Below are positions 1-64,000 of a stretch of DNA of 64,000 bases, one piece after another. The stretch is from Nitrosomonas sp. (GTDB taxonomy: Bacteria; Pseudomonadota; Gammaproteobacteria; Burkholderiales; Nitrosomonadaceae). Where the stretch lies: the NCBI RefSeq assembly GCF_021731985.1, contig NZ_JAKFWH010000082.1, positions 1 through 64,000 of the forward strand, given 5' to 3'. The notes beneath the pieces were generated by a model that was not told where the DNA came from, made no database searches, and saw only the letters and a program-made list of their open reading frames with translations. How positions within the stretch are numbered: the stretch's first letter is position 1; every line of letters begins with the position of its first letter. The position numbers and the translations under genes were made by a program.

Positions 1-134
1 TGGCGAATTCCATCAGGGCCCGCAGATAGAAATCCAATCTGCAACAAGGCCGGATATAAGACTGCAGCCGATTTTATTTTTACCAAAACACGAAATATTG
101 CTTGCCAAACCGGGAGGCGTCCATATAAGAAAAA

Positions 135-1184
135 ATGACGGATATTATTAGCATTCTGAACAATGAAAGTGACTTTCTTCTTAAGCATGTCTGTACTACT
201 ATACCCAAGCATGACCTACAGCTGCCTGGTGCTGATTTCGTCGATCGCGTAATGGCTTTAAGCAATCGAAAGCCGAGTGTGCTGCGCAATCTTCAGGCGC
301 TTTATAATCAAGGACGTTTAGCAGGTACAGGCTATCTGTCACTTTTACCCGTCGATCAAGGCGTTGAGCATTCAGCAGGCGCGTCATTTGCACCCAATCC
401 ACTGTTCTTTGATCCCAAGCACATTATTGAACTTGCCATTGAGGGCGGCTGCAATGGGGTCGCTTCCACATTGGGTGTATTGGGTATCGTAGCTCGCCAG
501 TATGCACACAAGATTCCCATGATTCTTAAAATCAATCACAACGAGTTGCTGACTTATCCGAATAAGTTCGACCAAACTCTTTTTGCCAGTGTCAATCAGG
601 CCTTCGATATAGGCGCTTGCGCAATAGGCGCTACAGTTTTTTTTGGTTCGGATGAATCACGCCGACAAATCCAGGAAGTTTCGGCAGCATTCGAACATGC
701 GCATAATTTGGGCATGGTAACCATATTATGGGCTTATACACGTAACAACGCTTTTAAAACTGCCGACAAGGATTATCATGTTAGCGCTGATCTGACCGGT
801 CAGGCTAATCATCTGGCAGTAACTATCGGCGCTGATATCGTCAAACAGAAAATGGCGACCAATAACGGTGGTTATAACGCAATTAAATTTGGCAAGACCC
901 ACTCCAAGGTATACAGCGACCTGACGACAGATCATCCGATTGATCTGGTACGTTATCAGGTCGCAAATTGTTACATGGGTAGGATTGGTATGATTAATTC
1001 AGGCGGTGAATCAGGTAGTGATGATCTGCACCAGGCGATTCGAACTGCAATCATCAACAAGCGTGCAGGCGGTATGGGTTTAATTTCCGGACGAAAAGCA
1101 TTCCAGAAACCATTTACCGAAGGTGTCAAACTACTCCATGCAATTCAGGATGTGTACTTATCTAAAGAAGTAACCATTGCCTGA
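135..1184 (+). CDS. fbaB: Class I fructose-bisphosphate aldolase (FbaB/DhnA type)
   Basis: Cytoplasmic aldolase that reversibly splits fructose-1,6-bisphosphate into dihydroxyacetone phosphate and glyceraldehyde-3-phosphate. The 349-residue protein has the DhnA-type barrel. A conserved block near residues 73-79 reads VDQGVEH, and the stretch GADIVKQKM holds Lys237, which fits the Schiff-base lysine of this family. The length is right for the FbaB group. The ATG at 135 gives a full-length N-terminus, although the upstream Shine-Dalgarno signal is weak (only an A-rich run). In an autotroph it would serve gluconeogenesis and carbon-fixation flux. The gene ahead of it lies outside the window. The exact enzyme name is secure; the role in a particular carbon route is inference. 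Confidence 0.93.
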
Positions 1185-1302
1185 GTTATCATATCTAGAC
1201 ATACTGCACGAATTGAATTTTTGTTGTTCTTATAAATGCATAATGTAGAAGACATGGCACAGTCCCGTCTTTAATAACAACATCAGGTATACAATCGCGA
1301 GA

Positions 1303-1977
1303 TTATTTGCCTGATGCTTTTATAGCTTCCAGGTTTGCACGAGCGTCTTCATTACCTTGAGCTGCTGCTTTTTCAAACCATTCAACGGCTTTTTTCTCAT
1401 CTCTTGCCACCCCTTCCCCAGTAAAGTACATGGCACCTAAATTATTCTGTGCATCCACATGACCTTGTTCTGCAGCTTTCTTAAATAGCTCGGCAGCCTG
1501 TGCCATGTCTTGCGGGATACCTTCACCATTTGCATACATAAGTCCCAGATTAAATTGCGCATCTGCGTAACCTTGCTCTGCAGCACGAAAGAACCACCCG
1601 GCTGCCACTTCAGGATCATTATCCAATAATTGGCCAGTCGGACTCTTTGAAACCGCTTCACCGGTATAATACATAACACCTAGACCATTCTGAGCAGCAG
1701 GATTTCCCGCTTTAGCATCTTCCATTAAAGCTTTAAATTTTTCTTCGGCCGTTTTAACATCGCCTACCCCCGCAGGCAAAATTTGTTCTTTTAGCTCTGC
1801 CTTTTCTTCATTGGTCAACCCTTCGCCTATGAACGATGGAATTTCACCCAGCTTGGTTACTTCATTCGTAGGTATTGGTGATGTGCTGATTTCTGATTTA
1901 TCACTTTTTGATTCTTCACCGCAGCCAGTAAGTAATAAAGCTGTAGCAGCTAGTAATAGAACAGCTAAAAATTTCAT
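1303..1977 (-). CDS. Sel1-repeat (TPR-like) lipoprotein
   Basis: Predicted envelope lipoprotein of 224 residues. The N-terminus is a hydrophobic signal ending in a lipobox LLTGC, with Cys19 as the likely lipidation site. From about residue 83 onward there are Sel1-like repeats: sections such as GNPAAQNGLGVMYYTGEG, a segment with ADAQFNLGLMYANGEG, and VDAQNNLGAMYFTGEG recur at about 36-residue spacing. Sel1 repeats are alpha-solenoid protein-protein interaction modules. It sits next to another exported repeat protein (ankyrin) on the same strand with an 85-base gap, so the two may be co-transcribed. No partner is known from the sequence; function beyond scaffolding is not assignable. Confidence 0.85.
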   Translation of the reverse strand: MKFLAVLLLAATALLLTGCGEESKSDKSEISTSPIPTNEVTKLGEIPSFIGEGLTNEEKAELKEQILPAGVGDVKTAEEKFKALMEDAKAGNPAAQNGLGVMYYTGEAVSKSPTGQLLDNDPEVAAGWFFRAAEQGYADAQFNLGLMYANGEGIPQDMAQAAELFKKAAEQGHVDAQNNLGAMYFTGEGVARDEKKAVEWFEKAAAQGNEDARANLEAIKASGK

Positions 1978-2062
1978 TTATAATTTCCTTTATTTCCTTA
2001 GTTTAACAATAACAAGCCGGAGCACTATAACAACTTGATTAGAAGTTGTGTATTAATGTTTG

Positions 2063-2812
2063 CTATTTAGCACCGGACTTCTTTAACAATTCAATGATTT
2101 CCCGATAGCGATAACGCTCAGCCAGTATTAGCGGAGTTACTCCATTGCTTGCTTTAACATTAAGATTGGCATTTGCCGCTATCAACGAATGAACTGCCCC
2201 CAGATGGCCATTCTGTACAGCCAACATTAATGCTGTCGCGCCATTCTCCAACTGATAATTGACTTCAGCATTCGCTTTGATCAAGACCTGAATAGTCTGC
2301 TGATGACCTTCTTGCGCTGCCAGTAAAAGTGCTGTCATTCCATTAGTTCTTTTTGCATTGACATTGGCTTGAGCAGCTAACAATAAAGCGATCACTTTTC
2401 TTCTGTCTTTTTCAGCAGCTAATATCAAAGCGGTATCATTTTCTTCCGAAACAGCATTGACATCAGCCCCAGCTGTTAGCAGAACTTCGACAACCTGTTC
2501 TCGTCCATCACGAGCAGCCTGCATCAAGGGCGTGTAACCATTCTCTGCTCTTAAATTTACATTTACTCCTGCTTGTAAAAAGCGTTCAACAATCGCGGGA
2601 TTTCCCTTTTTAACCGCAACCAGAAAAGCAGCATTTAATTCCTCTTGATCGATCTGTTGCGTATCCAGTATCTTTTTAACCGATGAAAAATTACCTTTGT
2701 CTGCGGCACCAATCAGCTCAGTATCAAGATTCATCGACCAGACATTGGTAGAAACAAAGATCAATAAACATACGATCCATCTTGTGGTTTTATTTTCTAA
2801 TAATCCTGTCAT
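2063..2812 (-). CDS. Exported ankyrin-repeat protein
   Basis: Protein of 249 residues with an N-terminal hydrophobic signal (about residues 10-26, ending near VWS) followed by six or more ankyrin repeats. Recurrent pieces are NGYTPLMQAARDGREQVVEV, ENDTALILAAEKDRRKVIAL, NGMTALLLAAQEGHQQ and NGATALMLAVQNGH. Ankyrin repeats form a binding surface; there is no enzymatic domain. The signal suggests periplasmic location. It lies directly upstream (minus strand) of the Sel1 lipoprotein and could share its transcript. The partner is unknown. The ATG at 2812 gives a sensible signal peptide and is taken as start. Confidence 0.85.
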   Translation of the reverse strand: MTGLLENKTTRWIVCLLIFVSTNVWSMNLDTELIGAADKGNFSSVKKILDTQQIDQEELNAAFLVAVKKGNPAIVERFLQAGVNVNLRAENGYTPLMQAARDGREQVVEVLLTAGADVNAVSEENDTALILAAEKDRRKVIALLLAAQANVNAKRTNGMTALLLAAQEGHQQTIQVLIKANAEVNYQLENGATALMLAVQNGHLGAVHSLIAANANLNVKASNGVTPLILAERYRYREIIELLKKSGAK

Positions 2813-3136
2813 GCAAAGTTCCTTCCCATCAACATATCCACACAGAAAATTCTAAAATCATCATTTGTACAACATTTTAAATTAAACTTACCGCATCAGT
2901 AACCATCGATTAGAAACAGGATTATACAATGATGCCATTTTTTGATCAGCGCATCATATCAGATGCCTTGGCTCTGCATTCCATAACTATTAGCATGTGT
3001 GCTATTCTTGCTCAGTTAATTCATTCATGAAATCTGATGCAAATGCAGAATGTGATTTATATCAGTCGACATTATTGAATTTAACATCTTATCTGGTTCA
3101 TGTTTATATCCCGAAACAATTCAAAGCATAAATAAT
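2813..3136. other. Intergenic stretch, nothing recognised
   Basis: About 324 AT-rich bases between the divergent ankyrin gene and ubiH. I see no convincing coding frame, RNA gene or strong palindrome. It must carry the two divergent promoters, but no box stands out enough to call. Confidence 0.5.
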
Positions 3137-4309
3137 ATGACCACTGATCATTATGACATCGTTATCATTGGCGGTGGCCCGGTGGGAATGGCTCTGGCAC
3201 TTGCTCTGCGCGATACCGGTGTTTCAAATTTACTACTCGAAGCACGTGGTTTACCCGAAAAAGACGAAGACCCTCGTCCATTAGCACTATCGCATGGAAG
3301 TCGTCTGATATTGCATCGCTTAGGGGTATGGAGCGAACTGGCACAAAATACTCCAATTACTACTATCCATATATCCAACCGCGGCAATTTCGGCCAAACT
3401 GTTTTAACACCGGATGATGCAGGTGTTCCAGCATTAGGATATGTAGTGAATTACCATGACCTTTTTTGCTCCATGCACAAGAAATTAACCGGAAAGAAGT
3501 CTGACTACATTGCTGGTGCAATTGTCACTCAACTCGATACCAATGCAAATTCAGGCTATGTCTATTTCGATTACCAGGGCAAGCAAGACAAGGTTTCAGC
3601 TAAACTACTTGTTCTCGCCGATGGCGGCCAGCTGGCCAAGCAAATACCTGATATCACTTATCAAACATATGATTATCAGCAATGGGCCATTGTTGCAAAT
3701 GTTCAAGCTGAAAAAAAGCAGACAGGTATAGCTTACGAACGTTTTACAATTGATGGGCCGGTTGCATTGCTTCCAAACGGTGATGATTTCGCTTTAGTGT
3801 GGACTGTAAGTCCCGAGGCAGTGAAAGAAATTACCGCGCTGAATGATGCAGATTTTCTGATTCGGTTACATCAGCATTTTGGTAATAGGCTCGGAAAATT
3901 CATTAAAACAGGAAAAAGATCTGCATTTCCATTGGCACTCAAATACGCAACACTGGCCACAACTCAAAGAGTTGCACTAATTGGCAATGCGGCCCAAACA
4001 TTACATCCCGTCGCAGGGCAAGGGTTTAATCTGGGCCTAAGAGATGCCTATGAATTGGCTTGCGAAATTATCAATACACAATGCTCGGCTCTGGAGATTG
4101 GCACACCGACTATGTTATCAAGGTACCGTCAAAGTAGACACATTGATAGTAATGCCGGCAGACTATTTACAGATTCATTGATCAAGCTTTTTTCTAATGA
4201 AAATAAAATACTCAAACACGCTTGTGGAGCCGGGTTAAGTACATTGAACTGTATCCCGCCCCTCAAAAGATTTGTTGCCCGTCGTATGATATTTGGAGCC
4301 AGAGGATAA
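3137..4309 (+). CDS. ubiH: UbiH/UbiF-family FAD-dependent ubiquinone-biosynthesis hydroxylase
   Basis: Flavoprotein monooxygenase of 390 residues that hydroxylates the ring of a ubiquinone precursor at or near the inner membrane. The N-terminal dinucleotide-binding loop is IVIIGGGPVGMALALAL. A middle PRPLALSHGSR segment matches the UbiH-type motif, and near residue 283 the FAD-binding block LIGNAAQTLHPVAGQGFNLG is the hallmark of the UbiH/COQ6 family; the usual His before TLHP is Gln here. Length is normal. UbiH, UbiF and UbiI cannot be told apart from motifs alone, so the symbol means family. It stands alone, 177 bases before dusB. Confidence 0.85.
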   Translation: MTTDHYDIVIIGGGPVGMALALALRDTGVSNLLLEARGLPEKDEDPRPLALSHGSRLILHRLGVWSELAQNTPITTIHISNRGNFGQTVLTPDDAGVPALGYVVNYHDLFCSMHKKLTGKKSDYIAGAIVTQLDTNANSGYVYFDYQGKQDKVSAKLLVLADGGQLAKQIPDITYQTYDYQQWAIVANVQAEKKQTGIAYERFTIDGPVALLPNGDDFALVWTVSPEAVKEITALNDADFLIRLHQHFGNRLGKFIKTGKRSAFPLALKYATLATTQRVALIGNAAQTLHPVAGQGFNLGLRDAYELACEIINTQCSALEIGTPTMLSRYRQSRHIDSNAGRLFTDSLIKLFSNENKILKHACGAGLSTLNCIPPLKRFVARRMIFGARG

Positions 4310-4486
4310 TTTTCAATCATAGCTCCACTATGGGTCTGACAAAAGCTATAATTAGTTCCAACGGAATGTGAAAATTATGTGATCGCTCGCTCCAATTATC
4401 CGGATTGCCACTGAGTGTTCAGATGATCGTTACTCAGCAACAATATTTAGATTATCAATAACTACCAGCCTATAGACACCGCTTAC

Positions 4487-5494
4487 ATGCAGATTGGCAC
4501 ACACATTTTAAAAAACAAACTGATTGTTGCTCCGATGGCAGGCGTTACCGATCGCCCGTTTAGACAGTTATGCAAAATTATGGGTGCCGGTATGGCTGTC
4601 TCTGAGATGGTATCGAGTAATTCATTACTCTGGGGCTCTCAAAAAACACTACGACGAGCGAATCATGAAGGCGAGGTTTCTCCCATCACAGTTCAGATTG
4701 CCGGCGCTGATCCCAAAATGCTTGCAGCTGCAGCACGTTACAATGTTGAAAATGGCGCCCAGATTATTGATATTAACATGGGTTGTCCAGCAAAAAAAAT
4801 ATGCAATGTAATGGCCGGATCTGCATTACTACAAGATGAGAAATTAGTGGAAAGAATTCTTGATGCAGTAGTAAAGGCTGTCGATATACCGGTCACACTT
4901 AAGATTCGTACCGGCTGGGACAAACAACATAAGAATGCATTAGCCATAGCACATATTGCTGAAAACTCGGGCATTCAAGCACTCGCTATTCATGGCCGCA
5001 CAAGAGCTTGCGCATATACCGGCACCGCCGAATATGACACGATTGCGGCTGTTAAAGCCGCCGCCAAGATCCCCATCATTGCAAATGGTGATATTACTAC
5101 TCCCGAAAAAGCAAAACATATTCTTGCCTATACAAAAGCCGATGCAATTATGATAGGTCGTGCCGCACAAGGCAGACCATGGATATTTCGTGAAATAAAT
5201 CATTATCTTACAACTGACCAATACCTACAACCGCCCGAAGTAGCGGAAATACATCGAGTACTCATTAATCATCTGCATGATTTATATGATTTCTACGGCG
5301 AATACTCGGGTGTTCGCATTGCACGTAAACACATATCCTGGTACACCAAGGGACTTGTTGGCTCTGCTGGCTTTCGTCAGTCAATGAATCAATTACAAAC
5401 CAGTGATCAGCAAATTATAGAAACCAATAAATTTTTCTCACAATTAGCTGAAGAAGGTCAAAGATTGAGTTATATCAAAGAAGGGAGTAGTTAG
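4487..5494 (+). CDS. dusB: tRNA-dihydrouridine synthase B
   Basis: FMN enzyme that reduces uridine to dihydrouridine in the tRNA D-loop. It has 335 residues. The N-terminal barrel start is APMAGVTDRPFR, and the catalytic cysteine lies in DINMGCPAKK. HGRTR and the later GRAAQGRPWIF are typical DusB signatures. It is the first gene of a tight cluster: fis begins three bases after its stop. dusB-fis is a conserved proteobacterial pair in which dusB is effectively the leader gene of fis. Start and family are well supported. Confidence 0.95.
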   Translation: MQIGTHILKNKLIVAPMAGVTDRPFRQLCKIMGAGMAVSEMVSSNSLLWGSQKTLRRANHEGEVSPITVQIAGADPKMLAAAARYNVENGAQIIDINMGCPAKKICNVMAGSALLQDEKLVERILDAVVKAVDIPVTLKIRTGWDKQHKNALAIAHIAENSGIQALAIHGRTRACAYTGTAEYDTIAAVKAAAKIPIIANGDITTPEKAKHILAYTKADAIMIGRAAQGRPWIFREINHYLTTDQYLQPPEVAEIHRVLINHLHDLYDFYGEYSGVRIARKHISWYTKGLVGSAGFRQSMNQLQTSDQQIIETNKFFSQLAEEGQRLSYIKEGSS

Positions 5495-5497
5495 TTT

Positions 5498-5740
5498 ATG
5501 AATGCAATCAAGGAGAATGAAATTGCATCCTGTATTCGCAAAGCGATCGGCGGCTATCTCAATGACCTGGATGGGGAGAAGCCAGGGAATCTATATAGCA
5601 TGGTAATTCAGAGCGTTGAGAAACCCCTGATTGAAATTGCCATACAACATACCAAAGGCAATCAAACCCAAGCAGCCGAGTTACTTGGAATAAATCGAAA
5701 TACGCTACGTCAAAAAATGAAGCAATTCCAAATTAAATGA
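5498..5740 (+). CDS. fis: DNA-binding protein Fis
   Basis: Small nucleoid protein of 80 residues. The C-terminal helix-turn-helix (about residues 52-77) reads [20 protein letters not shown], nearly the consensus of Fis and of the NtrC DNA-binding end. The N-terminal half supplies the dimer and activation arm and is shorter than the 98-residue enterobacterial form, as is usual in betaproteobacteria. Translation is probably coupled: it begins three bases after dusB stops, and its own stop overlaps the purH start by four bases (ATGA). Confidence 0.93.
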
Positions 5741-7296
5741 CTATTAAATATGCACTCATCAGTGTCTCAGATAAAACCGGGATCATCGATTTAGCAAAAA
5801 AACTGATTCAGTACGATATAACTATCCTATCAACAGGTGGTACTGCCAAATTATTATCTGAAGCTGGAATAAGTGTTATTGAGGTCAGCGACTACACTGG
5901 TTTTCCAGAAATGCTCGATGGCCGGATCAAAACACTGCACCCAAAAATTCATGCCGGCATACTCGCGCGCGATGATTCATTAGATCACCAAGATGCACTT
6001 GATAAAGCATCTATTCCGAATATAGAACTAGTCATCGTCAATCTGTATCCTTTCAGACAAACAATCGCAAAACAAAATTGTAGCCTGGATGATGCTATTG
6101 AAAACATTGATATTGGTGGCCCAACCATGGTCCGCGCAGCAGCCAAGAATTACCAAAAAGTAACTGTTATCACGGATCCTCAAGACTATTCATTACTCTG
6201 TGAAGAATTAGCAGCGAGTTCTGGATCGATTAGTTTGACTATCCGTTTTATGTTGGCAAAAAAAGCTTTCACGCATACAGCTTCTTATGACAGCGCTATC
6301 AGTAACTATTTAACTGCATTGGATACCGGCTATCTTCATAAGGATTTTCCAGATTCCCTTAATCTGAATTTTAAACTTGCACAGCATTTACGTTATGGAG
6401 AAAATCCGCATCAGAGAGCTGCCTTCTATCGTGATGAATCCATAACCCCAGGTAGCTTAGCGAATTATCAGCAGTTGCAGGGCAAAGAATTATCCTACAA
6501 TAACATCGCTGATACCGATGCAGCGTGGGAATGTGTCAAAACTTTTGACAGCCCGGCCTGTGTGATTGTTAAACACGCTAACCCTTGTGGCGTAGCCATT
6601 GCTGAAACAACGCTTCGCGCCTACCAGCTTGCATTTGCAACCGATCCAACTTCTGCTTTTGGCGGCATCATTGCATTTAACCGAACCATCGATACAGACA
6701 CTGCTGAAGCTGTTCTAAAACAGTTTGTCGAAGTCATTATTGCACCGGAAATAACGCAGGAAGCCCAACGGCTTCTATTGCAAAAAAATAACATCCGCGT
6801 ATTGATTCTGCCATTACAAAATGGGCATCATCACTATGATTTAAAACGAATCGGCGGTGGTATTCTTGTACAAACACCCGACATTCTGAATATTACAGTT
6901 GCAGATCTTAAAATAGTCACCAAAGTAATACCCGCACCGGCACAATTGGACGACTTACTTTTCGCATGGCGCGTTGCAAAATTTGTCAAATCTAACGCCA
7001 TTGTATTTTGCAGCAATGGCCAAACCGTAGGCATCGGTGCTGGTCAAATGAGCCGTGTTGATAGTGCACGCATCGCTTCTATAAAAGCACAGCAAGCGGG
7101 CCTCACACTTACTGGATCTGTGGTCGCATCGGATGCATTTTTCCCTTTCCGGGATGGTTTAGATGTTGTGGTGCAAGCTGGTGCAACAGCAATAATTCAG
7201 CCCGGTGGCAGTATCCGTGATAACGAAGTGATTGCTGCTGCCGATGAACAAGGTGTTTCAATGGTATTCACCGGAATTCGCCATTTCAGACATTAG
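5737..7296 (+). CDS. purH: Bifunctional AICAR transformylase/IMP cyclohydrolase
   Basis: Cytoplasmic enzyme for the last two steps of IMP synthesis: formyl transfer from 10-formyl-THF to AICAR, then ring closure. The 519-residue protein has an N-terminal MGS-like cyclohydrolase domain ([11 protein letters not shown], then [17 protein letters not shown]) and a C-terminal transformylase domain with VKHANPCG, the Lys-His catalytic motif, and a terminal SIRDNEVI block. Length is normal. The start overlaps the fis stop by four bases, and purD follows 16 bases later, so dusB-fis-purH-purD reads as one operon. Confidence 0.96.
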
Positions 7297-7312
7297 AGAA
7301 TCTCAAAATTTC

Positions 7313-8620
7313 ATGAAATTACTGGTTATTGGCGGCGGCGGCAGAGAGCATGCATTAGCATGGAAACTGAGCTTATCGCCCCGAGTCCATAAAGTATTTG
7401 TGGCGCCGGGTAATGCGGGTACTGCTTTAGAGCGCGGGCTTGAAAATATTTCGATCACATCTATTCCTGAATTAATTGAATTCGCAAAGCAAGAACAAAT
7501 TGCAATAACGGTAGTAGGCCCAGAAACCTCACTGGCTGAAGGTATCGTTGATGCGTTCCAAGCTGCTGGTCTGAAAATATTTGGCCCTGTCCAGCAAGCC
7601 GCTCAACTCGAAACTTCAAAGATCTTCGCCAAGGAATTCATGCAACGGCACCATATTCCGACAGCCAACTATGCAAGATTTCAAGATCCTGTGCTGGCAC
7701 ATGAGTATATCGATCAAAAATCCACACCTCTGGTAATTAAAGCCGATGGACTCGCAGCAGGGAAAGGTGTTGTGGTTGCTCAAACCAATGAACAAGCACA
7801 TTCTGCTATCAATGCCATACTGGTCGAAAAGAATTTTGGCAGCGCAGGTTATGAAATTATTATTGAGGAATTCCTGCGCGGCACAGAAGTAAGTTTTATT
7901 GTCATGACAGATGGATGTCATATTCTGCCTTTGGCTACTAGCCAGGATCATAAACGCCTATTTGATGGAGACCTGGGTCCCAATACTGGCGGAATGGGCG
8001 CATATTCGCCAACCCCTTTTATATCACCCAGCCTGCATGCGCAAATCATGCGTAATATCATCTATCCCGTTATCAATGGATTAAAAGAGGAAGGCATTAA
8101 CTATACCGGTTTTCTGTATGCCGGATTAATGATTACTGCGGAAGATCAAGCAAAAGTATTGGAATTTAATTGCCGGCTAGGAGACCCAGAAACTCAACCC
8201 ATCATGCTGCGCTTAAAAAGCGAACTTCTGACATTAATAACGCATGCTGTGAATGGAACATTGGATAAAGTTGATGCGGAATGGGACCGGCGTGCTGCGC
8301 TGGGTGTTGTGATGGCGGCGCATGGTTATCCGGAGGATCCGAGAAAGAATGACGTGATCCAAGGTTTACAGGATCTTATCATTGACCAAGAAAACACCGA
8401 CAGTTTTCATATTTTTCATGCCGGAACGCGCATGGGAGGGAATGATGAAAAGGAAATTATGACGGCAGGAGGTCGTGTTGTATGCGTAACCGCATTAGGT
8501 GAAAACGTTAGAATCGCGCAGCAGAATGCCTATAAACTCATTGAAAAAATTCACTTTGATGACTATCAGATTCGTCACGATATTGGATATCAAGGCATAA
8601 ACTATCAGCGAAAAAAATAA
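7313..8620 (+). CDS. purD: Phosphoribosylamine-glycine ligase (GAR synthetase)
   Basis: ATP-grasp enzyme joining glycine to 5-phosphoribosylamine, step two of purine synthesis. I place the start at the ATG at 7313 (435 residues), because the protein there begins MKLLVIGGGGREHALAWKL as the family does. A longer open frame reaches back to 7232, inside purH, but adds residues unlike the family. The ATP-grasp core is visible in PLVIKADGLAAGKGVVVA, LGPNTGGMGAYSP and LEFNCRLGDPETQ. It is the last gene of the dusB-fis-purH-purD unit and ends 22 bases before the convergent flgL stop. Confidence 0.95.
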   Translation: MKLLVIGGGGREHALAWKLSLSPRVHKVFVAPGNAGTALERGLENISITSIPELIEFAKQEQIAITVVGPETSLAEGIVDAFQAAGLKIFGPVQQAAQLETSKIFAKEFMQRHHIPTANYARFQDPVLAHEYIDQKSTPLVIKADGLAAGKGVVVAQTNEQAHSAINAILVEKNFGSAGYEIIIEEFLRGTEVSFIVMTDGCHILPLATSQDHKRLFDGDLGPNTGGMGAYSPTPFISPSLHAQIMRNIIYPVINGLKEEGINYTGFLYAGLMITAEDQAKVLEFNCRLGDPETQPIMLRLKSELLTLITHAVNGTLDKVDAEWDRRAALGVVMAAHGYPEDPRKNDVIQGLQDLIIDQENTDSFHIFHAGTRMGGNDEKEIMTAGGRVVCVTALGENVRIAQQNAYKLIEKIHFDDYQIRHDIGYQGINYQRKK

Positions 8621-8642
8621 CTTAAGAAAGAAATTGGTATGT

Positions 8643-9851
8643 CTAAATATAATTAAACAAGGATAACCCGGAAATTTTAATATAGGACTGCTGTGCGGCT
8701 TGAAGATACAGCTGTTGTCTTTGGAAATCTGATGTTGCTTTTGCGAAATCAACATCTTGTAATTGTGATAGTAATTGCTTAAATTGAATATCTTGATCAC
8801 TACCGACACTTTCCAAGGTATCGATTTCATTCATCCGGGCCCCAATAGAGGACTGTTTTGTAAGCACATGCTCTAAGCTATTGTTAATACTTTGTAGTGC
8901 TGTACTTAAACTATTCGCAAGTCGAGTACCCCCAGGCTGCCCACTGGATGGCGTTTCAAGTGCTGTAATTAGATCGCTTACGGTTTTGAAAATACTTTGA
9001 TTGCTACTGGGAGAAACTGTAAATTTATCCCCGTTCGCCGGATTACCTTTAATACTCACCTGTATTCCATCAAAACTGATTGTACTGTTACCTACGTAGG
9101 GATTAGCTGAAGAAACTGGTAATCCTGTTGTTGTGTTGACAATATCATAAGTCGTCACACCAGCAGCAACATTGAAATTTATATCGTAATTAGCCCCGGT
9201 TAGGCTCGCTGGAGTAATCACCGATCCACCATCAATTACACCTGTCCCTAAGTTTAGGGAATTTGCTGCGGTTGCGAAAACACCGTTACCATTCTTTATA
9301 CGTTCAAAAATATCCGTGCCCGAGTCACTGATAGCAAGTTGGCGTGCCGGCCCTACTTGATTCAATCTTTGCCCTTGATCTCCCGAATATTGCACATTTA
9401 ATCCGGTTTGAACAAAAGGTTTTGTACTTGCTTGATAACCTGAAAATAAAAATTGTCCATTCTCATCCGTTGTATTGGCCAGGCCAACTAATGAATCCAA
9501 TTTACTGCGCAATTCCGTTGCCAGAATCTTTCTATCAGCATCTGTCAGTGTCGAATTTCCGCCATAGACTGTTGTGCCATGAACATCTTGAAGAAGCGAA
9601 GTGACTTGCTTTAATATATTTTCTTCCAATCCCAACGAAGAATTTGCGCTGGCGCGATTTACTGCATATTGCTTATTCAGTGATTCTGATTGTGTAATAT
9701 TTAATGCTTGTGCTGCAGCAATAGGGTCATCTGAAGGAGCTAGGATGCGTCTACCGGTGGAAAGTTGCTGTTGCGTTTTAACTAACGCTTCCTGCTGTTG
9801 CAGCATTAAATTAGTTCCGGTTTCATAAATTGTATTTGTACTAACACGCAT
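8643..9851 (-). CDS. flgL: Flagellar hook-filament junction protein FlgL (HAP3)
   Basis: Axial protein of 402 residues exported by the flagellar type III apparatus; it joins the hook to the filament after FlgK. The N-terminal flagellin-like helix (residues about 3-60) contains the family block QQQLSTGRRILAPSDDP, and the C-terminal helix ends with FQRQQLYLQAAQQSYIKISG, both matching the conserved D0/D1 coiled-coil ends. The central part is variable. It is the promoter-distal gene of the flg cluster, 27 bases after flgK. Confidence 0.93.
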   Translation of the reverse strand: MRVSTNTIYETGTNLMLQQQEALVKTQQQLSTGRRILAPSDDPIAAAQALNITQSESLNKQYAVNRASANSSLGLEENILKQVTSLLQDVHGTTVYGGNSTLTDADRKILATELRSKLDSLVGLANTTDENGQFLFSGYQASTKPFVQTGLNVQYSGDQGQRLNQVGPARQLAISDSGTDIFERIKNGNGVFATAANSLNLGTGVIDGGSVITPASLTGANYDINFNVAAGVTTYDIVNTTTGLPVSSANPYVGNSTISFDGIQVSIKGNPANGDKFTVSPSSNQSIFKTVSDLITALETPSSGQPGGTRLANSLSTALQSINNSLEHVLTKQSSIGARMNEIDTLESVGSDQDIQFKQLLSQLQDVDFAKATSDFQRQQLYLQAAQQSYIKISGLSLFNYI

Positions 9852-9878
9852 AATATTGCCCCTACCCTAAATATATAT

Positions 9879-11795
9879 TTAACCAATACGAAGAATTGAG
9901 TCAAATAGTGTATTACTCATTTCAATGACCTTGCTTGAAGCCTGATAAGCTTGCTGGAAGCGCATTAAATTAGCAGCTTCTTCATCCAGATTAACACCCG
10001 ATACCGATTGCATGGTATTTTCGGTTTGCTTCAGTAAAGTAGCTTGCGCTTTACTGGTTACTTCCAACTCTCGAGTTTTATTACCAACTTGGCTAACGAG
10101 CTGTCCGTAGGCAGACTGGTATGACGCTGTGCCATTTGCCAAAGTATTTTTGGTTTGCAGCACACCCATCAACAATGCATTTCGATTATCAGCCGACCCA
10201 TTATGGTTAGGCGCAATTGTGAAGATATCGCCTGCGGCAGGACTACCACTAATTTGGAAAGTATAGCCATTAAAACTAATATCAGATCCTGCGGCATATG
10301 CTTGGTTAGTTGCCGGCAATCCAGTACCAATGCCAGCCACATCATATTGGCCATCATACGGCGTATGAAATGTTATCGTTAACGGTTGCTGAAGATTTGA
10401 GTTTAGTGGCAATGGATTGACAGTTCCAGCACTGATTTTTCCTGTCCCGGTATTTGTTAATGCTGCATCGGTACGATTTGGCCCAGCCGCAGCAATTTTT
10501 GTTGTGTCGGAAATATTTACCGCCAAATCCTTTGCGCCATTTATGGTTGGTTGAATCCGGAATCTCTCATTAGTAAGAATAGTTGCTCCGGTGACAGATA
10601 TACCATCCAGCGTTAGCGGCGAAGCTCCTGTTGGCGCAACTGCGGTACTTACCGAGGTATTATCAGATGATCTAGTCAGAATATAATTTGTTCCGTCATA
10701 AGAGAACTGATAATCGCTTGTTGTTAAAGCACTATAATCACTTATACCTGCAGTAATGCTCGATGCAGGATTATTGCTCAATGCTGAAATTACTTTGGGT
10801 GAGGGTAGCGTAAAGAAATCATCCCCCATATCACCATTAAGATCCATACCTGACTGATGTTGCGCATTGAGAGTTTGAGCTAACGTAATAGCAATTCTGC
10901 CTAATGCATTCTGTGCACTATCCAGTGTAACACTACGAAATGACAGAACGCCGTTTAACATTCCCCCTGTAATCTGATTTTCTGGAAGCTGAACTGTATT
11001 ATTTCCAATAACTAATCCAATTGTTAAATTATCCGGACTATCTGGTGATACGATTGCTTTAAATGAGAGGGTTTGAGTTCCAACTACCAGCGCTTGTCCG
11101 CTACCCACATATACATTTACTGAGCCATCACTTTGTCGCACCGTATCGGTATTTACTAATTTATTTAATTGACTAATCAATTCATCTCGCTGATCTTGCA
11201 TATCATTGGCAGGCTGCCCGCCAGCCGCACCTTCCGCCAATAAGATCTGATGATTGATATCTGCTATTTGACTTGCTAAAGAATTTATATCAGCTACTGT
11301 GCTGGTAATTTGAGTATTCGCGTCTTCTCTGATTTGTGCCATACGCTGATCCATACTTTGGAAACGCGCCACAAGGGCTTCACCATTACTTATCATAGCC
11401 TGGCGTGATGGGATTACTGATGGATTTGTTGCCACATCTTGTACAGCACTAAAAAAATTCTGGATTGCTGGAGAGAGTCCAGAAGAAGAATCACCAAGCA
11501 TATTATCTAATTGTTTTATCTGCGAGAAATAACTATCCATCGCTTGGCTTTGTGTCTGAATCTGTAATGATTGACTCACAACGAATTGATTGTATATGCG
11601 CTGAACTGTCGTTGAGTGAACACCACGTCCAACAAATCCAGCCCCGGAAGATTGCGGTATATTGGTACTCAGCACAACCTGCTGACGCTTATAACCAGGT
11701 GTATCCGCATTGCTGATATTATGGCTGGTCGTTAACAACTGGCTTTGCGCGGTTAATAAGCCTGTAATGCCAATGTCAAGAATACTATTTCCCAT
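9879..11795 (-). CDS. flgK: Flagellar hook-associated protein FlgK (HAP1)
   Basis: Hook-filament junction protein of 638 residues. The N-terminus has the rod/hook family motif with ISNADTPGYKRQQVV, and the C-terminal end has NLDEEAANLMRFQQAYQASS, a diagnostic FlgK stretch. The middle is a long variable surface region rich in Thr, Ser and Asn. Length fits the betaproteobacterial form. It lies between flgJ (84-base gap) and flgL (27-base gap). Confidence 0.95.
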   Translation of the reverse strand: MGNSILDIGITGLLTAQSQLLTTSHNISNADTPGYKRQQVVLSTNIPQSSGAGFVGRGVHSTTVQRIYNQFVVSQSLQIQTQSQAMDSYFSQIKQLDNMLGDSSSGLSPAIQNFFSAVQDVATNPSVIPSRQAMISNGEALVARFQSMDQRMAQIREDANTQITSTVADINSLASQIADINHQILLAEGAAGGQPANDMQDQRDELISQLNKLVNTDTVRQSDGSVNVYVGSGQALVVGTQTLSFKAIVSPDSPDNLTIGLVIGNNTVQLPENQITGGMLNGVLSFRSVTLDSAQNALGRIAITLAQTLNAQHQSGMDLNGDMGDDFFTLPSPKVISALSNNPASSITAGISDYSALTTSDYQFSYDGTNYILTRSSDNTSVSTAVAPTGASPLTLDGISVTGATILTNERFRIQPTINGAKDLAVNISDTTKIAAAGPNRTDAALTNTGTGKISAGTVNPLPLNSNLQQPLTITFHTPYDGQYDVAGIGTGLPATNQAYAAGSDISFNGYTFQISGSPAAGDIFTIAPNHNGSADNRNALLMGVLQTKNTLANGTASYQSAYGQLVSQVGNKTRELEVTSKAQATLLKQTENTMQSVSGVNLDEEAANLMRFQQAYQASSKVIEMSNTLFDSILRIG

Positions 11796-11879
11796 AATTA
11801 ATATCCAATTCTAAATATCTAAAAACATATAAGAGTTGTATCGGTAAAATGATAAAAGAATTAACAAAACTTTTATTCA

Positions 11880-12887
11880 TCAAATAAATTCGCGATTCTG
11901 CAATGTTTCACTATTAAGTATTCGAATCAACTTCTCGGCATACAATGGATCAGTTGCATATCCCGCACGTTGCAAACCATTTGCAAATGAAGCAGCATCA
12001 GTGGACTTCAATACTTTTGCATAGCGCGGGTTATCTAATAGCAAATTGGCATAGTCACTAAATCCCTCTGCATAAGAGCTATAAGCACGGAATTTCTCAA
12101 CCATTTTCTGAGGTGAACCGTTGACGTATTCGGTAGTTACTTTTTCCACAACATCCCCTTTCCAGTTTGTGCCGGCTTTGATCCCGAACAGGTTGTAGCT
12201 TGGACTATCATCTGCATGGCGAATCTCATGTCTACCCCAGCCGCTCTCCAGCGCAGCTTGTGCTAGCATGAAATGCGGTGGAATGCCAGTTGACTGTGAA
12301 GCTATCTTTGCATGCGACAAAAGTTTTTCGATAAAATCCGTTGAATGATTGGATGATTTTTTTAGTTGTGCCTCTAGCGGGATTGGTACGTGAAATACGT
12401 CAGCAGATGAATTCACTTTCCCAGTTGGCATCGCTGCATTCGATGAATTCAGCGCACTCGGCCATAACTGTTCCGATTTATCATTGGGATGACCATCTTT
12501 AACCACAGCCCGTTGATTACTGGAATTAATCGCTGACATAATAGCATCGGTATTACTTATTGAAGTTTTTGATTCAATTGCATTATTAGCGCGAGTCAAT
12601 TGCTGCACCATTATGTCGGCAATACCAATTCCTTTGGTAGATAAGTGTTGTGATAATTGCTGATCATACATCTGCGTAAAGAACTGGGTTTGTTGACTAT
12701 CAAACAGCCCATCTTTCGGCGTTGCCTCACGCATACTTTTTAGCAACATATTCATAAACAATGCTTCAAACTGTTGCGCTGCTTTTTGCAATGCTTCATC
12801 TGGATTCTGCTTGGCCATTAAATGCAGATCATCAATGCTCTTGGCATCAACTGCGAGCTTACTAGAAATATCCGGTGAGATAACCAT
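11880..12887 (-). CDS. flgJ: Flagellar rod-assembly protein/muramidase FlgJ
   Basis: Two-domain periplasmic protein of 335 residues. The N-terminal part (about 1-110) is the rod-capping domain with AAQQFEALFMNMLLKSMREA. The C-terminal part (about 185-330) is a glucosaminidase-type peptidoglycan hydrolase: PPHFMLAQAALESGWGRHEI carries the catalytic Glu, followed by NLFGIKAGTNWKG. It makes the hole for the rod through the cell wall. A low-complexity linker (about 120-180) joins the domains. Many bacteria have only the first domain, so this is the long form. It begins 17 bases after the flgI stop. Confidence 0.94.
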   Translation of the reverse strand: MVISPDISSKLAVDAKSIDDLHLMAKQNPDEALQKAAQQFEALFMNMLLKSMREATPKDGLFDSQQTQFFTQMYDQQLSQHLSTKGIGIADIMVQQLTRANNAIESKTSISNTDAIMSAINSSNQRAVVKDGHPNDKSEQLWPSALNSSNAAMPTGKVNSSADVFHVPIPLEAQLKKSSNHSTDFIEKLLSHAKIASQSTGIPPHFMLAQAALESGWGRHEIRHADDSPSYNLFGIKAGTNWKGDVVEKVTTEYVNGSPQKMVEKFRAYSSYAEGFSDYANLLLDNPRYAKVLKSTDAASFANGLQRAGYATDPLYAEKLIRILNSETLQNREFI

Positions 12888-12904
12888 ATGTTTTAATCCA
12901 GTAA

Positions 12905-14014
12905 TTAAATAATTTCCAGCTCAGCACGCAAAGCGCCCGCTGCTTTTAGCGCCTGTAATATGGACACCAGATCTTGTGTTGTCGCACCAATCGCTGTTAG
13001 AGCCTTAACAACTTCCCCAAGATCCGCGCCACTCGGCAGTAGCATTAAATTCCCCTCGTCAGTACGTATTTCAACTTGGGATCTTTGTGCTACCACTGTT
13101 TCACCACGTTGTGCAAATGGTCCTGGTTGACTGATTACAGGCTCTGTATTGATAATAATGGATAAATTACCATGTGCAATTGCACTCGTTTCAAGAGTTA
13201 CTCCTTGATTCATCACTACCGAGCCGGTACGTGAATTTACAATAACTTTTGCAGGCGCTTTTGCAGGTGTTATGTCCAGACTTTCAATCTGAGAAATAAA
13301 CATAATGCGCTGACTATTATCAGTGGGCGCTCTTATCTGCACCATTCGGCCATCAATAGCAGATGCAGTTGAAGGGTGAAGCCCATTGATGGCCTCAACA
13401 ATACGATTAACCGTCGTAAAATCCGTAGAATTCAGCTCCAGGTTAATAAAATCACCTTGCCCAACTGTTGTCGATATCTCGCGCTCTACAATAGCTCCGC
13501 CAGAAATACGTCCGGCACTAAGATGATTAATCTGCACACTACTGCCTGCATTCCCGGCCCCAACACCGCCGACCAGAATGCTTCCCTGTGCCATTGCATA
13601 AACCTGATTGTCAGCTCCCTTAAGGGGCGTCATCAGGAGAGTTCCGCCACGTAGACTTTTCGCATTTCCCATAGAAGATACGGTGATATCAATTTGCTGA
13701 CCCGGTTTCGCAAACGCGGGTAACGTCGCTGTCACCATCACAGCGGCAACATTCCGTAATTGCAAATTGGTACCAGGCGGCAAGTTAACACCCAATTGGC
13801 CGAGCATATTGATGATACTTTGCACGGTAAATGGCGTCTGAGTTGTCATATCACCACTACCATCCAAACCCACAACTAAACCATACCCAATCAATTGATT
13901 GTTGCGCACCCCTTGAATCGATGCTAGATCCTTGATGCGATCGGCTGCACTAATTCCCGGCACTAATAAACCTATCGCAAGAAAAAGATGAATAATTATG
14001 TTTCTTATTTTCAT
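12905..14014 (-). CDS. flgI: Flagellar P-ring protein FlgI
   Basis: Periplasmic P-ring subunit of 369 residues with a Sec signal peptide (about residues 1-23, ending in GISA). The mature start ADRIKDLASIQGVRNNQLIG is nearly invariant in the family. The C-terminus with QDLVSILQALKAAGALRAEL is likewise typical. It forms a ring around the rod together with the FlgH L-ring. Placed between flgH (50-base gap) and flgJ. Confidence 0.96.
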   Translation of the reverse strand: MKIRNIIIHLFLAIGLLVPGISAADRIKDLASIQGVRNNQLIGYGLVVGLDGSGDMTTQTPFTVQSIINMLGQLGVNLPPGTNLQLRNVAAVMVTATLPAFAKPGQQIDITVSSMGNAKSLRGGTLLMTPLKGADNQVYAMAQGSILVGGVGAGNAGSSVQINHLSAGRISGGAIVEREISTTVGQGDFINLELNSTDFTTVNRIVEAINGLHPSTASAIDGRMVQIRAPTDNSQRIMFISQIESLDITPAKAPAKVIVNSRTGSVVMNQGVTLETSAIAHGNLSIIINTEPVISQPGPFAQRGETVVAQRSQVEIRTDEGNLMLLPSGADLGEVVKALTAIGATTQDLVSILQALKAAGALRAELEII

Positions 14015-14064
14015 AATCTTATGTATTTATTTCAAGGATAAGCATGTTTTAAGTATCGGATAAT

Positions 14065-14784
14065 CTAGAAAGGTGTAACCGACAGAAAGAATCGTGATAA
14101 CCACCCCATTGTTTGTGCTTCATCCAAATAGCCATTGGCTCGATATTCAACACGCGCGTCCGCAATTTGCGTTGAAGAAACCGTATTCGCCATGATGTGA
14201 ATTGGATTAACAACTCCGGACAATCTGACAAACTCTTGCCCCTGGTTAATACCGATTTGTTTTTCGCCACTGACAACAAGATTCCCGTTCGGTAATGCTT
14301 CTATGACGGTCACCGTAATCGTGCCTTTAAAATCATTTTTACTTGAACTTTCACCACTGCCATCAAACTTGTTGTTAGATTTTGCTTCGACTGTTGCGTG
14401 TTTCGATAAAAGGCTTAAAGGAATCCCTAAAAGGCTTGGCACCGAAAAATCCATACTACCTGACCGATCAACATTACTTCCTGAACTCTTGCTGGCATTT
14501 GTTCTTTCGTTCAAATTAACGATAAGGGTATCGCCGACACTGCGCGCCCTTCGATCTTCAAATAACGGGGTATAACGAACACCGCCTGTTGTGCTATGAA
14601 TAGACTGAAAGATAGCTCCATTGGGATGCGTCGCTACTGCTGCATGTTTTGGCGAACGAAAGGTATTGGGCTGATGGGTGCTTGTTGATGGTATCATCGC
14701 ACAACCTGGTACAAGCAGAACAAAAATCAGTGTATACAGATACAAGAATTGATTTTTTATTTTCAGATTGTTATTACCCATCAC
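14065..14784 (-). CDS. flgH: Flagellar L-ring lipoprotein FlgH
   Basis: Outer-membrane ring lipoprotein of 239 residues. The signal ends in the lipobox LVPGC with Cys28 as lipid site. Family blocks [38 protein letters not shown] and [20 protein letters not shown] are all present. It closes with [14 protein letters not shown], the characteristic FlgH end. It starts 23 bases after flgG. The first methionine at 14784 is used; Met2 would give nearly the same protein. Confidence 0.95.
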
Positions 14785-14807
14785 ATTACTCCAGATAACC
14801 CATTCAA

Positions 14808-15590
14808 TTATAATTGCGCCAATTTCTGCAACATTTGATCTGAAGTTTCAATAGATTTGGAATTCATCTCATACGCACGCTGGGTTTGAATCATGCTAAC
14901 CAATTCTTCCACGACATTCACATTCGATGTTTCAACAAAATTCTGTTCCAATAGCCCTAACCCATTGGTTCCAGGAGCATTCTGATTGGGTGTTCCGCTC
15001 GATGCAGATTCCATGTACAGGTTCTCACCCATCTTCTGCAGCCCTGCCGGATTAATAAAGCCGGCTAACTGGAGGTTGCCAACTTGAATTGGCGCAACAG
15101 AACCAGGTACTGTTGCTGATACCGTACCGTCACGCGCTATTGTGATACCGAGCGCATTCGGTGGCACGGTAATTGCTGGCTGAACCGCATATCCACTGGA
15201 TGTTACCAGTTGGCCATTGATATCGGATTGAAATGCCCCATCACGCGTATAGGCTGTTGTACCGTCAGGTAATAAAACCTGAAAAAAACCTATCCCGCGT
15301 ATTGCAACATCTCGCTGATTTCCCGTCTGTTGAAGCCCCCCTTGGGTAAAAATACTTTCTGTCGCGACCGGTTTGACGCCTGTACCTATCTGTAAACCTG
15401 AAGGCAATTGAGTTTGCTGAGAAGATTGCGCCCCGGGTTGGCGCACTGTTTGATACAGCAAATCCTCAAAAACTGCGCGAGCACGTTTAAATCCATTCGT
15501 ACTCACATTCGCCAAATTATTTGCAATGACATCCATTTTGGTTTGTTGCGCATCAAGACCAGTTTTAGCAATCCACAAGGAACGAACCAT
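14808..15590 (-). CDS. flgG: Flagellar distal rod protein FlgG
   Basis: Distal rod subunit of 260 residues. I choose the ATG at 15590, because the protein then begins [20 protein letters not shown] like its family and an AGAGGG Shine-Dalgarno lies eight bases ahead. An open frame extends to 15641, overlapping flgF, but its extra residues are Lys-rich and unlike FlgG. The block [20 protein letters not shown] and the C-terminal [19 protein letters not shown] are the rod/hook family ends. Confidence 0.95.
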
Positions 15591-15627
15591 AATCATTACC
15601 CTCTTAAATTTATTTTTATGTTTATTT

Positions 15628-16371
15628 TTAAACTCTAACAACCATTATTTGACTGGCCTGTTGTGCATTTTTTTGCGCGTTCTCAAGCATTTTCATTTGC
15701 ATATCAAATTGACGGGCGAGCGCTATCATGCTCACCATCTCATGCACAACATTCACATTACTACTTTCCAATGTTCCTTCCACAAGCCTGACTTTGGCAT
15801 CGACTTGTGCAACCCCGCCATCTTTAAGGCGGAATAAGCCATCACTCCCCCTGACAAGATTTTCTTCCGGTGGATTGACCAGCTTAATTCGGCCCACTAA
15901 AGCTACAGTATTAGGTTGAGGATTAATCGGCACAGATGATACGGTTCCGTCAACACCGACTGTGATTCGAGTTTCCGGGGGAATCGTGATGGTACCTGTG
16001 TCGCCTTTGACTTTAAGTCCATTATGCGTCAGCAAAAGACCATTGGGGCTGACTTGCAAGTTGCCATTGCGTGTATAGGCTTCTTCACCACTATCCAATT
16101 GCACTGCGATCCATCCAGAACCTTTAATTGCAACATCCAGATCACGACCAGTTGTTTGCAATGAGCCAGGTGTAAAATCTGCATGAATTGTAGAATCAAC
16201 TACAAAAGCACGTGTCGGCAATCCGTCGCCGAATATCGGCACAGCGCGAAATGCGTTGTTCTCAGCCCGGTAGCCTGTTGTTGCAGCATTAGCAAGGTTT
16301 TGAGCAACCGTAGCTTGTTGATTCAGCGTATGGTTTGCTCCAGTCATCGATGTATAGATCAGTCGATCCAT
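15628..16371 (-). CDS. flgF: Flagellar proximal rod protein FlgF
   Basis: Rod subunit of 247 residues. N-terminus [20 protein letters not shown] and the [17 protein letters not shown] block are diagnostic, and the C-terminus carries [20 protein letters not shown]. FlgF and FlgG share a fold; FlgF lacks the distal-rod specific insertion and is shorter. It starts 28 bases after flgE and is followed by flgG 37 bases on. Confidence 0.94.
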
Positions 16372-16399
16372 GAGTTTTTACTCAGTTATAGTGAGAAAA

Positions 16400-17668
16400 T
16401 TAAAGATTAACCAATGTTTGCAAAACAGCATCCTGAGTTTCAATTGATTTGGCATTCGCTTGATACATACGCTGCGCAGTAATCATTTTCACCAATTCAC
16501 TCGTCAAATCCACATTAGCATCTTCGACCGCAGAGGCTTGAAGTGCGCCAAGTGTCCCCGTTTTTGGGGGACCCACCAAGGGTTGACCTGAGCTGGGTGT
16601 TTCTATCCAACGTCCATTACCAACAGGATTTAAACCTTGTGGGTTGACAAAATTAGCCAAAACAATTTGTCCCAGCGATCTCGTTTGCCCATTACTATAA
16701 CTTCCTTGAATTAAGCCATCAGGGGATGTTGTAAAACCAGCCAGCCGACCAGAGGTGTATCCATCCTGGGAAATTGCATTCACGCCAAACTTAGATCCAA
16801 ATTGTGTGGCTGTCGTCAAATCCAAAGAAAAAACTAAGGGGGAAGCTGCGCTAAGGCTCGCATCAATGGTTGCCAGATCGACTGACACATTAAAAGGTGC
16901 AATAGGTGCAGTCAATGCGCCATTATCATCAAAAACCAATGCTTTTGAGGCAGCGCCGTCCAGAGTAACACCAATAGGTACACCCGTCGCTGATGCCTCG
17001 CCATCGACGGTTGCATAGGCATTCCATGTACCCGCTGTAGCTGTTTTCTCAAAAAAAATAGAGAAAAGATGTGCATTACCCAAGCTATCGATAATCGTTC
17101 CGGATGTTGTACTTGTATAGCTTTTTGGATTATTCGCATCAAAAGGAGTCACTGTAGGTACAGTCTCACCCGAATTCAGATTCATACCCATTGTGAAAGT
17201 TGATGTGACTTGAGGCGGAATATCAGTGGTATTTAATTTCAAATTGGCCGGTTGACTGGCAACGATTTCTCCATTGGCATCTGCTAAGTATCCAGTAAGA
17301 TTCGCCGCATTGGAATCGGTAAGAAACCCGTTGCCATCAAGACGGAACTGCCCATTTCGGCTATAACTGACCACTCCTCCTTCACTCATACGAAAGAACC
17401 CCTGCCCGTTTATTGCTATGTCTAATGGATTATTGGTCGGTGAAATATTTCCTTGGTTAAAGATTTGCGCAACAGCTGATACTCTTGAGCCAATACCTAC
17501 CTGAGTCTTAGAAGAACCAGCACCATCCAATGAACTTGCAAATATGTCGGTAAATTGGGCTTGGGATTGTTTATACCCAGGGGTATTTGCATTGGAAATA
17601 TTATTTCCAATGACATCCAGATTTGTCGATGCAGCACTTAGACCACTTAAACCTTGCTGAAAACTCAT
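16400..17668 (-). CDS. flgE: Flagellar hook protein FlgE
   Basis: Main hook subunit of 422 residues. The conserved beginning MSFQQGLSGLSAASTNLDVI is followed by GNNISNANTPGYKQSQAQF, and the C-terminal part has NVDLTSELVKMITAQRMYQ. Between these the surface domains (about residues 90-370) are more variable. An AGGAGATC-type ribosome site lies just ahead of the ATG, fitting a highly made structural protein. flgD, which caps its assembly, lies 13 bases upstream. Confidence 0.96.
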   Translation of the reverse strand: MSFQQGLSGLSAASTNLDVIGNNISNANTPGYKQSQAQFTDIFASSLDGAGSSKTQVGIGSRVSAVAQIFNQGNISPTNNPLDIAINGQGFFRMSEGGVVSYSRNGQFRLDGNGFLTDSNAANLTGYLADANGEIVASQPANLKLNTTDIPPQVTSTFTMGMNLNSGETVPTVTPFDANNPKSYTSTTSGTIIDSLGNAHLFSIFFEKTATAGTWNAYATVDGEASATGVPIGVTLDGAASKALVFDDNGALTAPIAPFNVSVDLATIDASLSAASPLVFSLDLTTATQFGSKFGVNAISQDGYTSGRLAGFTTSPDGLIQGSYSNGQTRSLGQIVLANFVNPQGLNPVGNGRWIETPSSGQPLVGPPKTGTLGALQASAVEDANVDLTSELVKMITAQRMYQANAKSIETQDAVLQTLVNL

Positions 17669-17681
17669 AATGATCTCCTAA

Positions 17682-18344
17682 TCAAAATACCTGTTTAATG
17701 TCAGATAAACTGACCAAACCCAATTTGCCCATATCAAGCAGTGTGCCCTGTTCTCCGTGGGAAATGCTATTTACCGAACCTAATGAAAGCGTCTTGACTT
17801 CAATATCATTTTCACCTTGTTTTGCACTCACAGCAAAGGTGTAATCTCCGATAGCAGCTTTGGCGCCACTATCTGTCATGCCATCCCACCCAATTGTGCT
17901 AATACCTGTTGGTTTTGCACCGAGATCGATATTGCGAATGGGAATTCCGGAGCTATCCAATATCGTTACTTTGAGTTGATCGACCGGTTGAGCCAATTCA
18001 ATACCGGCAATGGCTGCATCTTTCTCAAGATGTATAGATTTTCCTGGAACAAAAGCATCATGTCCTATCATTGCCGTTGCTTCAATTGATTGGCTATCTT
18101 CATAATCGGAAGACAAAAGTTGCAGTGTTGTATTCAGTTTATCTATGCCAGTTACCGTACTAATTTGCGCTAATTGACTGGTAACCTCCGCATTATCAAG
18201 CGGCTTAAGCGGATCTTGATTTTTCATTTGTGTAACCAGAAGTTTTAAAAAGCGATCCTGTGGATCCTCGGCTTTTTTAGCAGTAATTCCTGTCGTTGTG
18301 ACCGATGGAATTGCTTGAGAGCTGGTTTGTTGGACTGAATTCAT
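17682..18344 (-). CDS. flgD: Flagellar hook-capping protein FlgD
   Basis: Scaffold of 220 residues that sits on the growing hook and is later discarded. The N-terminal block DRFLKLLVTQMKNQDPLKPL followed by DNAEVTSQLAQISTVTGI is the FlgD signature. The rest is the FlgD Ig-like/Tudor part (about 85-215), with the GISTIGWDGMTDSGAKA stretch. A good AAGGAGAA ribosome site precedes the ATG. It follows flgC by 11 bases. Confidence 0.95.
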   Translation of the reverse strand: MNSVQQTSSQAIPSVTTTGITAKKAEDPQDRFLKLLVTQMKNQDPLKPLDNAEVTSQLAQISTVTGIDKLNTTLQLLSSDYEDSQSIEATAMIGHDAFVPGKSIHLEKDAAIAGIELAQPVDQLKVTILDSSGIPIRNIDLGAKPTGISTIGWDGMTDSGAKAAIGDYTFAVSAKQGENDIEVKTLSLGSVNSISHGEQGTLLDMGKLGLVSLSDIKQVF

Positions 18345-18355
18345 CTTGTTCTCCT

Positions 18356-18760
18356 TTATTGACCAATGGTTAGAGTCTTTTGTAATAGTGATTTGGTGGT
18401 ATTCATCATATCGACACTATTCTGATACGAACGCGATGCCGACATCATATTGACCATTTCATCGACAACATTGACATTAGGCATCGTCACATACCCTTTT
18501 TTATCTGCTAACGGATGTTGAGGCTGGAACGACTGTTTCATTGGAGATTGATCGTGAACGACCCCAGCAACTTTAACGCCGCTTGCGCCATTCGCAGCCG
18601 CCTGTAATGTACTGAAAATCACTTGGCGTCCCCGATAGGGTTCGCCGGTTGAGCTAGTTACACTGTCAGCATTTGAAAGATTACTAGCCACCACATTCAA
18701 GCGTTGGGATTGTGCTGACATGGCTGAGCTTGAAATATCGAATACGTTAAATAATGACAT
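18356..18760 (-). CDS. flgC: Flagellar proximal rod protein FlgC
   Basis: Rod subunit of 134 residues. [20 protein letters not shown] and [20 protein letters not shown] are the family start, and [20 protein letters not shown] is the family end. Full-length. It begins two bases after flgB stops, so translation is probably coupled. Confidence 0.95.
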
Positions 18761-18762
18761 GA

Positions 18763-19173
18763 TTATCTCTCCTGCATCGCCATTGTTAAGTTTCTAAACT
18801 CATTCGTAATGAATGTTATGCTCGCATCGTACTTAATGGCATTGTCCGCAAACCGGGTACGTTCCATATCCATATCTACTGTGTTTCCATCTGCACTGGG
18901 TTGTAAAGGAACACGATATAATATGTTGTCCCCAAAAGCTCCTTGTGCAGCGGAATTAATATGCATCGGGGATGTCGTATTTAAACTTACTTTATTCAGG
19001 TTTGTAGTCAATGAAAGCTTTTCATGTAGTACACTGGCGAAATCAATATCTTTCGCTTTAAAATTAGGTGTATCTGCATTAGCGACATTACCAGAAAGTA
19101 ACTCTTGTCTGGCAGCGCGTAAACTTAAAGCTTGATGATGAAAATTTAATTCTTTATCAAGTTTGTTAATCAT
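18763..19173 (-). CDS. flgB: Flagellar proximal rod protein FlgB
   Basis: Rod subunit of 136 residues and first gene of the flgBCDEFGHIJKL run. The conserved block is [20 protein letters not shown], and the C-terminus has [21 protein letters not shown] possible AAGG ribosome site lies about ten bases ahead of the ATG. The promoter region between it and divergent flgA holds a sigma-54-like element (see 19221-19237). Confidence 0.94.
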
Positions 19174-19220
19174 TTTCTATATACCTTAATTTAAATAGTT
19201 TTCTATTCACTTCACTTATT

Positions 19221-19237
19221 AGCACTTAGCATGCCAA
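19221..19237 (-). promoter_or_regulatory. Candidate sigma-54 promoter for the flgB operon
   Basis: Read on the minus strand the site is TTGGCATGCTAAGTGCT. It has GG, ten bases, then GC, the invariant spacing of -24/-12 promoters, and matches the consensus TTGGCACG-N4-TTGCT except at a few positions. A start about 12 bases downstream (near 19210) would give a leader of about 37 bases before flgB. RpoN control of rod/hook operons is known in many polar flagellates; whether it applies here is inference. No NtrC-family enhancer site was identified. Confidence 0.55.
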
Positions 19238-19342
19238 CTATAATAAATGTTCATGCGGCTAGACCAACTCACAAAAAAGGCTTGAAATAGACGCTATCTT
19301 CGAACGTGACTTTTATTACAGTTGTTTAAGATATCTGTGAGG

Positions 19343-19367
19343 CGGCAATAATTGCCGAGAACGGCAA
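19343..19367 (+). promoter_or_regulatory. Overlapping palindromes just before flgA
   Basis: Positions 19343-19357 form a perfect inverted repeat (CGGCAAT-A-ATTGCCG). Positions 19352-19367 form a second one (TTGCCG-AGAA-CGGCAA) that shares its left arm with the first. In RNA the two hairpins exclude each other. They end seven bases before the flgA ATG and occupy the place where a ribosome site would be; none is visible. As DNA they could instead be a protein-binding site. Confidence 0.5.
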
Positions 19368-19373
19368 AAATGA

Positions 19374-20108
19374 ATGGTTAAAAATAAATCTATGATACGT
19401 TGCTTAGTGCTAATTCTTTGTCTGCCAATGATTGCTTCTTCTATTCCGGCATTTGCATCACAGCACAAAACTATTGCACAGCATCAAGATATTGCTTTGA
19501 TTAAAAGAGCAATCGAGAGTTTTTTATACAACAATACAACCACGCTATCCGGGCAAGTTATTGTGAATGTGGGTCAGATTGACAGGCATCTTGCTTTACC
19601 GCAGTGTCCGCATCTAGAACCTTTTGTTCCAACCGGCGGGCGTTTATGGGGAAAAACTTCTATCGGGGTTCGCTGTGATAGCCAAGTTGCAAAATGGACC
19701 ATCTATGTACAAACTGAAATAATTGTAATGACTGATGTGTTACATATCGCACGCCCCATTACTGCTGGCCAGACACTCGCCTATGAGGATATCGCACCAC
19801 AAAATGTTAATTTGGCACAAATGCCGGAAGGCATATTCACGGATGCCGCACAAGTAATCGGCAAAGTGGCCACCACCAACCTGACTGCCGGGCAACCATT
19901 ACGTCCACAAATGCTGCGAGCACCCTACGTAGTCATACGTGGTCAAACAGTAAATCTGGTCGTTCAAGGGCGTGGATTCAGTATCCGATCGGAAGGTCAG
20001 GCGCTAGCAGATGCGGCGGAGGGGCAAGTTGTTCAGGTTCGCAATAAATCAGGACGAATCATGAGCGGATTGGCGCGCATCAATTCAATTGTTGAAATAC
20101 AGCCATAA
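19374..20108 (+). CDS. flgA: Flagellar P-ring assembly chaperone FlgA
   Basis: Periplasmic chaperone of 244 residues for P-ring (FlgI) assembly. Signal peptide about residues 1-28 ending FAFA-like (PAFAS). The C-terminal SAF domain (about 120-240) is clear: ITAGQTLAYEDIAPQNVNL, then LTAGQPLRPQMLRAPYVVIR and the closing VVQVRNKSGRIMSGLARINS. It is transcribed away from flgB. No Shine-Dalgarno precedes the ATG; the leader holds overlapping palindromes. Unlike many species, flgM and flgN do not follow it; an acyl carrier protein does. Confidence 0.93.
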   Translation: MVKNKSMIRCLVLILCLPMIASSIPAFASQHKTIAQHQDIALIKRAIESFLYNNTTTLSGQVIVNVGQIDRHLALPQCPHLEPFVPTGGRLWGKTSIGVRCDSQVAKWTIYVQTEIIVMTDVLHIARPITAGQTLAYEDIAPQNVNLAQMPEGIFTDAAQVIGKVATTNLTAGQPLRPQMLRAPYVVIRGQTVNLVVQGRGFSIRSEGQALADAAEGQVVQVRNKSGRIMSGLARINSIVEIQP

Positions 20109-20236
20109 CGTATTAACCCAAAACGTTTCCGTTAATATTAGTTGAGCGCTATTTGCTCTCACTTACGTAAACAAGTGATCTTAACCCTCGATCAGACTTA
20201 TAATTCAATACTCAAAAAACAAGTAATTTTTACACT

Positions 20237-20515
20237 GTGACTAAAATAGACCCTATCATTGAAATAAAAAGAATTTTGGCTGATGTACTAGGATTGGAGG
20301 AACGGTTCAACACGATGGGGTTAGACACCCTATTACTTGGAAGTATTCCTGAGCTTGATTCCGTCGCAGTCGTTACGATTATCCTGGCTTTAGAAAAGAA
20401 TTTTTCTATCTCGATTAAAGATGACGAGATTAGTGCGAAAACGTTTGATACGCTCGGTGCTTTAGTTAATTTTGTAGAACAAAAATTAGCCGATAAAAAT
20501 AAACTATCCGATTAA
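20237..20515 (+). CDS. Orphan acyl carrier protein
   Basis: Protein of 92 residues starting at GTG. The phosphopantetheine attachment motif is ELDSVAVV, with Ser42 as modified residue, and helix 3 ISAKTFDTLGALVNFVEQKL completes the four-helix ACP fold. It is not next to fab genes, so it is probably not the housekeeping AcpP. Its sequence (LLLGSIPELDSVAVV) resembles the carrier proteins found in exosortase-associated exopolysaccharide loci; that resemblance is from memory and the pathway is inference. It sits between flgA and the Mth938-like gene. Confidence 0.85.
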   Translation: MTKIDPIIEIKRILADVLGLEERFNTMGLDTLLLGSIPELDSVAVVTIILALEKNFSISIKDDEISAKTFDTLGALVNFVEQKLADKNKLSD

Positions 20516-20613
20516 GATCACCCATCAATCAATACTTGAACGATACAGATTGTATTTTGATTTGAATACTGCATAATTGCTGCATCTAATTCAGAATAAA
20601 CTGGAACAAAGCA

Positions 20614-20982
20614 TTGAAATTACATCCTGCAAGTTTTGCTCATCAATATATTTTCACCGGCTATGGGGACGGATATATATTGATTAATCAGATTCGTTAC
20701 GAAAAGAACCTGATCGTTATGTCCGACCGCTTGATCGAAGACTGGCCGGTAATATCAGTTTCACAGCTGGAAGTTCAGCATTTTGAAATGCTGATACCCT
20801 ATAAGCCAGAGATTATCATTCTTGGCACAGGCATTACGCATAAATTTCCTAGTCAGTCCGTTCTAAGCCAGTTAACCAAAATGGGAACTGGAATCGAAGT
20901 GATGGATACAAAAGCCTGCTGCCGTACCTATAATATTCTGGTTGAAGAAGGACGGCGTGTTGCTGCAGCGTTGCTGATCTAG
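20614..20982 (+). CDS. Mth938-like domain protein (Xcc1710/DUF498 family)
   Basis: Protein of 122 residues starting at TTG (20614). The compact fold is recognisable by YEKNLIVMSDRLIEDWP, EIIILGTGITHKFPS and the C-terminal GIEVMDTKACCRTYNILVEE. Bacterial members are soluble and of uncertain function; a mitochondrial relative (NDUFAF3) assists complex I assembly. No other start gives the conserved N-terminus (SFAHQYIFTGYGDGYI). Confidence 0.85.
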   Translation: MKLHPASFAHQYIFTGYGDGYILINQIRYEKNLIVMSDRLIEDWPVISVSQLEVQHFEMLIPYKPEIIILGTGITHKFPSQSVLSQLTKMGTGIEVMDTKACCRTYNILVEEGRRVAAALLI

Positions 20983-21194
20983 TTTCTATCTATATAAAAG
21001 AAACCCAGGATTTATATTGCCGTATTGTTTAAACTAACCGGATCAGTCGCAAATAATGCAATAAATCTTTTCATTAAATCACGAGTTTTAAAAAAAGAAA
21101 TGGCCATGACAATTATGATTGTGATAAATTCATGGTTGGAAAGTCAGGTATAGTAGAATTGGCTTCCTTCATAATATTAATATAGGAGTTAAAA

Positions 21195-21422
21195 ATGAAC
21201 AAATTTCTTATCGCTGCAATCGGTTTAGTCTTTTTACTGGGTTCTTCTGCCACTATGGCCAGCGGAAACAAAGAATCCGCACTGCCTCCAATGGCCGCAC
21301 AGGATATTTTGAATCAAATGGCATGTGACGGTAAAAAAGCCGGCGATAAAATCAAAGATCGTGTTGACGGTGAAATGGTTACTTGCCCAGCTAAGATTAA
21401 ACAACCTAATTTTGGCAAATAA
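21195..21422 (+). CDS. Small exported protein, two cysteines
   Basis: Protein of 75 residues with a clear signal peptide (residues 1-22, ending TMAS) and a mature part of about 53 residues containing two Cys (near 44 and 64) that could form a disulphide in the periplasm. Lys-rich. A good GGAG ribosome site precedes the ATG (ATAGGAGTTAAAA). I do not recognise the family. The strong translation signal and clean signal peptide argue that it is real. Confidence 0.7.
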   Translation: MNKFLIAAIGLVFLLGSSATMASGNKESALPPMAAQDILNQMACDGKKAGDKIKDRVDGEMVTCPAKIKQPNFGK

Positions 21423-22137
21423 TAATTACAAGCAAGTCGATTGATAGGTCAAGTGAGATAGGTCAAGGTTATTTCCTTCTTCCGCTCAAAGTCGGTTTCA
21501 ATGAATTGAGTAGTAGAAGTAAATATTTCGAGGCTATCGGCTTGGCCTATTATTCTGCAGTGAGCCCATATCAATCTAAAAAATAGGTTTAAAGTGTGGA
21601 TTATAAATACAAAAGAATGGAACACCTGCTCCTATTTTTTTGAACAATCAACTTAATGACGCTTTAGCCTCCAGAATGTTAAAAATCTTTCACAGTATTA
21701 TCTTCCTCGCTCCAGCATAGCAATTCATTTTTTGAATCGTACGACTATAAATTGTGCAGCATCGCCGCAACCAATAACAAGAAGACAAATTCTATATTAT
21801 TATCAATAGATTGTTTATTGTTTCCTGATATTCTATCTTAGAAAGACTCTTTAACATTATGCAAATAAAGAACTAATTCCAAGTTTAGATAGCAATGCTC
21901 GCAAAAATGTGGCAAACTATCCAGCAAATAATATTCAGGTATGAAATCTATTCCTTTTGAATTATTTTTAATTTAAAAAATTAAATACCGGCAAGTTAAG
22001 ATTATTTATTCGTAATACTAAAAATAATCGTTCATAGATTAAATACTCTCTTAACTGACACTTTCCTCGCTCATAACGAAAATATTTAAGTAGATTAAAA
22101 ATGATTTACAATTTCGGTCAATTGGAGAGAAGAAAGA
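21423..22137. other. Long intergenic stretch with a short tandem repeat
   Basis: About 715 AT-rich bases. At 21443-21467 the 11-mer GATAGGTCAAG occurs twice, 14 bases apart. I see no coding frame of good quality and no tRNA. A decayed gene or an sRNA cannot be excluded. A GGAGAG ribosome site for pbpG is at the right end (about 22124-22130). Confidence 0.5.
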
Positions 22138-22965
22138 ATGAAACAAGTATTTTTTTTATTTTGCGCCATATTTTTTTATACCAGTAACACCCTAGCACAG
22201 AAAAACAACCTAGATATTAAGTCGCAAGCTGCGCTGGTTTTTAATGCTCAAAATGCGCATGTCATCTATGATAAGAATGCAGATAAGGTAATGCCTATTG
22301 CTTCTATCACTAAATTAATGACCGCCATGGTCACACTTGATGCACGCTTGTCCCCGAATGAGAAAATCACGATCACGAATGCTGATGTCGACAAGTTGAA
22401 ACACTCATCTTCGCGATTGCCTGTAGGCAGTAGTTATCCTCGCAATGAATTATTACGCTTAGCACTAATGTCCTCCGAGAATCGCGCTGCAGCAGCGCTG
22501 GCCCGCACCTATCCCGGTGGCACCAAAGCATTCGTCGATGCCATGAATCAAAAGGCAAAGAAAATTGGAATGGCCAACAGTCGTTTTGTCGACTCTACCG
22601 GCTTGAATAGTAACAATGTAGCGACAGCACGTGACTTGGCGAAGTTAGTCTCAAGCTCAAATAGCTATTCCGCTATCCGTGAATTTTCAACGACATCACA
22701 GCATTCCGTATCACCCGGCAATAAACGTGCTCAATTACAGTATGTCAATTCCAATAGCTTGGTACGCAACCAAGGATGGGATATCGGTGTTTCTAAAACT
22801 GGCTATCTCAGTGATGCGGGCCGCTGTTTGGTGATGCAAGCCAAAATTTCAGGGCAACCCGTTGTGATTGTTCTGCTGAACTCCTGGGGCAAAAATACCC
22901 GTATTGGCGATGCCAACCGCGTAAAAAAATGGATAGAGAGCAACCAGGGCCGCAGGCAAGTATAA
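22138..22965 (+). CDS. pbpG: D-alanyl-D-alanine endopeptidase (PBP7 type)
   Basis: Periplasmic peptidoglycan hydrolase of the S11 serine peptidase family that cuts cross-links. 275 residues with a signal peptide cleaved about after Ala20. The three penicillin-binding motifs are present: ASITKLM (catalytic Ser56, Lys59), SSEN in LMSSENRAAAALAR, and the KTG box in VSKTGYLSDAGRC. The short length with no C-terminal anchor domain points to PBP7/PbpG rather than DacA. A GGAGAG Shine-Dalgarno precedes the ATG. Confidence 0.92.
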   Translation: MKQVFFLFCAIFFYTSNTLAQKNNLDIKSQAALVFNAQNAHVIYDKNADKVMPIASITKLMTAMVTLDARLSPNEKITITNADVDKLKHSSSRLPVGSSYPRNELLRLALMSSENRAAAALARTYPGGTKAFVDAMNQKAKKIGMANSRFVDSTGLNSNNVATARDLAKLVSSSNSYSAIREFSTTSQHSVSPGNKRAQLQYVNSNSLVRNQGWDIGVSKTGYLSDAGRCLVMQAKISGQPVVIVLLNSWGKNTRIGDANRVKKWIESNQGRRQV

Positions 22966-22977
22966 GAATGCCAGATT

Positions 22978-24483
22978 CTACGTCAGGTTATAAACTTCAC
23001 TGTACTTACGCTTAAGATAATCAACGAAATAATCCGGATTCAAAGCCTCACCGGTAACACGCTGAACAAGTTCTTGTGGCGAGTACAATCTGCCCTGACG
23101 GTGGATCTTCTCATTGAGCCAGTTCTTAATCGGCGCAAAATTACCTTTAGCAATATTTCGCTCAGTATCGGGTTGTTCGCGCAATAGCGTTTGGTAAAAC
23201 TGACACGCATACATCGCACCCAGTGTATACGAAGGAAAATACCCAAACGCTCCCCCGCTCCAGTGTGAATCCTGCAATACGCCGAGCGCATCGGTAGGCG
23301 GCTGAATTCCCAGATACTTCTGCATCAATTCATTCCAGATGTGTGGCAAATCATCAACTTGCATCGAACCATCAAACAGCCCTTTCTCGATTTCATAGCG
23401 CAAAATAATATGCAACGGATAAGTTACCTCATCCGCCTCTACCCGGATAAAATCCGGCTTACACGTATTAATCGCGCAATAAAAAGAATCGACGGTAGCA
23501 GATTTCAGGTTATCCGGGAATGCCGCGCGGATCGTCTCGAAATAGTGCTGGCAAAATGGTTTACTCTGCGCAATCATGCGCTCCCAGAATAACGACTGGG
23601 ATTCATGGATTCCCATCGTCAGTGATTCCGCAGCCGGCAAATCGCCCAATTCATGCGGGCGCCCTTGCTCGTAGAGTGCATGACCGGTTTCATGAATTAC
23701 CGCATACAGCGATTCGACAAAATTACTGTCTTTGTAGCGCGTCGTGATGCGCACATCGGTCGGATGACTGCCGCCGCAAAAAGGGTGCACCGACACATCC
23801 ATACGCCCCTGCTCGAAATTAAAACCGATATCCTGGCTGATTTTACGCGCCAAAGCTTCCTGCTTATCCAGCGCAAACCTGCCTTGCAGAAAAGCAGTAT
23901 CCGGTTGATAAGAATGCGCCTGAATGGCATGAATCAGCGGGATCAATTCCTGCTTCAGGCGCTCGAATACCGGCGTGATCCTATCCATCGTCGTGCCGCG
24001 CTCAAACAGATCAATGTTTGCATCGTAGGGCTTCAATTCCGGCGACACACACTGCGCCCATTCTTGCTTAAGTTCCAGAAAACGTTTCAACACCGGCGCA
24101 AAATCAGAAAATTTATTCTCCTGCCGCGCCATCACCCAAATACCCTGCCCGCGCGAGCTTAACTCCGCCAGCTCCTGCACCAGCCGCTTCGATACTTTGG
24201 TCTCTAACTGATAACTATGCAGCGCTTCACGAATATTGCAGCGCTCCAGCTCACCCAAAGCATCAAAATCCTTTTCCTTGAGCTCGTTCAGGCACTCTCC
24301 CAGCGCGGGATCGGTCATGCGTTCATGAATAACGCCAGCCAGCGCCGCAATCTGCTTGGCACGCGCCTCACCGGCGCCCGGCGGCATCATCACTTCCTGA
24401 TCCCACCCCAACGTACTCATCACGCCGCTTAAATGCGTGATTTCTTCCAATTTCTGGACTAAATTTTGATACTGCTGATTCAT
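22978..24483 (-). CDS. M32-family metallocarboxypeptidase (Taq type)
   Basis: Zinc carboxypeptidase of the thermostable carboxypeptidase 1 family. I take the ATG at 24483 (501 residues; MNQQYQNLVQKLEEITHL), which has a GGGA ribosome site five bases ahead; an in-frame ATG nine codons further up is less likely. The zinc motif HETGHALYEQ, the DVRITTRY strand and the GIHESQSLFWERM block (with the third ligand Glu) are family signatures. It is cytosolic, acting in peptide turnover. It is convergent with pbpG, 12 bases away. The GC content and codon use of this gene are higher than in the flanks. Confidence 0.92.
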   Translation of the reverse strand: MNQQYQNLVQKLEEITHLSGVMSTLGWDQEVMMPPGAGEARAKQIAALAGVIHERMTDPALGECLNELKEKDFDALGELERCNIREALHSYQLETKVSKRLVQELAELSSRGQGIWVMARQENKFSDFAPVLKRFLELKQEWAQCVSPELKPYDANIDLFERGTTMDRITPVFERLKQELIPLIHAIQAHSYQPDTAFLQGRFALDKQEALARKISQDIGFNFEQGRMDVSVHPFCGGSHPTDVRITTRYKDSNFVESLYAVIHETGHALYEQGRPHELGDLPAAESLTMGIHESQSLFWERMIAQSKPFCQHYFETIRAAFPDNLKSATVDSFYCAINTCKPDFIRVEADEVTYPLHIILRYEIEKGLFDGSMQVDDLPHIWNELMQKYLGIQPPTDALGVLQDSHWSGGAFGYFPSYTLGAMYACQFYQTLLREQPDTERNIAKGNFAPIKNWLNEKIHRQGRLYSPQELVQRVTGEALNPDYFVDYLKRKYSEVYNLT

Positions 24484-24604
24484 AATCATCCCATTATTTA
24501 TTCGAAACATAAGCCCTGCTCACACTCCGCCTGATTCCAGGGGATAGCGCTAAAATCACAAGCCCAGTATCATACCAACTTTAACACCAACCATTCACAC
24601 TGCC

Positions 24605-25042
24605 ATGCTCTGGATAAAATCGCTACACATCATTTTCATGGTCACCTGGTTCGCGGGGCTATTCTACCTGCCGCGTCTGTTTGTCTATCATGCCCAATGC
24701 GACGATCAACCCGGCAAGGACCGCTTCAAAATCATGGAGCGCAAACTCTATTACGGCATCATGACCCCCGGCGCCGTGCTGACCGTGGTGTTCGGCGTGT
24801 GGCTGTGGCTGGGTTACGGTTTTTCTGGAAGCTGGCTACATGCCAAACTGGCTTTGGTTTTGATATTGATTTACTACCATTATTACTGCGGAAAATATGT
24901 GAAAGCATTTAAAAATGATGCCAACCAGCATGGCCATGTGTTTTACCGCTGGTTTAATGAATTTCCGGTGCTGGTTTTGTTTGCGGTTGTGATATTGGTG
25001 GTAGTTAAACCGGATTTGGTTGCGCTGATTTCTGAGCTTTAA
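24605..25042 (+). CDS. hemJ: Protoporphyrinogen oxidase HemJ
   Basis: Small inner-membrane protein of 145 residues that converts protoporphyrinogen IX to protoporphyrin IX in haem synthesis. Four hydrophobic segments (about 6-24, 52-72, 80-98, 120-140). The family start MLWIKSLHIIFMVTWFAGLF includes the conserved His8, and YYGIMTPGA and WLHAKLALV follow. An ammonia oxidiser has a very large haem demand. Its stop abuts a palindromic element at 25042-25100. Confidence 0.9.
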   Translation: MLWIKSLHIIFMVTWFAGLFYLPRLFVYHAQCDDQPGKDRFKIMERKLYYGIMTPGAVLTVVFGVWLWLGYGFSGSWLHAKLALVLILIYYHYYCGKYVKAFKNDANQHGHVFYRWFNEFPVLVLFAVVILVVVKPDLVALISEL

Positions 25043-25100
25043 GATTCCTCACATGCGTTCGGAATGACAGCTTTATCATTTCGACCGGTGGGAGAAATCT
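25042..25100. repeat. Imperfect palindromic intergenic element
   Basis: About 59 bases between convergent hemJ and higA. The left arm (25042 on) begins AGATTCCTCACATGCGTTCG and the right arm, reversed and complemented, begins AGATTTCTCCCACCGGTCG; both arms continue to a shared AATGA. About 18 of 25 positions pair around a short AT-rich loop. It resembles dispersed intergenic palindromes with TTCGGAATGAC and GTCGAAATGAC cores. No second copy lies in this window. It may also terminate transcription. Confidence 0.6.
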
Positions 25101-25111
25101 ACTACTGATTG

Positions 25112-25396
25112 TTAACTGTCTTGCGTAATAGAAACCTCAATCTTGCAACCAAGCACCGAAGCAAATCTCTCTAAAGTCGATAGTTTGATATCTTCGGCAT
25201 GATTTTCGATTCTCGATATCGCTGATTTCTTGGTATTGAGTTTCTCCGCAATCTGTTCCTGTGTCAGCCCAGAAGCTTCTCGGGCTTGCCGAAGCAACAC
25301 GCCAATTTTAAAAGCTTGATACCCCTCTTCATAATTTTCATTAAATGCAGCATCAACAGCTTTCCGGTTGCTGACATATTTTTTTAAATCACTCAT
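25112..25396 (-). CDS. higA: HigA-type antitoxin (XRE helix-turn-helix)
   Basis: DNA-binding protein of 94 residues. The Xre HTH spans about 32-86: REASGLTQEQIAEKLNTKKS then AISRIENHAEDIKLSTLERF. In HigBA-type modules such a protein neutralises the toxin and represses the operon. Its start overlaps the toxin stop by four bases (25393-25396). Toxin-first order is the HigBA hallmark. A lone Xre regulator is possible but the coupled neighbour makes that unlikely. Confidence 0.85.
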   Translation of the reverse strand: MSDLKKYVSNRKAVDAAFNENYEEGYQAFKIGVLLRQAREASGLTQEQIAEKLNTKKSAISRIENHAEDIKLSTLERFASVLGCKIEVSITQDS

Positions 25397-25746
25397 GATC
25401 TGGTTTTCCTTTTGAGATAATCCTTCTTTCTTGTTTCTGCAATTTGAATTTCCTTTTTAGGTGTTTTTTGCGTTTTCTTTTGAAAAGCATGATTAAGAAT
25501 CACCACCCGATCACCTTCCAAGAAGCCCAATAACCGAAATGCATTATTCCCAATCTGAACACGAACTTCCCATAAATCATCAGTATTTATCAATTTCTTA
25601 AAATACTGAGTAGGAATCTTTTCCAGATCCTCAATCAATTGCAACACCCAGGTAACTTTCTGTGCTTGTTCTCCGGTTAAGGAATCCAAGAAATCTTCAA
25701 CTGAACAAACGCCCGATTCCGATCGATAAAAATGAATCGTTTTCAT
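25393..25746 (-). CDS. higB: HigB/RelE-superfamily toxin (phage Gp49-like)
   Basis: Basic protein of 117 residues, first gene of the pair. The fold is seen in SVEDFLDSLTGEQAQKVTWV, then LWEVRVQIGNNAFRLLGFLE and VVILNHAFQKKTQKTPKKEI, the typical arrangement of Gp49-like HigB toxins, which cleave mRNA on the ribosome. The basic C-terminal KKEIQIAETRKKDYLKR would contact RNA. Overlaps higA by four bases. Toxicity is inferred from the family. Confidence 0.87.
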   Translation of the reverse strand: MKTIHFYRSESGVCSVEDFLDSLTGEQAQKVTWVLQLIEDLEKIPTQYFKKLINTDDLWEVRVQIGNNAFRLLGFLEGDRVVILNHAFQKKTQKTPKKEIQIAETRKKDYLKRKTRS

Positions 25747-25873
25747 TTTTGAATGTTAACATGCAAGTCAACTTGCAACAATTCCGAGTAAATAAATAAT
25801 TGATTCCCAGTCGCCCATTACATAGTAAAGAAATTTGTTTTAGCGAGCCTCATTCAACGAAAATCTGAGTAAT

Positions 25874-26374
25874 TCAGATCCATTTGATTGGCGGTTTTAG
25901 ATTCATCAATGAAATTATCGACTGTAAGTAACTACTGTGACTTTCGCTAGCATAACCAACTTTTGCCGCGATATTTTCAATGAGGTCAGACAGTTCAGCT
26001 TGGGATTTGGAATCAACTGCATGAATGCTTGATAATGGAGCCTTAATTCTTTCTGGGCTTAAGCCATTAATCATGATGGGTATAATATCTTTTCTAGAGC
26101 CCCATCTAGCTCCAATTTCAACGGCCACATAAAATGAATTAATACTATCCTCACTCAGAATCGCAATAAAAACATCTGAATCAGATATTTCACTTACCAG
26201 AATTTCATTAAAATGTGCCCCTGGCTTCATCTTTGTTCCATCGACGCTAGTACATCTGATTTCTTCTGCTTTGAGGCCTAGCAAACTCACCTTTAACAAT
26301 TGAACCAGAGATTTTACAAAGTACTCGTCTTTAGAGGAATGACTAATAAATACCTTTATTTTATTCATGATCAT
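25874..26374 (-). CDS. Stand-alone TIR-domain protein
   Basis: Cytoplasmic protein of 166 residues that is almost entirely one TIR domain. It begins IKVFISHSSKDEYFV (the TIR beta-A and BB region), has EIRCTSVDGTKMKPGAHF, then SDSDVFIAILSEDSINS, and the helix VAVEIGARWG in which Glu86 occupies the place of the catalytic Glu of NAD-consuming TIRs. TIR enzymes of this sort act as NAD+ depleting or signalling effectors in antiphage systems (known for the superfamily). No partner gene such as an Argonaute, SMODS or ThsA is adjacent. It lies 127 bases upstream of higBA on the same strand. Start may be either Met1 or Met3. Confidence 0.85.
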   Translation of the reverse strand: MIMNKIKVFISHSSKDEYFVKSLVQLLKVSLLGLKAEEIRCTSVDGTKMKPGAHFNEILVSEISDSDVFIAILSEDSINSFYVAVEIGARWGSRKDIIPIMINGLSPERIKAPLSSIHAVDSKSQAELSDLIENIAAKVGYASESHSSYLQSIISLMNLKPPIKWI

Positions 26375-26500
26375 CGCTTTAGTTACTAAGATTGATATTT
26401 AAGGTCAAGGGGATTCTGACAGCACTATCGAGCAACTTTCTATGTACTTCGAGATTAACACACCCAGAGAAAAAATCACTTTCTTCGATTAAACTTCAAC

Positions 26501-27034
26501 CTAATCATCTACAACCTCCTGCCCCGGAAACAGCACATCCGTAAACCCAAACAAACGAAAATCCTTGATCCGCATCGGATACAGAATCCCCTGCAAGTGA
26601 TCACATTCGTGCTGCACCACACGCGCATGAAAACCGCTGACGGTGCGATCAATTGCTGTGCCGTATTGATCCACGCCTTGATAGCGCAAACTCGCATAGC
26701 GCGGCACCATGCCGCGCATTCCGGGTACGCTGAGGCAGCCTTCCCAGCCGTCTTCTTGCTCATCGGATAATGGTGTCAACTGCGGGTTAATCAGAACCGT
26801 AAAAGGAACTTCGTCGGCATCGGGATAGCGTTGATTCTTTTCAAACCCGAAAATCACCACTTGCAAGCTCACGCCGATCTGCGGCGCAGCCAAGCCTGCG
26901 CCATTTAACGATGCCATCGTATCCTGCATATCCTGAATCAACGCATGCAGTTCTGGAGTATCGAATTGATCGACGGGTTTGGCCATTTCGAGCAATATGG
27001 GCTCGCCCATTTTAAGTACCGGTTTAATCGCCAT
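26501..27034 (-). CDS. def: Peptide deformylase
   Basis: Iron enzyme removing the formyl group from nascent proteins. 177 residues with all three motifs: [10 protein letters not shown] (about 46-54), WEGCLSVPG with metal ligand Cys100, and QHECDHLQG with His142, Glu143 and His146. It is probably a second, shorter-C-terminus deformylase, since it is not next to fmt as usual. Its start overlaps the end of mtiP by 11 bases, so the two are co-translated in the hpt-mtiP-def run. Confidence 0.93.
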
Positions 27035-27770
27035 GACAACTCACCACATGTTCCAATATATTTCTGACACCCACCATCGCTTGTTCCAACACGGCATAAA
27101 TCTCCGTAAGCGGGATTGCATTGACGTTAGTACCGCGTCCGGCGGCATAATTGGCGACTACGGCAATGGCAGCGTAATTTAATCCCAATTCTCGTGCCAG
27201 TGCGGTTTCCGGCATGCCGGTCATACCGACCATATGCGCTCCGTCACGCTCCAGCCGGTTGATTTCCGCCGCCGTTTCAAGCCGAGGCCCTTCTGTCGCC
27301 GCATAAACCCCTCCATCAATAATGGCTTCATTGGCATTCCTCGCCGCTTGTAGTAGTAATGCCCGGGTTTTCTGGCAATACGGCAGAGTAAAGTCAATAT
27401 GGGTCACACGTTGATCCGTTTTATCAAAATAGGTGAAATTGCGTCCATGGGTATAGTCAATAATCTGATCCGGAACCACCAGCCGGCCTGGTGTCAGGTC
27501 GGCGCGGATACCGCCCACCGAGGCCACCGCGATGACATGCGACGGTTTCAATGAGTGCAACGCCCACAAATTCGCGCGGTAATTGACTACATGCGGCGGT
27601 ATCGTGTGGCCATGCCCATGCCGTGCCAGAAAAACGATGTCCTCATTTTTCATCTTACCAAACGTCAATGGCCCGGAGGGTTCGCCATACGGTGTGCGTA
27701 TGATTTGCCGGTGTGATATTTCAAGGCAGGATAATTGCGTCATTCCGCTGCCGCCAATAATTGCAAACAT
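27024..27770 (-). CDS. mtiP: S-methyl-5'-thioinosine phosphorylase (MTAP/PNP family)
   Basis: Purine-nucleoside phosphorylase of 248 residues for salvage of methylthio-nucleosides. Phosphate and substrate blocks: [64 protein letters not shown] and [20 protein letters not shown]. In Pseudomonas the nearest relatives use methylthioinosine; the substrate (MTI or MTA) cannot be fixed from sequence. It follows hpt by 12 bases and overlaps def. Confidence 0.88.
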
Positions 27771-27782
27771 GATCCTCCCGTA

Positions 27783-28328
27783 TCAATCTTTTACTGCATA
27801 AATCGCAGGCAAATTCCGCCACGCACCGTGAATATCCATGCCAAAACCAAACACATAACGATCCGGCACCGTCAATCCGACAAAATCGGCTTTAAATGGT
27901 TTGGGCTTGCCCGTTTGTTTTTCTGTCAGCACCGCACTATAAAATGCTTTGGCGCCCTTTTCCAACACTTTGTCACGGATTGCAGCCAGCGTAATCCCTT
28001 CGTCCAGAATGTCATCCAGCACCAAAACCACGCGATTTTTCATCGTCTCCGTAGGTTCTGCCAACCAGTGAATTTCCCCGCCAGTCATTTTTTTGTCATA
28101 GCGCGTCAGGTGCAAATAATCGAAATCCAACGGAAATCGAAGCTGCGGCAGCAATTGCCCGGTGAATACCACCGCCCCACCCATCACGCATAAGACCAAA
28201 GGCTGTTGCTGCGACAAAACTCTTGTGATATCCCCTGCTAAGTGTTGTATCGTTTTCTTAACTATCCGTTCTGAATGAATCAGCTCAGCCGCTTTCAGAA
28301 TTTGTTGTGCTTGTCGCATATCTAACAT
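27783..28328 (-). CDS. hpt: Hypoxanthine-guanine phosphoribosyltransferase
   Basis: Purine-salvage enzyme making IMP or GMP from base and PRPP. I use the ATG at 28328 (181 residues, MLDMRQAQQILKAAELIHSE); an open frame runs to 28493 but adds a hydrophobic extension unlike the family. The PRPP loop is VVLVLDDILDEGITLAAI, with the two Asp residues. The C-terminus DRYVFGFGMDIHGAWRNLP is the purine-binding end. It is first gene of hpt-mtiP-def. Its own ribosome site is weak; Met4 (28319) is an alternative start. Confidence 0.88.
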   Translation of the reverse strand: MLDMRQAQQILKAAELIHSERIVKKTIQHLAGDITRVLSQQQPLVLCVMGGAVVFTGQLLPQLRFPLDFDYLHLTRYDKKMTGGEIHWLAEPTETMKNRVVLVLDDILDEGITLAAIRDKVLEKGAKAFYSAVLTEKQTGKPKPFKADFVGLTVPDRYVFGFGMDIHGAWRNLPAIYAVKD

Positions 28329-28434
28329 AGGAATCTTAAACTCTCGCAATCCGATCATTTTTTGTTTTAAACTATTACCCAACCTACATAAGATTTTCCA
28401 ATATCCCAGCAACATCCCTTGGAGAAAAGAAAAA

Positions 28435-29001
28435 ATGTATTTGATGATAAAAATTCTTTCAGCAATAACCACCATCACACTATTATCAATCAATCCCGTT
28501 TTCTCGCAGACTTCTACGCCTTCTGATTATCCAGTCTACAAAGACGGAAAACTTACCATTCCTCGTGTAGACACCGATGTTCAAACGGGAAATTATCAGA
28601 AAGTGGAATTTCAATTCGATAATTCTTCGAATAGCTGGAAATTAATCAATCTTGTTGAAACTAAAATTATTCCAGGACCGGCAACCTATGAAGAAAAAGT
28701 TGAAGCAATCATTACGAATTCTTCACCAGTACAAGTATTTCTTAAGATCAGCGGAGCATTTTCAAATGGGTGTGCATTTTTTCAGCAGATCAACCAGACA
28801 CTTAAGAACAACAAATTCGAGATTACACTCCATGTTGGTCCCAATCCATTTCCTCCGGATATAGCTTGTACTGCATCACTGGCGCCTTATGAAAAAATCA
28901 TCCCGCTAGAAGTATATGGCCTGCCGACTGGAACTTACGAATATAGCGTCAATGGCGAACATACCGGCTCATTCACTTTGACGAAAGATAATACTCTGTA
29001 A
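28435..29001 (+). CDS. Exported protein of unknown family
   Basis: Protein of 188 residues with a signal peptide (residues 1-24, ending VFSQ) and a beta-rich mature part. Two Cys (about 113 and 142) could form a disulphide. Features resemble a small secreted Ig-like or jelly-roll protein, but I recognise no family. A GGAGAAAAG ribosome site precedes the ATG. Divergent from hpt and convergent with ligA. Function unknown. Confidence 0.65.
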   Translation: MYLMIKILSAITTITLLSINPVFSQTSTPSDYPVYKDGKLTIPRVDTDVQTGNYQKVEFQFDNSSNSWKLINLVETKIIPGPATYEEKVEAIITNSSPVQVFLKISGAFSNGCAFFQQINQTLKNNKFEITLHVGPNPFPPDIACTASLAPYEKIIPLEVYGLPTGTYEYSVNGEHTGSFTLTKDNTL

Positions 29002-29023
29002 ATCTGCACTCCGACCACCCGGA

Positions 29024-31123
<2,100 letters not shown>

Positions 31124-31173
31124 TCAATCAGAAAACCAAACTTTCGACATCATGATGTCTTGAAAAACGCGAT

Positions 31174-32010
31174 ATGGAAAATAATAAACTAAAAATACGC
31201 ATTCAAATCCAGCAACAACCGCCGCAAGCCATTGACGAAATTTATCCTGACCTGCCCGAACCCGAAGTCACTTATGAGGAAGTGTTGGATTGGAGAAAAA
31301 TTTCAATCGCGGCGTTGATACTGTTACCCATCTTGATTCTAATCGGCTATCTCTTATTTGCTGATAAAAATAATGAAAAATCCCGGAATGAGCCACCCCC
31401 GGTAGATTCAATTATTTCTGAACCTGAGAATAAAGCTTCTCTGGATAAAACCGAACCGCTAACCGGTTCAAGCGATAAAGCATCAGAAACTCAATCCGAT
31501 GAATTAAAAACGCAACAAAATGCGCCGGATGATTCTAAAGAAACTACAGTTGCAAGCAAAGCGATTGCCACACCTATCAAAAAACCGGAATCAGCAACAG
31601 TCATTAATCAACCGGCTATAACCGGGATAAAAATACCTAAGACTGCACGACAATCGAAACCTCAAAAGACATCGGATCACCCAGAGGTTGCCAGAGCACA
31701 ATTAAGCCATGCGATAGAAGAACGGGAACCGGTTGATTCTATTGATGCTATTCAATTACACCCCGGCGAGTCCCAATCCATTCATTTCTATCTGCATTTA
31801 AAGAATCTGCAGGGAAAAAATATCCGCATCAATTGGTATCACGACGACAAACTGGATTCCCAATTGGCTTTGCAAGTACATAATAACAATTGGCGCACAC
31901 ATGCCAGCAAACAATTGGATCATCGACGGCTCGGCCCATGGCGTGTTGAATTAGTCGACGAATCCGGAAATCTTCTGGCGGCACGCAGTTTTACCGTTTC
32001 CCAACATTGA
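31174..32010 (+). CDS. Membrane-anchored DUF2914-domain protein
   Basis: Protein of 278 residues: a short cytosolic N-terminus, one membrane helix at about 44-63, a long Ser/Glu/Lys/Thr-rich linker (about 65-185), then a C-terminal DUF2914 domain (about 190-276) with SIHFYLHLKNLQGKNIRINW and LGPWRVELVDESGNLL. The topology puts the domain in the periplasm. The function of DUF2914 is not established. It lies divergent from ligA and 40 bases before the Nudix gene. Confidence 0.75.
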   Translation: MENNKLKIRIQIQQQPPQAIDEIYPDLPEPEVTYEEVLDWRKISIAALILLPILILIGYLLFADKNNEKSRNEPPPVDSIISEPENKASLDKTEPLTGSSDKASETQSDELKTQQNAPDDSKETTVASKAIATPIKKPESATVINQPAITGIKIPKTARQSKPQKTSDHPEVARAQLSHAIEEREPVDSIDAIQLHPGESQSIHFYLHLKNLQGKNIRINWYHDDKLDSQLALQVHNNNWRTHASKQLDHRRLGPWRVELVDESGNLLAARSFTVSQH

Positions 32011-32050
32011 AATTCATTCACATTATCGATACTGAATTTGAGGATTCACT

Positions 32051-32596
32051 ATGAAATACTGCAGTAATTGTAGCGCCACCGTGGAATTGTTGATACCCGA
32101 AGGCGATTCTTTGCCGCGTTATGTCTGCACTACCTGTAACATCATTCATTATCAGAATCCCAAGATGGTTGTCGGTTGTATTCCGGAATGGGAAGATAAA
32201 ATTTTATTGTGCCGCCGTGCCATCGAACCGCGCCTGGGCTGGTGGACTTTACCGGCTGGATTCATGGAAAATAACGAAACATTGGAACAAGCGGCCGCGC
32301 GTGAAACTTTGGAAGAAGCCAATGCCAGAGTAGAAATCGGCGATCTGTACGCGATTTACAGTCTCCCTCACATTAGCCAGGTTTATGTGTTATTTCGCGC
32401 ACGACTGCTGGATCTTGATTTCAAACCCGGGATTGAAAGTCTGGAAGTCAAGCTGTTAGCCGAAAATGAAATTCCTTGGGAAGAAATGGCTTTTCGTGTT
32501 ATCCATGATCCCTTAAAGCAATACTTTAAAGAACGTAAGCTGGGAAAACTGGGGATTCATCGCGGCGTTATTGACCGGCCTCATGGCAATTCCTGA
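32051..32596 (+). CDS. Nudix hydrolase with N-terminal zinc ribbon
   Basis: Cytoplasmic pyrophosphohydrolase of 181 residues. A zinc ribbon (Cys4, Cys7, Cys26, Cys29) precedes the Nudix fold. The Nudix box runs from Gly70, with Glu76, Arg84, Glu85, Glu88 and Glu89 in place; the usual Gly after EEx is Asn91, a variant I recall in this zinc-ribbon subgroup. It resembles NudC-like NADH or ADP-ribose hydrolases; the substrate is unknown. Confidence 0.88.
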
Positions 32597-32681
32597 GGAA
32601 TGTTATTGTTCTTTATACTAAAAATCGATGGTTTTAGATTCTTTAATGGCAGGATATAATGTTCAATTTTTGCAGACTCCT

Positions 32682-33803
32682 ATGAAGCATTTATTTGTAT
32701 TATTACTAATGTGCCTCGCTGTCTCGTCAGTATCCGCCCAACAACAAGACATCTCCATAGCAGCTAAATCTTACATGCTCTCAGATTTTCAAACTGGGCA
32801 AGTATTGGCCGGTAAAAATGCACATGAGCGCATAGAACCTGCATCTCTGACAAAACTGATGACTGCTTACGTGGTATTTTCCGCTTTAAAGCAGAATCAA
32901 ATTTCGTTGAATCAAAACATACCCGTGTCTGAAAGCGCCTGGAAAATGATTGGTTCGCGCATGTTTATTGAGCCCACCAAACAAGTCACGGTCGATGAAC
33001 TACTCCGGGGAATGATTGTTCAATCGGGAAATGATGCCTGTATTGCTCTGGCAGAGGCGGTTGCAGGCTCGGAAGCCAACTTCTCAAACTTGATGAATAA
33101 AGAAGCCGAACGTTTGGAAATGAAAAATACGCATTTTACAAACTCAACAGGGTTGCCTGATCCCAATCTCTATACAACAGCACACGATTTGACTTTATTG
33201 GCAGCTGCTATCATCCGTGATTTTCCCGAGTTTTATCCGCTTTACTCACAAAAAGAATACACGTATAACAATATCACCCAGCCAAACAGAAATCGTCTTC
33301 TGTGGCTAGATCCCCATGTAGACGGCATGAAAACCGGATGGACCAAAACTGCCGGTTATTGTCTGATTACCTCGGCGATACGGGATAAACGCCGGCTCAT
33401 ATCGGTGGTAATCGGCGCCCAATCAGCCAATGCACGCAGCATGGAAAGTCAGCGGTTACTCAATTATGGCTTCCAATTCTATGACACCCTGCATTTATAC
33501 AAAAAGAACGACTCGCTCACCACCATCCATTTATGGAAAGGCACTCAGAATGAACTGAAAGCCGGATTTGACCGGGATGTTTATTTTACTTTGCCCAAAG
33601 GCCAGGCTGACAAACTGAAAGCTACCATGGAATATAAACAACCTCTGATAGCTCCGGTTCAACTGGGACAAGAGGTCGGTACGGTAAAATTCACGCTGGA
33701 TGACAAAACTGTAGAAACTTACCCATTGGTTGCTTTGGAAAAAGTTGAAACAACCAATATCTTCGGTCGTGCGTGGGATAGTGTAAAATTGCTTTTTAAC
33801 TAA
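32682..33803 (+). CDS. dacA: D-alanyl-D-alanine carboxypeptidase (PBP5/6 type)
   Basis: Trims terminal D-Ala from peptidoglycan stems. I start at the ATG at 32682 (373 residues) because residues 1-19 then form a clean signal peptide ending SVSA; a further open frame reaches back to 32628. Motifs: SLTK with catalytic Ser55, SGN in IVQSGNDACIALAE, and KTGWT in DGMKTGWTKTAGYC. The C-terminal PBP5_C domain (about 280-360) and an amphipathic end (AWDSVKLLFN) anchor it to the membrane. First in dacA-dat-ybeD-lipB-lipA. Confidence 0.94.
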   Translation: MKHLFVLLLMCLAVSSVSAQQQDISIAAKSYMLSDFQTGQVLAGKNAHERIEPASLTKLMTAYVVFSALKQNQISLNQNIPVSESAWKMIGSRMFIEPTKQVTVDELLRGMIVQSGNDACIALAEAVAGSEANFSNLMNKEAERLEMKNTHFTNSTGLPDPNLYTTAHDLTLLAAAIIRDFPEFYPLYSQKEYTYNNITQPNRNRLLWLDPHVDGMKTGWTKTAGYCLITSAIRDKRRLISVVIGAQSANARSMESQRLLNYGFQFYDTLHLYKKNDSLTTIHLWKGTQNELKAGFDRDVYFTLPKGQADKLKATMEYKQPLIAPVQLGQEVGTVKFTLDDKTVETYPLVALEKVETTNIFGRAWDSVKLLFN

Positions 33804-33833
33804 TCCTGCCTCAACACATCGCAAAAGGTTCAC

Positions 33834-34694
33834 ATGATATATCTGAACGGTAAGTTTATGCCCATTGAGGAAGCTTGCATTCCTGTTTTGGATCGCGGTT
33901 TTATATTTGGCGACGGCATCTATGAAGTAATCCCGGTTTATTCCCGCAAACCATTCCGTCTCGCTGAGCATCTCAACCGGCTACAACATAGCCTGGATGG
34001 CATTCGATTGCTAAATCCATTCCATGATACGGACTGGAAAAATCTGCTGGAACAAGTCATCGCAAAAAATGAAGGGGAAGATCAATATCTTTATCTGCAC
34101 ATCACACGAGGTGTAGCTAAACGGGATCATGCTTTTCCTGCGAACGTTCCACCTACCATTTTCATCATGAGCAACCCGCTGTTGCCACCGCCCGCCGAAC
34201 TGCTGGTCAGCGGCGCATCCGCCATCACCGCCATTGATAATCGCTGGATACGCTGCGATGTCAAAGCGATTTCATTGCTGCCCAATGTATTGCTGCGTCA
34301 ATTGGCTGTGGATGTGCATGCGATTGAAACGATCCTGATCAGAGACGGATTTCTGACCGAAGGGGCCGCCAGTAATATTTTCGTTGTTAAAGACAACGTG
34401 CTGCTAGCGCCTCCAAAGAGTCATTTGATGCTACCTGGAATCACTTATGACGTGATTCTTGAGTTAGCGGCAGCGAATAAAATCGCACATGAAGTCCGCG
34501 AAATTTCAGAAACAGAAATACGTAAGGCTGATGAGATCTTACTCACGTCATCCACAAAAGAAATTATGCCGATCACATTACTGGACAACAATTCCGTGGG
34601 AAATGGAAAACCTGGAGCGATGTTTACCCGATTACACGTGCTTTATCAGCAATATAAAGCGACGCACATGCGCGGCAATGCCTCCGGTACTTAA
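33834..34694 (+). CDS. dat: D-amino-acid (class IV) transaminase
   Basis: PLP enzyme of 286 residues. DRGFIFGDGIYEVIPVY is the class IV N-terminal signature, the Lys in CDVKAISLLPNVL is the expected PLP Lys, and LTEGAASNIFVVKDN is the phosphate-binding loop. The family interconverts D-Ala and D-Glu. It lies between dacA (30-base gap) and ybeD, a neighbourhood shared by other betaproteobacteria and consistent with a peptidoglycan role; an aminodeoxychorismate lyase is less likely. Confidence 0.88.
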   Translation: MIYLNGKFMPIEEACIPVLDRGFIFGDGIYEVIPVYSRKPFRLAEHLNRLQHSLDGIRLLNPFHDTDWKNLLEQVIAKNEGEDQYLYLHITRGVAKRDHAFPANVPPTIFIMSNPLLPPPAELLVSGASAITAIDNRWIRCDVKAISLLPNVLLRQLAVDVHAIETILIRDGFLTEGAASNIFVVKDNVLLAPPKSHLMLPGITYDVILELAAANKIAHEVREISETEIRKADEILLTSSTKEIMPITLLDNNSVGNGKPGAMFTRLHVLYQQYKATHMRGNASGT

Positions 34695-34742
34695 TTTTGT
34701 AAAAAGCACGCCTGAACTATTCAAGCAATAGCCGTTGCGTAC

Positions 34743-35009
34743 ATGACAGAACAACCTTCTTTAATCGAATATCCCTGTGACTTTCCCATCAAGATCATGG
34801 GTAAAGCACAGCAGGATTTTACGCAAGTCGCATTGGCGATTGTCAAATCTCACGCGCCTGATTTTGATACTACAACCATGACAGTCAGGTCCAGCAAGAA
34901 CGGCACGTATTTAAGCATTACCTGCACCATTCGCGCCACTTCCCGCCCGCAACTGGATGCGCTGTATCAGGCATTATCAGATCACCCCATGGTCGCCGTG
35001 GCACTGTGA
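34743..35009 (+). CDS. ybeD: YbeD family protein (DUF493)
   Basis: Small protein of 88 residues beginning MTEQPSLIEYPCDFPIKIMG. The ferredoxin-like fold is shown by ITCTIRATSRPQLDALYQAL and the terminal HPMVAVAL. YbeD lies between dacA and lipB in E. coli too, and its role is unknown. Its stop overlaps the GTG of lipB. Confidence 0.9.
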   Translation: MTEQPSLIEYPCDFPIKIMGKAQQDFTQVALAIVKSHAPDFDTTTMTVRSSKNGTYLSITCTIRATSRPQLDALYQALSDHPMVAVAL

Positions 35010-35686
35010 TTAATCATGCTACGACAGCATTTTCACCGGTTTCTGAGCGACAGCGTTTTATCGTCAAAAAAATGGGCCTGTCCGATTACCAAGCTACCTG
35101 GCAGGCAATGAAAGACTTCACCAATGTCCGGACTGCAGACACCTGCGATGAAATCTGGTTATTACAGCACCCGGCTGTTTTTACCCAAGGCATTGCGGGA
35201 AAATCCGAACATCTACTGTATAACACTGCTATTGACTTAATCAAAACAGATCGCGGCGGTCAAATCACCTATCATGGGCCAGGGCAAATCGTCGCTTATT
35301 TACTGCTGGACATCCGCCGGTTAAAACTCGGTGTGCGCGAATTGGTCAGAAGCATGGAAAACGCCGTGATAGATGTGCTGGAAGACTATCGTATAAAAGC
35401 GGTTGCGCGGGTTGATGCGCCAGGTGTCTATGTTGACAATGCAAAAATCGCTGCGCTGGGTTTAAAAATAAAGAAAAATTATTGCTACCACGGTATTGCA
35501 CTGAATGTGGATATGAACTTAACACCTTTCTCTTACATCAATCCATGCGGCTATCAAGGCCTGCAAGTGACGCAAACCAAAGATTTGGGCATTACCGATG
35601 GTTTAGAAATTTTAAGCAATAAGCTGGCAAACCAATTACAAGAAAAACTTCTTAAAGGAATAAGTATTTACCACCATGACCACTGA
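35006..35686 (+). CDS. lipB: Octanoyltransferase
   Basis: Moves octanoate from ACP to the lipoyl domains of 2-oxoacid dehydrogenases and the glycine-cleavage H protein. 226 residues starting at GTG, which overlaps the ybeD stop (GTGA). [20 protein letters not shown] is the family block; catalytic Cys181 lies in [13 protein letters not shown] and Lys147 in [11 protein letters not shown]. Its stop overlaps the lipA start by 11 bases. Confidence 0.95.
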
Positions 35687-36620
35687 TACCCGCCAAAAGG
35701 GTGCTGACAAAACGGCACGCAATCCGATTAAAATTACCCCGCAATCCCGCAGTGATTTACTGCGCAAACCCTCCTGGATCCGTGTCCGTTCGTCCAACAG
35801 TGAAAACTTCTACGAAGTCAAACGACTGCTACGCGAACATAAATTGCATACAGTCTGTGAGGAAGCTTCTTGTCCGAACATCGGCGAATGCTTTGGTAAA
35901 GGCACCGCCACTTTTATGATCCTGGGTGATTTATGCACGCGCCGCTGCCCTTTCTGTGATGTTGCACACGGCAGACCCAAACCACCGGATGCCGACGAAC
36001 CACTTCATTTGGCGCAATCCATTGCCGCCATGAAGTTAAAATATGTCGTGATTACCAGCGTGGATCGTGATGATTTACGGGATGGCGGCGCGCAACACTT
36101 TGCCGATTGCATCCGTGAGATACGCACCCATTCGCCAAATACAAAAATAGAAACGCTGGTACCGGACTTTCGTGGCCGATTGGAAATTGCTCTGGAAAAA
36201 CTCGCCGCTTGTCCGCCCGATGTTCTCAATCATAATCTCGAAACCGTACCCAGATTGTATAAGCAATGTCGGCCTGGCGCGGATTACGCAAACTCATTGA
36301 AACTCTTGAAAGACTTTAAAGCGGATTTCCCTCACATTCCCACTAAATCAGGGCTGATGCTGGGTTTGGGTGAAACGGATGAAGAAATTATGGGTGTATT
36401 GCGGGATTTGCGTGAACACAATGTGGAAATGCTGACCATTGGCCAATATTTACAGCCCAGTATCGGTCATCTTCCGGTGATGCGCTATGTCACCCCCGAA
36501 GACTTCAAAGTATTCGAGGAAGCGGCGTTTGCAATGGGTTTTAGTCATGCGGCCTGCGGACCGATGGTGCGTTCCAGCTACCATGCTGACCAGCAAGCGC
36601 ATGAGTCCGGCTTATTATAA
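35676..36620 (+). CDS. lipA: Lipoyl synthase
   Basis: Radical SAM enzyme of 314 residues that inserts two sulphurs into the octanoyl chain. The auxiliary cluster motif is Cys61, Cys66, Cys72 ([12 protein letters not shown]) and the radical SAM motif is Cys87, Cys91, Cys94 (CTRRCPFC). The auxiliary cluster is consumed as sulphur donor and must be re-supplied by the Fe-S machinery encoded later in the window. Last gene of its operon. Confidence 0.97.
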
Positions 36621-36910
36621 CGATAAGCTGTCGTACGGCACGCTAGATTCAATAAAATTGAACCTACTCACTGATTGACACAATCTGAAAATATTTTAAA
36701 ATTGCGGCGCGTTCTGTGGCTTACCTTCTGATGCAGCAGTACATTAGAAATATCCTCGTGTAGTGTTAATCGTGGTTATTGAGTCGAGGTCAGATGGAAA
36801 AACTATAGTGATGATCTTTTCGATTAAAAAGATAAAGTTTGTAACAAGATTTAGAAATTTAATTTATTAACAATGGTTCTATAACTTTTTATTGGATTGG
36901 TTTTATATAT

Positions 36911-37282
36911 ATGAAAAAATTACTTTTTGTTGTTCTGGTTTCTATGATGTTTTCTAATAATCTCTATGCAAAAAAAGCTAAGAGCAGTGGATCAAAAGGC
37001 ACACTTAGCTCCAAGTCCGCAGTTGCACCACAAAAGAAAACTGACGCACCGAGTCAGGCACCCGCCGCGCAAGCGCCGGCCACCAATTCTAACGCGGCAG
37101 CTGCACCGGCAGCTAGTGCACCAGCTCAGAATCCATCACTCCTTCAATCAGTTATGCCAGCGTTGGTCGGTGGTGCAGTTGGAAGTTATATCGGCAGCAA
37201 ATTGGCCGATGATGGAGAAACTGAGAAAGCAGTAGCAGAGAAAGCAGAAAAGAAAGATGAACATCCTTTAATAGCAAAATAG
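36911..37282 (+). CDS. Small exported Ala/Pro-rich protein with glycine zipper
   Basis: Protein of 123 residues. Signal peptide about 1-20 (ending LYAK), then a low-complexity linker (about 25-75) rich in Ala, Pro, Gln and Ser, then a short hydrophobic Gly-rich segment (ALVGGAVGSYIGSKLADD) like a glycine zipper, and a charged tail. It is probably periplasmic or outer-membrane associated. No family recognised. Start and end are clear; function unknown. Confidence 0.65.
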   Translation: MKKLLFVVLVSMMFSNNLYAKKAKSSGSKGTLSSKSAVAPQKKTDAPSQAPAAQAPATNSNAAAAPAASAPAQNPSLLQSVMPALVGGAVGSYIGSKLADDGETEKAVAEKAEKKDEHPLIAK

Positions 37283-37392
37283 AAGAAATATTATTTTCAT
37301 CAACTGAATAAGTTTCCCGGATCTTGTTTTTATAAGAATGCTCGGTTGTTGAGCAATTCCGGTACAGCTTCCGTGCAAACCTTCCTTATTTT

Positions 37393-37425
37393 GCACTGAT
37401 TCGTTCGCTGTTAGCGGATCAGTGC
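37393..37425. other. Perfect 8-bp inverted repeat, unknown function
   Basis: GCACTGAT at 37393-37400 pairs with ATCAGTGC at 37418-37425; a nested CGCT/AGCG pair lies inside. No T-run follows on either strand, so it is not a standard terminator. It lies between the convergent small-protein and OsmC genes. Confidence 0.5.
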
Positions 37426-37497
37426 ATACTATTCATCAGTATGATGACCAATAAGGAACAAAAAAAAAACGCTTTGCTTATAGAATTTATTTCGTTC

Positions 37498-37914
37498 TCA
37501 TGCGTTCTTAATCTCAAAATCATGCGTTATTTTTACGGTGTTTTTGAGCATGATGGAAGCCGAGCAATACTTTTCTGAGGATAGATTAATAGCACGCTCA
37601 ACCTGCTGCGGATTCAAGTTATTTCCTGTGATAATGAAATGCAGATGGATATGGGTAAATACTTTAGGATCAACGGCAGCACGCTCGGCTTCAATTTCCA
37701 CCACACAATCGGTGATATCCTGACGGCTTTTTTTTAGAATCAACACTACGTCAAAAGTGGTGCATCCTCCTAGCCCCATCAACAGCATTTCCATTGGACG
37801 CGGCCCGAGATTTTGACCGCCAGCATCCGGTGCGCCATCCATCAAAACCGAATGACCACTGCCTGATTCAGCCAGAAAACTGACATTCCCTTGCCATTTG
37901 ATAAGCGTTTTCAT
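37498..37914 (-). CDS. OsmC/Ohr-family protein (YhfA-like)
   Basis: Cytoplasmic protein of 138 residues. I use the ATG at 37914, which has a strong AGGA ribosome site (CCGGAGGAACAATG). Both redox Cys are present: Cys51 in MGLGGCTTFDVV and Cys117 in SSEKYCSASIML. The family reduces organic or lipid hydroperoxides; the short form without an N-terminal extension is the YhfA-like branch, whose substrate is unknown. Convergent with the preceding small-protein gene. Confidence 0.9.
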   Translation of the reverse strand: MKTLIKWQGNVSFLAESGSGHSVLMDGAPDAGGQNLGPRPMEMLLMGLGGCTTFDVVLILKKSRQDITDCVVEIEAERAAVDPKVFTHIHLHFIITGNNLNPQQVERAINLSSEKYCSASIMLKNTVKITHDFEIKNA

Positions 37915-37973
37915 TGTTCCTCCGGTTGGGATAATGGAAATTTCTGCAAATATTTTTTGATGCTGCAAATAAA

Positions 37974-37999
37974 AAGCCGACGTTATGACGCGTCGGCTT
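37974..37999 (-). terminator. Rho-independent terminator after the cytochrome c gene
   Basis: A nine-pair stem (AAGCCGACG with CGTCGGCTT) around an eight-base loop. On the minus strand it runs into TTTTTATTTG, which fits transcription termination of the cytochrome c gene, whose stop is at 38018. Confidence 0.8.
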
Positions 38000-38017
38000 C
38001 TCTGTAACCGGATTGAC

Positions 38018-38329
38018 TTACTTCAGTGTCAAAATAAAATCAGCTAGCGTTTTAGCATCATCTGGTTTAACGGCAGCATTTGGTGGCATTGGAATTGGAC
38101 CCCAAACCCCATTACTTCCTTTTAGTATTTTGTCTGTCAAGTATGCAGAAGCGTCAGCTTGGGCTGCGTATTTTCCAGCGATATCTTTCAAACTTGGGCC
38201 AACCAGTTTGGTATCAACATTATGGCAATTCAAACAGCCACTGCTTTTTGCCAGATCTGCATTAGCTTGCGCAACACCGGCTAACAATAAAGCTGATGCA
38301 GCAACTGCTCCTATTAACACTTTTCTCAT
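38018..38329 (-). CDS. Small class I cytochrome c (c-551/c-552 type)
   Basis: Periplasmic electron carrier of 103 residues. Signal peptide about 1-22, mature start near NADLAKSSGC. The single haem site is CLNCH (Cys32, Cys35, His36), and the distal ligand is probably Met81 in GPIPMPPN. Mature size (about 81 residues) and the SNGVWGPIPMPP loop match cytochrome c-552 of ammonia-oxidising Nitrosomonas, which shuttles electrons to terminal oxidase. That match is from memory. A strong terminator follows, so it is a monocistronic unit. Confidence 0.92.
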   Translation of the reverse strand: MRKVLIGAVAASALLLAGVAQANADLAKSSGCLNCHNVDTKLVGPSLKDIAGKYAAQADASAYLTDKILKGSNGVWGPIPMPPNAAVKPDDAKTLADFILTLK

Positions 38330-38625
38330 ATTTTTTCCTTATTAAAATTATAAAAGGGTTTTTATTCTACCCTGAACTTCACGGATCTGCAGCAAATCCT
38401 GTCAGTTTGTTATTTCAGCGTACAGCCTGTTGCCGTATAACCACGCACTTACCGAATCAGCCGCAATTTATAATGATACTGCTTTGCTGAGACTTAATGG
38501 TAAATTAATTAGTTCCAGCGGAAACGTTGAAATTATCAGCTATGGAAACCGGCATTGTAAGATGCTTTGTTATTCTTTCAGACACAGGATTAGCCATAGC
38601 CAGAAATCGTGTACTAAACGACATA

Positions 38626-40299
38626 CTAATCCGTTATAGCTCCGGCACTGGCACTAGATACTTGCTTCGCATATTTAGCCAGTACCCCACGCGAATAACG
38701 TGGTTGCGGTGGCTGCCATGCCGCGCGCCGCTGTACCAAAACAGCATCCGGCACATTCAATTGTAATAGCCGCTGTTCGGCGTCAATTGTAATCGAATCG
38801 CCTTCCTGTACCAGGGCGATAGTACCCCCGGAAAAGGCCTCCGGTGCCACATGCCCGACCACCATGCCATAGGTGCCTCCCGAGAAACGCCCATCGGTAA
38901 TCAGTCCAACAGAATCTCCCAGTCCCTCACCTATCAAGGCCGAAGTCGGTGACAACATTTCCCGCATACCGGGCCCGCCTTTAGGGCCTTCATACCGAAT
39001 TACCACAACATCGCCGGGCTGGATTTTGCGGGCAAGAATCGCCGCCATGCAAGTCTCTTCCGATTCAAACACGCGTGCAGGTCCGGTAATTTTAGGATTT
39101 TTGATTCCAGAAATTTTTGCGACACAACCCTCTGTGGATAAATTGCCTTTCAGAATCGCCAGATGCCCCTGGGCATACATCGGATTGCTCCATTGGCGAA
39201 TTACATTCTGATCGGCACGCGGCGCATCGGGAATATCTCTCAATATTTCTGCGATGGTTTGTCCGCTGATGGTGATGCAATCTCCATGCAGCAGACCATG
39301 CACCAGCAACATTTTCATCACCTGAGGAATACCGCCTGCGCGGTGCAAATCGGCCGTGACATAACGTCCGGAAGGTTTTAAATCACACAGTACCGGCACT
39401 TTGCCGCGTATCCGTTCGAAATCATCAATGTTCCATTCAACTTCAGCCGCATGTGTAATAGCTAGAAAATGTAAAATCGCATTGGTAGATCCGCCCACCG
39501 CCATAATCACGGCAATAGCATTCTCAACCGATTTACGGGTAATAATGTCGCGTGGCAAAATCTGTTGTTTGATGGCATTGACCAATACCTCGGCAGATTG
39601 CCCGGCACTGACTAGTTTTTCATCGTCCTCGGCGGACATCGTTGATGAATACGGCAAACTCATTCCCATCGCTTCAAAAGCAGATGACATGGTATTGGCT
39701 GTAAACATGCCACCACAAGAACCGGCCCCGGGACAGGCATGACGCTCAATCTGCAGCAATTCCGCGTCATCTATTTTATGCGCACTGTGTTGACCCACCG
39801 CTTCAAATGCGCTGACAATGGTCAGGTCCTGACCTTTATAATGACCCGGTTTAATCGTTCCACCATAAACAAAAATTGCCGGTACGTTCATGCGCGCAAT
39901 GGCGATCATCGCACCTGGCATATTCTTGTCACAGCCGCCAATGGCAATCACACCATCCATGCTTTCCGCCTGTACGCAGGTTTCAATGGAATCGGCAATC
40001 ACTTCGCGCGAAACCAGAGAGTATTTCATGCCTTCCGTACCCATCGAGATCCCATCCGACACCGTGATGGTGCCGAACATTTGCGGCATGGCACCTGCTT
40101 GCCTCAATGCCGATTCCGCTTTTAACGCCAGCTCATTCAAACCTTTGTTACACGGTGTAATGGTGGAATAGCCATTGGCAACCCCCACGATTGGTTTGTT
40201 GAAATCCCCATCATTAAAACCAACAGCACGCAACATGGCGCGGCTGGGTGCGTGTTGAGCGCCTTGGGTGATGACTTGGCTACGTTTATTATCTGGCAT
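38626..40299 (-). CDS. ilvD: Dihydroxy-acid dehydratase
   Basis: Fe-S dehydratase of 557 residues in valine, leucine and isoleucine synthesis. Family blocks: [53 protein letters not shown] and [20 protein letters not shown]. Cys in PCN, GGCDKN and GSCGGM coordinate the cluster. Full-length. It depends on cluster supply (see suf genes). It is oriented away from lgt. Confidence 0.96.
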
Positions 40300-40405
40300 G
40301 CTTGCTCCTGAATGATATAAAAATACAATTTATGACAAGGCGTACGATTATCACAAACGCACTTGGTATAATAACGCGTATTTTACCGTAAATAAGGCCG
40401 AAACT

Positions 40406-41227
40406 ATGCTCGTTCATCCTCAAATTGATCCCGTCGCCATCTCACTGGGACCACTTTCCGTCCATTGGTATGGATTGATGTATTTGATCGGCTTTGTGCT
40501 GTTCATCCTGTTAGGCCGTTATCGCATTAAACACAATCCGCATTCCGTATTTACCAATGAAATGCTCGATGATGCCCTGTTTTACGGGATGTTGGGCGTG
40601 ATCCTAGGCGGGCGCCTGGGACATGTGCTGTTCTATCAATTTAGCTATTACCTGGAACACCCGCTGCATGTCTTCGCCATCTGGGAAGGCGGCATGTCTT
40701 TTCATGGCGGGTTTCTCGGCGTGTTCGTCGCGATGATCCTGCTGGCTCGTAAACACAATCTGCCGTGGCTAGCAGTAACGGACTTTGTCGTCCCATTGAT
40801 TCCTCCAGGATTGGGAGCGGGCCGTATCGGCAATTTTATCAACGCTGAACTATGGGGACGACCCACCGATGTTCCATGGGGCATGGTTTTTCCATATGTC
40901 GACGAACTCCCCCGCCATCCTTCTCAGCTCTATCAATTTGCACTTGAAGGTGTGGTACTTTTTATATTTATTTGGATTTATTCTTCCAAACCACGTGCGA
41001 CAGGCGCTGTCACCGGCATGTTCATGATCGGCTATGGTGTTTTACGTTCGTTTGCAGAATTCTATCGTGAGCCGGAAGATGGTTTTATGGGGGTGCTCAC
41101 ATTGGGAATCACGATGGGACAATGGTTGTCCATTCCCATGATTTTGGCTGGAATAACTACGTTAATTTGGTCAATGCGCCAAACAGTTAGCGTACAAAAT
41201 AATCCACGGAAACGTAAAAAACGTTAA
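40406..41227 (+). CDS. lgt: Prolipoprotein diacylglyceryl transferase
   Basis: Inner-membrane enzyme of 273 residues that adds diacylglycerol to the lipobox cysteine of prolipoproteins (for example the FlgH, Sel1 and 46 kb lipoproteins here). Seven or so membrane helices. [20 protein letters not shown] is the Lgt signature, preceded by [12 protein letters not shown] with the catalytic His region. The C-terminus is Lys/Arg-rich. It marks the last ordinary gene before the accessory stretch. Confidence 0.96.
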
Positions 41228-41422
41228 ATTGCGAGAATTACAATTCTGGCATCTTTGGCTGGGCGGCCCAGTCTTGAACATAACGTCTTATAGTAATTCT
41301 AGGACTACTCATTCCACGGGATGCAATTTCTCAGTTTTACTCAGAGATTATTGGAATCAAGAATCATGCCCGGCGGTGCACTTCTGACACAGCGTAAACT
41401 CGTATCTGGTGCAGTACAGTGA
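41228..41422. other. Intergenic, edge of decayed region
   Basis: About 195 bases after lgt. There is a short palindrome CTGGGCGGCCCAG but no T-run. Nothing else recognised. Sequence beyond 41423 belongs to a decayed transposase. Confidence 0.4.
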
Positions 41423-41726
41423 CTGAATGAGCACCTCGATTTTCCACATGCCGGGCAAGTGTTCCTGGTCGAGCGGGAGACCATTTACAAAAGAACCGGA
41501 AAAGTCACCGATGAAGTCGTTTTTGGGGTAACCAGTCGCATCCGAACGGGCCACGGCACCGGATAATATCACTCGCCTGTGCCGTTTCGCATGCGGTGTC
41601 ATTCAGTTCATTTCCGAGGGTAAATCCAGCATCTCTCAGAACATGCAGCCGTTGAATCGTAATACCCTTCTGGTCTTCGGCTATCTTCGTATAACTTCTA
41701 TCTCAACTCGTACTCGGTCGCATTGA
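41423..41726 (+). mobile_element. ISAs1-family transposase C-terminal remnant (pseudogene)
   Basis: Two fragments of one transposase. The first (41423-41560) reads LNEHLDFPHAGQVFLVER then TGKVTDEVVFGVTS, followed by SRIRTGHG. The second (41562-41726), one frame off, reads DNITRLCRFACGVIQFISEG then KSSISQNMQPLNRNTLLVF. These match the order of ISAs1-type transposases, but about 30 residues between GVTS and SRIRTG are missing (a family HWGIEN-type block) and a one-base shift joins the pieces. A stop codon immediately precedes the first fragment, and no inverted repeats were found. It cannot make a working enzyme. Confidence 0.8.
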
Positions 41727-41985
41727 TTCCAAGGAGAGAACAAATTTATCGTGATGTCACCAATATGTCACCGTGCTTTATCATTGGCAATGGGTTATAT
41801 TGCAAAAAATACAAGCATAAAAAACCAGCACTCAAAGAGCACTGGCATAAGAGGAGTTAAGACAACCATCCGACTATGCACTGATGTTCTGTGCACTGGT
41901 TGATGCGGTTGTAGAATCAAAAAAGGGAGAGTTGATTCACTACTATAGAGTGATGTAGCCTTCATTGGTTCCCTTGATAATTCTG
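41727..41985. other. Intergenic between two pseudogenes
   Basis: About 259 bases. It holds a direct repeat TGTCACC-AATA-TGTCACC near 41756 and nothing that reads as a gene. I see no tRNA. Confidence 0.4.
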
Positions 41986-42462
41986 CTAATGTTGTCTTAA
42001 TCTTCCAAAGCCAAGCAAAACCGCTAATCCCAACACCATCATTGCATACATTTCAGGCTCCGGGATCGCGGCGACATCGCCATCGTGAACAGCCCACGCG
42101 TAATTAATCCAGAGAACGTCCCCTGCTAAATCCTGAAAACCGTTACCGAAATAGAAGATCCCTCACAGTGCCTGTGGAAAATCTGGAGTAGGCGGAAAAT
42201 ACGTACTGGACACGCATCCGGAAGGCTGGATATTTGTAAACAAAGCAAGATCTGGATCGGAACTCGACAGGATAGAAGAACCTACTACACCACCCAATTC
42301 ATTATAAAACAGGTGACTCATTTCATCTGTTGTTGGCAAGCGCCAGCCACTAACACACTCGCATTAGCGTCTGACTTGGTGGGATACGTTCCAATCAGTT
42401 CACCTTTTTGGCCTAACGCGTAATGTACTCGCGCCAGTAGAATAAATCCGTTTGATTCGTTG
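41986..42462 (-). pseudogene. Broken PEP-CTERM protein (DUF1566-like) gene
   Basis: On the minus strand the C-terminal end reads DGDVAAIPEPEMYAMMVLGL then AVLLGFGRLRQH and stop: the PEP motif, hydrophobic helix and Arg of an exosortase sorting signal. Upstream in the same frame is SGWRLPTTDEMSHLFYNELG, like DUF1566 proteins. Two lesions: an in-frame TGA in the middle (after FPQAL) and a frameshift before SGWRLP, beyond which ARVHYALGQKGELIGTYPTK is read in another frame. No intact start found; the 5' limit is approximate. It implies exosortase genes elsewhere in the genome. Confidence 0.8.
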
Positions 42463-42686
42463 TTTTATTAAACGACGCGATGTTTGTCGCCAATCCATGG
42501 AATGATTGGGTAAGTTTTAATCATGCAGCGAACTTTTCCGGTTAAGGAATATGATAAGTTTATCTGGCTGCGCCGACGCGGCGGATAGTCTTGGCTTTTG
42601 CTCACAGCAATTATCTCGTGGGTTAAAGTGTTCGGATCATGCGCTAACATGACCCGAACACTTCCTTCCGTGCAATTACTATTTCT

Positions 42687-43229
42687 TCAACTATCCGGAA
42701 CAACTTCAACCAGCGGGATTAGTGTTTGCCGGCATGTCTCATACTGAATAACTACTCGCTGCGCGTCTGCGGCGAGTTCCCAAAGATCTTGTTCAATCTG
42801 GCTGGGAAGTCTGATTCGACCGGTTTCGCCACCACTGATGCCGGCACTCTCAGTTTTTCTTGTTGTTTCATTGGCACTATTTCTGCAGTTTTTTGCATCG
42901 ATCCACAGCCCGCGATTAGTGCGGTTAATATCAGCAAGATCACGAGACAGCTTATCTTTTGCTTTGATTTCATTGTTTAATGCTCCGGTAAGTCCATCAA
43001 CTTGTTTTTCATGCTCCGCTGCCATCGCTTGCGCGGCATCGGCGACCGCTTTAGCGAGTTCTTTGCTGCGAGTGGCTTCCTTGCTTTCCCATACCGCTCG
43101 TTCTGCCAGGCGCCCATCTTCATAAATATTGTCGTGGATGGTCCCGGCCATATGCCAAACAAACCAGGTGCAGGCAATAATCAACGCTGCCCAGAGTGCA
43201 AATTTGATTAAAGTGGTGTATCCAGTCAT
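42687..43229 (-). CDS. Phage inner-membrane spanin (Rz-like)
   Basis: Protein of 180 residues. The ATG at 43229 has a good AGGAG ribosome site six bases ahead; an in-frame ATG at 43271 lacks one. A single N-terminal membrane helix (about 5-26) is followed by a long Ala/Lys/Glu coiled coil (about 40-110), the plan of an i-spanin. A second gene with a lipobox lies inside it in another frame (42752-42973), which is the classical Rz/Rz1 arrangement. Spanins fuse inner and outer membranes at the last step of phage lysis. No endolysin, holin or tail gene is next to it. Confidence 0.75.
   Translation of the reverse strand: MTGYTTLIKFALWAALIIACTWFVWHMAGTIHDNIYEDGRLAERAVWESKEATRSKELAKAVADAAQAMAAEHEKQVDGLTGALNNEIKAKDKLSRDLADINRTNRGLWIDAKNCRNSANETTRKTESAGISGGETGRIRLPSQIEQDLWELAADAQRVVIQYETCRQTLIPLVEVVPDS
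42752..42973 (-). CDS. Phage outer-membrane spanin lipoprotein (Rz1-like), nested
   Basis: Protein of 73 residues, wholly inside the Rz gene in a different frame. Signal with lipobox LIAGC (Cys23) and a short mature part of 51 residues with several Pro. This matches o-spanins, which contact the i-spanin coiled coil across the periplasm. Nested overlap of this kind is known from lambda-like phages and is hard to get by chance. Confidence 0.72.
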   Translation of the reverse strand: MKSKQKISCLVILLILTALIAGCGSMQKTAEIVPMKQQEKLRVPASVVAKPVESDFPARLNKIFGNSPQTRSE

Positions 43230-43653
43230 ATCAACTCCTATTGCGCAAATTGGAATAAATCTTAAACGCATAGCCCATCATCAATGATATCAGCGTCTGA
43301 AGCGGCGATGAACCTCGAACTATTTGTCAAACCATATCATAAATTTAATCAATTGAAGCATTGCCAATATATAAAAACTGCGAAACGATCAGGCTACGTT
43401 ATCTCCCGAGCAAAGGTGCCGGAGGCCGATTCCAAAACTGAATATTGCTGACGATGAGTGTACCCGGCAGCACAGATGACAGGTAATTGATCGCGGGTAA
43501 AAAACCGTGTAATCGGCAGACTGTACATAATTTCCTAGGTCTGTGGGTTTTGTGAATTTTACCCGACTCGGTGGGTTTTCAACAGCCTGTTAAGGGAGCA
43601 AGCAGTGGAATTCGCAGCCAGTGTGGCGATTACATCAATACCCTGATACAGAG
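43230..43653. other. Intergenic between spanin and HicB genes
   Basis: About 424 bases. A minus-strand open stretch of about 50 codons (43381-43550) has no start codon and no recognised product. At about 43573-43590 the plus strand reads GTTTTCAACAGCCTGTTA, similar to ends of some IS elements, but I find no matching second end. Confidence 0.4.
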
Positions 43654-43893
43654 TTATGCAACGTTTTGCATGCGATTAGCAAAATCACGACCCGATGTCG
43701 CTGGCGGCAAGGGTTTTTTGTCCTCCCGGTACAGCATTATTGCTTCTTCGACAATCTGGCAAAGCTCTTCGAATACTTGTCTCTCGTCATCGCCGTGACA
43801 GCCGCCGAGAATCAATCCAGGCGCGCTCCCGACGTAGCATTGATCTTCTTCAGACCACTCGACAATCTTTGCGTATTTCGCACTGTCTTTCAT
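43654..43893 (-). CDS. hicB: HicB-type antitoxin
   Basis: Protein of 79 residues with the degraded RNase H-like fold of HicB: AKIVEWSEEDQCYVGSAPGL then ILGGCHGDDERQVFEELCQI. No C-terminal DNA-binding domain is visible, so this is the short form. Overlaps hicA by four bases (toxin first, then antitoxin). It should bind and block HicA. Confidence 0.82.
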   Translation of the reverse strand: MKDSAKYAKIVEWSEEDQCYVGSAPGLILGGCHGDDERQVFEELCQIVEEAIMLYREDKKPLPPATSGRDFANRMQNVA

Positions 43894-44087
43894 TTCTTCG
43901 ATTCCTCAAAGGCCAAGCGTACTGCCCGGATCTGGTAATGTTTTGCATCATCGCCTAGTTTACCGGAAATTGTCACGGGCTTCTGGGTCCTTGAGTGGGA
44001 AAAATTTCGATGACTTCCTTTGCCACCGCGATTCACGAACCCGGCCTTTTCCAATTCATCAACCAAATCTTTTATTTTGGGTGGCAT
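43890..44087 (-). CDS. hicA: HicA-type mRNA interferase toxin
   Basis: Small basic protein of 65 residues, double-stranded RNA-binding-like fold. I take the ATG at 44087 (MPPKIKDLVDELEKAGFVNR), because the longer frame to 44162 adds unrelated residues. The catalytic His lies in GGKGSHRNFSH (His26). It ends KHYQIRAVRLAFEESKK, a typical close. Cleaves mRNA when free of HicB (family knowledge). Confidence 0.88.
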   Translation of the reverse strand: MPPKIKDLVDELEKAGFVNRGGKGSHRNFSHSRTQKPVTISGKLGDDAKHYQIRAVRLAFEESKK

Positions 44088-44297
44088 CAGTCTAACTCTA
44101 TTTTGATGGGCACATAATCTGGATGGAAGAATACCTCGCGATTTCTCCTCCAACACCACCATGCATACGGGGCCATGTACGGTGATTCAATGAACAACAT
44201 ACCTGTCATCCTGCAAAATACGATGGTAGACTCTTTAATTACTTAATTCGCGCGCTTTAGTTTTCCGATACCAGGAGCTGGTGAAAACAGCGCTAGA

Positions 44298-45227
44298 CTA
44301 CCTCCTGTAATAAGGTAATTCGCTTTGGCTATTCAAGTTACGATCTGTGTCACAAGATGGCATAATGGAAATTACCAATAACGCAAATGCAATTCCAGCA
44401 ATCCAAGACATAACAACTGATAGCTCTCGATAACTACCGCCTTTATCGCGAAGCCAAGGAATTGACGTAAGGTAGACGATGCCTAATATGATGAAAAAGA
44501 TAATCTCCCCAACTGGAGAATCTTTACTTGCTGCACTCCAACCATCAGTTACACCTGCACTCATGAATTTGAATAATGCAAGCGCACTGGCTGCAAGGAA
44601 AAGAACGAGGCCAATTACGCCAATTGGGTTTTCTTTTGTAATACCCGCAAGCGATTCTTTCTCCTTTTTCTCTTCTAGGATAGTCTTTTCGCGAGCTTTA
44701 ACCCGTTCTTGCTCTATCTGTATTTCTTGTGTTATCTGCTCAATTTCTAAGCCAAACGCTTGAGAAAGGTTATCAAAACACGCTTTGCATAATATGTCGT
44801 TAGCCCATCCTTTGGGGGCATTTGTGTAGTCAAATACCTCAATCTTGAACTTCATATCCGCTTTTCCGCTCATCTCACGAAACGGTACCATTTTATCAAA
44901 AAATGCGCGAGCATCCACTATCTCTTTCTCGGTAAGATCATGATAAGTTGACGGAACAATTGCGTATTGCTTTGAGCAGCAAGCGCAAATCAATTTTCTA
45001 CCGCTCCGTTTTTCCCCGAACGGCTCCTCACCCCAATAGATTTCCGCTTTTTCGTCTGCTTTACGTGGATTGTCCTTACGGTATTGTTCTCTAATAGCAA
45101 AGCACGATTTGCATAATTGTGAAGCAATCTCTCTCTTGTCAGAGGATCTGGCTTGTACTTCACAATGTCGGCACTCAAAAACTTCTAACGGGGTTCGGCG
45201 TAATTCAAGTGTAGAAGTGGTGTACAT
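44298..45227 (-). CDS. Unrecognised protein: cysteine pairs, coiled coil, three membrane helices
   Basis: Protein of 309 residues that I cannot assign. N-terminal half has cysteine pairs arranged as for zinc ribbons: Cys19/22, Cys39/42, Cys81/84 and Cys147/150. Then a Glu/Lys-rich coiled coil (about 160-195) leads to three membrane helices (about 202-222, 240-258, 270-290). The arrangement suggests a cytoplasmic metal-binding sensor on a membrane anchor. It lies in the accessory stretch between hicA and a YkgJ-type protein, all minus strand, but gaps (210 and 65 bases) leave operon status open. Domain identity would need a profile search. Confidence 0.6.
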   Translation of the reverse strand: MYTTSTLELRRTPLEVFECRHCEVQARSSDKREIASQLCKSCFAIREQYRKDNPRKADEKAEIYWGEEPFGEKRSGRKLICACCSKQYAIVPSTYHDLTEKEIVDARAFFDKMVPFREMSGKADMKFKIEVFDYTNAPKGWANDILCKACFDNLSQAFGLEIEQITQEIQIEQERVKAREKTILEEKKEKESLAGITKENPIGVIGLVLFLAASALALFKFMSAGVTDGWSAASKDSPVGEIIFFIILGIVYLTSIPWLRDKGGSYRELSVVMSWIAGIAFALLVISIMPSCDTDRNLNSQSELPYYRR

Positions 45228-45292
45228 TGTCGAGCGCCCAATATCGTAGTTATAGAAAAGCTAATGTCTGAATTTTCCGGCGTTACGCGGCT

Positions 45293-45961
45293 TTATCGCT
45301 CAGTGCCCGATGGAATAATGAATTGGACCATATTATCAAAGTGATCCATTGTCGTGGCGATTTGTGTCCAATCGTACAAATGCATTTCTCGAGCGCTCTT
45401 CCCGATAAACCCAGACTCGAATGCCTTTCGTTTCGCCGTTGAACTCTTGAGTTGGTAGTAATCAAGTAAGCGCATAGCAACGGGACGAATGACTGTTTCT
45501 CTTGGCAGCGACATTACGTCTTGAGGACGTGTTTCGAGTACATCTTCGCCTACTTCGCATGGCTTCGACTTGACTAAAAATTGCCTACAGATCAACGGCC
45601 GGATAGGGTAAATGGAGCAAGAGCGCTCAACTAAAAATGGACACTCAAGCCGACTGCGATGTTCTATTAGTCGTATCTTTACCTGAGCACGAATTTCACC
45701 CAGTAGCACTTCTGATACGTACCAAGAAATGACCATCAACTCGGGTTCAGTAATTGGTACGGTAGGTTTCAAACAGCAAGCATGACAGCCTCGGTGGCAC
45801 GAAGGCACTATGCCTTTCTTCGCAGTTTTCTGAAGATGTGCTTCGACTTGGGTATCACTGATGTAGAAAGTATCGAGAATCCCACTGAGCCAAGAATATT
45901 GGGCTTCAGCTTGAGGCGAGGAATAGCGAGTAGTCATGATGTTCTCTGCGAAACCCAACAT
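45293..45961 (-). CDS. YkgJ-family cysteine-cluster protein
   Basis: Protein of 222 residues with the cysteine-cluster signature: Cys55, Cys59, Cys62, Cys63, then Cys107, Cys115, Cys125 and Cys135 (HRGCHACC and RPLICRQF). The family is predicted to bind zinc or an Fe-S cluster; function is unknown. The first Met gives a fair N-terminus. It is about 65 bases upstream of the cysteine-pair membrane protein on the same strand, so the two may be co-expressed. Confidence 0.8.
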   Translation of the reverse strand: MLGFAENIMTTRYSSPQAEAQYSWLSGILDTFYISDTQVEAHLQKTAKKGIVPSCHRGCHACCLKPTVPITEPELMVISWYVSEVLLGEIRAQVKIRLIEHRSRLECPFLVERSCSIYPIRPLICRQFLVKSKPCEVGEDVLETRPQDVMSLPRETVIRPVAMRLLDYYQLKSSTAKRKAFESGFIGKSAREMHLYDWTQIATTMDHFDNMVQFIIPSGTER

Positions 45962-46072
45962 AATATATACGACACCCGATGTCTTATAAAAACCGCAAAT
46001 TGTCGTATAGTCATAAAAAACTCAAATTATTCTACTGTTAATTATCGGTCTACTATAAGCAAGCACGAACGA

Positions 46073-47335
46073 TCAATGCTCCCTGAGCTTAATTTCAATT
46101 TTAGGTGTCCGGTGTTGCTCGGACGAAGGCAGGCGATTAAGTCCTAGTACCGTAATGCGGTGCGTGGCGTTGAAGCTGGGTGCGCCATCCTGGTCGCGCA
46201 GAATGGACGATACTTTGTATTCCAAGCTGTTGGCGTCCGGATTGAAGTGGATATCATGGATCCAGATGCCTGCCCGTTGCACTTGTTGATGCTCGCATTC
46301 GTAGGAGAGATCCCAGCCGGTCAGCATCGGCACGGCATAGTCGTAGGGTAAATCATTGATGCGGAATGTCTGGGTGCGAACAATGCCGTCGGTATTTTTG
46401 CGGCAGGTCGCGGTTTTCCCGGCGCGGGGATTCAGTGCCAGGAAGTCTGCGCGCAATTTGACGCTGCTGCCGCGAATCTGGGCGGCGCGTGTTTTAATGC
46501 GGTGCGTGCGCGTATCGTTATCTTTGAAAATGGTTTGAGTGACCCAGTGTGGACTGCCGTCCCGGTTAGGTGAAGCGCCGGTTTGAGACAGGCTGTAGGC
46601 AGCTTGCAGCAAACGATAATCGGCGCGATCCGCCCATTTGCAGGGGGGAAAACGTAATTCGCATTCGAAGGTGTCATCAAACTGAAAATCAAATCCGCGC
46701 GGAATGATCGCAATCACATCATTGCCTTTCAGCGTGCCTTTGCTTCCCAGGTTTTCCACAGTAGCCACTGCGCCTTGAGTTTTATTCTGCTGCGCCGATG
46801 CTTCAATACCGTTGTAATCCCATTCTATCGCAGCATCAAACCAAACTGAGCGATAGCCGAATCCACTATAAAATACACAAAACTCGTACGCATCGGCACG
46901 ATTCTGGTCATCCAGTTTGCCTTGTACTTCAAACACCAGGAAGGAAGAACCGGCGCTCTTAACCAGCTTGCTGTGGATGATGTCCGCTTTCATCGAATTC
47001 ACTTCGCGATCTTTTTGCAGATAGCGTAGATCCCAGCCATTTAGCACGACGGTCGCACTATCCACGTAGCCGGGCATTTCGATCCATTGCAGCACGGTTG
47101 CCGCCTCTGCACCATTATCCCGCTGCATGCATTTGCTTCCTTCAATCAGGATGAATTTTCCCTCATCCTCAAAAACCGTTTTCCCTTCCGATTTAAAGGA
47201 GAGTTGTTCAAAAGGTGTCGCGATCTTGGCTTTATCCGTTGAATCAATCGTTTTCTTTACTTGTGTTTTGGTTGCACAGGCAGAAAACGCGAATAGTATG
47301 AATAGCCCAAGAAGTATGTACAGATAGCGAATCAT
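46073..47335 (-). CDS. Lipoprotein with a duplicated domain
   Basis: Predicted lipoprotein of 420 residues. Signal and lipobox FSAC (Cys20). The mature part holds two similar halves: residues about 65-160 with VVLNGWDLRYLQKDREV then SSFLVFEVQGKLDDQNRADA, and residues about 306-400 with MLTGWDLSYECEHQQVQ then NSLEYKVSSILRDQDGAPSF. Both have GWDLxY at the same relative place (residues 100 and 340). I recognise no family. It is beyond the YkgJ gene by 111 bases and next to the conserved rsmA operon by 134 bases. Outer-membrane attachment is inferred. Confidence 0.7.
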   Translation of the reverse strand: MIRYLYILLGLFILFAFSACATKTQVKKTIDSTDKAKIATPFEQLSFKSEGKTVFEDEGKFILIEGSKCMQRDNGAEAATVLQWIEMPGYVDSATVVLNGWDLRYLQKDREVNSMKADIIHSKLVKSAGSSFLVFEVQGKLDDQNRADAYEFCVFYSGFGYRSVWFDAAIEWDYNGIEASAQQNKTQGAVATVENLGSKGTLKGNDVIAIIPRGFDFQFDDTFECELRFPPCKWADRADYRLLQAAYSLSQTGASPNRDGSPHWVTQTIFKDNDTRTHRIKTRAAQIRGSSVKLRADFLALNPRAGKTATCRKNTDGIVRTQTFRINDLPYDYAVPMLTGWDLSYECEHQQVQRAGIWIHDIHFNPDANSLEYKVSSILRDQDGAPSFNATHRITVLGLNRLPSSEQHRTPKIEIKLREH

Positions 47336-47469
47336 TCATACCCTCCAAAGATGAGTGTTGTGTCACGAAACAAATACTTGCGCAAATAATCTTGGCGGTT
47401 GTTCGTTCATTATGCCGCGCTATAAATTATTTTCCCTCACAAGCCATGCAAAAGATAATGGTGAGCTAT

Positions 47470-48234
47470 TCAGGCCAGAAAATCTGCAATCGCGATAAAT
47501 TTTTCTACCGATAAGTTCTCAGCGCGCAGCCCAGGATCAATACCCAGAGCGCTAAAATCCTCCGCCTTCAAAAAAGGATGCAGTGTGTTGCGAAGTGTTT
47601 TACGGCGTTGCGAAAATGCTGCCAATACAATTTGTGCGAATAATGCTTCATCCTTAACGGTACGAGAGGATTGAGAACGTGGAATCATCCGCACGATAGC
47701 CGATTCGACTTTGGGTATCGGTCGGAAAGATTCTGCCGGAACGCTAAAAACATATTCCATATCAAAGCGGTACTGCAACGTGACAGAGAGGCGTCCATAA
47801 TCTGGCGTTGACGGCGTTCCCACCATACGCTCCACAACTTCTTTCTGCAGCATGAAATGCATATCCAAGATCTGTTCTGAGAATTGACTCAGATGGAACA
47901 GTAAAGGGGTGGATATGTTGTAAGGCAGATTACCGATAATACGCAGCTTCTCACCCAAAGCAGAAAAATCAAACTTCAGCGCATCGGTTGCATGAATGGT
48001 CAATTTTTCTTGCGGAAATTCCTTTTCCAGCTTGACTACAATATCGCGATCGATTTCCACAACATCCAGATGATCCAGCACTTGCAGCAAGGGACGTGTC
48101 AGCGCACCGAGGCCAGGGCCGATTTCAATGATTCGTTCACCCTTTTGCGGGTAAATTTCATGGATGATTTGCGCAATGATCTGCTGATCAACTAAAAAAT
48201 TCTGGCCAAAACGTTTACGCGGGTTATGGTGCAT
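47470..48234 (-). CDS. rsmA: 16S rRNA dimethyladenosine transferase
   Basis: SAM-dependent methylase of 254 residues that dimethylates two adjacent adenosines of 16S rRNA (A1518 and A1519 in E. coli). The ATG at 48234 gives MHHNPRKRFGQNFLVDQQII, the family start; upstream codons to 48279 are inside pdxA. SAM-binding IIEIGPGLGALTRPLL and catalytic NLPYN (IIGNLPYNISTPLL) are present. Last gene of lptD-surA-pdxA-rsmA; overlaps pdxA by 11 bases. Confidence 0.96.
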   Translation of the reverse strand: MHHNPRKRFGQNFLVDQQIIAQIIHEIYPQKGERIIEIGPGLGALTRPLLQVLDHLDVVEIDRDIVVKLEKEFPQEKLTIHATDALKFDFSALGEKLRIIGNLPYNISTPLLFHLSQFSEQILDMHFMLQKEVVERMVGTPSTPDYGRLSVTLQYRFDMEYVFSVPAESFRPIPKVESAIVRMIPRSQSSRTVKDEALFAQIVLAAFSQRRKTLRNTLHPFLKAEDFSALGIDPGLRAENLSVEKFIAIADFLA

Positions 48235-49237
48235 GAAGAAACAACGCATGGTTTTTGGCCAGTTGCGCGGCCATGTCAATTGCAGTCAGCAAGCTGCCGG
48301 GATTCGCACGCCCTGTTGCGGCTAGTTCCAGTGCAGTACCATGATCAACCGAGGTACGGATAATAGGCAATCCTAAGGTAACATTAACACCGCCGCCAAA
48401 ACTGGCATGCTTCAAAACCGGTAATCCCTGGTCATGATACATGGTAAAAATACAATCATATTGTTTGAGTTGTGCGGGACTAAACAAAGTATCCGCCGGA
48501 ACAGGTCCGATCAACTGCATCCCCTCAGCACGCAATTTATTGAGGACAGGAATAATGACATCGATTTCTTCACGTCCCAGATGACCGGACTCACCGGCAT
48601 GCGGATTGAGTCCCGCGACAACAATACGCGGATTATCCAGCATAAAACGAGTGATTAGATCACGCTGAATAATACGTAATTTGCTTTCGATTCTATCCGG
48701 TGTGATCGCCGCGGCCACATCCTTGAGCGGCAAATGCGTTGTCGCCAGCGTCACGCGCATGTTTCCACCCACCAGCATCATGACTACCGCATTATGCGTC
48801 AGTTCTGCTAAAAACTCTGTATGTCCGGTAAAAGGAATGCCCGCATCATTAATCACGCCTTTATGTACCGGGGCTGTGACCATGCCGTCAAATTCACCGG
48901 ATCGACAGACTTCAACAGCACGTTCCAGTGTGGACAGAACATAGCGTGCGTTAGCTGGATTCAGTGTTCCCGGTATGACCGTTTCCGCTAAGGGGACATG
49001 TAGAACTTGCAAGCTGCCCGCTTTATGTTGACTGGGTGTAGTGACTGAGATATCAATCAGCTTCAGCGGAAGCTTGAGTTGCTGCGCACGTGCCTGCAAC
49101 AATTCGCTATCTGCGATGACCACCAGATTACATGACAGCGGCTGCTGTGCAATTTGCACGCATAAATCAGGGCCGATTCCTGCAGGCTCGCCAGCAGTCA
49201 GCACTAATTTAGGAATAAATTTATTGTTCATGTTCAA
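48224..49237 (-). CDS. pdxA: 4-hydroxythreonine-4-phosphate dehydrogenase
   Basis: Pyridoxal-phosphate synthesis enzyme of 337 residues. Blocks: LTAGEPAGIGPDLC, TAPVHKGVINDAGIPFTGHT, GLNPHAGESGHLGREEID and MYHDQGLPVLKHASFGGGVN, the last with metal ligands. The start overlaps the surA stop by four bases. Confidence 0.96.
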   Translation of the reverse strand: MNMNNKFIPKLVLTAGEPAGIGPDLCVQIAQQPLSCNLVVIADSELLQARAQQLKLPLKLIDISVTTPSQHKAGSLQVLHVPLAETVIPGTLNPANARYVLSTLERAVEVCRSGEFDGMVTAPVHKGVINDAGIPFTGHTEFLAELTHNAVVMMLVGGNMRVTLATTHLPLKDVAAAITPDRIESKLRIIQRDLITRFMLDNPRIVVAGLNPHAGESGHLGREEIDVIIPVLNKLRAEGMQLIGPVPADTLFSPAQLKQYDCIFTMYHDQGLPVLKHASFGGGVNVTLGLPIIRTSVDHGTALELAATGRANPGSLLTAIDMAAQLAKNHALFLHAP

Positions 49238-50556
49238 TGATCGCTATCTAAACGATGCTCCACATAGGCCTGATCCCGTAATTGCCGTAGCCATTCCTGA
49301 ACGACCACATCGGCTTTACGATTTCGTATTGCTTGACGGGCTGACTGCCGGCGCCGGTTAAGACTGATATCTTGTGAGCGGCGTTCCAGTACTTGGATCA
49401 AATGCCAGCCAAATTGTGATCTGACCGGATCACTGACTTGACCCGGTAGCAAAGCATTCATCGCCCGTTCGAAATCCGGAACGGTATCGCCCGGCGAAAG
49501 CCAGCCCAGATCACCGCCAGATGACGCGCTGGTATCCTCGGAATACAGTTTGGCTACTTCTGAGAAATCCTCACCTTTATCAAGCCGCTCTTTAATCTGA
49601 ATAATTTTTAGTCTGGCATCATTCTCGGAAGTCAATTCGTTAATTTTGATCAATACATGCCGCGCATGTGTCTGATCAATGATCACTGTCGGCACTTCCT
49701 GCACGCGTCTGCCAAGCAGCTTGAAAATGTGGAAACCATTCGGGCTTTGGACTACTTGTGTCACATTCCCCGGTTGCAACGGTGTCAATAATTCAGCAAA
49801 TGCGGGTCCCATCTGGGTTATCGGGCGCCATTCAATGATCCCGCCTTGATTAGCATCGGCGGCATCGGAAAATTCAGCAACCACCTGCGAAAATTCCACA
49901 CCTTCTTTCAGTTTTTTTAGCGCCATATCGGCGCGTTCGGCTCTTTGTTGGATTTGGACGGAATTCATATTTTCTGATACTAATATCAAGATATGCGCAA
50001 GACGGTATTCATCATTACCCTCGGCGGATGTTTCCTGGGTATGCAGAAAATTATCAACTTCTCCTTCCGTAACATTCACCTGATTTTTAATTTCCCGCTC
50101 CTTCATCCGCGCCATGATCATTTCCTCGCGAATCTCATCGCGGAACTTGTTATAACTGATTCCGTCCTTTTCCAACACAACATAGAATTCCGGCAAAGAC
50201 AATTTGTTTTCCTCAGCAATACGGAGAATGGTCTCATCTAACTCACTTTCACCAACTGACAATCCCACTTCCTTTGCATGCTGTAACTGAATACGTTTGC
50301 TTATTAAAGATTCCAGTACCTGATTTTCCAATGCTTGTTGATTAGGCAATTGAGCGCCTTGCTGCTGCAGTCTGCCGATAGCTATTTTGATGGCTTCATC
50401 AAGCTCCTGCCGGGTAATAACATCTTCATTGACAACTGCCACGATATGATTAATCGATTTTGCAGCTGGAATAGATTCCAACTCTTCTGCGGTAACATGA
50501 GCAGATAGGAATGCAACGAGCAATAGAAAGATGCAGGAATAGTTTCTGTTATGCAT
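49234..50556 (-). CDS. surA: Periplasmic chaperone/prolyl isomerase SurA
   Basis: Chaperone of 440 residues for outer-membrane proteins, among them LptD encoded just upstream. Signal peptide about 1-23. The N-terminal SurA_N domain (about 30-150) is followed by two parvulin domains: the first about 180-275 (EYRLAHILILVSENMNSVQ), the second about 290-390 (ARHVLIKINELTSENDARLK, then GGDLGWLSPGDTVPDFERAM). Forty-six bases after lptD. Confidence 0.95.
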   Translation of the reverse strand: MHNRNYSCIFLLLVAFLSAHVTAEELESIPAAKSINHIVAVVNEDVITRQELDEAIKIAIGRLQQQGAQLPNQQALENQVLESLISKRIQLQHAKEVGLSVGESELDETILRIAEENKLSLPEFYVVLEKDGISYNKFRDEIREEMIMARMKEREIKNQVNVTEGEVDNFLHTQETSAEGNDEYRLAHILILVSENMNSVQIQQRAERADMALKKLKEGVEFSQVVAEFSDAADANQGGIIEWRPITQMGPAFAELLTPLQPGNVTQVVQSPNGFHIFKLLGRRVQEVPTVIIDQTHARHVLIKINELTSENDARLKIIQIKERLDKGEDFSEVAKLYSEDTSASSGGDLGWLSPGDTVPDFERAMNALLPGQVSDPVRSQFGWHLIQVLERRSQDISLNRRRQSARQAIRNRKADVVVQEWLRQLRDQAYVEHRLDSDH

Positions 50557-50602
50557 AGATTGGCGATACTTGATGAATACGATTGGTGAGGCAAATCAAT
50601 GA

Positions 50603-52798
50603 TCAGTGAACGCTGGTATACCCCGGAATACTTTGTTGCAGCGCCTGCAATGGATTATTGCCGATTCCCATTAGACCCTTTAATTCCAGTTGCACAAAAA
50701 CTGCCGTGGTTGTAGTTTGCGTTGCCGTTGTCAGCCGCTGCACGACAAACCGTAAAGCCCAGCAACATGCGTTGTACTCAAAACCCGCCAATCCTGCGAT
50801 GATTTTGTCATCTTTCAGCGAATAATTTGCCCGGGCAACGCCGTGCCAATTCCCGGAAATTGGCCATTGAAATGAAGTATCCACCTGTTCCAGAACATTA
50901 CGTGTAAACCGGTAGCCAAAATTAAGTACCTTACCCGGTTCCGGTTGATAGCTGATACCACTACGCACCTTCTCAATCCAAAATTTGGATTCATCCATCT
51001 GAATGCTGGAATCGGTACTGACGTGGGGTGTCAAACGTCCTGAAATAGCCGCAATAAAATCAGACTTTCCGCTGGTAACTTGGGGAGGAAGGAGCAATAC
51101 TCTGGGATCGGTAAAATTGACTTGTTGCCCTACCGCAAGCCGCAAACGCTCAATTCCTGTATCCTGTTCAACGAAACGCGATGTCAATGCGACTGTAACA
51201 CGGTTGGCATCATTAATGCGGTCACTGCCGCTGAATCGATTTTCAGTGAGCATTTGCGCAAAACTAAAATCATTAACCGCCGAATCAAAATTCGGCAGAT
51301 AATTTTGATTCCGGTATGGCACATAGGTATAAAATATGCGCGGCTCCAGAGTTTGGACAAAATTCCTGTCGCCTAATTGCAGCTTCCGGTCAAATGCGAT
51401 ACCGCTGTCTACGCTGAAAATTGGGATAGCACGATCGATACTTTCCCCTTTATTTTCTACCGGTGTACTCAAACTATATTGAGTATAATGCAAGCCGACC
51501 TTAGGCGTAATGTAGCCATATTCATTGCGTAATGGAACACTGACACTGGGATAAAATACAAAGCGTTTTCCATCGACGAGGGTAGGATGATAAAAGTTTG
51601 TCCAGCTACTGTTGAGCTCAAAATCCATTTTCCCTACATCACGTTTAATGGCATTCATGGAAAAATGCGGCAAACGTTCATAAGGAGAAACAAACAGCGC
51701 CAGCGGATCCTGGATTGTTTGAAAGCGCTGCGCAAATCCGGTGAAACTCACTGCACCGTTTGTTCCCAATCTACTGTTATAAGAGACTCCGCCTTGTTGC
51801 GACAAGTTGGTCAAGCTGGTTTGAGCAAGATTGGGCGTAAGTTCACGAAAATAACGATCGTCCGAAACTTGGTTGTAATTAAGAAATCCTTGCCAGCCTT
51901 TCCCAATATTTTGTGTATGTGTGAATAAAACACCCCAGCGGGTCTGATTGGTGTGGATATCATGCGGAAGAATGTCGAACTGCAGGTGGCCATTCATGTT
52001 CTTATTGCCGATATACCGCACTTCGTTACTCAGCAAGAAACCACGCTCAGTCATAATGCGTGGCGCTATGGTGGCATCAATGTTGGGCGCAATATTTAAA
52101 TAAAACGGAAGCGCGACATCAAAGCCGGTTTTTACATTATATCCCGCAACAGGTGCCAGCATTCCTGATTTGCGTTTGCCACTATAGGAGAAATCTATCC
52201 AAGGCGAATACAGTATGGGCGTATCTTTAAATACAACACTGACATGACGTGCGGTGCCTACTTCATTTTTGTTATCAATCTCCAGCTCTTTGGCACGAAT
52301 ATGCCAACCATTGTCACCTTCCGGACATGTCGTGTAATTGGTTTCCTTTAACCGGTAATTATCTTTACCTTCAAATAACAGCATGTCGCCAGCACCACGC
52401 CCTTTCCCTTCTTTCATTAAATAACGCGGCTCTGTTAGATAGCCTTCTTCAGTTTTCAGATTAAGTTGAAGATGCTCACCTTTCAAGGTATCTTTAGGTC
52501 TTTCCAGACGTACATTTCCTTCAACCTCGGTATCTTCAGTCTGCTGATAGTATTTCATGCGGTCCGCGGTGAGTACATTATCGCCATGATGTAATACAGC
52601 GTCACCGGTTGCTTCAATTTCCTGCTTGTAATAGCCTGTGATACGATCGGCTTCGATCTGCACTGGCTTCTTTTGCGGTTTGATTATTGGCTTTTGTCCG
52701 TTCTCGGGTTTAACGGATAACTCATTCGCCAAGCTGGTTAGCGGCAACATGGACGACAGAGCCAAAATGAATATATTCTGAAAAAATCGCATATTCAT
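50603..52798 (-). CDS. lptD: LPS transport outer-membrane protein LptD
   Basis: Large beta-barrel that inserts lipopolysaccharide into the outer leaflet. I use the ATG at 52798 (731 residues, MNMRFFQNIFILALSSMLPL), the signal peptide ending near SLAN; Met3 and an upstream Met (52837) are alternatives. The N-terminal OstA domain (about 45-155) is followed by the barrel. Conserved cysteines: one in YTTCPEGDNGWHI and a pair in NACCWALRF. The extra N-terminal Cys present in E. coli is missing; one inter-domain disulphide can still form. First gene of the operon. Confidence 0.94.
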   Translation of the reverse strand: MNMRFFQNIFILALSSMLPLTSLANELSVKPENGQKPIIKPQKKPVQIEADRITGYYKQEIEATGDAVLHHGDNVLTADRMKYYQQTEDTEVEGNVRLERPKDTLKGEHLQLNLKTEEGYLTEPRYLMKEGKGRGAGDMLLFEGKDNYRLKETNYTTCPEGDNGWHIRAKELEIDNKNEVGTARHVSVVFKDTPILYSPWIDFSYSGKRKSGMLAPVAGYNVKTGFDVALPFYLNIAPNIDATIAPRIMTERGFLLSNEVRYIGNKNMNGHLQFDILPHDIHTNQTRWGVLFTHTQNIGKGWQGFLNYNQVSDDRYFRELTPNLAQTSLTNLSQQGGVSYNSRLGTNGAVSFTGFAQRFQTIQDPLALFVSPYERLPHFSMNAIKRDVGKMDFELNSSWTNFYHPTLVDGKRFVFYPSVSVPLRNEYGYITPKVGLHYTQYSLSTPVENKGESIDRAIPIFSVDSGIAFDRKLQLGDRNFVQTLEPRIFYTYVPYRNQNYLPNFDSAVNDFSFAQMLTENRFSGSDRINDANRVTVALTSRFVEQDTGIERLRLAVGQQVNFTDPRVLLLPPQVTSGKSDFIAAISGRLTPHVSTDSSIQMDESKFWIEKVRSGISYQPEPGKVLNFGYRFTRNVLEQVDTSFQWPISGNWHGVARANYSLKDDKIIAGLAGFEYNACCWALRFVVQRLTTATQTTTTAVFVQLELKGLMGIGNNPLQALQQSIPGYTSVH

Positions 52799-53225
52799 CA
52801 CAAGACTATTTTTGCGGGATACAGCAAACTGATACAACTTATCTCTGCTATCACTATTTCAAATCGATCAAGTCGCTTCATCGTACAAAGCTAATCGAAT
52901 CTCGAATGGAATAAATTCGCACAGTACAATAATGTCTGTCTAGCCGGTTCAATCATCCATACTCCCTTTTTCCTTTTTCTGTCTACTTTAAAATCAGACC
53001 AATAATTGATGAATATATTTATTCACATCAGCGAAGATGACATTGTACTATTTCTTCCAGCAGCTTATCTATCGAAGAACAGAATTTAGATTGCGAAGAT
53101 GACCAGATTATTCAGCTTTCTCGCATGAAACATAAGGTAACCCGCATCCACCCTATACCTTAGATGAAAATAGAGGATTATCTACTGTTTCTTAGCATCC
53201 CAGCAGCTTATTTACTCATACATGC

Positions 53226-53250
53226 ATAGTTGACTAAATCAATCGGGTAT
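53226..53250 (+). promoter_or_regulatory. IscR type-1 box, copy 1
   Basis: A 25-base site starting ATAGTTGACTAAATCAATCG and ending GGTAT. It matches the Fe-S-type IscR target (ATAxTTGACTAAAxxxxTCGGGTAT-like, from memory). The first TTGACT (53230-53235) is also a good -35 hexamer. Repression by holo-IscR is the expected effect. Confidence 0.75.
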
Positions 53251-53258
53251 TGTATAGT
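53230..53258 (+). promoter_or_regulatory. Sigma-70 promoter for iscR-suf
   Basis: TTGACT (53230-53235), a 17-base spacer, and TATAGT (53253-53258), both close to consensus. The spacer is ideal. The start would be near 53265. It lies inside the tandem IscR boxes. Confidence 0.7.
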
Positions 53259-53278
53259 TGACTAAATCAATCGGGTAT
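53254..53278 (+). promoter_or_regulatory. IscR type-1 box, copy 2
   Basis: An identical 25-base copy, 28 bases after the first. It overlaps the -10 of the promoter, so bound IscR would block transcription. Confidence 0.75.
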
Positions 53279-53338
53279 TATCCATGCAAGCACTTATTTT
53301 TAACAATCAACCCACCCGATTTTTAAAAGGAGTCCATC

Positions 53339-53800
53339 ATGAGATTAACAACAAAAGGCAGATTTGCGGTAACAGCATTATTAGATCTTGCTCTACAACA
53401 AAGCAACCATCCCGTGACGTTGGCAGATATTAGTCAGCGGCAAAAAATATCACTATCCTATTTGGAGCAATTGTTCGCAAAATTGCGTCAATCTGAACTT
53501 GTAGATAGTGTGCGTGGACCGGGAGGTGGCTATTGCCTTGCAAAAGATTTAGATAAAGTATCGGTAGCTGACATTATTCTTGCTGTTGATGAACCTATTG
53601 ATGCAACACAGTGTGGCGGTAAAGAGAATTGCCATAACGATGGAAAGTGCATGACTCACGACTTATGGGCGAAATTAAACGACCTTATTTTTGAATACCT
53701 TGGCGCTGTAACACTCAAGGAACTTGTTGACAATCAGATAAATCAACAAAACGACGCCATTATCCCGCTTCTTGATATGCGCGAAACAAACGCTGCATAA
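53339..53800 (+). CDS. iscR: Rrf2-family Fe-S cluster regulator IscR
   Basis: Transcription factor of 153 residues that senses cluster supply. Winged helix-turn-helix at about 1-70 (MRLTTKGRFAVTALLDLALQ, ISQRQKISLSYLEQLFAKLR). Cluster ligands Cys92, Cys98 and Cys104 in QCGGKENCHNDGKC. It should repress its own operon through the two upstream boxes. It begins the iscR-sufA-sufBCDSU run. A good AGGAG ribosome site precedes the ATG. Confidence 0.95.
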   Translation: MRLTTKGRFAVTALLDLALQQSNHPVTLADISQRQKISLSYLEQLFAKLRQSELVDSVRGPGGGYCLAKDLDKVSVADIILAVDEPIDATQCGGKENCHNDGKCMTHDLWAKLNDLIFEYLGAVTLKELVDNQINQQNDAIIPLLDMRETNAA

Positions 53801-54008
53801 ATGAAGTGTCGCCGGTTAAAAATCTCGATTTCTGGAGATATCATCATAATGACTTTACAAGTTTTTATACTGAACAATTTAATCAGGCTTGTGTCCAATC
53901 GTTTTGTGATAGTCGATGTAAAGAGTACGTCTGATCATATGGATCAGACGATATATAAGTACATTGATAATTTTAATCAAATTGAGAATACTGTATTGAA
54001 TTAATGTT

Positions 54009-54350
54009 ATGTCAATTACCTTAACTGAAAATGCCGCAAAGCATATCCAACAGCAACTTGCAAAACGAGGCAAAGGGCTTGCGTTACGAATTGGGATTAA
54101 AAAATCCGGCTGTTCAGGATTTTCTTACATATTCGACTATGCGGATGAGATCAAATCAGATGATCAATTATTTGAATCCCATAAAACAAAAGTAGTTGTT
54201 GATACAAGTAGCTTACCTTATGTAGATGGATCTCGAATTGATTTTACCAAGGAAGGCCTCAATAGCTCTTTCAAGTTTATCAATCCTAATATCGATAACA
54301 CATGTGGCTGTGGTGATAGTTTTAACGTGAAAGAATCTGCCAAGATTTGA
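54009..54350 (+). CDS. sufA: A-type Fe-S carrier (SufA/IscA)
   Basis: Cluster carrier of 113 residues. The three conserved cysteines are Cys35 (KKSGCSGFSY), Cys99 and Cys101 (NTCGCGDSF). It accepts clusters from SufBCD and hands them to target enzymes. It is 208 bases after iscR; I chose the ATG at 54009 because MSITLTENAAKHIQQQL is the family start. Confidence 0.92.
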   Translation: MSITLTENAAKHIQQQLAKRGKGLALRIGIKKSGCSGFSYIFDYADEIKSDDQLFESHKTKVVVDTSSLPYVDGSRIDFTKEGLNSSFKFINPNIDNTCGCGDSFNVKESAKI

Positions 54351-54465
54351 CCCATTGTAGTTTCAAATGCAGTTTTTTCTGTTTACAAATAACCTGACCT
54401 GACTGTTAAGCAATTTAAAATATCTGTTTCAAAACTAAAGATACTAAAATAAAGGAACAAACCAA

Positions 54466-55902
54466 ATGAGCGCAGTACTGCAAAATCTGGTTAATCAACC
54501 GTATAAACATGGCTTCGTTACTGAAATTGAATCCGATATCGCACCCAAAGGACTGAACGAAGATATCATCCGATTAATTTCGACTAAAAAGAATGAGCCC
54601 GAATGGCTCTTGTCATTTCGCCTAAAAGCCTATCAGAAATGGCTAGCAATGACTGAACCAGAATGGCAAAATGTTCATTATCCAAAAATTGATTTTCAAT
54701 CAATCAGCTACTATTCAGCACCCAAACTAAAACAAAAACTAGCCAGTATGGATGAAGTTGATCCTGAATTACTGCGCACATTTGAGAAGCTCGGTGTACC
54801 CATGCACGAACGCGCAGCACTTGCAGGTGTCGCTGTCGACGTCATCTTTGATAGCGTTTCAGTGGCCACTACCTATAAGGAAAAACTTGCTGAGGTAGGT
54901 ATTATTTTCTGTTCCATCTCGGAGGCAGTACAAAATCATCCGGAGCTCATCCAAAAATATCTAGGATCTGTAGTTCCAGTAGGTGATAACTACTTTGCGG
55001 CTTTAAATTCTGCAGTATTTACCGATGGATCTTTCTGTTTCATACCCAAAGGCGTCAAATGTCCAATGGATTTATCCACCTATTTCCGCATTAATACGGA
55101 AGGATCCGGACAATTTGAACGAACCTTGATCATTGCTGAAGAAGGCGCGTCTGTTTGCTATCTTGAGGGTTGCACCGCACCCCGGTTTGATACAAACCAA
55201 TTGCATGCAGCAGTTGTTGAATTAATCGCACTAGATAATGCGGATATTAAGTATTCAACAGTTCAAAACTGGTATGCCGGTGATGAAAATGGCGTGGGCG
55301 GGATATACAATTTTGTAACCAAACGTGGCTTGGCAAAAGGCATCAATTCAAGAATTTCCTGGACACAGGTAGAAACCGGCTCTGCAATTACCTGGAAATA
55401 TCCCTCTTGTATTTTGCGCGGGGATAATTCTGTCGGTGAATTTTATTCGGTTGCAGTCACTAATAATTATCAACAAGCTGATACCGGCACCAAGATGATT
55501 CATCTCGGAAAAAATACACGTAGCACAATTGTCAGCAAAGGTATCTCAGCGGGTCATTCAAACAGCAGCTATCGCGGCCTGGTACGCATTACGCCAACTG
55601 CAGAGGGCGCACGCAACTATTCGCAATGTGACTCCATGCTGATTGGCGATCAATCGGGTGCACATACTTTTCCCTACATACAAGTACACAACAACAGCGC
55701 AATCGTTGAGCATGAGGCTTCTACTTCTAAAATTGGCGAAGATCAGCTTTTTTACTTCTCACAACGCGGCATTGATGCCGAAGAAGCGGTTTCAATGATT
55801 ATCAACGGGTTCTGTAAGGATGTGTTTCAGCAACTGCCGATGGAATTTGCCGTTGAGGCCACAAAACTTCTGAGCTTCAAGCTGGAGGGAAGTGTCGGAT
55901 GA
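54466..55902 (+). CDS. sufB: Fe-S cluster scaffold subunit SufB
   Basis: Main scaffold subunit of the SufBC2D complex, 478 residues. Blocks: [60 protein letters not shown] and [20 protein letters not shown]. An AAGGAAC ribosome site precedes it. Overlaps sufC by four bases. Confidence 0.97.
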
Positions 55903-56690
55903 TTGATAAAAACAGCAGAGCCATTCTTTCTGTTCAAGGATTACGCGCGAGTATCAATGGCACTGAGATTCTAAAAGGCATTGATCTTACTGTTAAAAGC
56001 GGGGAAATACATGCCATTATGGGTTTAAATGGATCAGGCAAAAGTACCTTTGCAAAAGTGTTAGCTGGTCATTCAGCATATGAAATCACCGGCGGGTCAG
56101 TTCAGTTTGAAGGCAATAACTTATTAGAGCTGCCACCTGAAGAACGCGCTCGTTCCGGATTATTTTTGGCATTTCAATATCCGATCGAAATTCCGGGTGT
56201 TGCTAACACGCAATTTCTTCGCCTCGCTTACAATACTGTACAAACAAAACGTGGTAAAGAAGAGCTGGATCCTCTTGAATTTGATGATTTTGTACGTGAA
56301 AAAATGAAGCTGCTAGAAATGAATCCTGATTTCTTAGATCGCAGCGTAAATGAAGGTTTCTCAGGTGGCGAGAAGAAGCGCAACGAAATTCTACAAATGG
56401 CATTATTAGAACCCACACTGAGCATTCTGGATGAAACAGATTCCGGACTTGACATCGACGCACTTAAAACAGTGGCCAGTGGTGTCAATCAAATCGCCAA
56501 TAAAAACAATGCAATGATTCTGGTTACGCATTACCAACGCTTGCTGGATTATATCGTGCCTGATTTTGTACATGTCATGCAAGCAGGCCGCATCGTCATG
56601 ACAGGCGGGAAGGAACTGGCGTTGGAGCTGGAGACACGTGGTTATGATTGGGTTAATGCAAACAAATCGGTTACCGGAGTAATCGCATGA
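55899..56690 (+). CDS. sufC: SufC ATPase of the Fe-S assembly complex
   Basis: ABC-type ATPase of 263 residues without membrane domain. Walker [16 protein letters not shown], signature [11 protein letters not shown] and Walker [13 protein letters not shown]. It powers conformational change of SufBD. Overlaps both neighbours by four bases. Confidence 0.97.
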
Positions 56691-57988
56691 ATGATCTAGC
56701 CAACACCGATTATCTCGAATGTCTGCTTAAATCTTGGCCGATAAAACCAACTGAATCGCTATCGTGGTTAAATCAATTACGCACCCAAGCAATTGATCGT
56801 GTCGGCACACAGAAATTGCCGACCCGGCGTGATGAAGAATGGCGCTTTACAGACATTTCACCGTTATCCCGCCTACCCTATCAACCGTCACAACCGGAAT
56901 GTAACCTACAAGCGCATAACATTGAACACTTGACCTTGAAGGAAGCAAAACACCGTTTGGTGTTTGTAGATGGTCATTATTCCCCAAACTTATCGACCAT
57001 TATTGACCCTGCGGCACTTGTAATTGGCAACTTACCAGCATTTGTAGCAACGCATGCATCAGTTCTGGAATCTCACTTGGGACAATACGTTCAATTTGAC
57101 AACAACTTATTTGCAGCACTAAACACAGCTTTCCTACGCGATGGCGCACTGATCATTGTTCCAAAGAATATCACCATTGCGGAACCAATCCACTTGCTGT
57201 TTATTGCAACTCAAAATGAAGTAACCAGTTATCCGCGTTGTTTATTGATTGGTGAAGCAGGAAGCAATGTTACGCTTATTGAGGATTATGTAGCGCTTCA
57301 ACAAGCAACTTATATCACCAATTCTGTAACAGAAATCAGCCTGGCTGCCAATGCACACGCCAAGCATATTCGAATCCAGCGTGAAAGCACACAGGCATTT
57401 CATTTGGCAAACTGTGCAGTGTCGCTTGCCCATGCAAGCAATTACCAATCTACCAGCATTTCACTGGGATCGCAGATTTCCCGCTATAACTTGAATGTCC
57501 GGTTAACTGACGAGGCAGCAGAATGTGTCATTGATGGGTTGACGCTGATTTCAGAGCGTCAGCTGGCGGATACGCATACCTGCATCAATCATGCCAAACC
57601 CAACGGTACCAGCCGCCAGCAACATAAATGCATTGTCGATGATGCCGCACACGCTGTGTTTAATGGAAAAATTATCGTACGTCCTCATGCGCAGCAGACA
57701 AACTCATCGCAATCCAGTCGCAACTTGTTACTTAGCAAGACAGCTCAAGTAGACACCAAACCGCAACTGGAAATTTTTGCCGATGATGTTAAATGCGCGC
57801 ACGGTGCAACCGTCGGGCAATTGGATCAAGAAGAGATTTTTTATCTGGAAAGTCGCGGCTTATCAGCAAAAGCCGCACGCAATCTATTAACCTACGCATT
57901 TGGCGCAGAAATCATCAGCCGTATTCCTGTCACTTCGCTCAGGCAACAATTGGAACAGGCCGTTCTTAGTCAAACTCAAAGTAACTAA
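56687..57988 (+). CDS. sufD: Fe-S assembly subunit SufD
   Basis: SufB-like partner subunit of 433 residues. [15 protein letters not shown] at about 45-60 and C-terminal [20 protein letters not shown] are SufD hallmarks, with the conserved Cys and His that share the nascent cluster. sufS starts three bases after it. Confidence 0.95.
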
Positions 57989-57990
57989 TC

Positions 57991-59250
57991 ATGAGCCCAG
58001 CCACAGTCTCTCTGAAACCTGAGATTTCCGTCGATTTTGATGCGGAAAAGATTCGCGCAGATTTTCCGATTTTGAAGCTTAAAATAGACGGCAAGCCACT
58101 TGTCTATCTCGACAATGCAGCGTCCAGTCAAATGCCACAACAAGTTATTGATCGCTTGGTACGCTATCAGACTACGCAGCATGCGAATATCAATCGTGCT
58201 GTTCATTATCTGTCCGAAGTCGCCACAATGGAGTATCACACCGCACGCTGCAAACTCCAGCAATTCATCAATGCCCGTGAAGATAGAGAAGTTATCTTTA
58301 CCAGCGGCACAACCGATTCCATCAATCTGGTCATGCACGGCTACGGACGTAAGTTTATCAAAGCTGGCGATGAAATCATTCTGACCACTTTGGAACATCA
58401 TTCCAATATCGTACCCTGGCAAATGCTCGCCAATGAGAAGGGTGCAAAAATTCGTGTCGTTCCAATTAATGACAAGGGTGAACTGGAAGTTGATGAATAT
58501 GAGAAGCTGTTTAACGAACGCACCAAGTTTGTTGGCCTAATTCACGTATCGAATGCACTCGGCACCATTAATCCCGTCCAGCGCATGATTGATTTTGCTC
58601 ACCAACACGGCGTTCCTGTTCTGATTGATGGTGCGCAAGCAGCACCGCATATCACCATTGACGTTCAAGCTCTCGATTGCGATTTTTATGCCTTTTCTGC
58701 GCATAAGCTTTGCGGCCCAACCGGTGTAGGCATACTCTACGGAAAGGCCGCTTTACTGGAATCCATGCAGCCTTTTAAAGGCGGTGGCGACATGATTGCT
58801 TCGGTTACTTTTGAAGAAACACTCTACAATACCATCCCACATAAATTTGAGGCAGGCACGCCACCTATTGCCGCTGCAATTGGCTTTGGTGCTGCTGTTG
58901 ATTACTTGTCGGCTATTGGTATCGAGCGTATCGCTGCCTATGAGTTATCCTTACTTAACTATGCGACGGAGCGCCTGAACGATATTCCAGGTGTCAAGAT
59001 TATTGGCACAGCGGCAGAAAAAACAGCCGTCATTTCATTTACGATCGACGGCATTCATCCGCATGATATCGGCACGATTCTCAATCAGGATGGTATTGCC
59101 GTTCGCACAGGACATCACTGTGCACAGCCCGTGATGCAGCGTTTTAATGTGCCAGCCACTTCCCGTGCTTCATTCGCCTTCTACAATAAAAAAACAGAAG
59201 TAGATGCCTTAGTCGCTGGCATTAAGAATGTCCAAAAGGTTTTTTTATAA
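57991..59250 (+). CDS. sufS: Cysteine desulfurase SufS
   Basis: PLP enzyme of 419 residues giving sulphur from cysteine. PLP Lys239 is in FSAHKLCGPTGVGIL and the catalytic Cys377 in VRTGHHCAQPVMQRF; the short loop around it marks the group II (SufS) form that needs a sulphur acceptor. Its acceptor here is probably SufU, whose start overlaps the sufS stop by one base. Confidence 0.96.
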   Translation: MSPATVSLKPEISVDFDAEKIRADFPILKLKIDGKPLVYLDNAASSQMPQQVIDRLVRYQTTQHANINRAVHYLSEVATMEYHTARCKLQQFINAREDREVIFTSGTTDSINLVMHGYGRKFIKAGDEIILTTLEHHSNIVPWQMLANEKGAKIRVVPINDKGELEVDEYEKLFNERTKFVGLIHVSNALGTINPVQRMIDFAHQHGVPVLIDGAQAAPHITIDVQALDCDFYAFSAHKLCGPTGVGILYGKAALLESMQPFKGGGDMIASVTFEETLYNTIPHKFEAGTPPIAAAIGFGAAVDYLSAIGIERIAAYELSLLNYATERLNDIPGVKIIGTAAEKTAVISFTIDGIHPHDIGTILNQDGIAVRTGHHCAQPVMQRFNVPATSRASFAFYNKKTEVDALVAGIKNVQKVFL

Positions 59251-59735
59251 TGCACACCAATTCACTGTATCAGGAAGTCATTCTCGACCATAACAGAAAA
59301 CCACGTAATTATGGCAAGCTGGATCACGCCAACCACCAAGCAGTGGGGCATAACCCCTTATGTGGCGATCGTTTGGATATTACCCTGCAGCTAGAGAATG
59401 ATCAGATCAATGACATTGCTTTCCAAGGTGAGTCCTGCGCAATTTGCAAGGCTTCCGCCTCAATGATGACAGCAGCTGTTAAGGGAAAATCTCGTTTAGA
59501 CGCAGAAACACTCATTCATGAGTTTCGTGAATTAGCGACTGGGAAATTGGATACCACTCACCCGCATCACCTTGGACGCCTGACGGTCTTTTCCGGTATC
59601 CGCGATCTGCCAACACGCGTTAAATGTGCAATCTTACCGTGGCATACCCTACATGCCGCACTCAACTCGATAACCAGCGCATCAACTGAAGAAAATCATG
59701 ATTCAGCGCACGCGGTAGTATCGAGTAAATCCTAG
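59250..59735 (+). CDS. sufU: SufU-type sulphur acceptor/IscU-like protein
   Basis: IscU-fold protein of 161 residues. Three conserved Cys are visible: PLCGDRLDITL, GESCAICKASASMM and RVKCAILPWHTL. SufU receives persulphide from SufS by zinc exchange in Gram-positives; it is less usual in proteobacteria, which mostly use SufE. No sufE lies in the cluster. Confidence 0.93.
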   Translation: MHTNSLYQEVILDHNRKPRNYGKLDHANHQAVGHNPLCGDRLDITLQLENDQINDIAFQGESCAICKASASMMTAAVKGKSRLDAETLIHEFRELATGKLDTTHPHHLGRLTVFSGIRDLPTRVKCAILPWHTLHAALNSITSASTEENHDSAHAVVSSKS

Positions 59736-59862
59736 TTTGATTTAGTAGCACGCAAAGTTAGATCGCATATATGTTGATTCAATTTGATTCCGCCGCAATC
59801 CTTATATACCCAAATAATTTTCCTGAATAATAATTGCATACTCAGTATTGATAAAAACTAAA

Positions 59863-60423
59863 ATGCCAAAAATTGCTGATATTGAAGGAACACCTAACAA
59901 AAATGCTTTGAAATTTATCCTCAAAGAACCTCTGACATGGGGAATTGCACGATCGTACGATAACGCTGAAGCCGCTCAAGATGATCCCCTGGCTGCCGCA
60001 TTATTCGATATTGATCATGTTACGAATGTTTTTTATATCGATCAATGGATCACAGTCACTCAGGATGGAGAAGCCAACTGGCAAGACCTGGCGCGTGAAA
60101 TTGCCGATCCAATTCGGGCAGCGCCCGCCGCCTCGGCGCAATCAGCCGAAACGGTGGCCGCTGCCAGCAATGTGCTCGCTGATTTAAGCCCAGAAGATCA
60201 GTTGCGCCTGGAAAAAATCAATGTTTTGCTAGATGAGGAAGTACGGCCGTACCTGCAGCACGATGGCGGTGATTTGCATATCTTAGGACTCGAAGGCAAT
60301 ATCTTGCATATCCACTACCAAGGCGCTTGTGGCACTTGCCCCAGTTCCATTTCCGGTACGCTGAGGGGGATCGAAAATATGTTAAAAACCATTGAACCGG
60401 ATATACAGGTTATTGCCAGCTAA
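59863..60423 (+). CDS. Nfu-type Fe-S carrier
   Basis: Carrier of 186 residues: N-terminal Nfu_N domain (about 8-85; TPNKNALKFIL start), Ala-rich linker (about 86-110), then NifU C-terminal domain (about 115-185) with GACGTCPSSISGTLRGIENM, Cys156 and Cys159. I use the ATG at 59863; a TTG at 59848 adds five residues. It follows sufU by 127 bases and probably shares the regulon. Confidence 0.9.
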   Translation: MPKIADIEGTPNKNALKFILKEPLTWGIARSYDNAEAAQDDPLAAALFDIDHVTNVFYIDQWITVTQDGEANWQDLAREIADPIRAAPAASAQSAETVAAASNVLADLSPEDQLRLEKINVLLDEEVRPYLQHDGGDLHILGLEGNILHIHYQGACGTCPSSISGTLRGIENMLKTIEPDIQVIAS

Positions 60424-60474
60424 CAACCCAATAAAAAAGATAGCTAACGCCACCTTTTTAAATCCGAGAACTCA

Positions 60475-61038
60475 TCAAACACGCTTTCTGAATTCGTTAT
60501 TTTGTGGAGCAATTTCAATTTTGTCACCAATTTCTACAAAAGCAGCTACGGAAATCTCAAATCCAGTCCCTACAAGACGTGCTGGCTTCATGATTTTACC
60601 TGATGTATCCCCTCTTACTGCCGGTTCGGTGTATTCAACTTCGCGCACAATCGTATTGGGCAATTCAACGGAAATGGCTTTGCCTTCATAAAAAGTAACC
60701 TGGCAAACATCTTCCATACCATCAATCAGATAATTCAAAACATCTGGCATATTGTCAGCCTCCACTTCAACCTGGTTATAGTCGACATCCATAAAAACGT
60801 ATAGTGGATCTGCAAAATAGCTGTAAGTGCACTCTTTGCGATCCAGAACAACCAAATCGAATTTTTCATCCGCTTTGTAAACAGTTTCCATTGTGGTGCT
60901 GGAAAACAAATTTTTCAGCTTCATCTTAACCACAGACGCATTACGGCCAGATTTGGTAAATTCTGCCCGTTGCACGACCATAGGATCATTACCAACCATT
61001 ACGACATTACCTGAGCGTAGTTCCATTGCGGTTTTCAT
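60475..61038 (-). CDS. efp: Elongation factor P
   Basis: Ribosome factor of 187 residues that relieves stalling at polyproline. [16 protein letters not shown] has the key residue Arg32, the rhamnosylated form rather than Lys. KOW-like and OB domains follow. The gene lies downstream of earP in one unit, which supplies the modification. Convergent with the nfu gene. Confidence 0.96.
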
Positions 61039-61116
61039 ATTTCAATTCCAAAATTAAATTATAAGCAAGGTTGATGTTGTTTTATATCAGCAAACATCAA
61101 ATTCATAAACGGTAAA

Positions 61117-62253
61117 TTATAGCTTATTTTCAGCAAACTGCGCCAGACTGGATGCTAAATCATCTTGTTTCAATAATTGCTTAACCCAGTCTTTATTATG
61201 TTCCGTTAGAGCTTCACGGAAGGAAAAGTAGTTCAACCAAATAGCGCTGTTTATTTCGTATCTGCCATTCCAGCAAGCCCATATCTCACGCACTGCATCT
61301 GCCATTTCCTCCGGCATATTTGCGGTATATAGATCAAGAAACGCGTCCAGCTTCTTCCAATGCGCGCCTTCTGCTTGGGGGTAAATATTCCAGACAAATG
61401 GATTACTTGCCCATTGCGCGCGCACAAAGGAATCCTCACCGCGCACAAAATTAAAATCACAACTCCAAAGTAGTAGATCATAATCAGCCTGTTCCATAAA
61501 TGGAATGATCTGGACGGTTAATTGCTCATACTGAATCAATTTCTTGTTCCATGATGATGAATCGTTTAGCAGAAACGCTATGCTTCCAGCCACACTCCCC
61601 TCTGGCACAATTAACAAAACTGGCTTTGAAGATTCAGACAATATTCGAATAAGTTTAGTTACCGGCGCAGTGTCATAACAAAACAGTGAAATGCGTATTT
61701 CACCCGGTTTTCGCGCTTGTAAACCTTTACGCTGCAAAAATGCACGCTCTGCAGTTGAACTAGAAATGCTTCTTTGCGCAATTAAATTCTTTTCGCGCAA
61801 TAATCCACCGGTACCTTGCACAAAACCAGGGAAAAAGAATGTTTTGATTATCGGTAGGCGTGGATGTGGTGATGGCAGACCATGACATTGAATCACCCAA
61901 GGTTCAGCGCTGAGATATTCCAGATTAATCCAAACCGGTTGTTTTTTTCTTTGTAACAACACCGCCACATAAACATCAGGCAATTCACAAGCGAATGCTT
62001 CGATCACAACTTCAGCTGGCTCAACTTCGACGGACACGCATTGCCAACGGCAGATTTCAATACCCTGCACTACCTGCTGTTGAATCTCGGGATTAACATC
62101 CGGTGCTATACAAGAAAAACTCGTCAGATCGTCAACCCAAAGCCGTACCGCCTGCTGATGCTCCTGTGTTAATTGCCGTGCCAGACGCCAACATACACCA
62201 ATGTCGCCAAAGTTATCGATAATCGTACAAAAAATATCCCACCGGCGTTGCAT
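61117..62253 (-). CDS. earP: EF-P arginine rhamnosyltransferase EarP
   Basis: Inverting glycosyltransferase of 378 residues using dTDP-rhamnose on Arg32 of EF-P. MQRRWDIFCTIIDNFGDIGV is the EarP start and DNFGDIG the acceptor-region motif. Near 255-275, CDFNFVRGEDSFVRAQWASN is the conserved nucleotide-sugar region. Stands 78 bases ahead of efp on the same strand; the pairing is a strong functional clue. Confidence 0.94.
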   Translation of the reverse strand: MQRRWDIFCTIIDNFGDIGVCWRLARQLTQEHQQAVRLWVDDLTSFSCIAPDVNPEIQQQVVQGIEICRWQCVSVEVEPAEVVIEAFACELPDVYVAVLLQRKKQPVWINLEYLSAEPWVIQCHGLPSPHPRLPIIKTFFFPGFVQGTGGLLREKNLIAQRSISSSTAERAFLQRKGLQARKPGEIRISLFCYDTAPVTKLIRILSESSKPVLLIVPEGSVAGSIAFLLNDSSSWNKKLIQYEQLTVQIIPFMEQADYDLLLWSCDFNFVRGEDSFVRAQWASNPFVWNIYPQAEGAHWKKLDAFLDLYTANMPEEMADAVREIWACWNGRYEINSAIWLNYFSFREALTEHNKDWVKQLLKQDDLASSLAQFAENKL

Positions 62254-62350
62254 AGTATTTTTAAGGAGATAACGTTAGCAACTGGTTACTTTAACCATGA
62301 GCGAGAGAATTGCGGTGTTATGGAAAGGCATACGTAACGGCAAAATTAGC

Positions 62351-63136
62351 CTAATGAATGTTCCCTTTAAGAATACTATTTTTCTGCTGCTCAAATTCCT
62401 GTTCCGTGAGCATGCCTTTGTTTCTTAATTGTTCCAAGCGCTCTAATGTTGTTACCCGATCAGGTTGCTGCAATTCCGTCTCGGGAGTACGAGAACCTGA
62501 TTCATTGGGCACAACAAGCTGTGCTGCTCCTATTAATCCGAGAAATTTTCCTATTTTTGAGAGCAACACTTTAATTAAACACCATAATCTAGGTAAAAAC
62601 CAAATTGAAAAACCCAAGAAAATAACAAACAAAATAAGGAAGATCTCGGGATGTTTTAAAGCTGCCCACATTCCCGAAAGCACAAGCAGGTCCCCTCCAA
62701 TAGAGGCTGACCAATTCGTAAATGGCTCAGGCGATGTATTAATCAATAGCCGAGTACCTGTTTTGGTTGCATGGCTCGTTGCAGCCACGCCACCGCCCAA
62801 AATACCTGCTGCAATCTCGAGCGCTGGCGTCACGTCGCCAACTGCACCCGCTGCCAGCATAGCACCAGCCGGGATACGAACAAAGGTTTGAATAGAATCC
62901 CATACGGAATCCATACCCGGTATCTTGTCCATAAAAAATTCTATGAAATACATAATACCAGCAGCCGCAATCACCAATGGATCTTCCAATACCGATAATT
63001 CGGCGGGTAAATCGATATGACCTGTTGACCCGCCCCAGCCTAGCACCAACAACACAGCATACAGATTGATACCACTTGCCCAGGAAGCACCCATCATTAA
63101 TGCAACGGTTGCTAATAGCGCTTCATAATTTTCCAT
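62351..63136 (-). CDS. DUF4126 membrane protein with SHOCT tail
   Basis: Inner-membrane protein of 261 residues. Several hydrophobic segments (about 5-30, 45-65, 95-118, 145-185) make the DUF4126 part. The last 30 residues (LERLEQLRNKGMLTEQEFEQ) are a SHOCT helix pair. Function unknown; SHOCT regions often mediate oligomerisation. Stands alone. Confidence 0.8.
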   Translation of the reverse strand: MENYEALLATVALMMGASWASGINLYAVLLVLGWGGSTGHIDLPAELSVLEDPLVIAAAGIMYFIEFFMDKIPGMDSVWDSIQTFVRIPAGAMLAAGAVGDVTPALEIAAGILGGGVAATSHATKTGTRLLINTSPEPFTNWSASIGGDLLVLSGMWAALKHPEIFLILFVIFLGFSIWFLPRLWCLIKVLLSKIGKFLGLIGAAQLVVPNESGSRTPETELQQPDRVTTLERLEQLRNKGMLTEQEFEQQKNSILKGNIH

Positions 63137-63223
63137 ATTCTAACTTGTTATTAAAAGTGTTAACTATTTAATCGCGAATGCTTTCATCTCGTTAAGTGAT
63201 AACGATCTTTGAACTTCAAGACA

Positions 63224-63664
63224 TCAATTCCCGCGAATCAGAAGAATCGGAATATGCGCTGTTCGTACCACACCTTCCGCAATACTCCCCATTAACATGC
63301 GGCTAAAACCAGATCGGCCATGCGTTCCGATAATGATCAAATCTGCAAGGTTATTCCTTGCCTCAGTAGCGATAACACTGGCAATCCGCTCCCCCTGTGT
63401 TTCAAGTAACTTTATTTCGGCTGTCACACCAGCCTGCTGCAATTTCTTTTGCGCCCGCGCCAGTATCTTTTCTCCAATATCTCTCATGGATTGGATTAAC
63501 TCCGCATAATTTAGATAATCCTCATTATCAAAATACCAAATATCTTCTAATACATGTATCACTTCCACCTGTGCATTTTGTTGTTGTGCAAATTTAATGG
63601 CTTCATCCAATGCGCGATCAGAAGTTGCACTGCCATCAATTGGTACTAAAATTCGCTGATACAT
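63224..63664 (-). CDS. Universal stress protein, UspA family
   Basis: Nucleotide-binding protein of 146 residues. Start YQRILVPIDGSATSDRALDE and the ATP-loop GTHGRSGFSRMLMGSIAEGV are family signatures, including the G-2x-G-9x-G(S/T) motif. Role in stress survival is family-level only. The likely promoter is in the next stretch. Confidence 0.92.
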   Translation of the reverse strand: MYQRILVPIDGSATSDRALDEAIKFAQQQNAQVEVIHVLEDIWYFDNEDYLNYAELIQSMRDIGEKILARAQKKLQQAGVTAEIKLLETQGERIASVIATEARNNLADLIIIGTHGRSGFSRMLMGSIAEGVVRTAHIPILLIRGN

Positions 63665-64000
63665 GGCACCCTCACAAAAATAATGTGTTCAAGAACTTCG
63701 TTGAAACAAAAAAGTCTCTTAACAGACTTCATATTGACATATCTTTGTCTAATACTGTCAAGTGTGATAGAAAAATAACAATAATTCCTACAAATCATTA
63801 CTACGGTGATGATGAATTGATTTATCATCTAATACAACTCCGAGCTCTCAATATTTGCGCATCGCTTAATTGCTTAGGGGATTCAATAGTTCTTGAGTAC
63901 ATTTTGTTTCTATCAATCTTCTCTGTTTTACAACTTAATTAATCGGATTATAAAAGATTCAATGAAAATTTCTTTTCATTTATGATCTCATTAAAATCAT
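63665..64000. other. Right edge, no gene recognised
   Basis: About 336 AT-rich bases. It is upstream of the stress-protein gene and otherwise empty of recognised features. A gene starting beyond the window may have its promoter here. Confidence 0.5.

Follow-up and report, generated by a model that had tools for sequence, protein, structure and literature searches.

Leon and Roy are said to have described, in 2003, a working integrase of Nitrosomonas europaea. A search of the literature by title and beginning of abstract, with most subscription journals outside its scope, returned no paper on dispersed integrase-less attI sites in Nitrosomonas. According to PMC2426708, pseudogenes make up nearly a third of integrase genes; CALINs have been proposed to be degraded integrons (PMC9024848), and in Xanthomonas the integrase has been lost and cassettes are retained (PMC12444791, which also describes membrane proteins as common among cassettes). 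For proteins that combine a zinc ribbon with membrane segments, PMC3710099 lists one example, a zinc ribbon with two transmembrane segments fused to HEPN.

We analysed a gene for a 309-amino-acid protein, the target, within a 64,000-nucleotide window, by which we mean the whole stretch of Nitrosomonas DNA under study. The target lies in a variable slot together with YkgJ-type and HicAB genes, and these odd neighbours may be understood because the gene appears to occupy a gene-capture slot, that is, an attI-like site without an integrase of its own. The features referred to below are as follows.

42687 to 43271, minus strand: Rz-like spanin gene (PHROG lysis, E 4.5e-9), also present in genome G008 (L061)
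43523 to 45959, minus strand: variable slot of 2.4 kb, missing from genomes G016 and G008, in which both flanks are common to the window
43654 to 43893, minus strand: HicB-like partner gene, with a weak PHROG HicB-like match (E 0.094)
43890 to 44162, minus strand: HicA toxin gene, in our reading likely to start at 44087, two nucleotides past GTTAGAC
44090 to 44298, minus strand: tentative candidate for a long attC (209 nucleotides) past the target, with GTCTAGC at the stop codon and GTTAGAC just before HicA
44298 to 45227, minus strand: target ORF, 309 amino acids, ATG start, with a zinc-ribbon-like N-terminal part, a charged helix and three membrane segments
44361 to 44627, minus strand: target residues 201 to 289, three membrane segments; in another genus a cassette gene encodes this module alone (116 amino acids)
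44628 to 44753, minus strand: target residues 159 to 200, a charged, probably helical or coiled-coil linker
44754 to 45227, minus strand: target residues 1 to 158, four CxxC pairs (19, 39, 81, 147) in two similar halves
45260 to 45328, minus strand: putative decayed attC at the YkgJ/target junction, a pairwise match to an attC of contig C81 that is weak by other methods
45293 to 45961, minus strand: YkgJ-type CxxCxxCC gene, the putative first cassette after attI, in our reading likely to start at an inner ATG at 45937
45953 to 46012, minus strand: attI-like site, with the core GTTGGGT at 45953 to 45959
46073 to 47335, minus strand: lipoprotein-like gene that anchors the platform, with its stop codon 60 nucleotides before the attI-like site and no Pfam family

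The locus resembles integron cassettes of unknown function in being a gene-sized unit behind an attI-like site, with putative attC-like junctions and content that varies among relatives, but differs from them in that the slot has no integrase in cis and its attC sites are decayed or unclear. With integrase-less cassette groups it shares cassettes without an integrase; unlike them, the slot keeps a recognisable attI-like site and has fewer than two clear attC sites. The same genome (G000) carries an integron on contig C81 with the same type of attI and an attC related to the YkgJ/target junction, but that integron has an integrase gene (in two reading frames). We also note that the C81 integron (L071) has two attC sites, with cassettes that include an ORF we read as DNA-cytosine-methyltransferase-like. 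The protein itself is like zinc-ribbon proteins with membrane segments in having CxxC/CxxC pairs followed by membrane helices, and unlike them in that no zinc ribbon with a solved structure or a profile matches its sequence. We consider it very likely that the target originated as an integron cassette. Taken as a whole, the observations are probably best explained by a cassette at an integrase-less attI-like site that encodes an inner-membrane, zinc-ribbon-like protein.

A scan of GTDB genomes with the single target protein, the reach of which is limited to close relatives, returned one relative, L010, from a betaproteobacterial metagenome assembly of another genus. The two proteins are 83% identical across all 309 target residues, and the similarity in DNA runs from 7 nucleotides before the ATG to 41 nucleotides past the stop codon and then ends. 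Nucleotide differences number 33, 22 and 59 at the three codon positions and, because dN is 0.08–0.09 against a dS of 0.28–0.38, the target is a genuine protein kept under purifying selection. The initial annotation had described four cysteine pairs, a coiled coil and three membrane helices, and had suggested two zinc ribbons. Eight of the ten cysteines do form four CxxC pairs, starting at residues 19, 39, 81 and 147 (at least four such pairs were reached by 1 of 20,000 shuffles of the protein), and nine of the ten, including all nine in the N-terminal part, are kept in L010, with C292 lost. Hydrophobic segments were computed at residues 201–219, 238–256 and 271–289, in agreement with the three helices. 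Residues 159–200 are 45% charged, and AlphaFold, run on the single target sequence, placed one helix at 164–199 with low confidence. The target has the paired, conserved CxxC knuckles of a zinc ribbon, also kept in L010, and the halves of its N-terminal part look alike by eye (LCKSCF and LCKACF, with an underlying 23-nucleotide DNA repeat, 87%). Structure prediction, which the annotation had proposed as a check, gave two poor AlphaFold models (mean pLDDT 46.3 and 40.1); folding of the N-terminal part into two zinc ribbons is plausible.

The target is likely to be a membrane protein with its N-terminus inside and with structural zinc. It would reside in the inner membrane, with a cytosolic domain of two zinc-ribbon-like CxxC/CxxC units that a helical linker would join to a three-helix membrane module. 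The N-terminal part is assigned to the cytosol because of its CxxC pairs, taken to be reduced. In such a topology the C-terminus would lie outside, and the loop that joins helix 2 to helix 3 (RDKGGSYRE) would fall inside, the latter consistent with the positive-inside rule.

Searches with Pfam, NCBIfam and PHROG profiles gave no convincing family match to the target. A PADLOC profile matched it (E 0.001, 15.3 bits) within the helix and membrane part only; the match is probably compositional because the 83% identical L010 protein matched no PADLOC family at E 0.1, and membership of the target in a known PADLOC anti-phage system is not supported. The best match to a solved structure (E 0.00053, 22 bits), to the membrane segments of an oxidoreductase subunit, was also taken as compositional. 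The annotation had recognised no family and had asked for a profile search; among the families searched, none that has been described was found for the target. It is also possible that the target is a phage-defence or abortive-infection effector, in which the zinc-ribbon part senses and the membrane module kills. The combination of a soluble sensor with membrane segments would suit such a role, as would the occurrence, in a cassette of two ORFs, of the membrane module as a small protein of its own and, at face value, the weak PADLOC match, but the failure of L010 to share that match argues against it, and we regard this explanation as unlikely. A wider role as an effector of stress or phage response is similarly doubtful. 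A membrane sensor or effector, as the annotation put it, is conceivable from the layout of the protein.

Single-sequence searches of the own genome and 100 relatives, of 368 genomes of the class and of 397 of the phylum (overlapping sets) returned only the gene itself and weak partial matches. These partial matches were taken as chance; the match in the class, L002, is a ferredoxin-like ORF in our reading. A two-sequence profile of the target and L010, run on 399 genomes of the order, matched G956 and G1141. We take G956 to be the genome of L010, because its match agrees with L010 in length and position. In G1141, an open frame of 122 amino acids aligned with target residues 196–309 only (E 2.4e-18 by profile), and the gene product, 116 amino acids with three hydrophobic segments, shows 40% identity to the membrane part of the target in the alignment. 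The membrane module appears to be a separable unit, because G1141 has it without the N-terminal part and with a second ORF sharing the cassette. This second ORF (L012:1839–2312, 157 amino acids) matches no Pfam family at cut-off and is a possible partner. A profile of the membrane module matched only the source genome among 303 genomes of the class, and a target profile matched only G1141 among 21 genomes around it. Plasmids and phages gave no match to the target at E 1, two scans of viral contigs found no relative of it, and the 116-amino-acid relative had nothing better than matches at E 0.3–0.6, to three plasmid records and one phage. Because few relatives were found, and none among 100 genomes related to that of the window (0/100), the target gene appears to be rare and patchy. 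The proteins in hand suggest a small modular membrane-protein family with full-length and membrane-module-only forms.

The borders of the slot were established by comparing the lgt–ksgA stretch with 60 relatives and aligning the best ones. Between 43523 and 45959 the window has HicB, HicA, the target and YkgJ, and behind the same attI-like sequence three genomes of the same genus (G016, G008 and G020) carry other DNA: about 590 nucleotides in G016, 730 in G008 and, in G020, DNA that diverges after a right flank in common with the window. The 5′ border of the array lies at a GTTRRRY core beside the attI-like site (GTTGGGT, 45953–45959), and such a core is found at the border in three of the four slots, reading GTTAGGG in G016 and GTTGGGC in G020; the G008 slot has no intact core at its border. 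On contig C1 of G020, about 0.3 Mb separates the lipoprotein gene and attI-like site from the match on the ksgA side; lipoprotein gene and ksgA side are adjacent in the window, G008 and G016, and G020 thus has a rearrangement near the platform. A proposed correspondence between the gene in the G008 slot and the cassette gene that comes first in G1141 (23% over 116 amino acids, E 0.001 in a single comparison) was rejected as too weak.

The 60 nucleotides before the slot border resemble the stretch between the integrase and the first cassette of the C81 integron, with a score of 56 against a mean of 11.8 and a maximum of 33 in 5000 shuffles; a stricter local search of the window, with the attI of C81 as query, did not place the slot among its best eight positions. 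We built two attI models, a first-round model (R1) that included the slot sites and a second (R2) of 16 sites from other genomes, none of them from the slot or from the window's genome. Six of these 16 adjoin an integrase or integrase remnant; their choice is not wholly independent because they had been found with R1. In the 64 kb, R2 found a single place, 45956–46010 on the minus strand (E 5.5e-7). It matched the site adjoining the genome's own integrase at E 2.1e-18 and the other slots at E 1.5e-6 (G020), 3.6e-4 (G008) and 0.0011 (G016). R1 matched four of 150 genomes of the order, in one of 91 genera, and nothing outside the genus. No integrase gene of the kind that marks a complete integron lies beside the attI-like site, and a TIGR02249 search of the window's contig (C6) gave no integrase match at E 1e-10.

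Evidence for attC sites was sought at both ends of the target gene. The junction at 45260–45328 aligns end to end with a C81 attC (score 73; 5000 shuffles, mean 9.7 and maximum 34) and is the best place in the window for that attC (46 against 28 for the next). We call this putative attC decayed because both outer boxes are changed, AAC to AAT and GTT to ATT. For the other eight of nine attC queries the junction was not among the six best places in the window, an attC model (R3) gave it 3.6 bits (E 3.4, not significant), and a strict attC scanner reported 10 sites in the window against 22, 12 and 16 in shuffles. The 209-nucleotide candidate on the other side of the target has 22-nucleotide arms that match at 15 of 22 positions, as reached by 118 of 20,000 shuffles of the inner part; its 16-nucleotide arms were matched by 1350 of 20,000. 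A hairpin past the target stop codon was considered as a dispersed repeat and rejected: G000 and G956 each have a single copy, and G1141 has none. Elsewhere in the window, about 143 nucleotides at 41236–41378 have further copies, 82–90% identical, both in the own genome and in several others of the genus, and are probably a dispersed repeat. The window has no tRNA and no Rfam match at the gathering threshold.

It is also possible that the slot does not derive from an integron at all, that some other recombination brought the genes in, and that the likeness to attI and attC arose by chance. The window's attC signal, weak by two of three methods, the lack of an integrase in cis and the coreless border of G008 are all consistent with such an origin. 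Chance, however, would have to account for the single R2 match in 64 kb, for the cores at three of the four borders and for the restriction of R1 to one genus, and we consider this explanation quite improbable.

The relatives of the target bear further on the cassette origin of the gene, since different content at the same site is accompanied by relatives in or beside integron arrays (in L012/L023, of the membrane module only). In G1141 (L012/L023) the membrane-module gene is flanked by attC sites at L023 1880–1942 (E 1.4e-5) and 2814–2903 (E 0.021), neither of which was part of the attC model, and the contig begins with an integron integrase fragment (E 4.2e-75). The L010 copy lies 143 nucleotides from a contig end beside an array with attC sites at 2646–2708 (E 2.4e-4) and 3190–3250 (E 0.071); its neighbouring cassettes, on the strand opposite to the copy, match GFA, Cdd1, glyoxalase, a monooxygenase family and DUF1801. 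Integron integrase matches above cut-off are present in all three genomes (G000, G956/L010 and G1141), that of G000, on C81, being split across two reading frames.

The annotation had linked the target to the adjacent toxin-antitoxin and YkgJ genes and had offered recurrent pairing with YkgJ as a check; all of them would then work as a single system, for instance an effector in the membrane that acts with a sensor and a toxin. The genes do adjoin on the same strand, and toxin-antitoxin genes also accompany the membrane-module relative, where the following cassettes carry a BrnT toxin gene (BrnT/BrnA-like) and a HicA gene (L012/L023). Toxin-antitoxin genes are, on the other hand, common in integrons, the YkgJ/target junction resembles an attC, and other DNA lies behind the same attI in three genomes of the genus. 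A tblastn search with YkgJ (E up to 0.01) against L010/L026 and L023 gave no match around these two other target relatives, with only 143 nucleotides available upstream of L010; in the DNA covered the proposed pairing did not recur, and the link to the neighbours is not supported. A single functional system is thus very unlikely, and the neighbours appear best explained as a cassette array. That the target is a prophage gene is the least credible proposal, since the spanin region, although it adjoins the slot, lies outside it and is also found in G008, which is without the target, and phages and viral contigs gave no target relative. Nested in the spanin gene in another frame is a smaller lipoprotein-like ORF (42752–42973, minus strand), as in Rz/Rz1 in our reading.

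We surveyed the genus for further attI-like sites with R1. At E 0.1, 52 of 71 genomes matched; at E below 1e-4 there were 51 sites in 32 of the 71. Five of the 51 lie within 700 nucleotides of an integrase match. Integrase matches occur in 17 of the 71 genomes, and 23 of the 32 genomes with attI-like sites have none at E 1e-50. When 31 sites were examined with their surroundings, nine had an upstream integrase or remnant by tblastn, and two more (L076 and L086) clustered by upstream DNA with integrase-bearing sites. Upstream flanks fell into 14 clusters and the downstream flanks of 30 sites into 27, L094 being left out because its site is at a contig end. A scan for attC behind the 31 sites found seven loci downstream against five upstream by the first criterion; a result of six against none was obtained only with an energy cut chosen after the result had been seen.

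Two platforms recur among the attI-like sites of the genus (L072–L101). Platform A, with the window's lipoprotein gene, is found in four genomes; its upstream flank is constant, its downstream DNA differs, and it has no adjacent integrase. Platform B, an M28-peptidase gene (Pfam E 8.3e-47 in L100) with an attI-like site, is found in six genomes with upstream similarity of 79–93%. None of the six has an integrase within 1.5 kb or an integrase match in the genus survey, and the downstream DNA differs in all five genomes with such sequence (about 190 nucleotides only in one). An inherited platform and attI with cassettes changed in trans would be the simplest account, the alternative being repeated loss of an integrase in cis, and draft assemblies limit the comparison. 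We tentatively suggest, with rather less than even confidence, a dispersed integron in the genus, in which attI platforms are inherited in place, cassettes are exchanged by a resident or passing integrase acting in trans, and the target would have been acquired, or have stayed behind, by the same route.

With a cassette at an integrase-less attI-like site as the preferred reading, the slot would be a small array of a YkgJ cassette, the target as the second and HicAB, carried by a decayed or integrase-less integron. As a working guess, the target may be an accessory adaptor or effector, its cytosolic domain sensing or binding nucleic acid or protein and its membrane module anchoring it or acting on the membrane. 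An orphan gene with suggestive neighbours would thus be explicable by its carrier, an integron slot and not an operon, and the target family is small, modular and open to direct testing. Slots like that of the window retain an attI-like sequence that is recognisable with a genus-specific model, and the pattern of cassettes that change beside a constant flank, with no integrase in cis, is relevant to the question whether integrons without an integrase are dead remnants or still receive the enzyme in trans.
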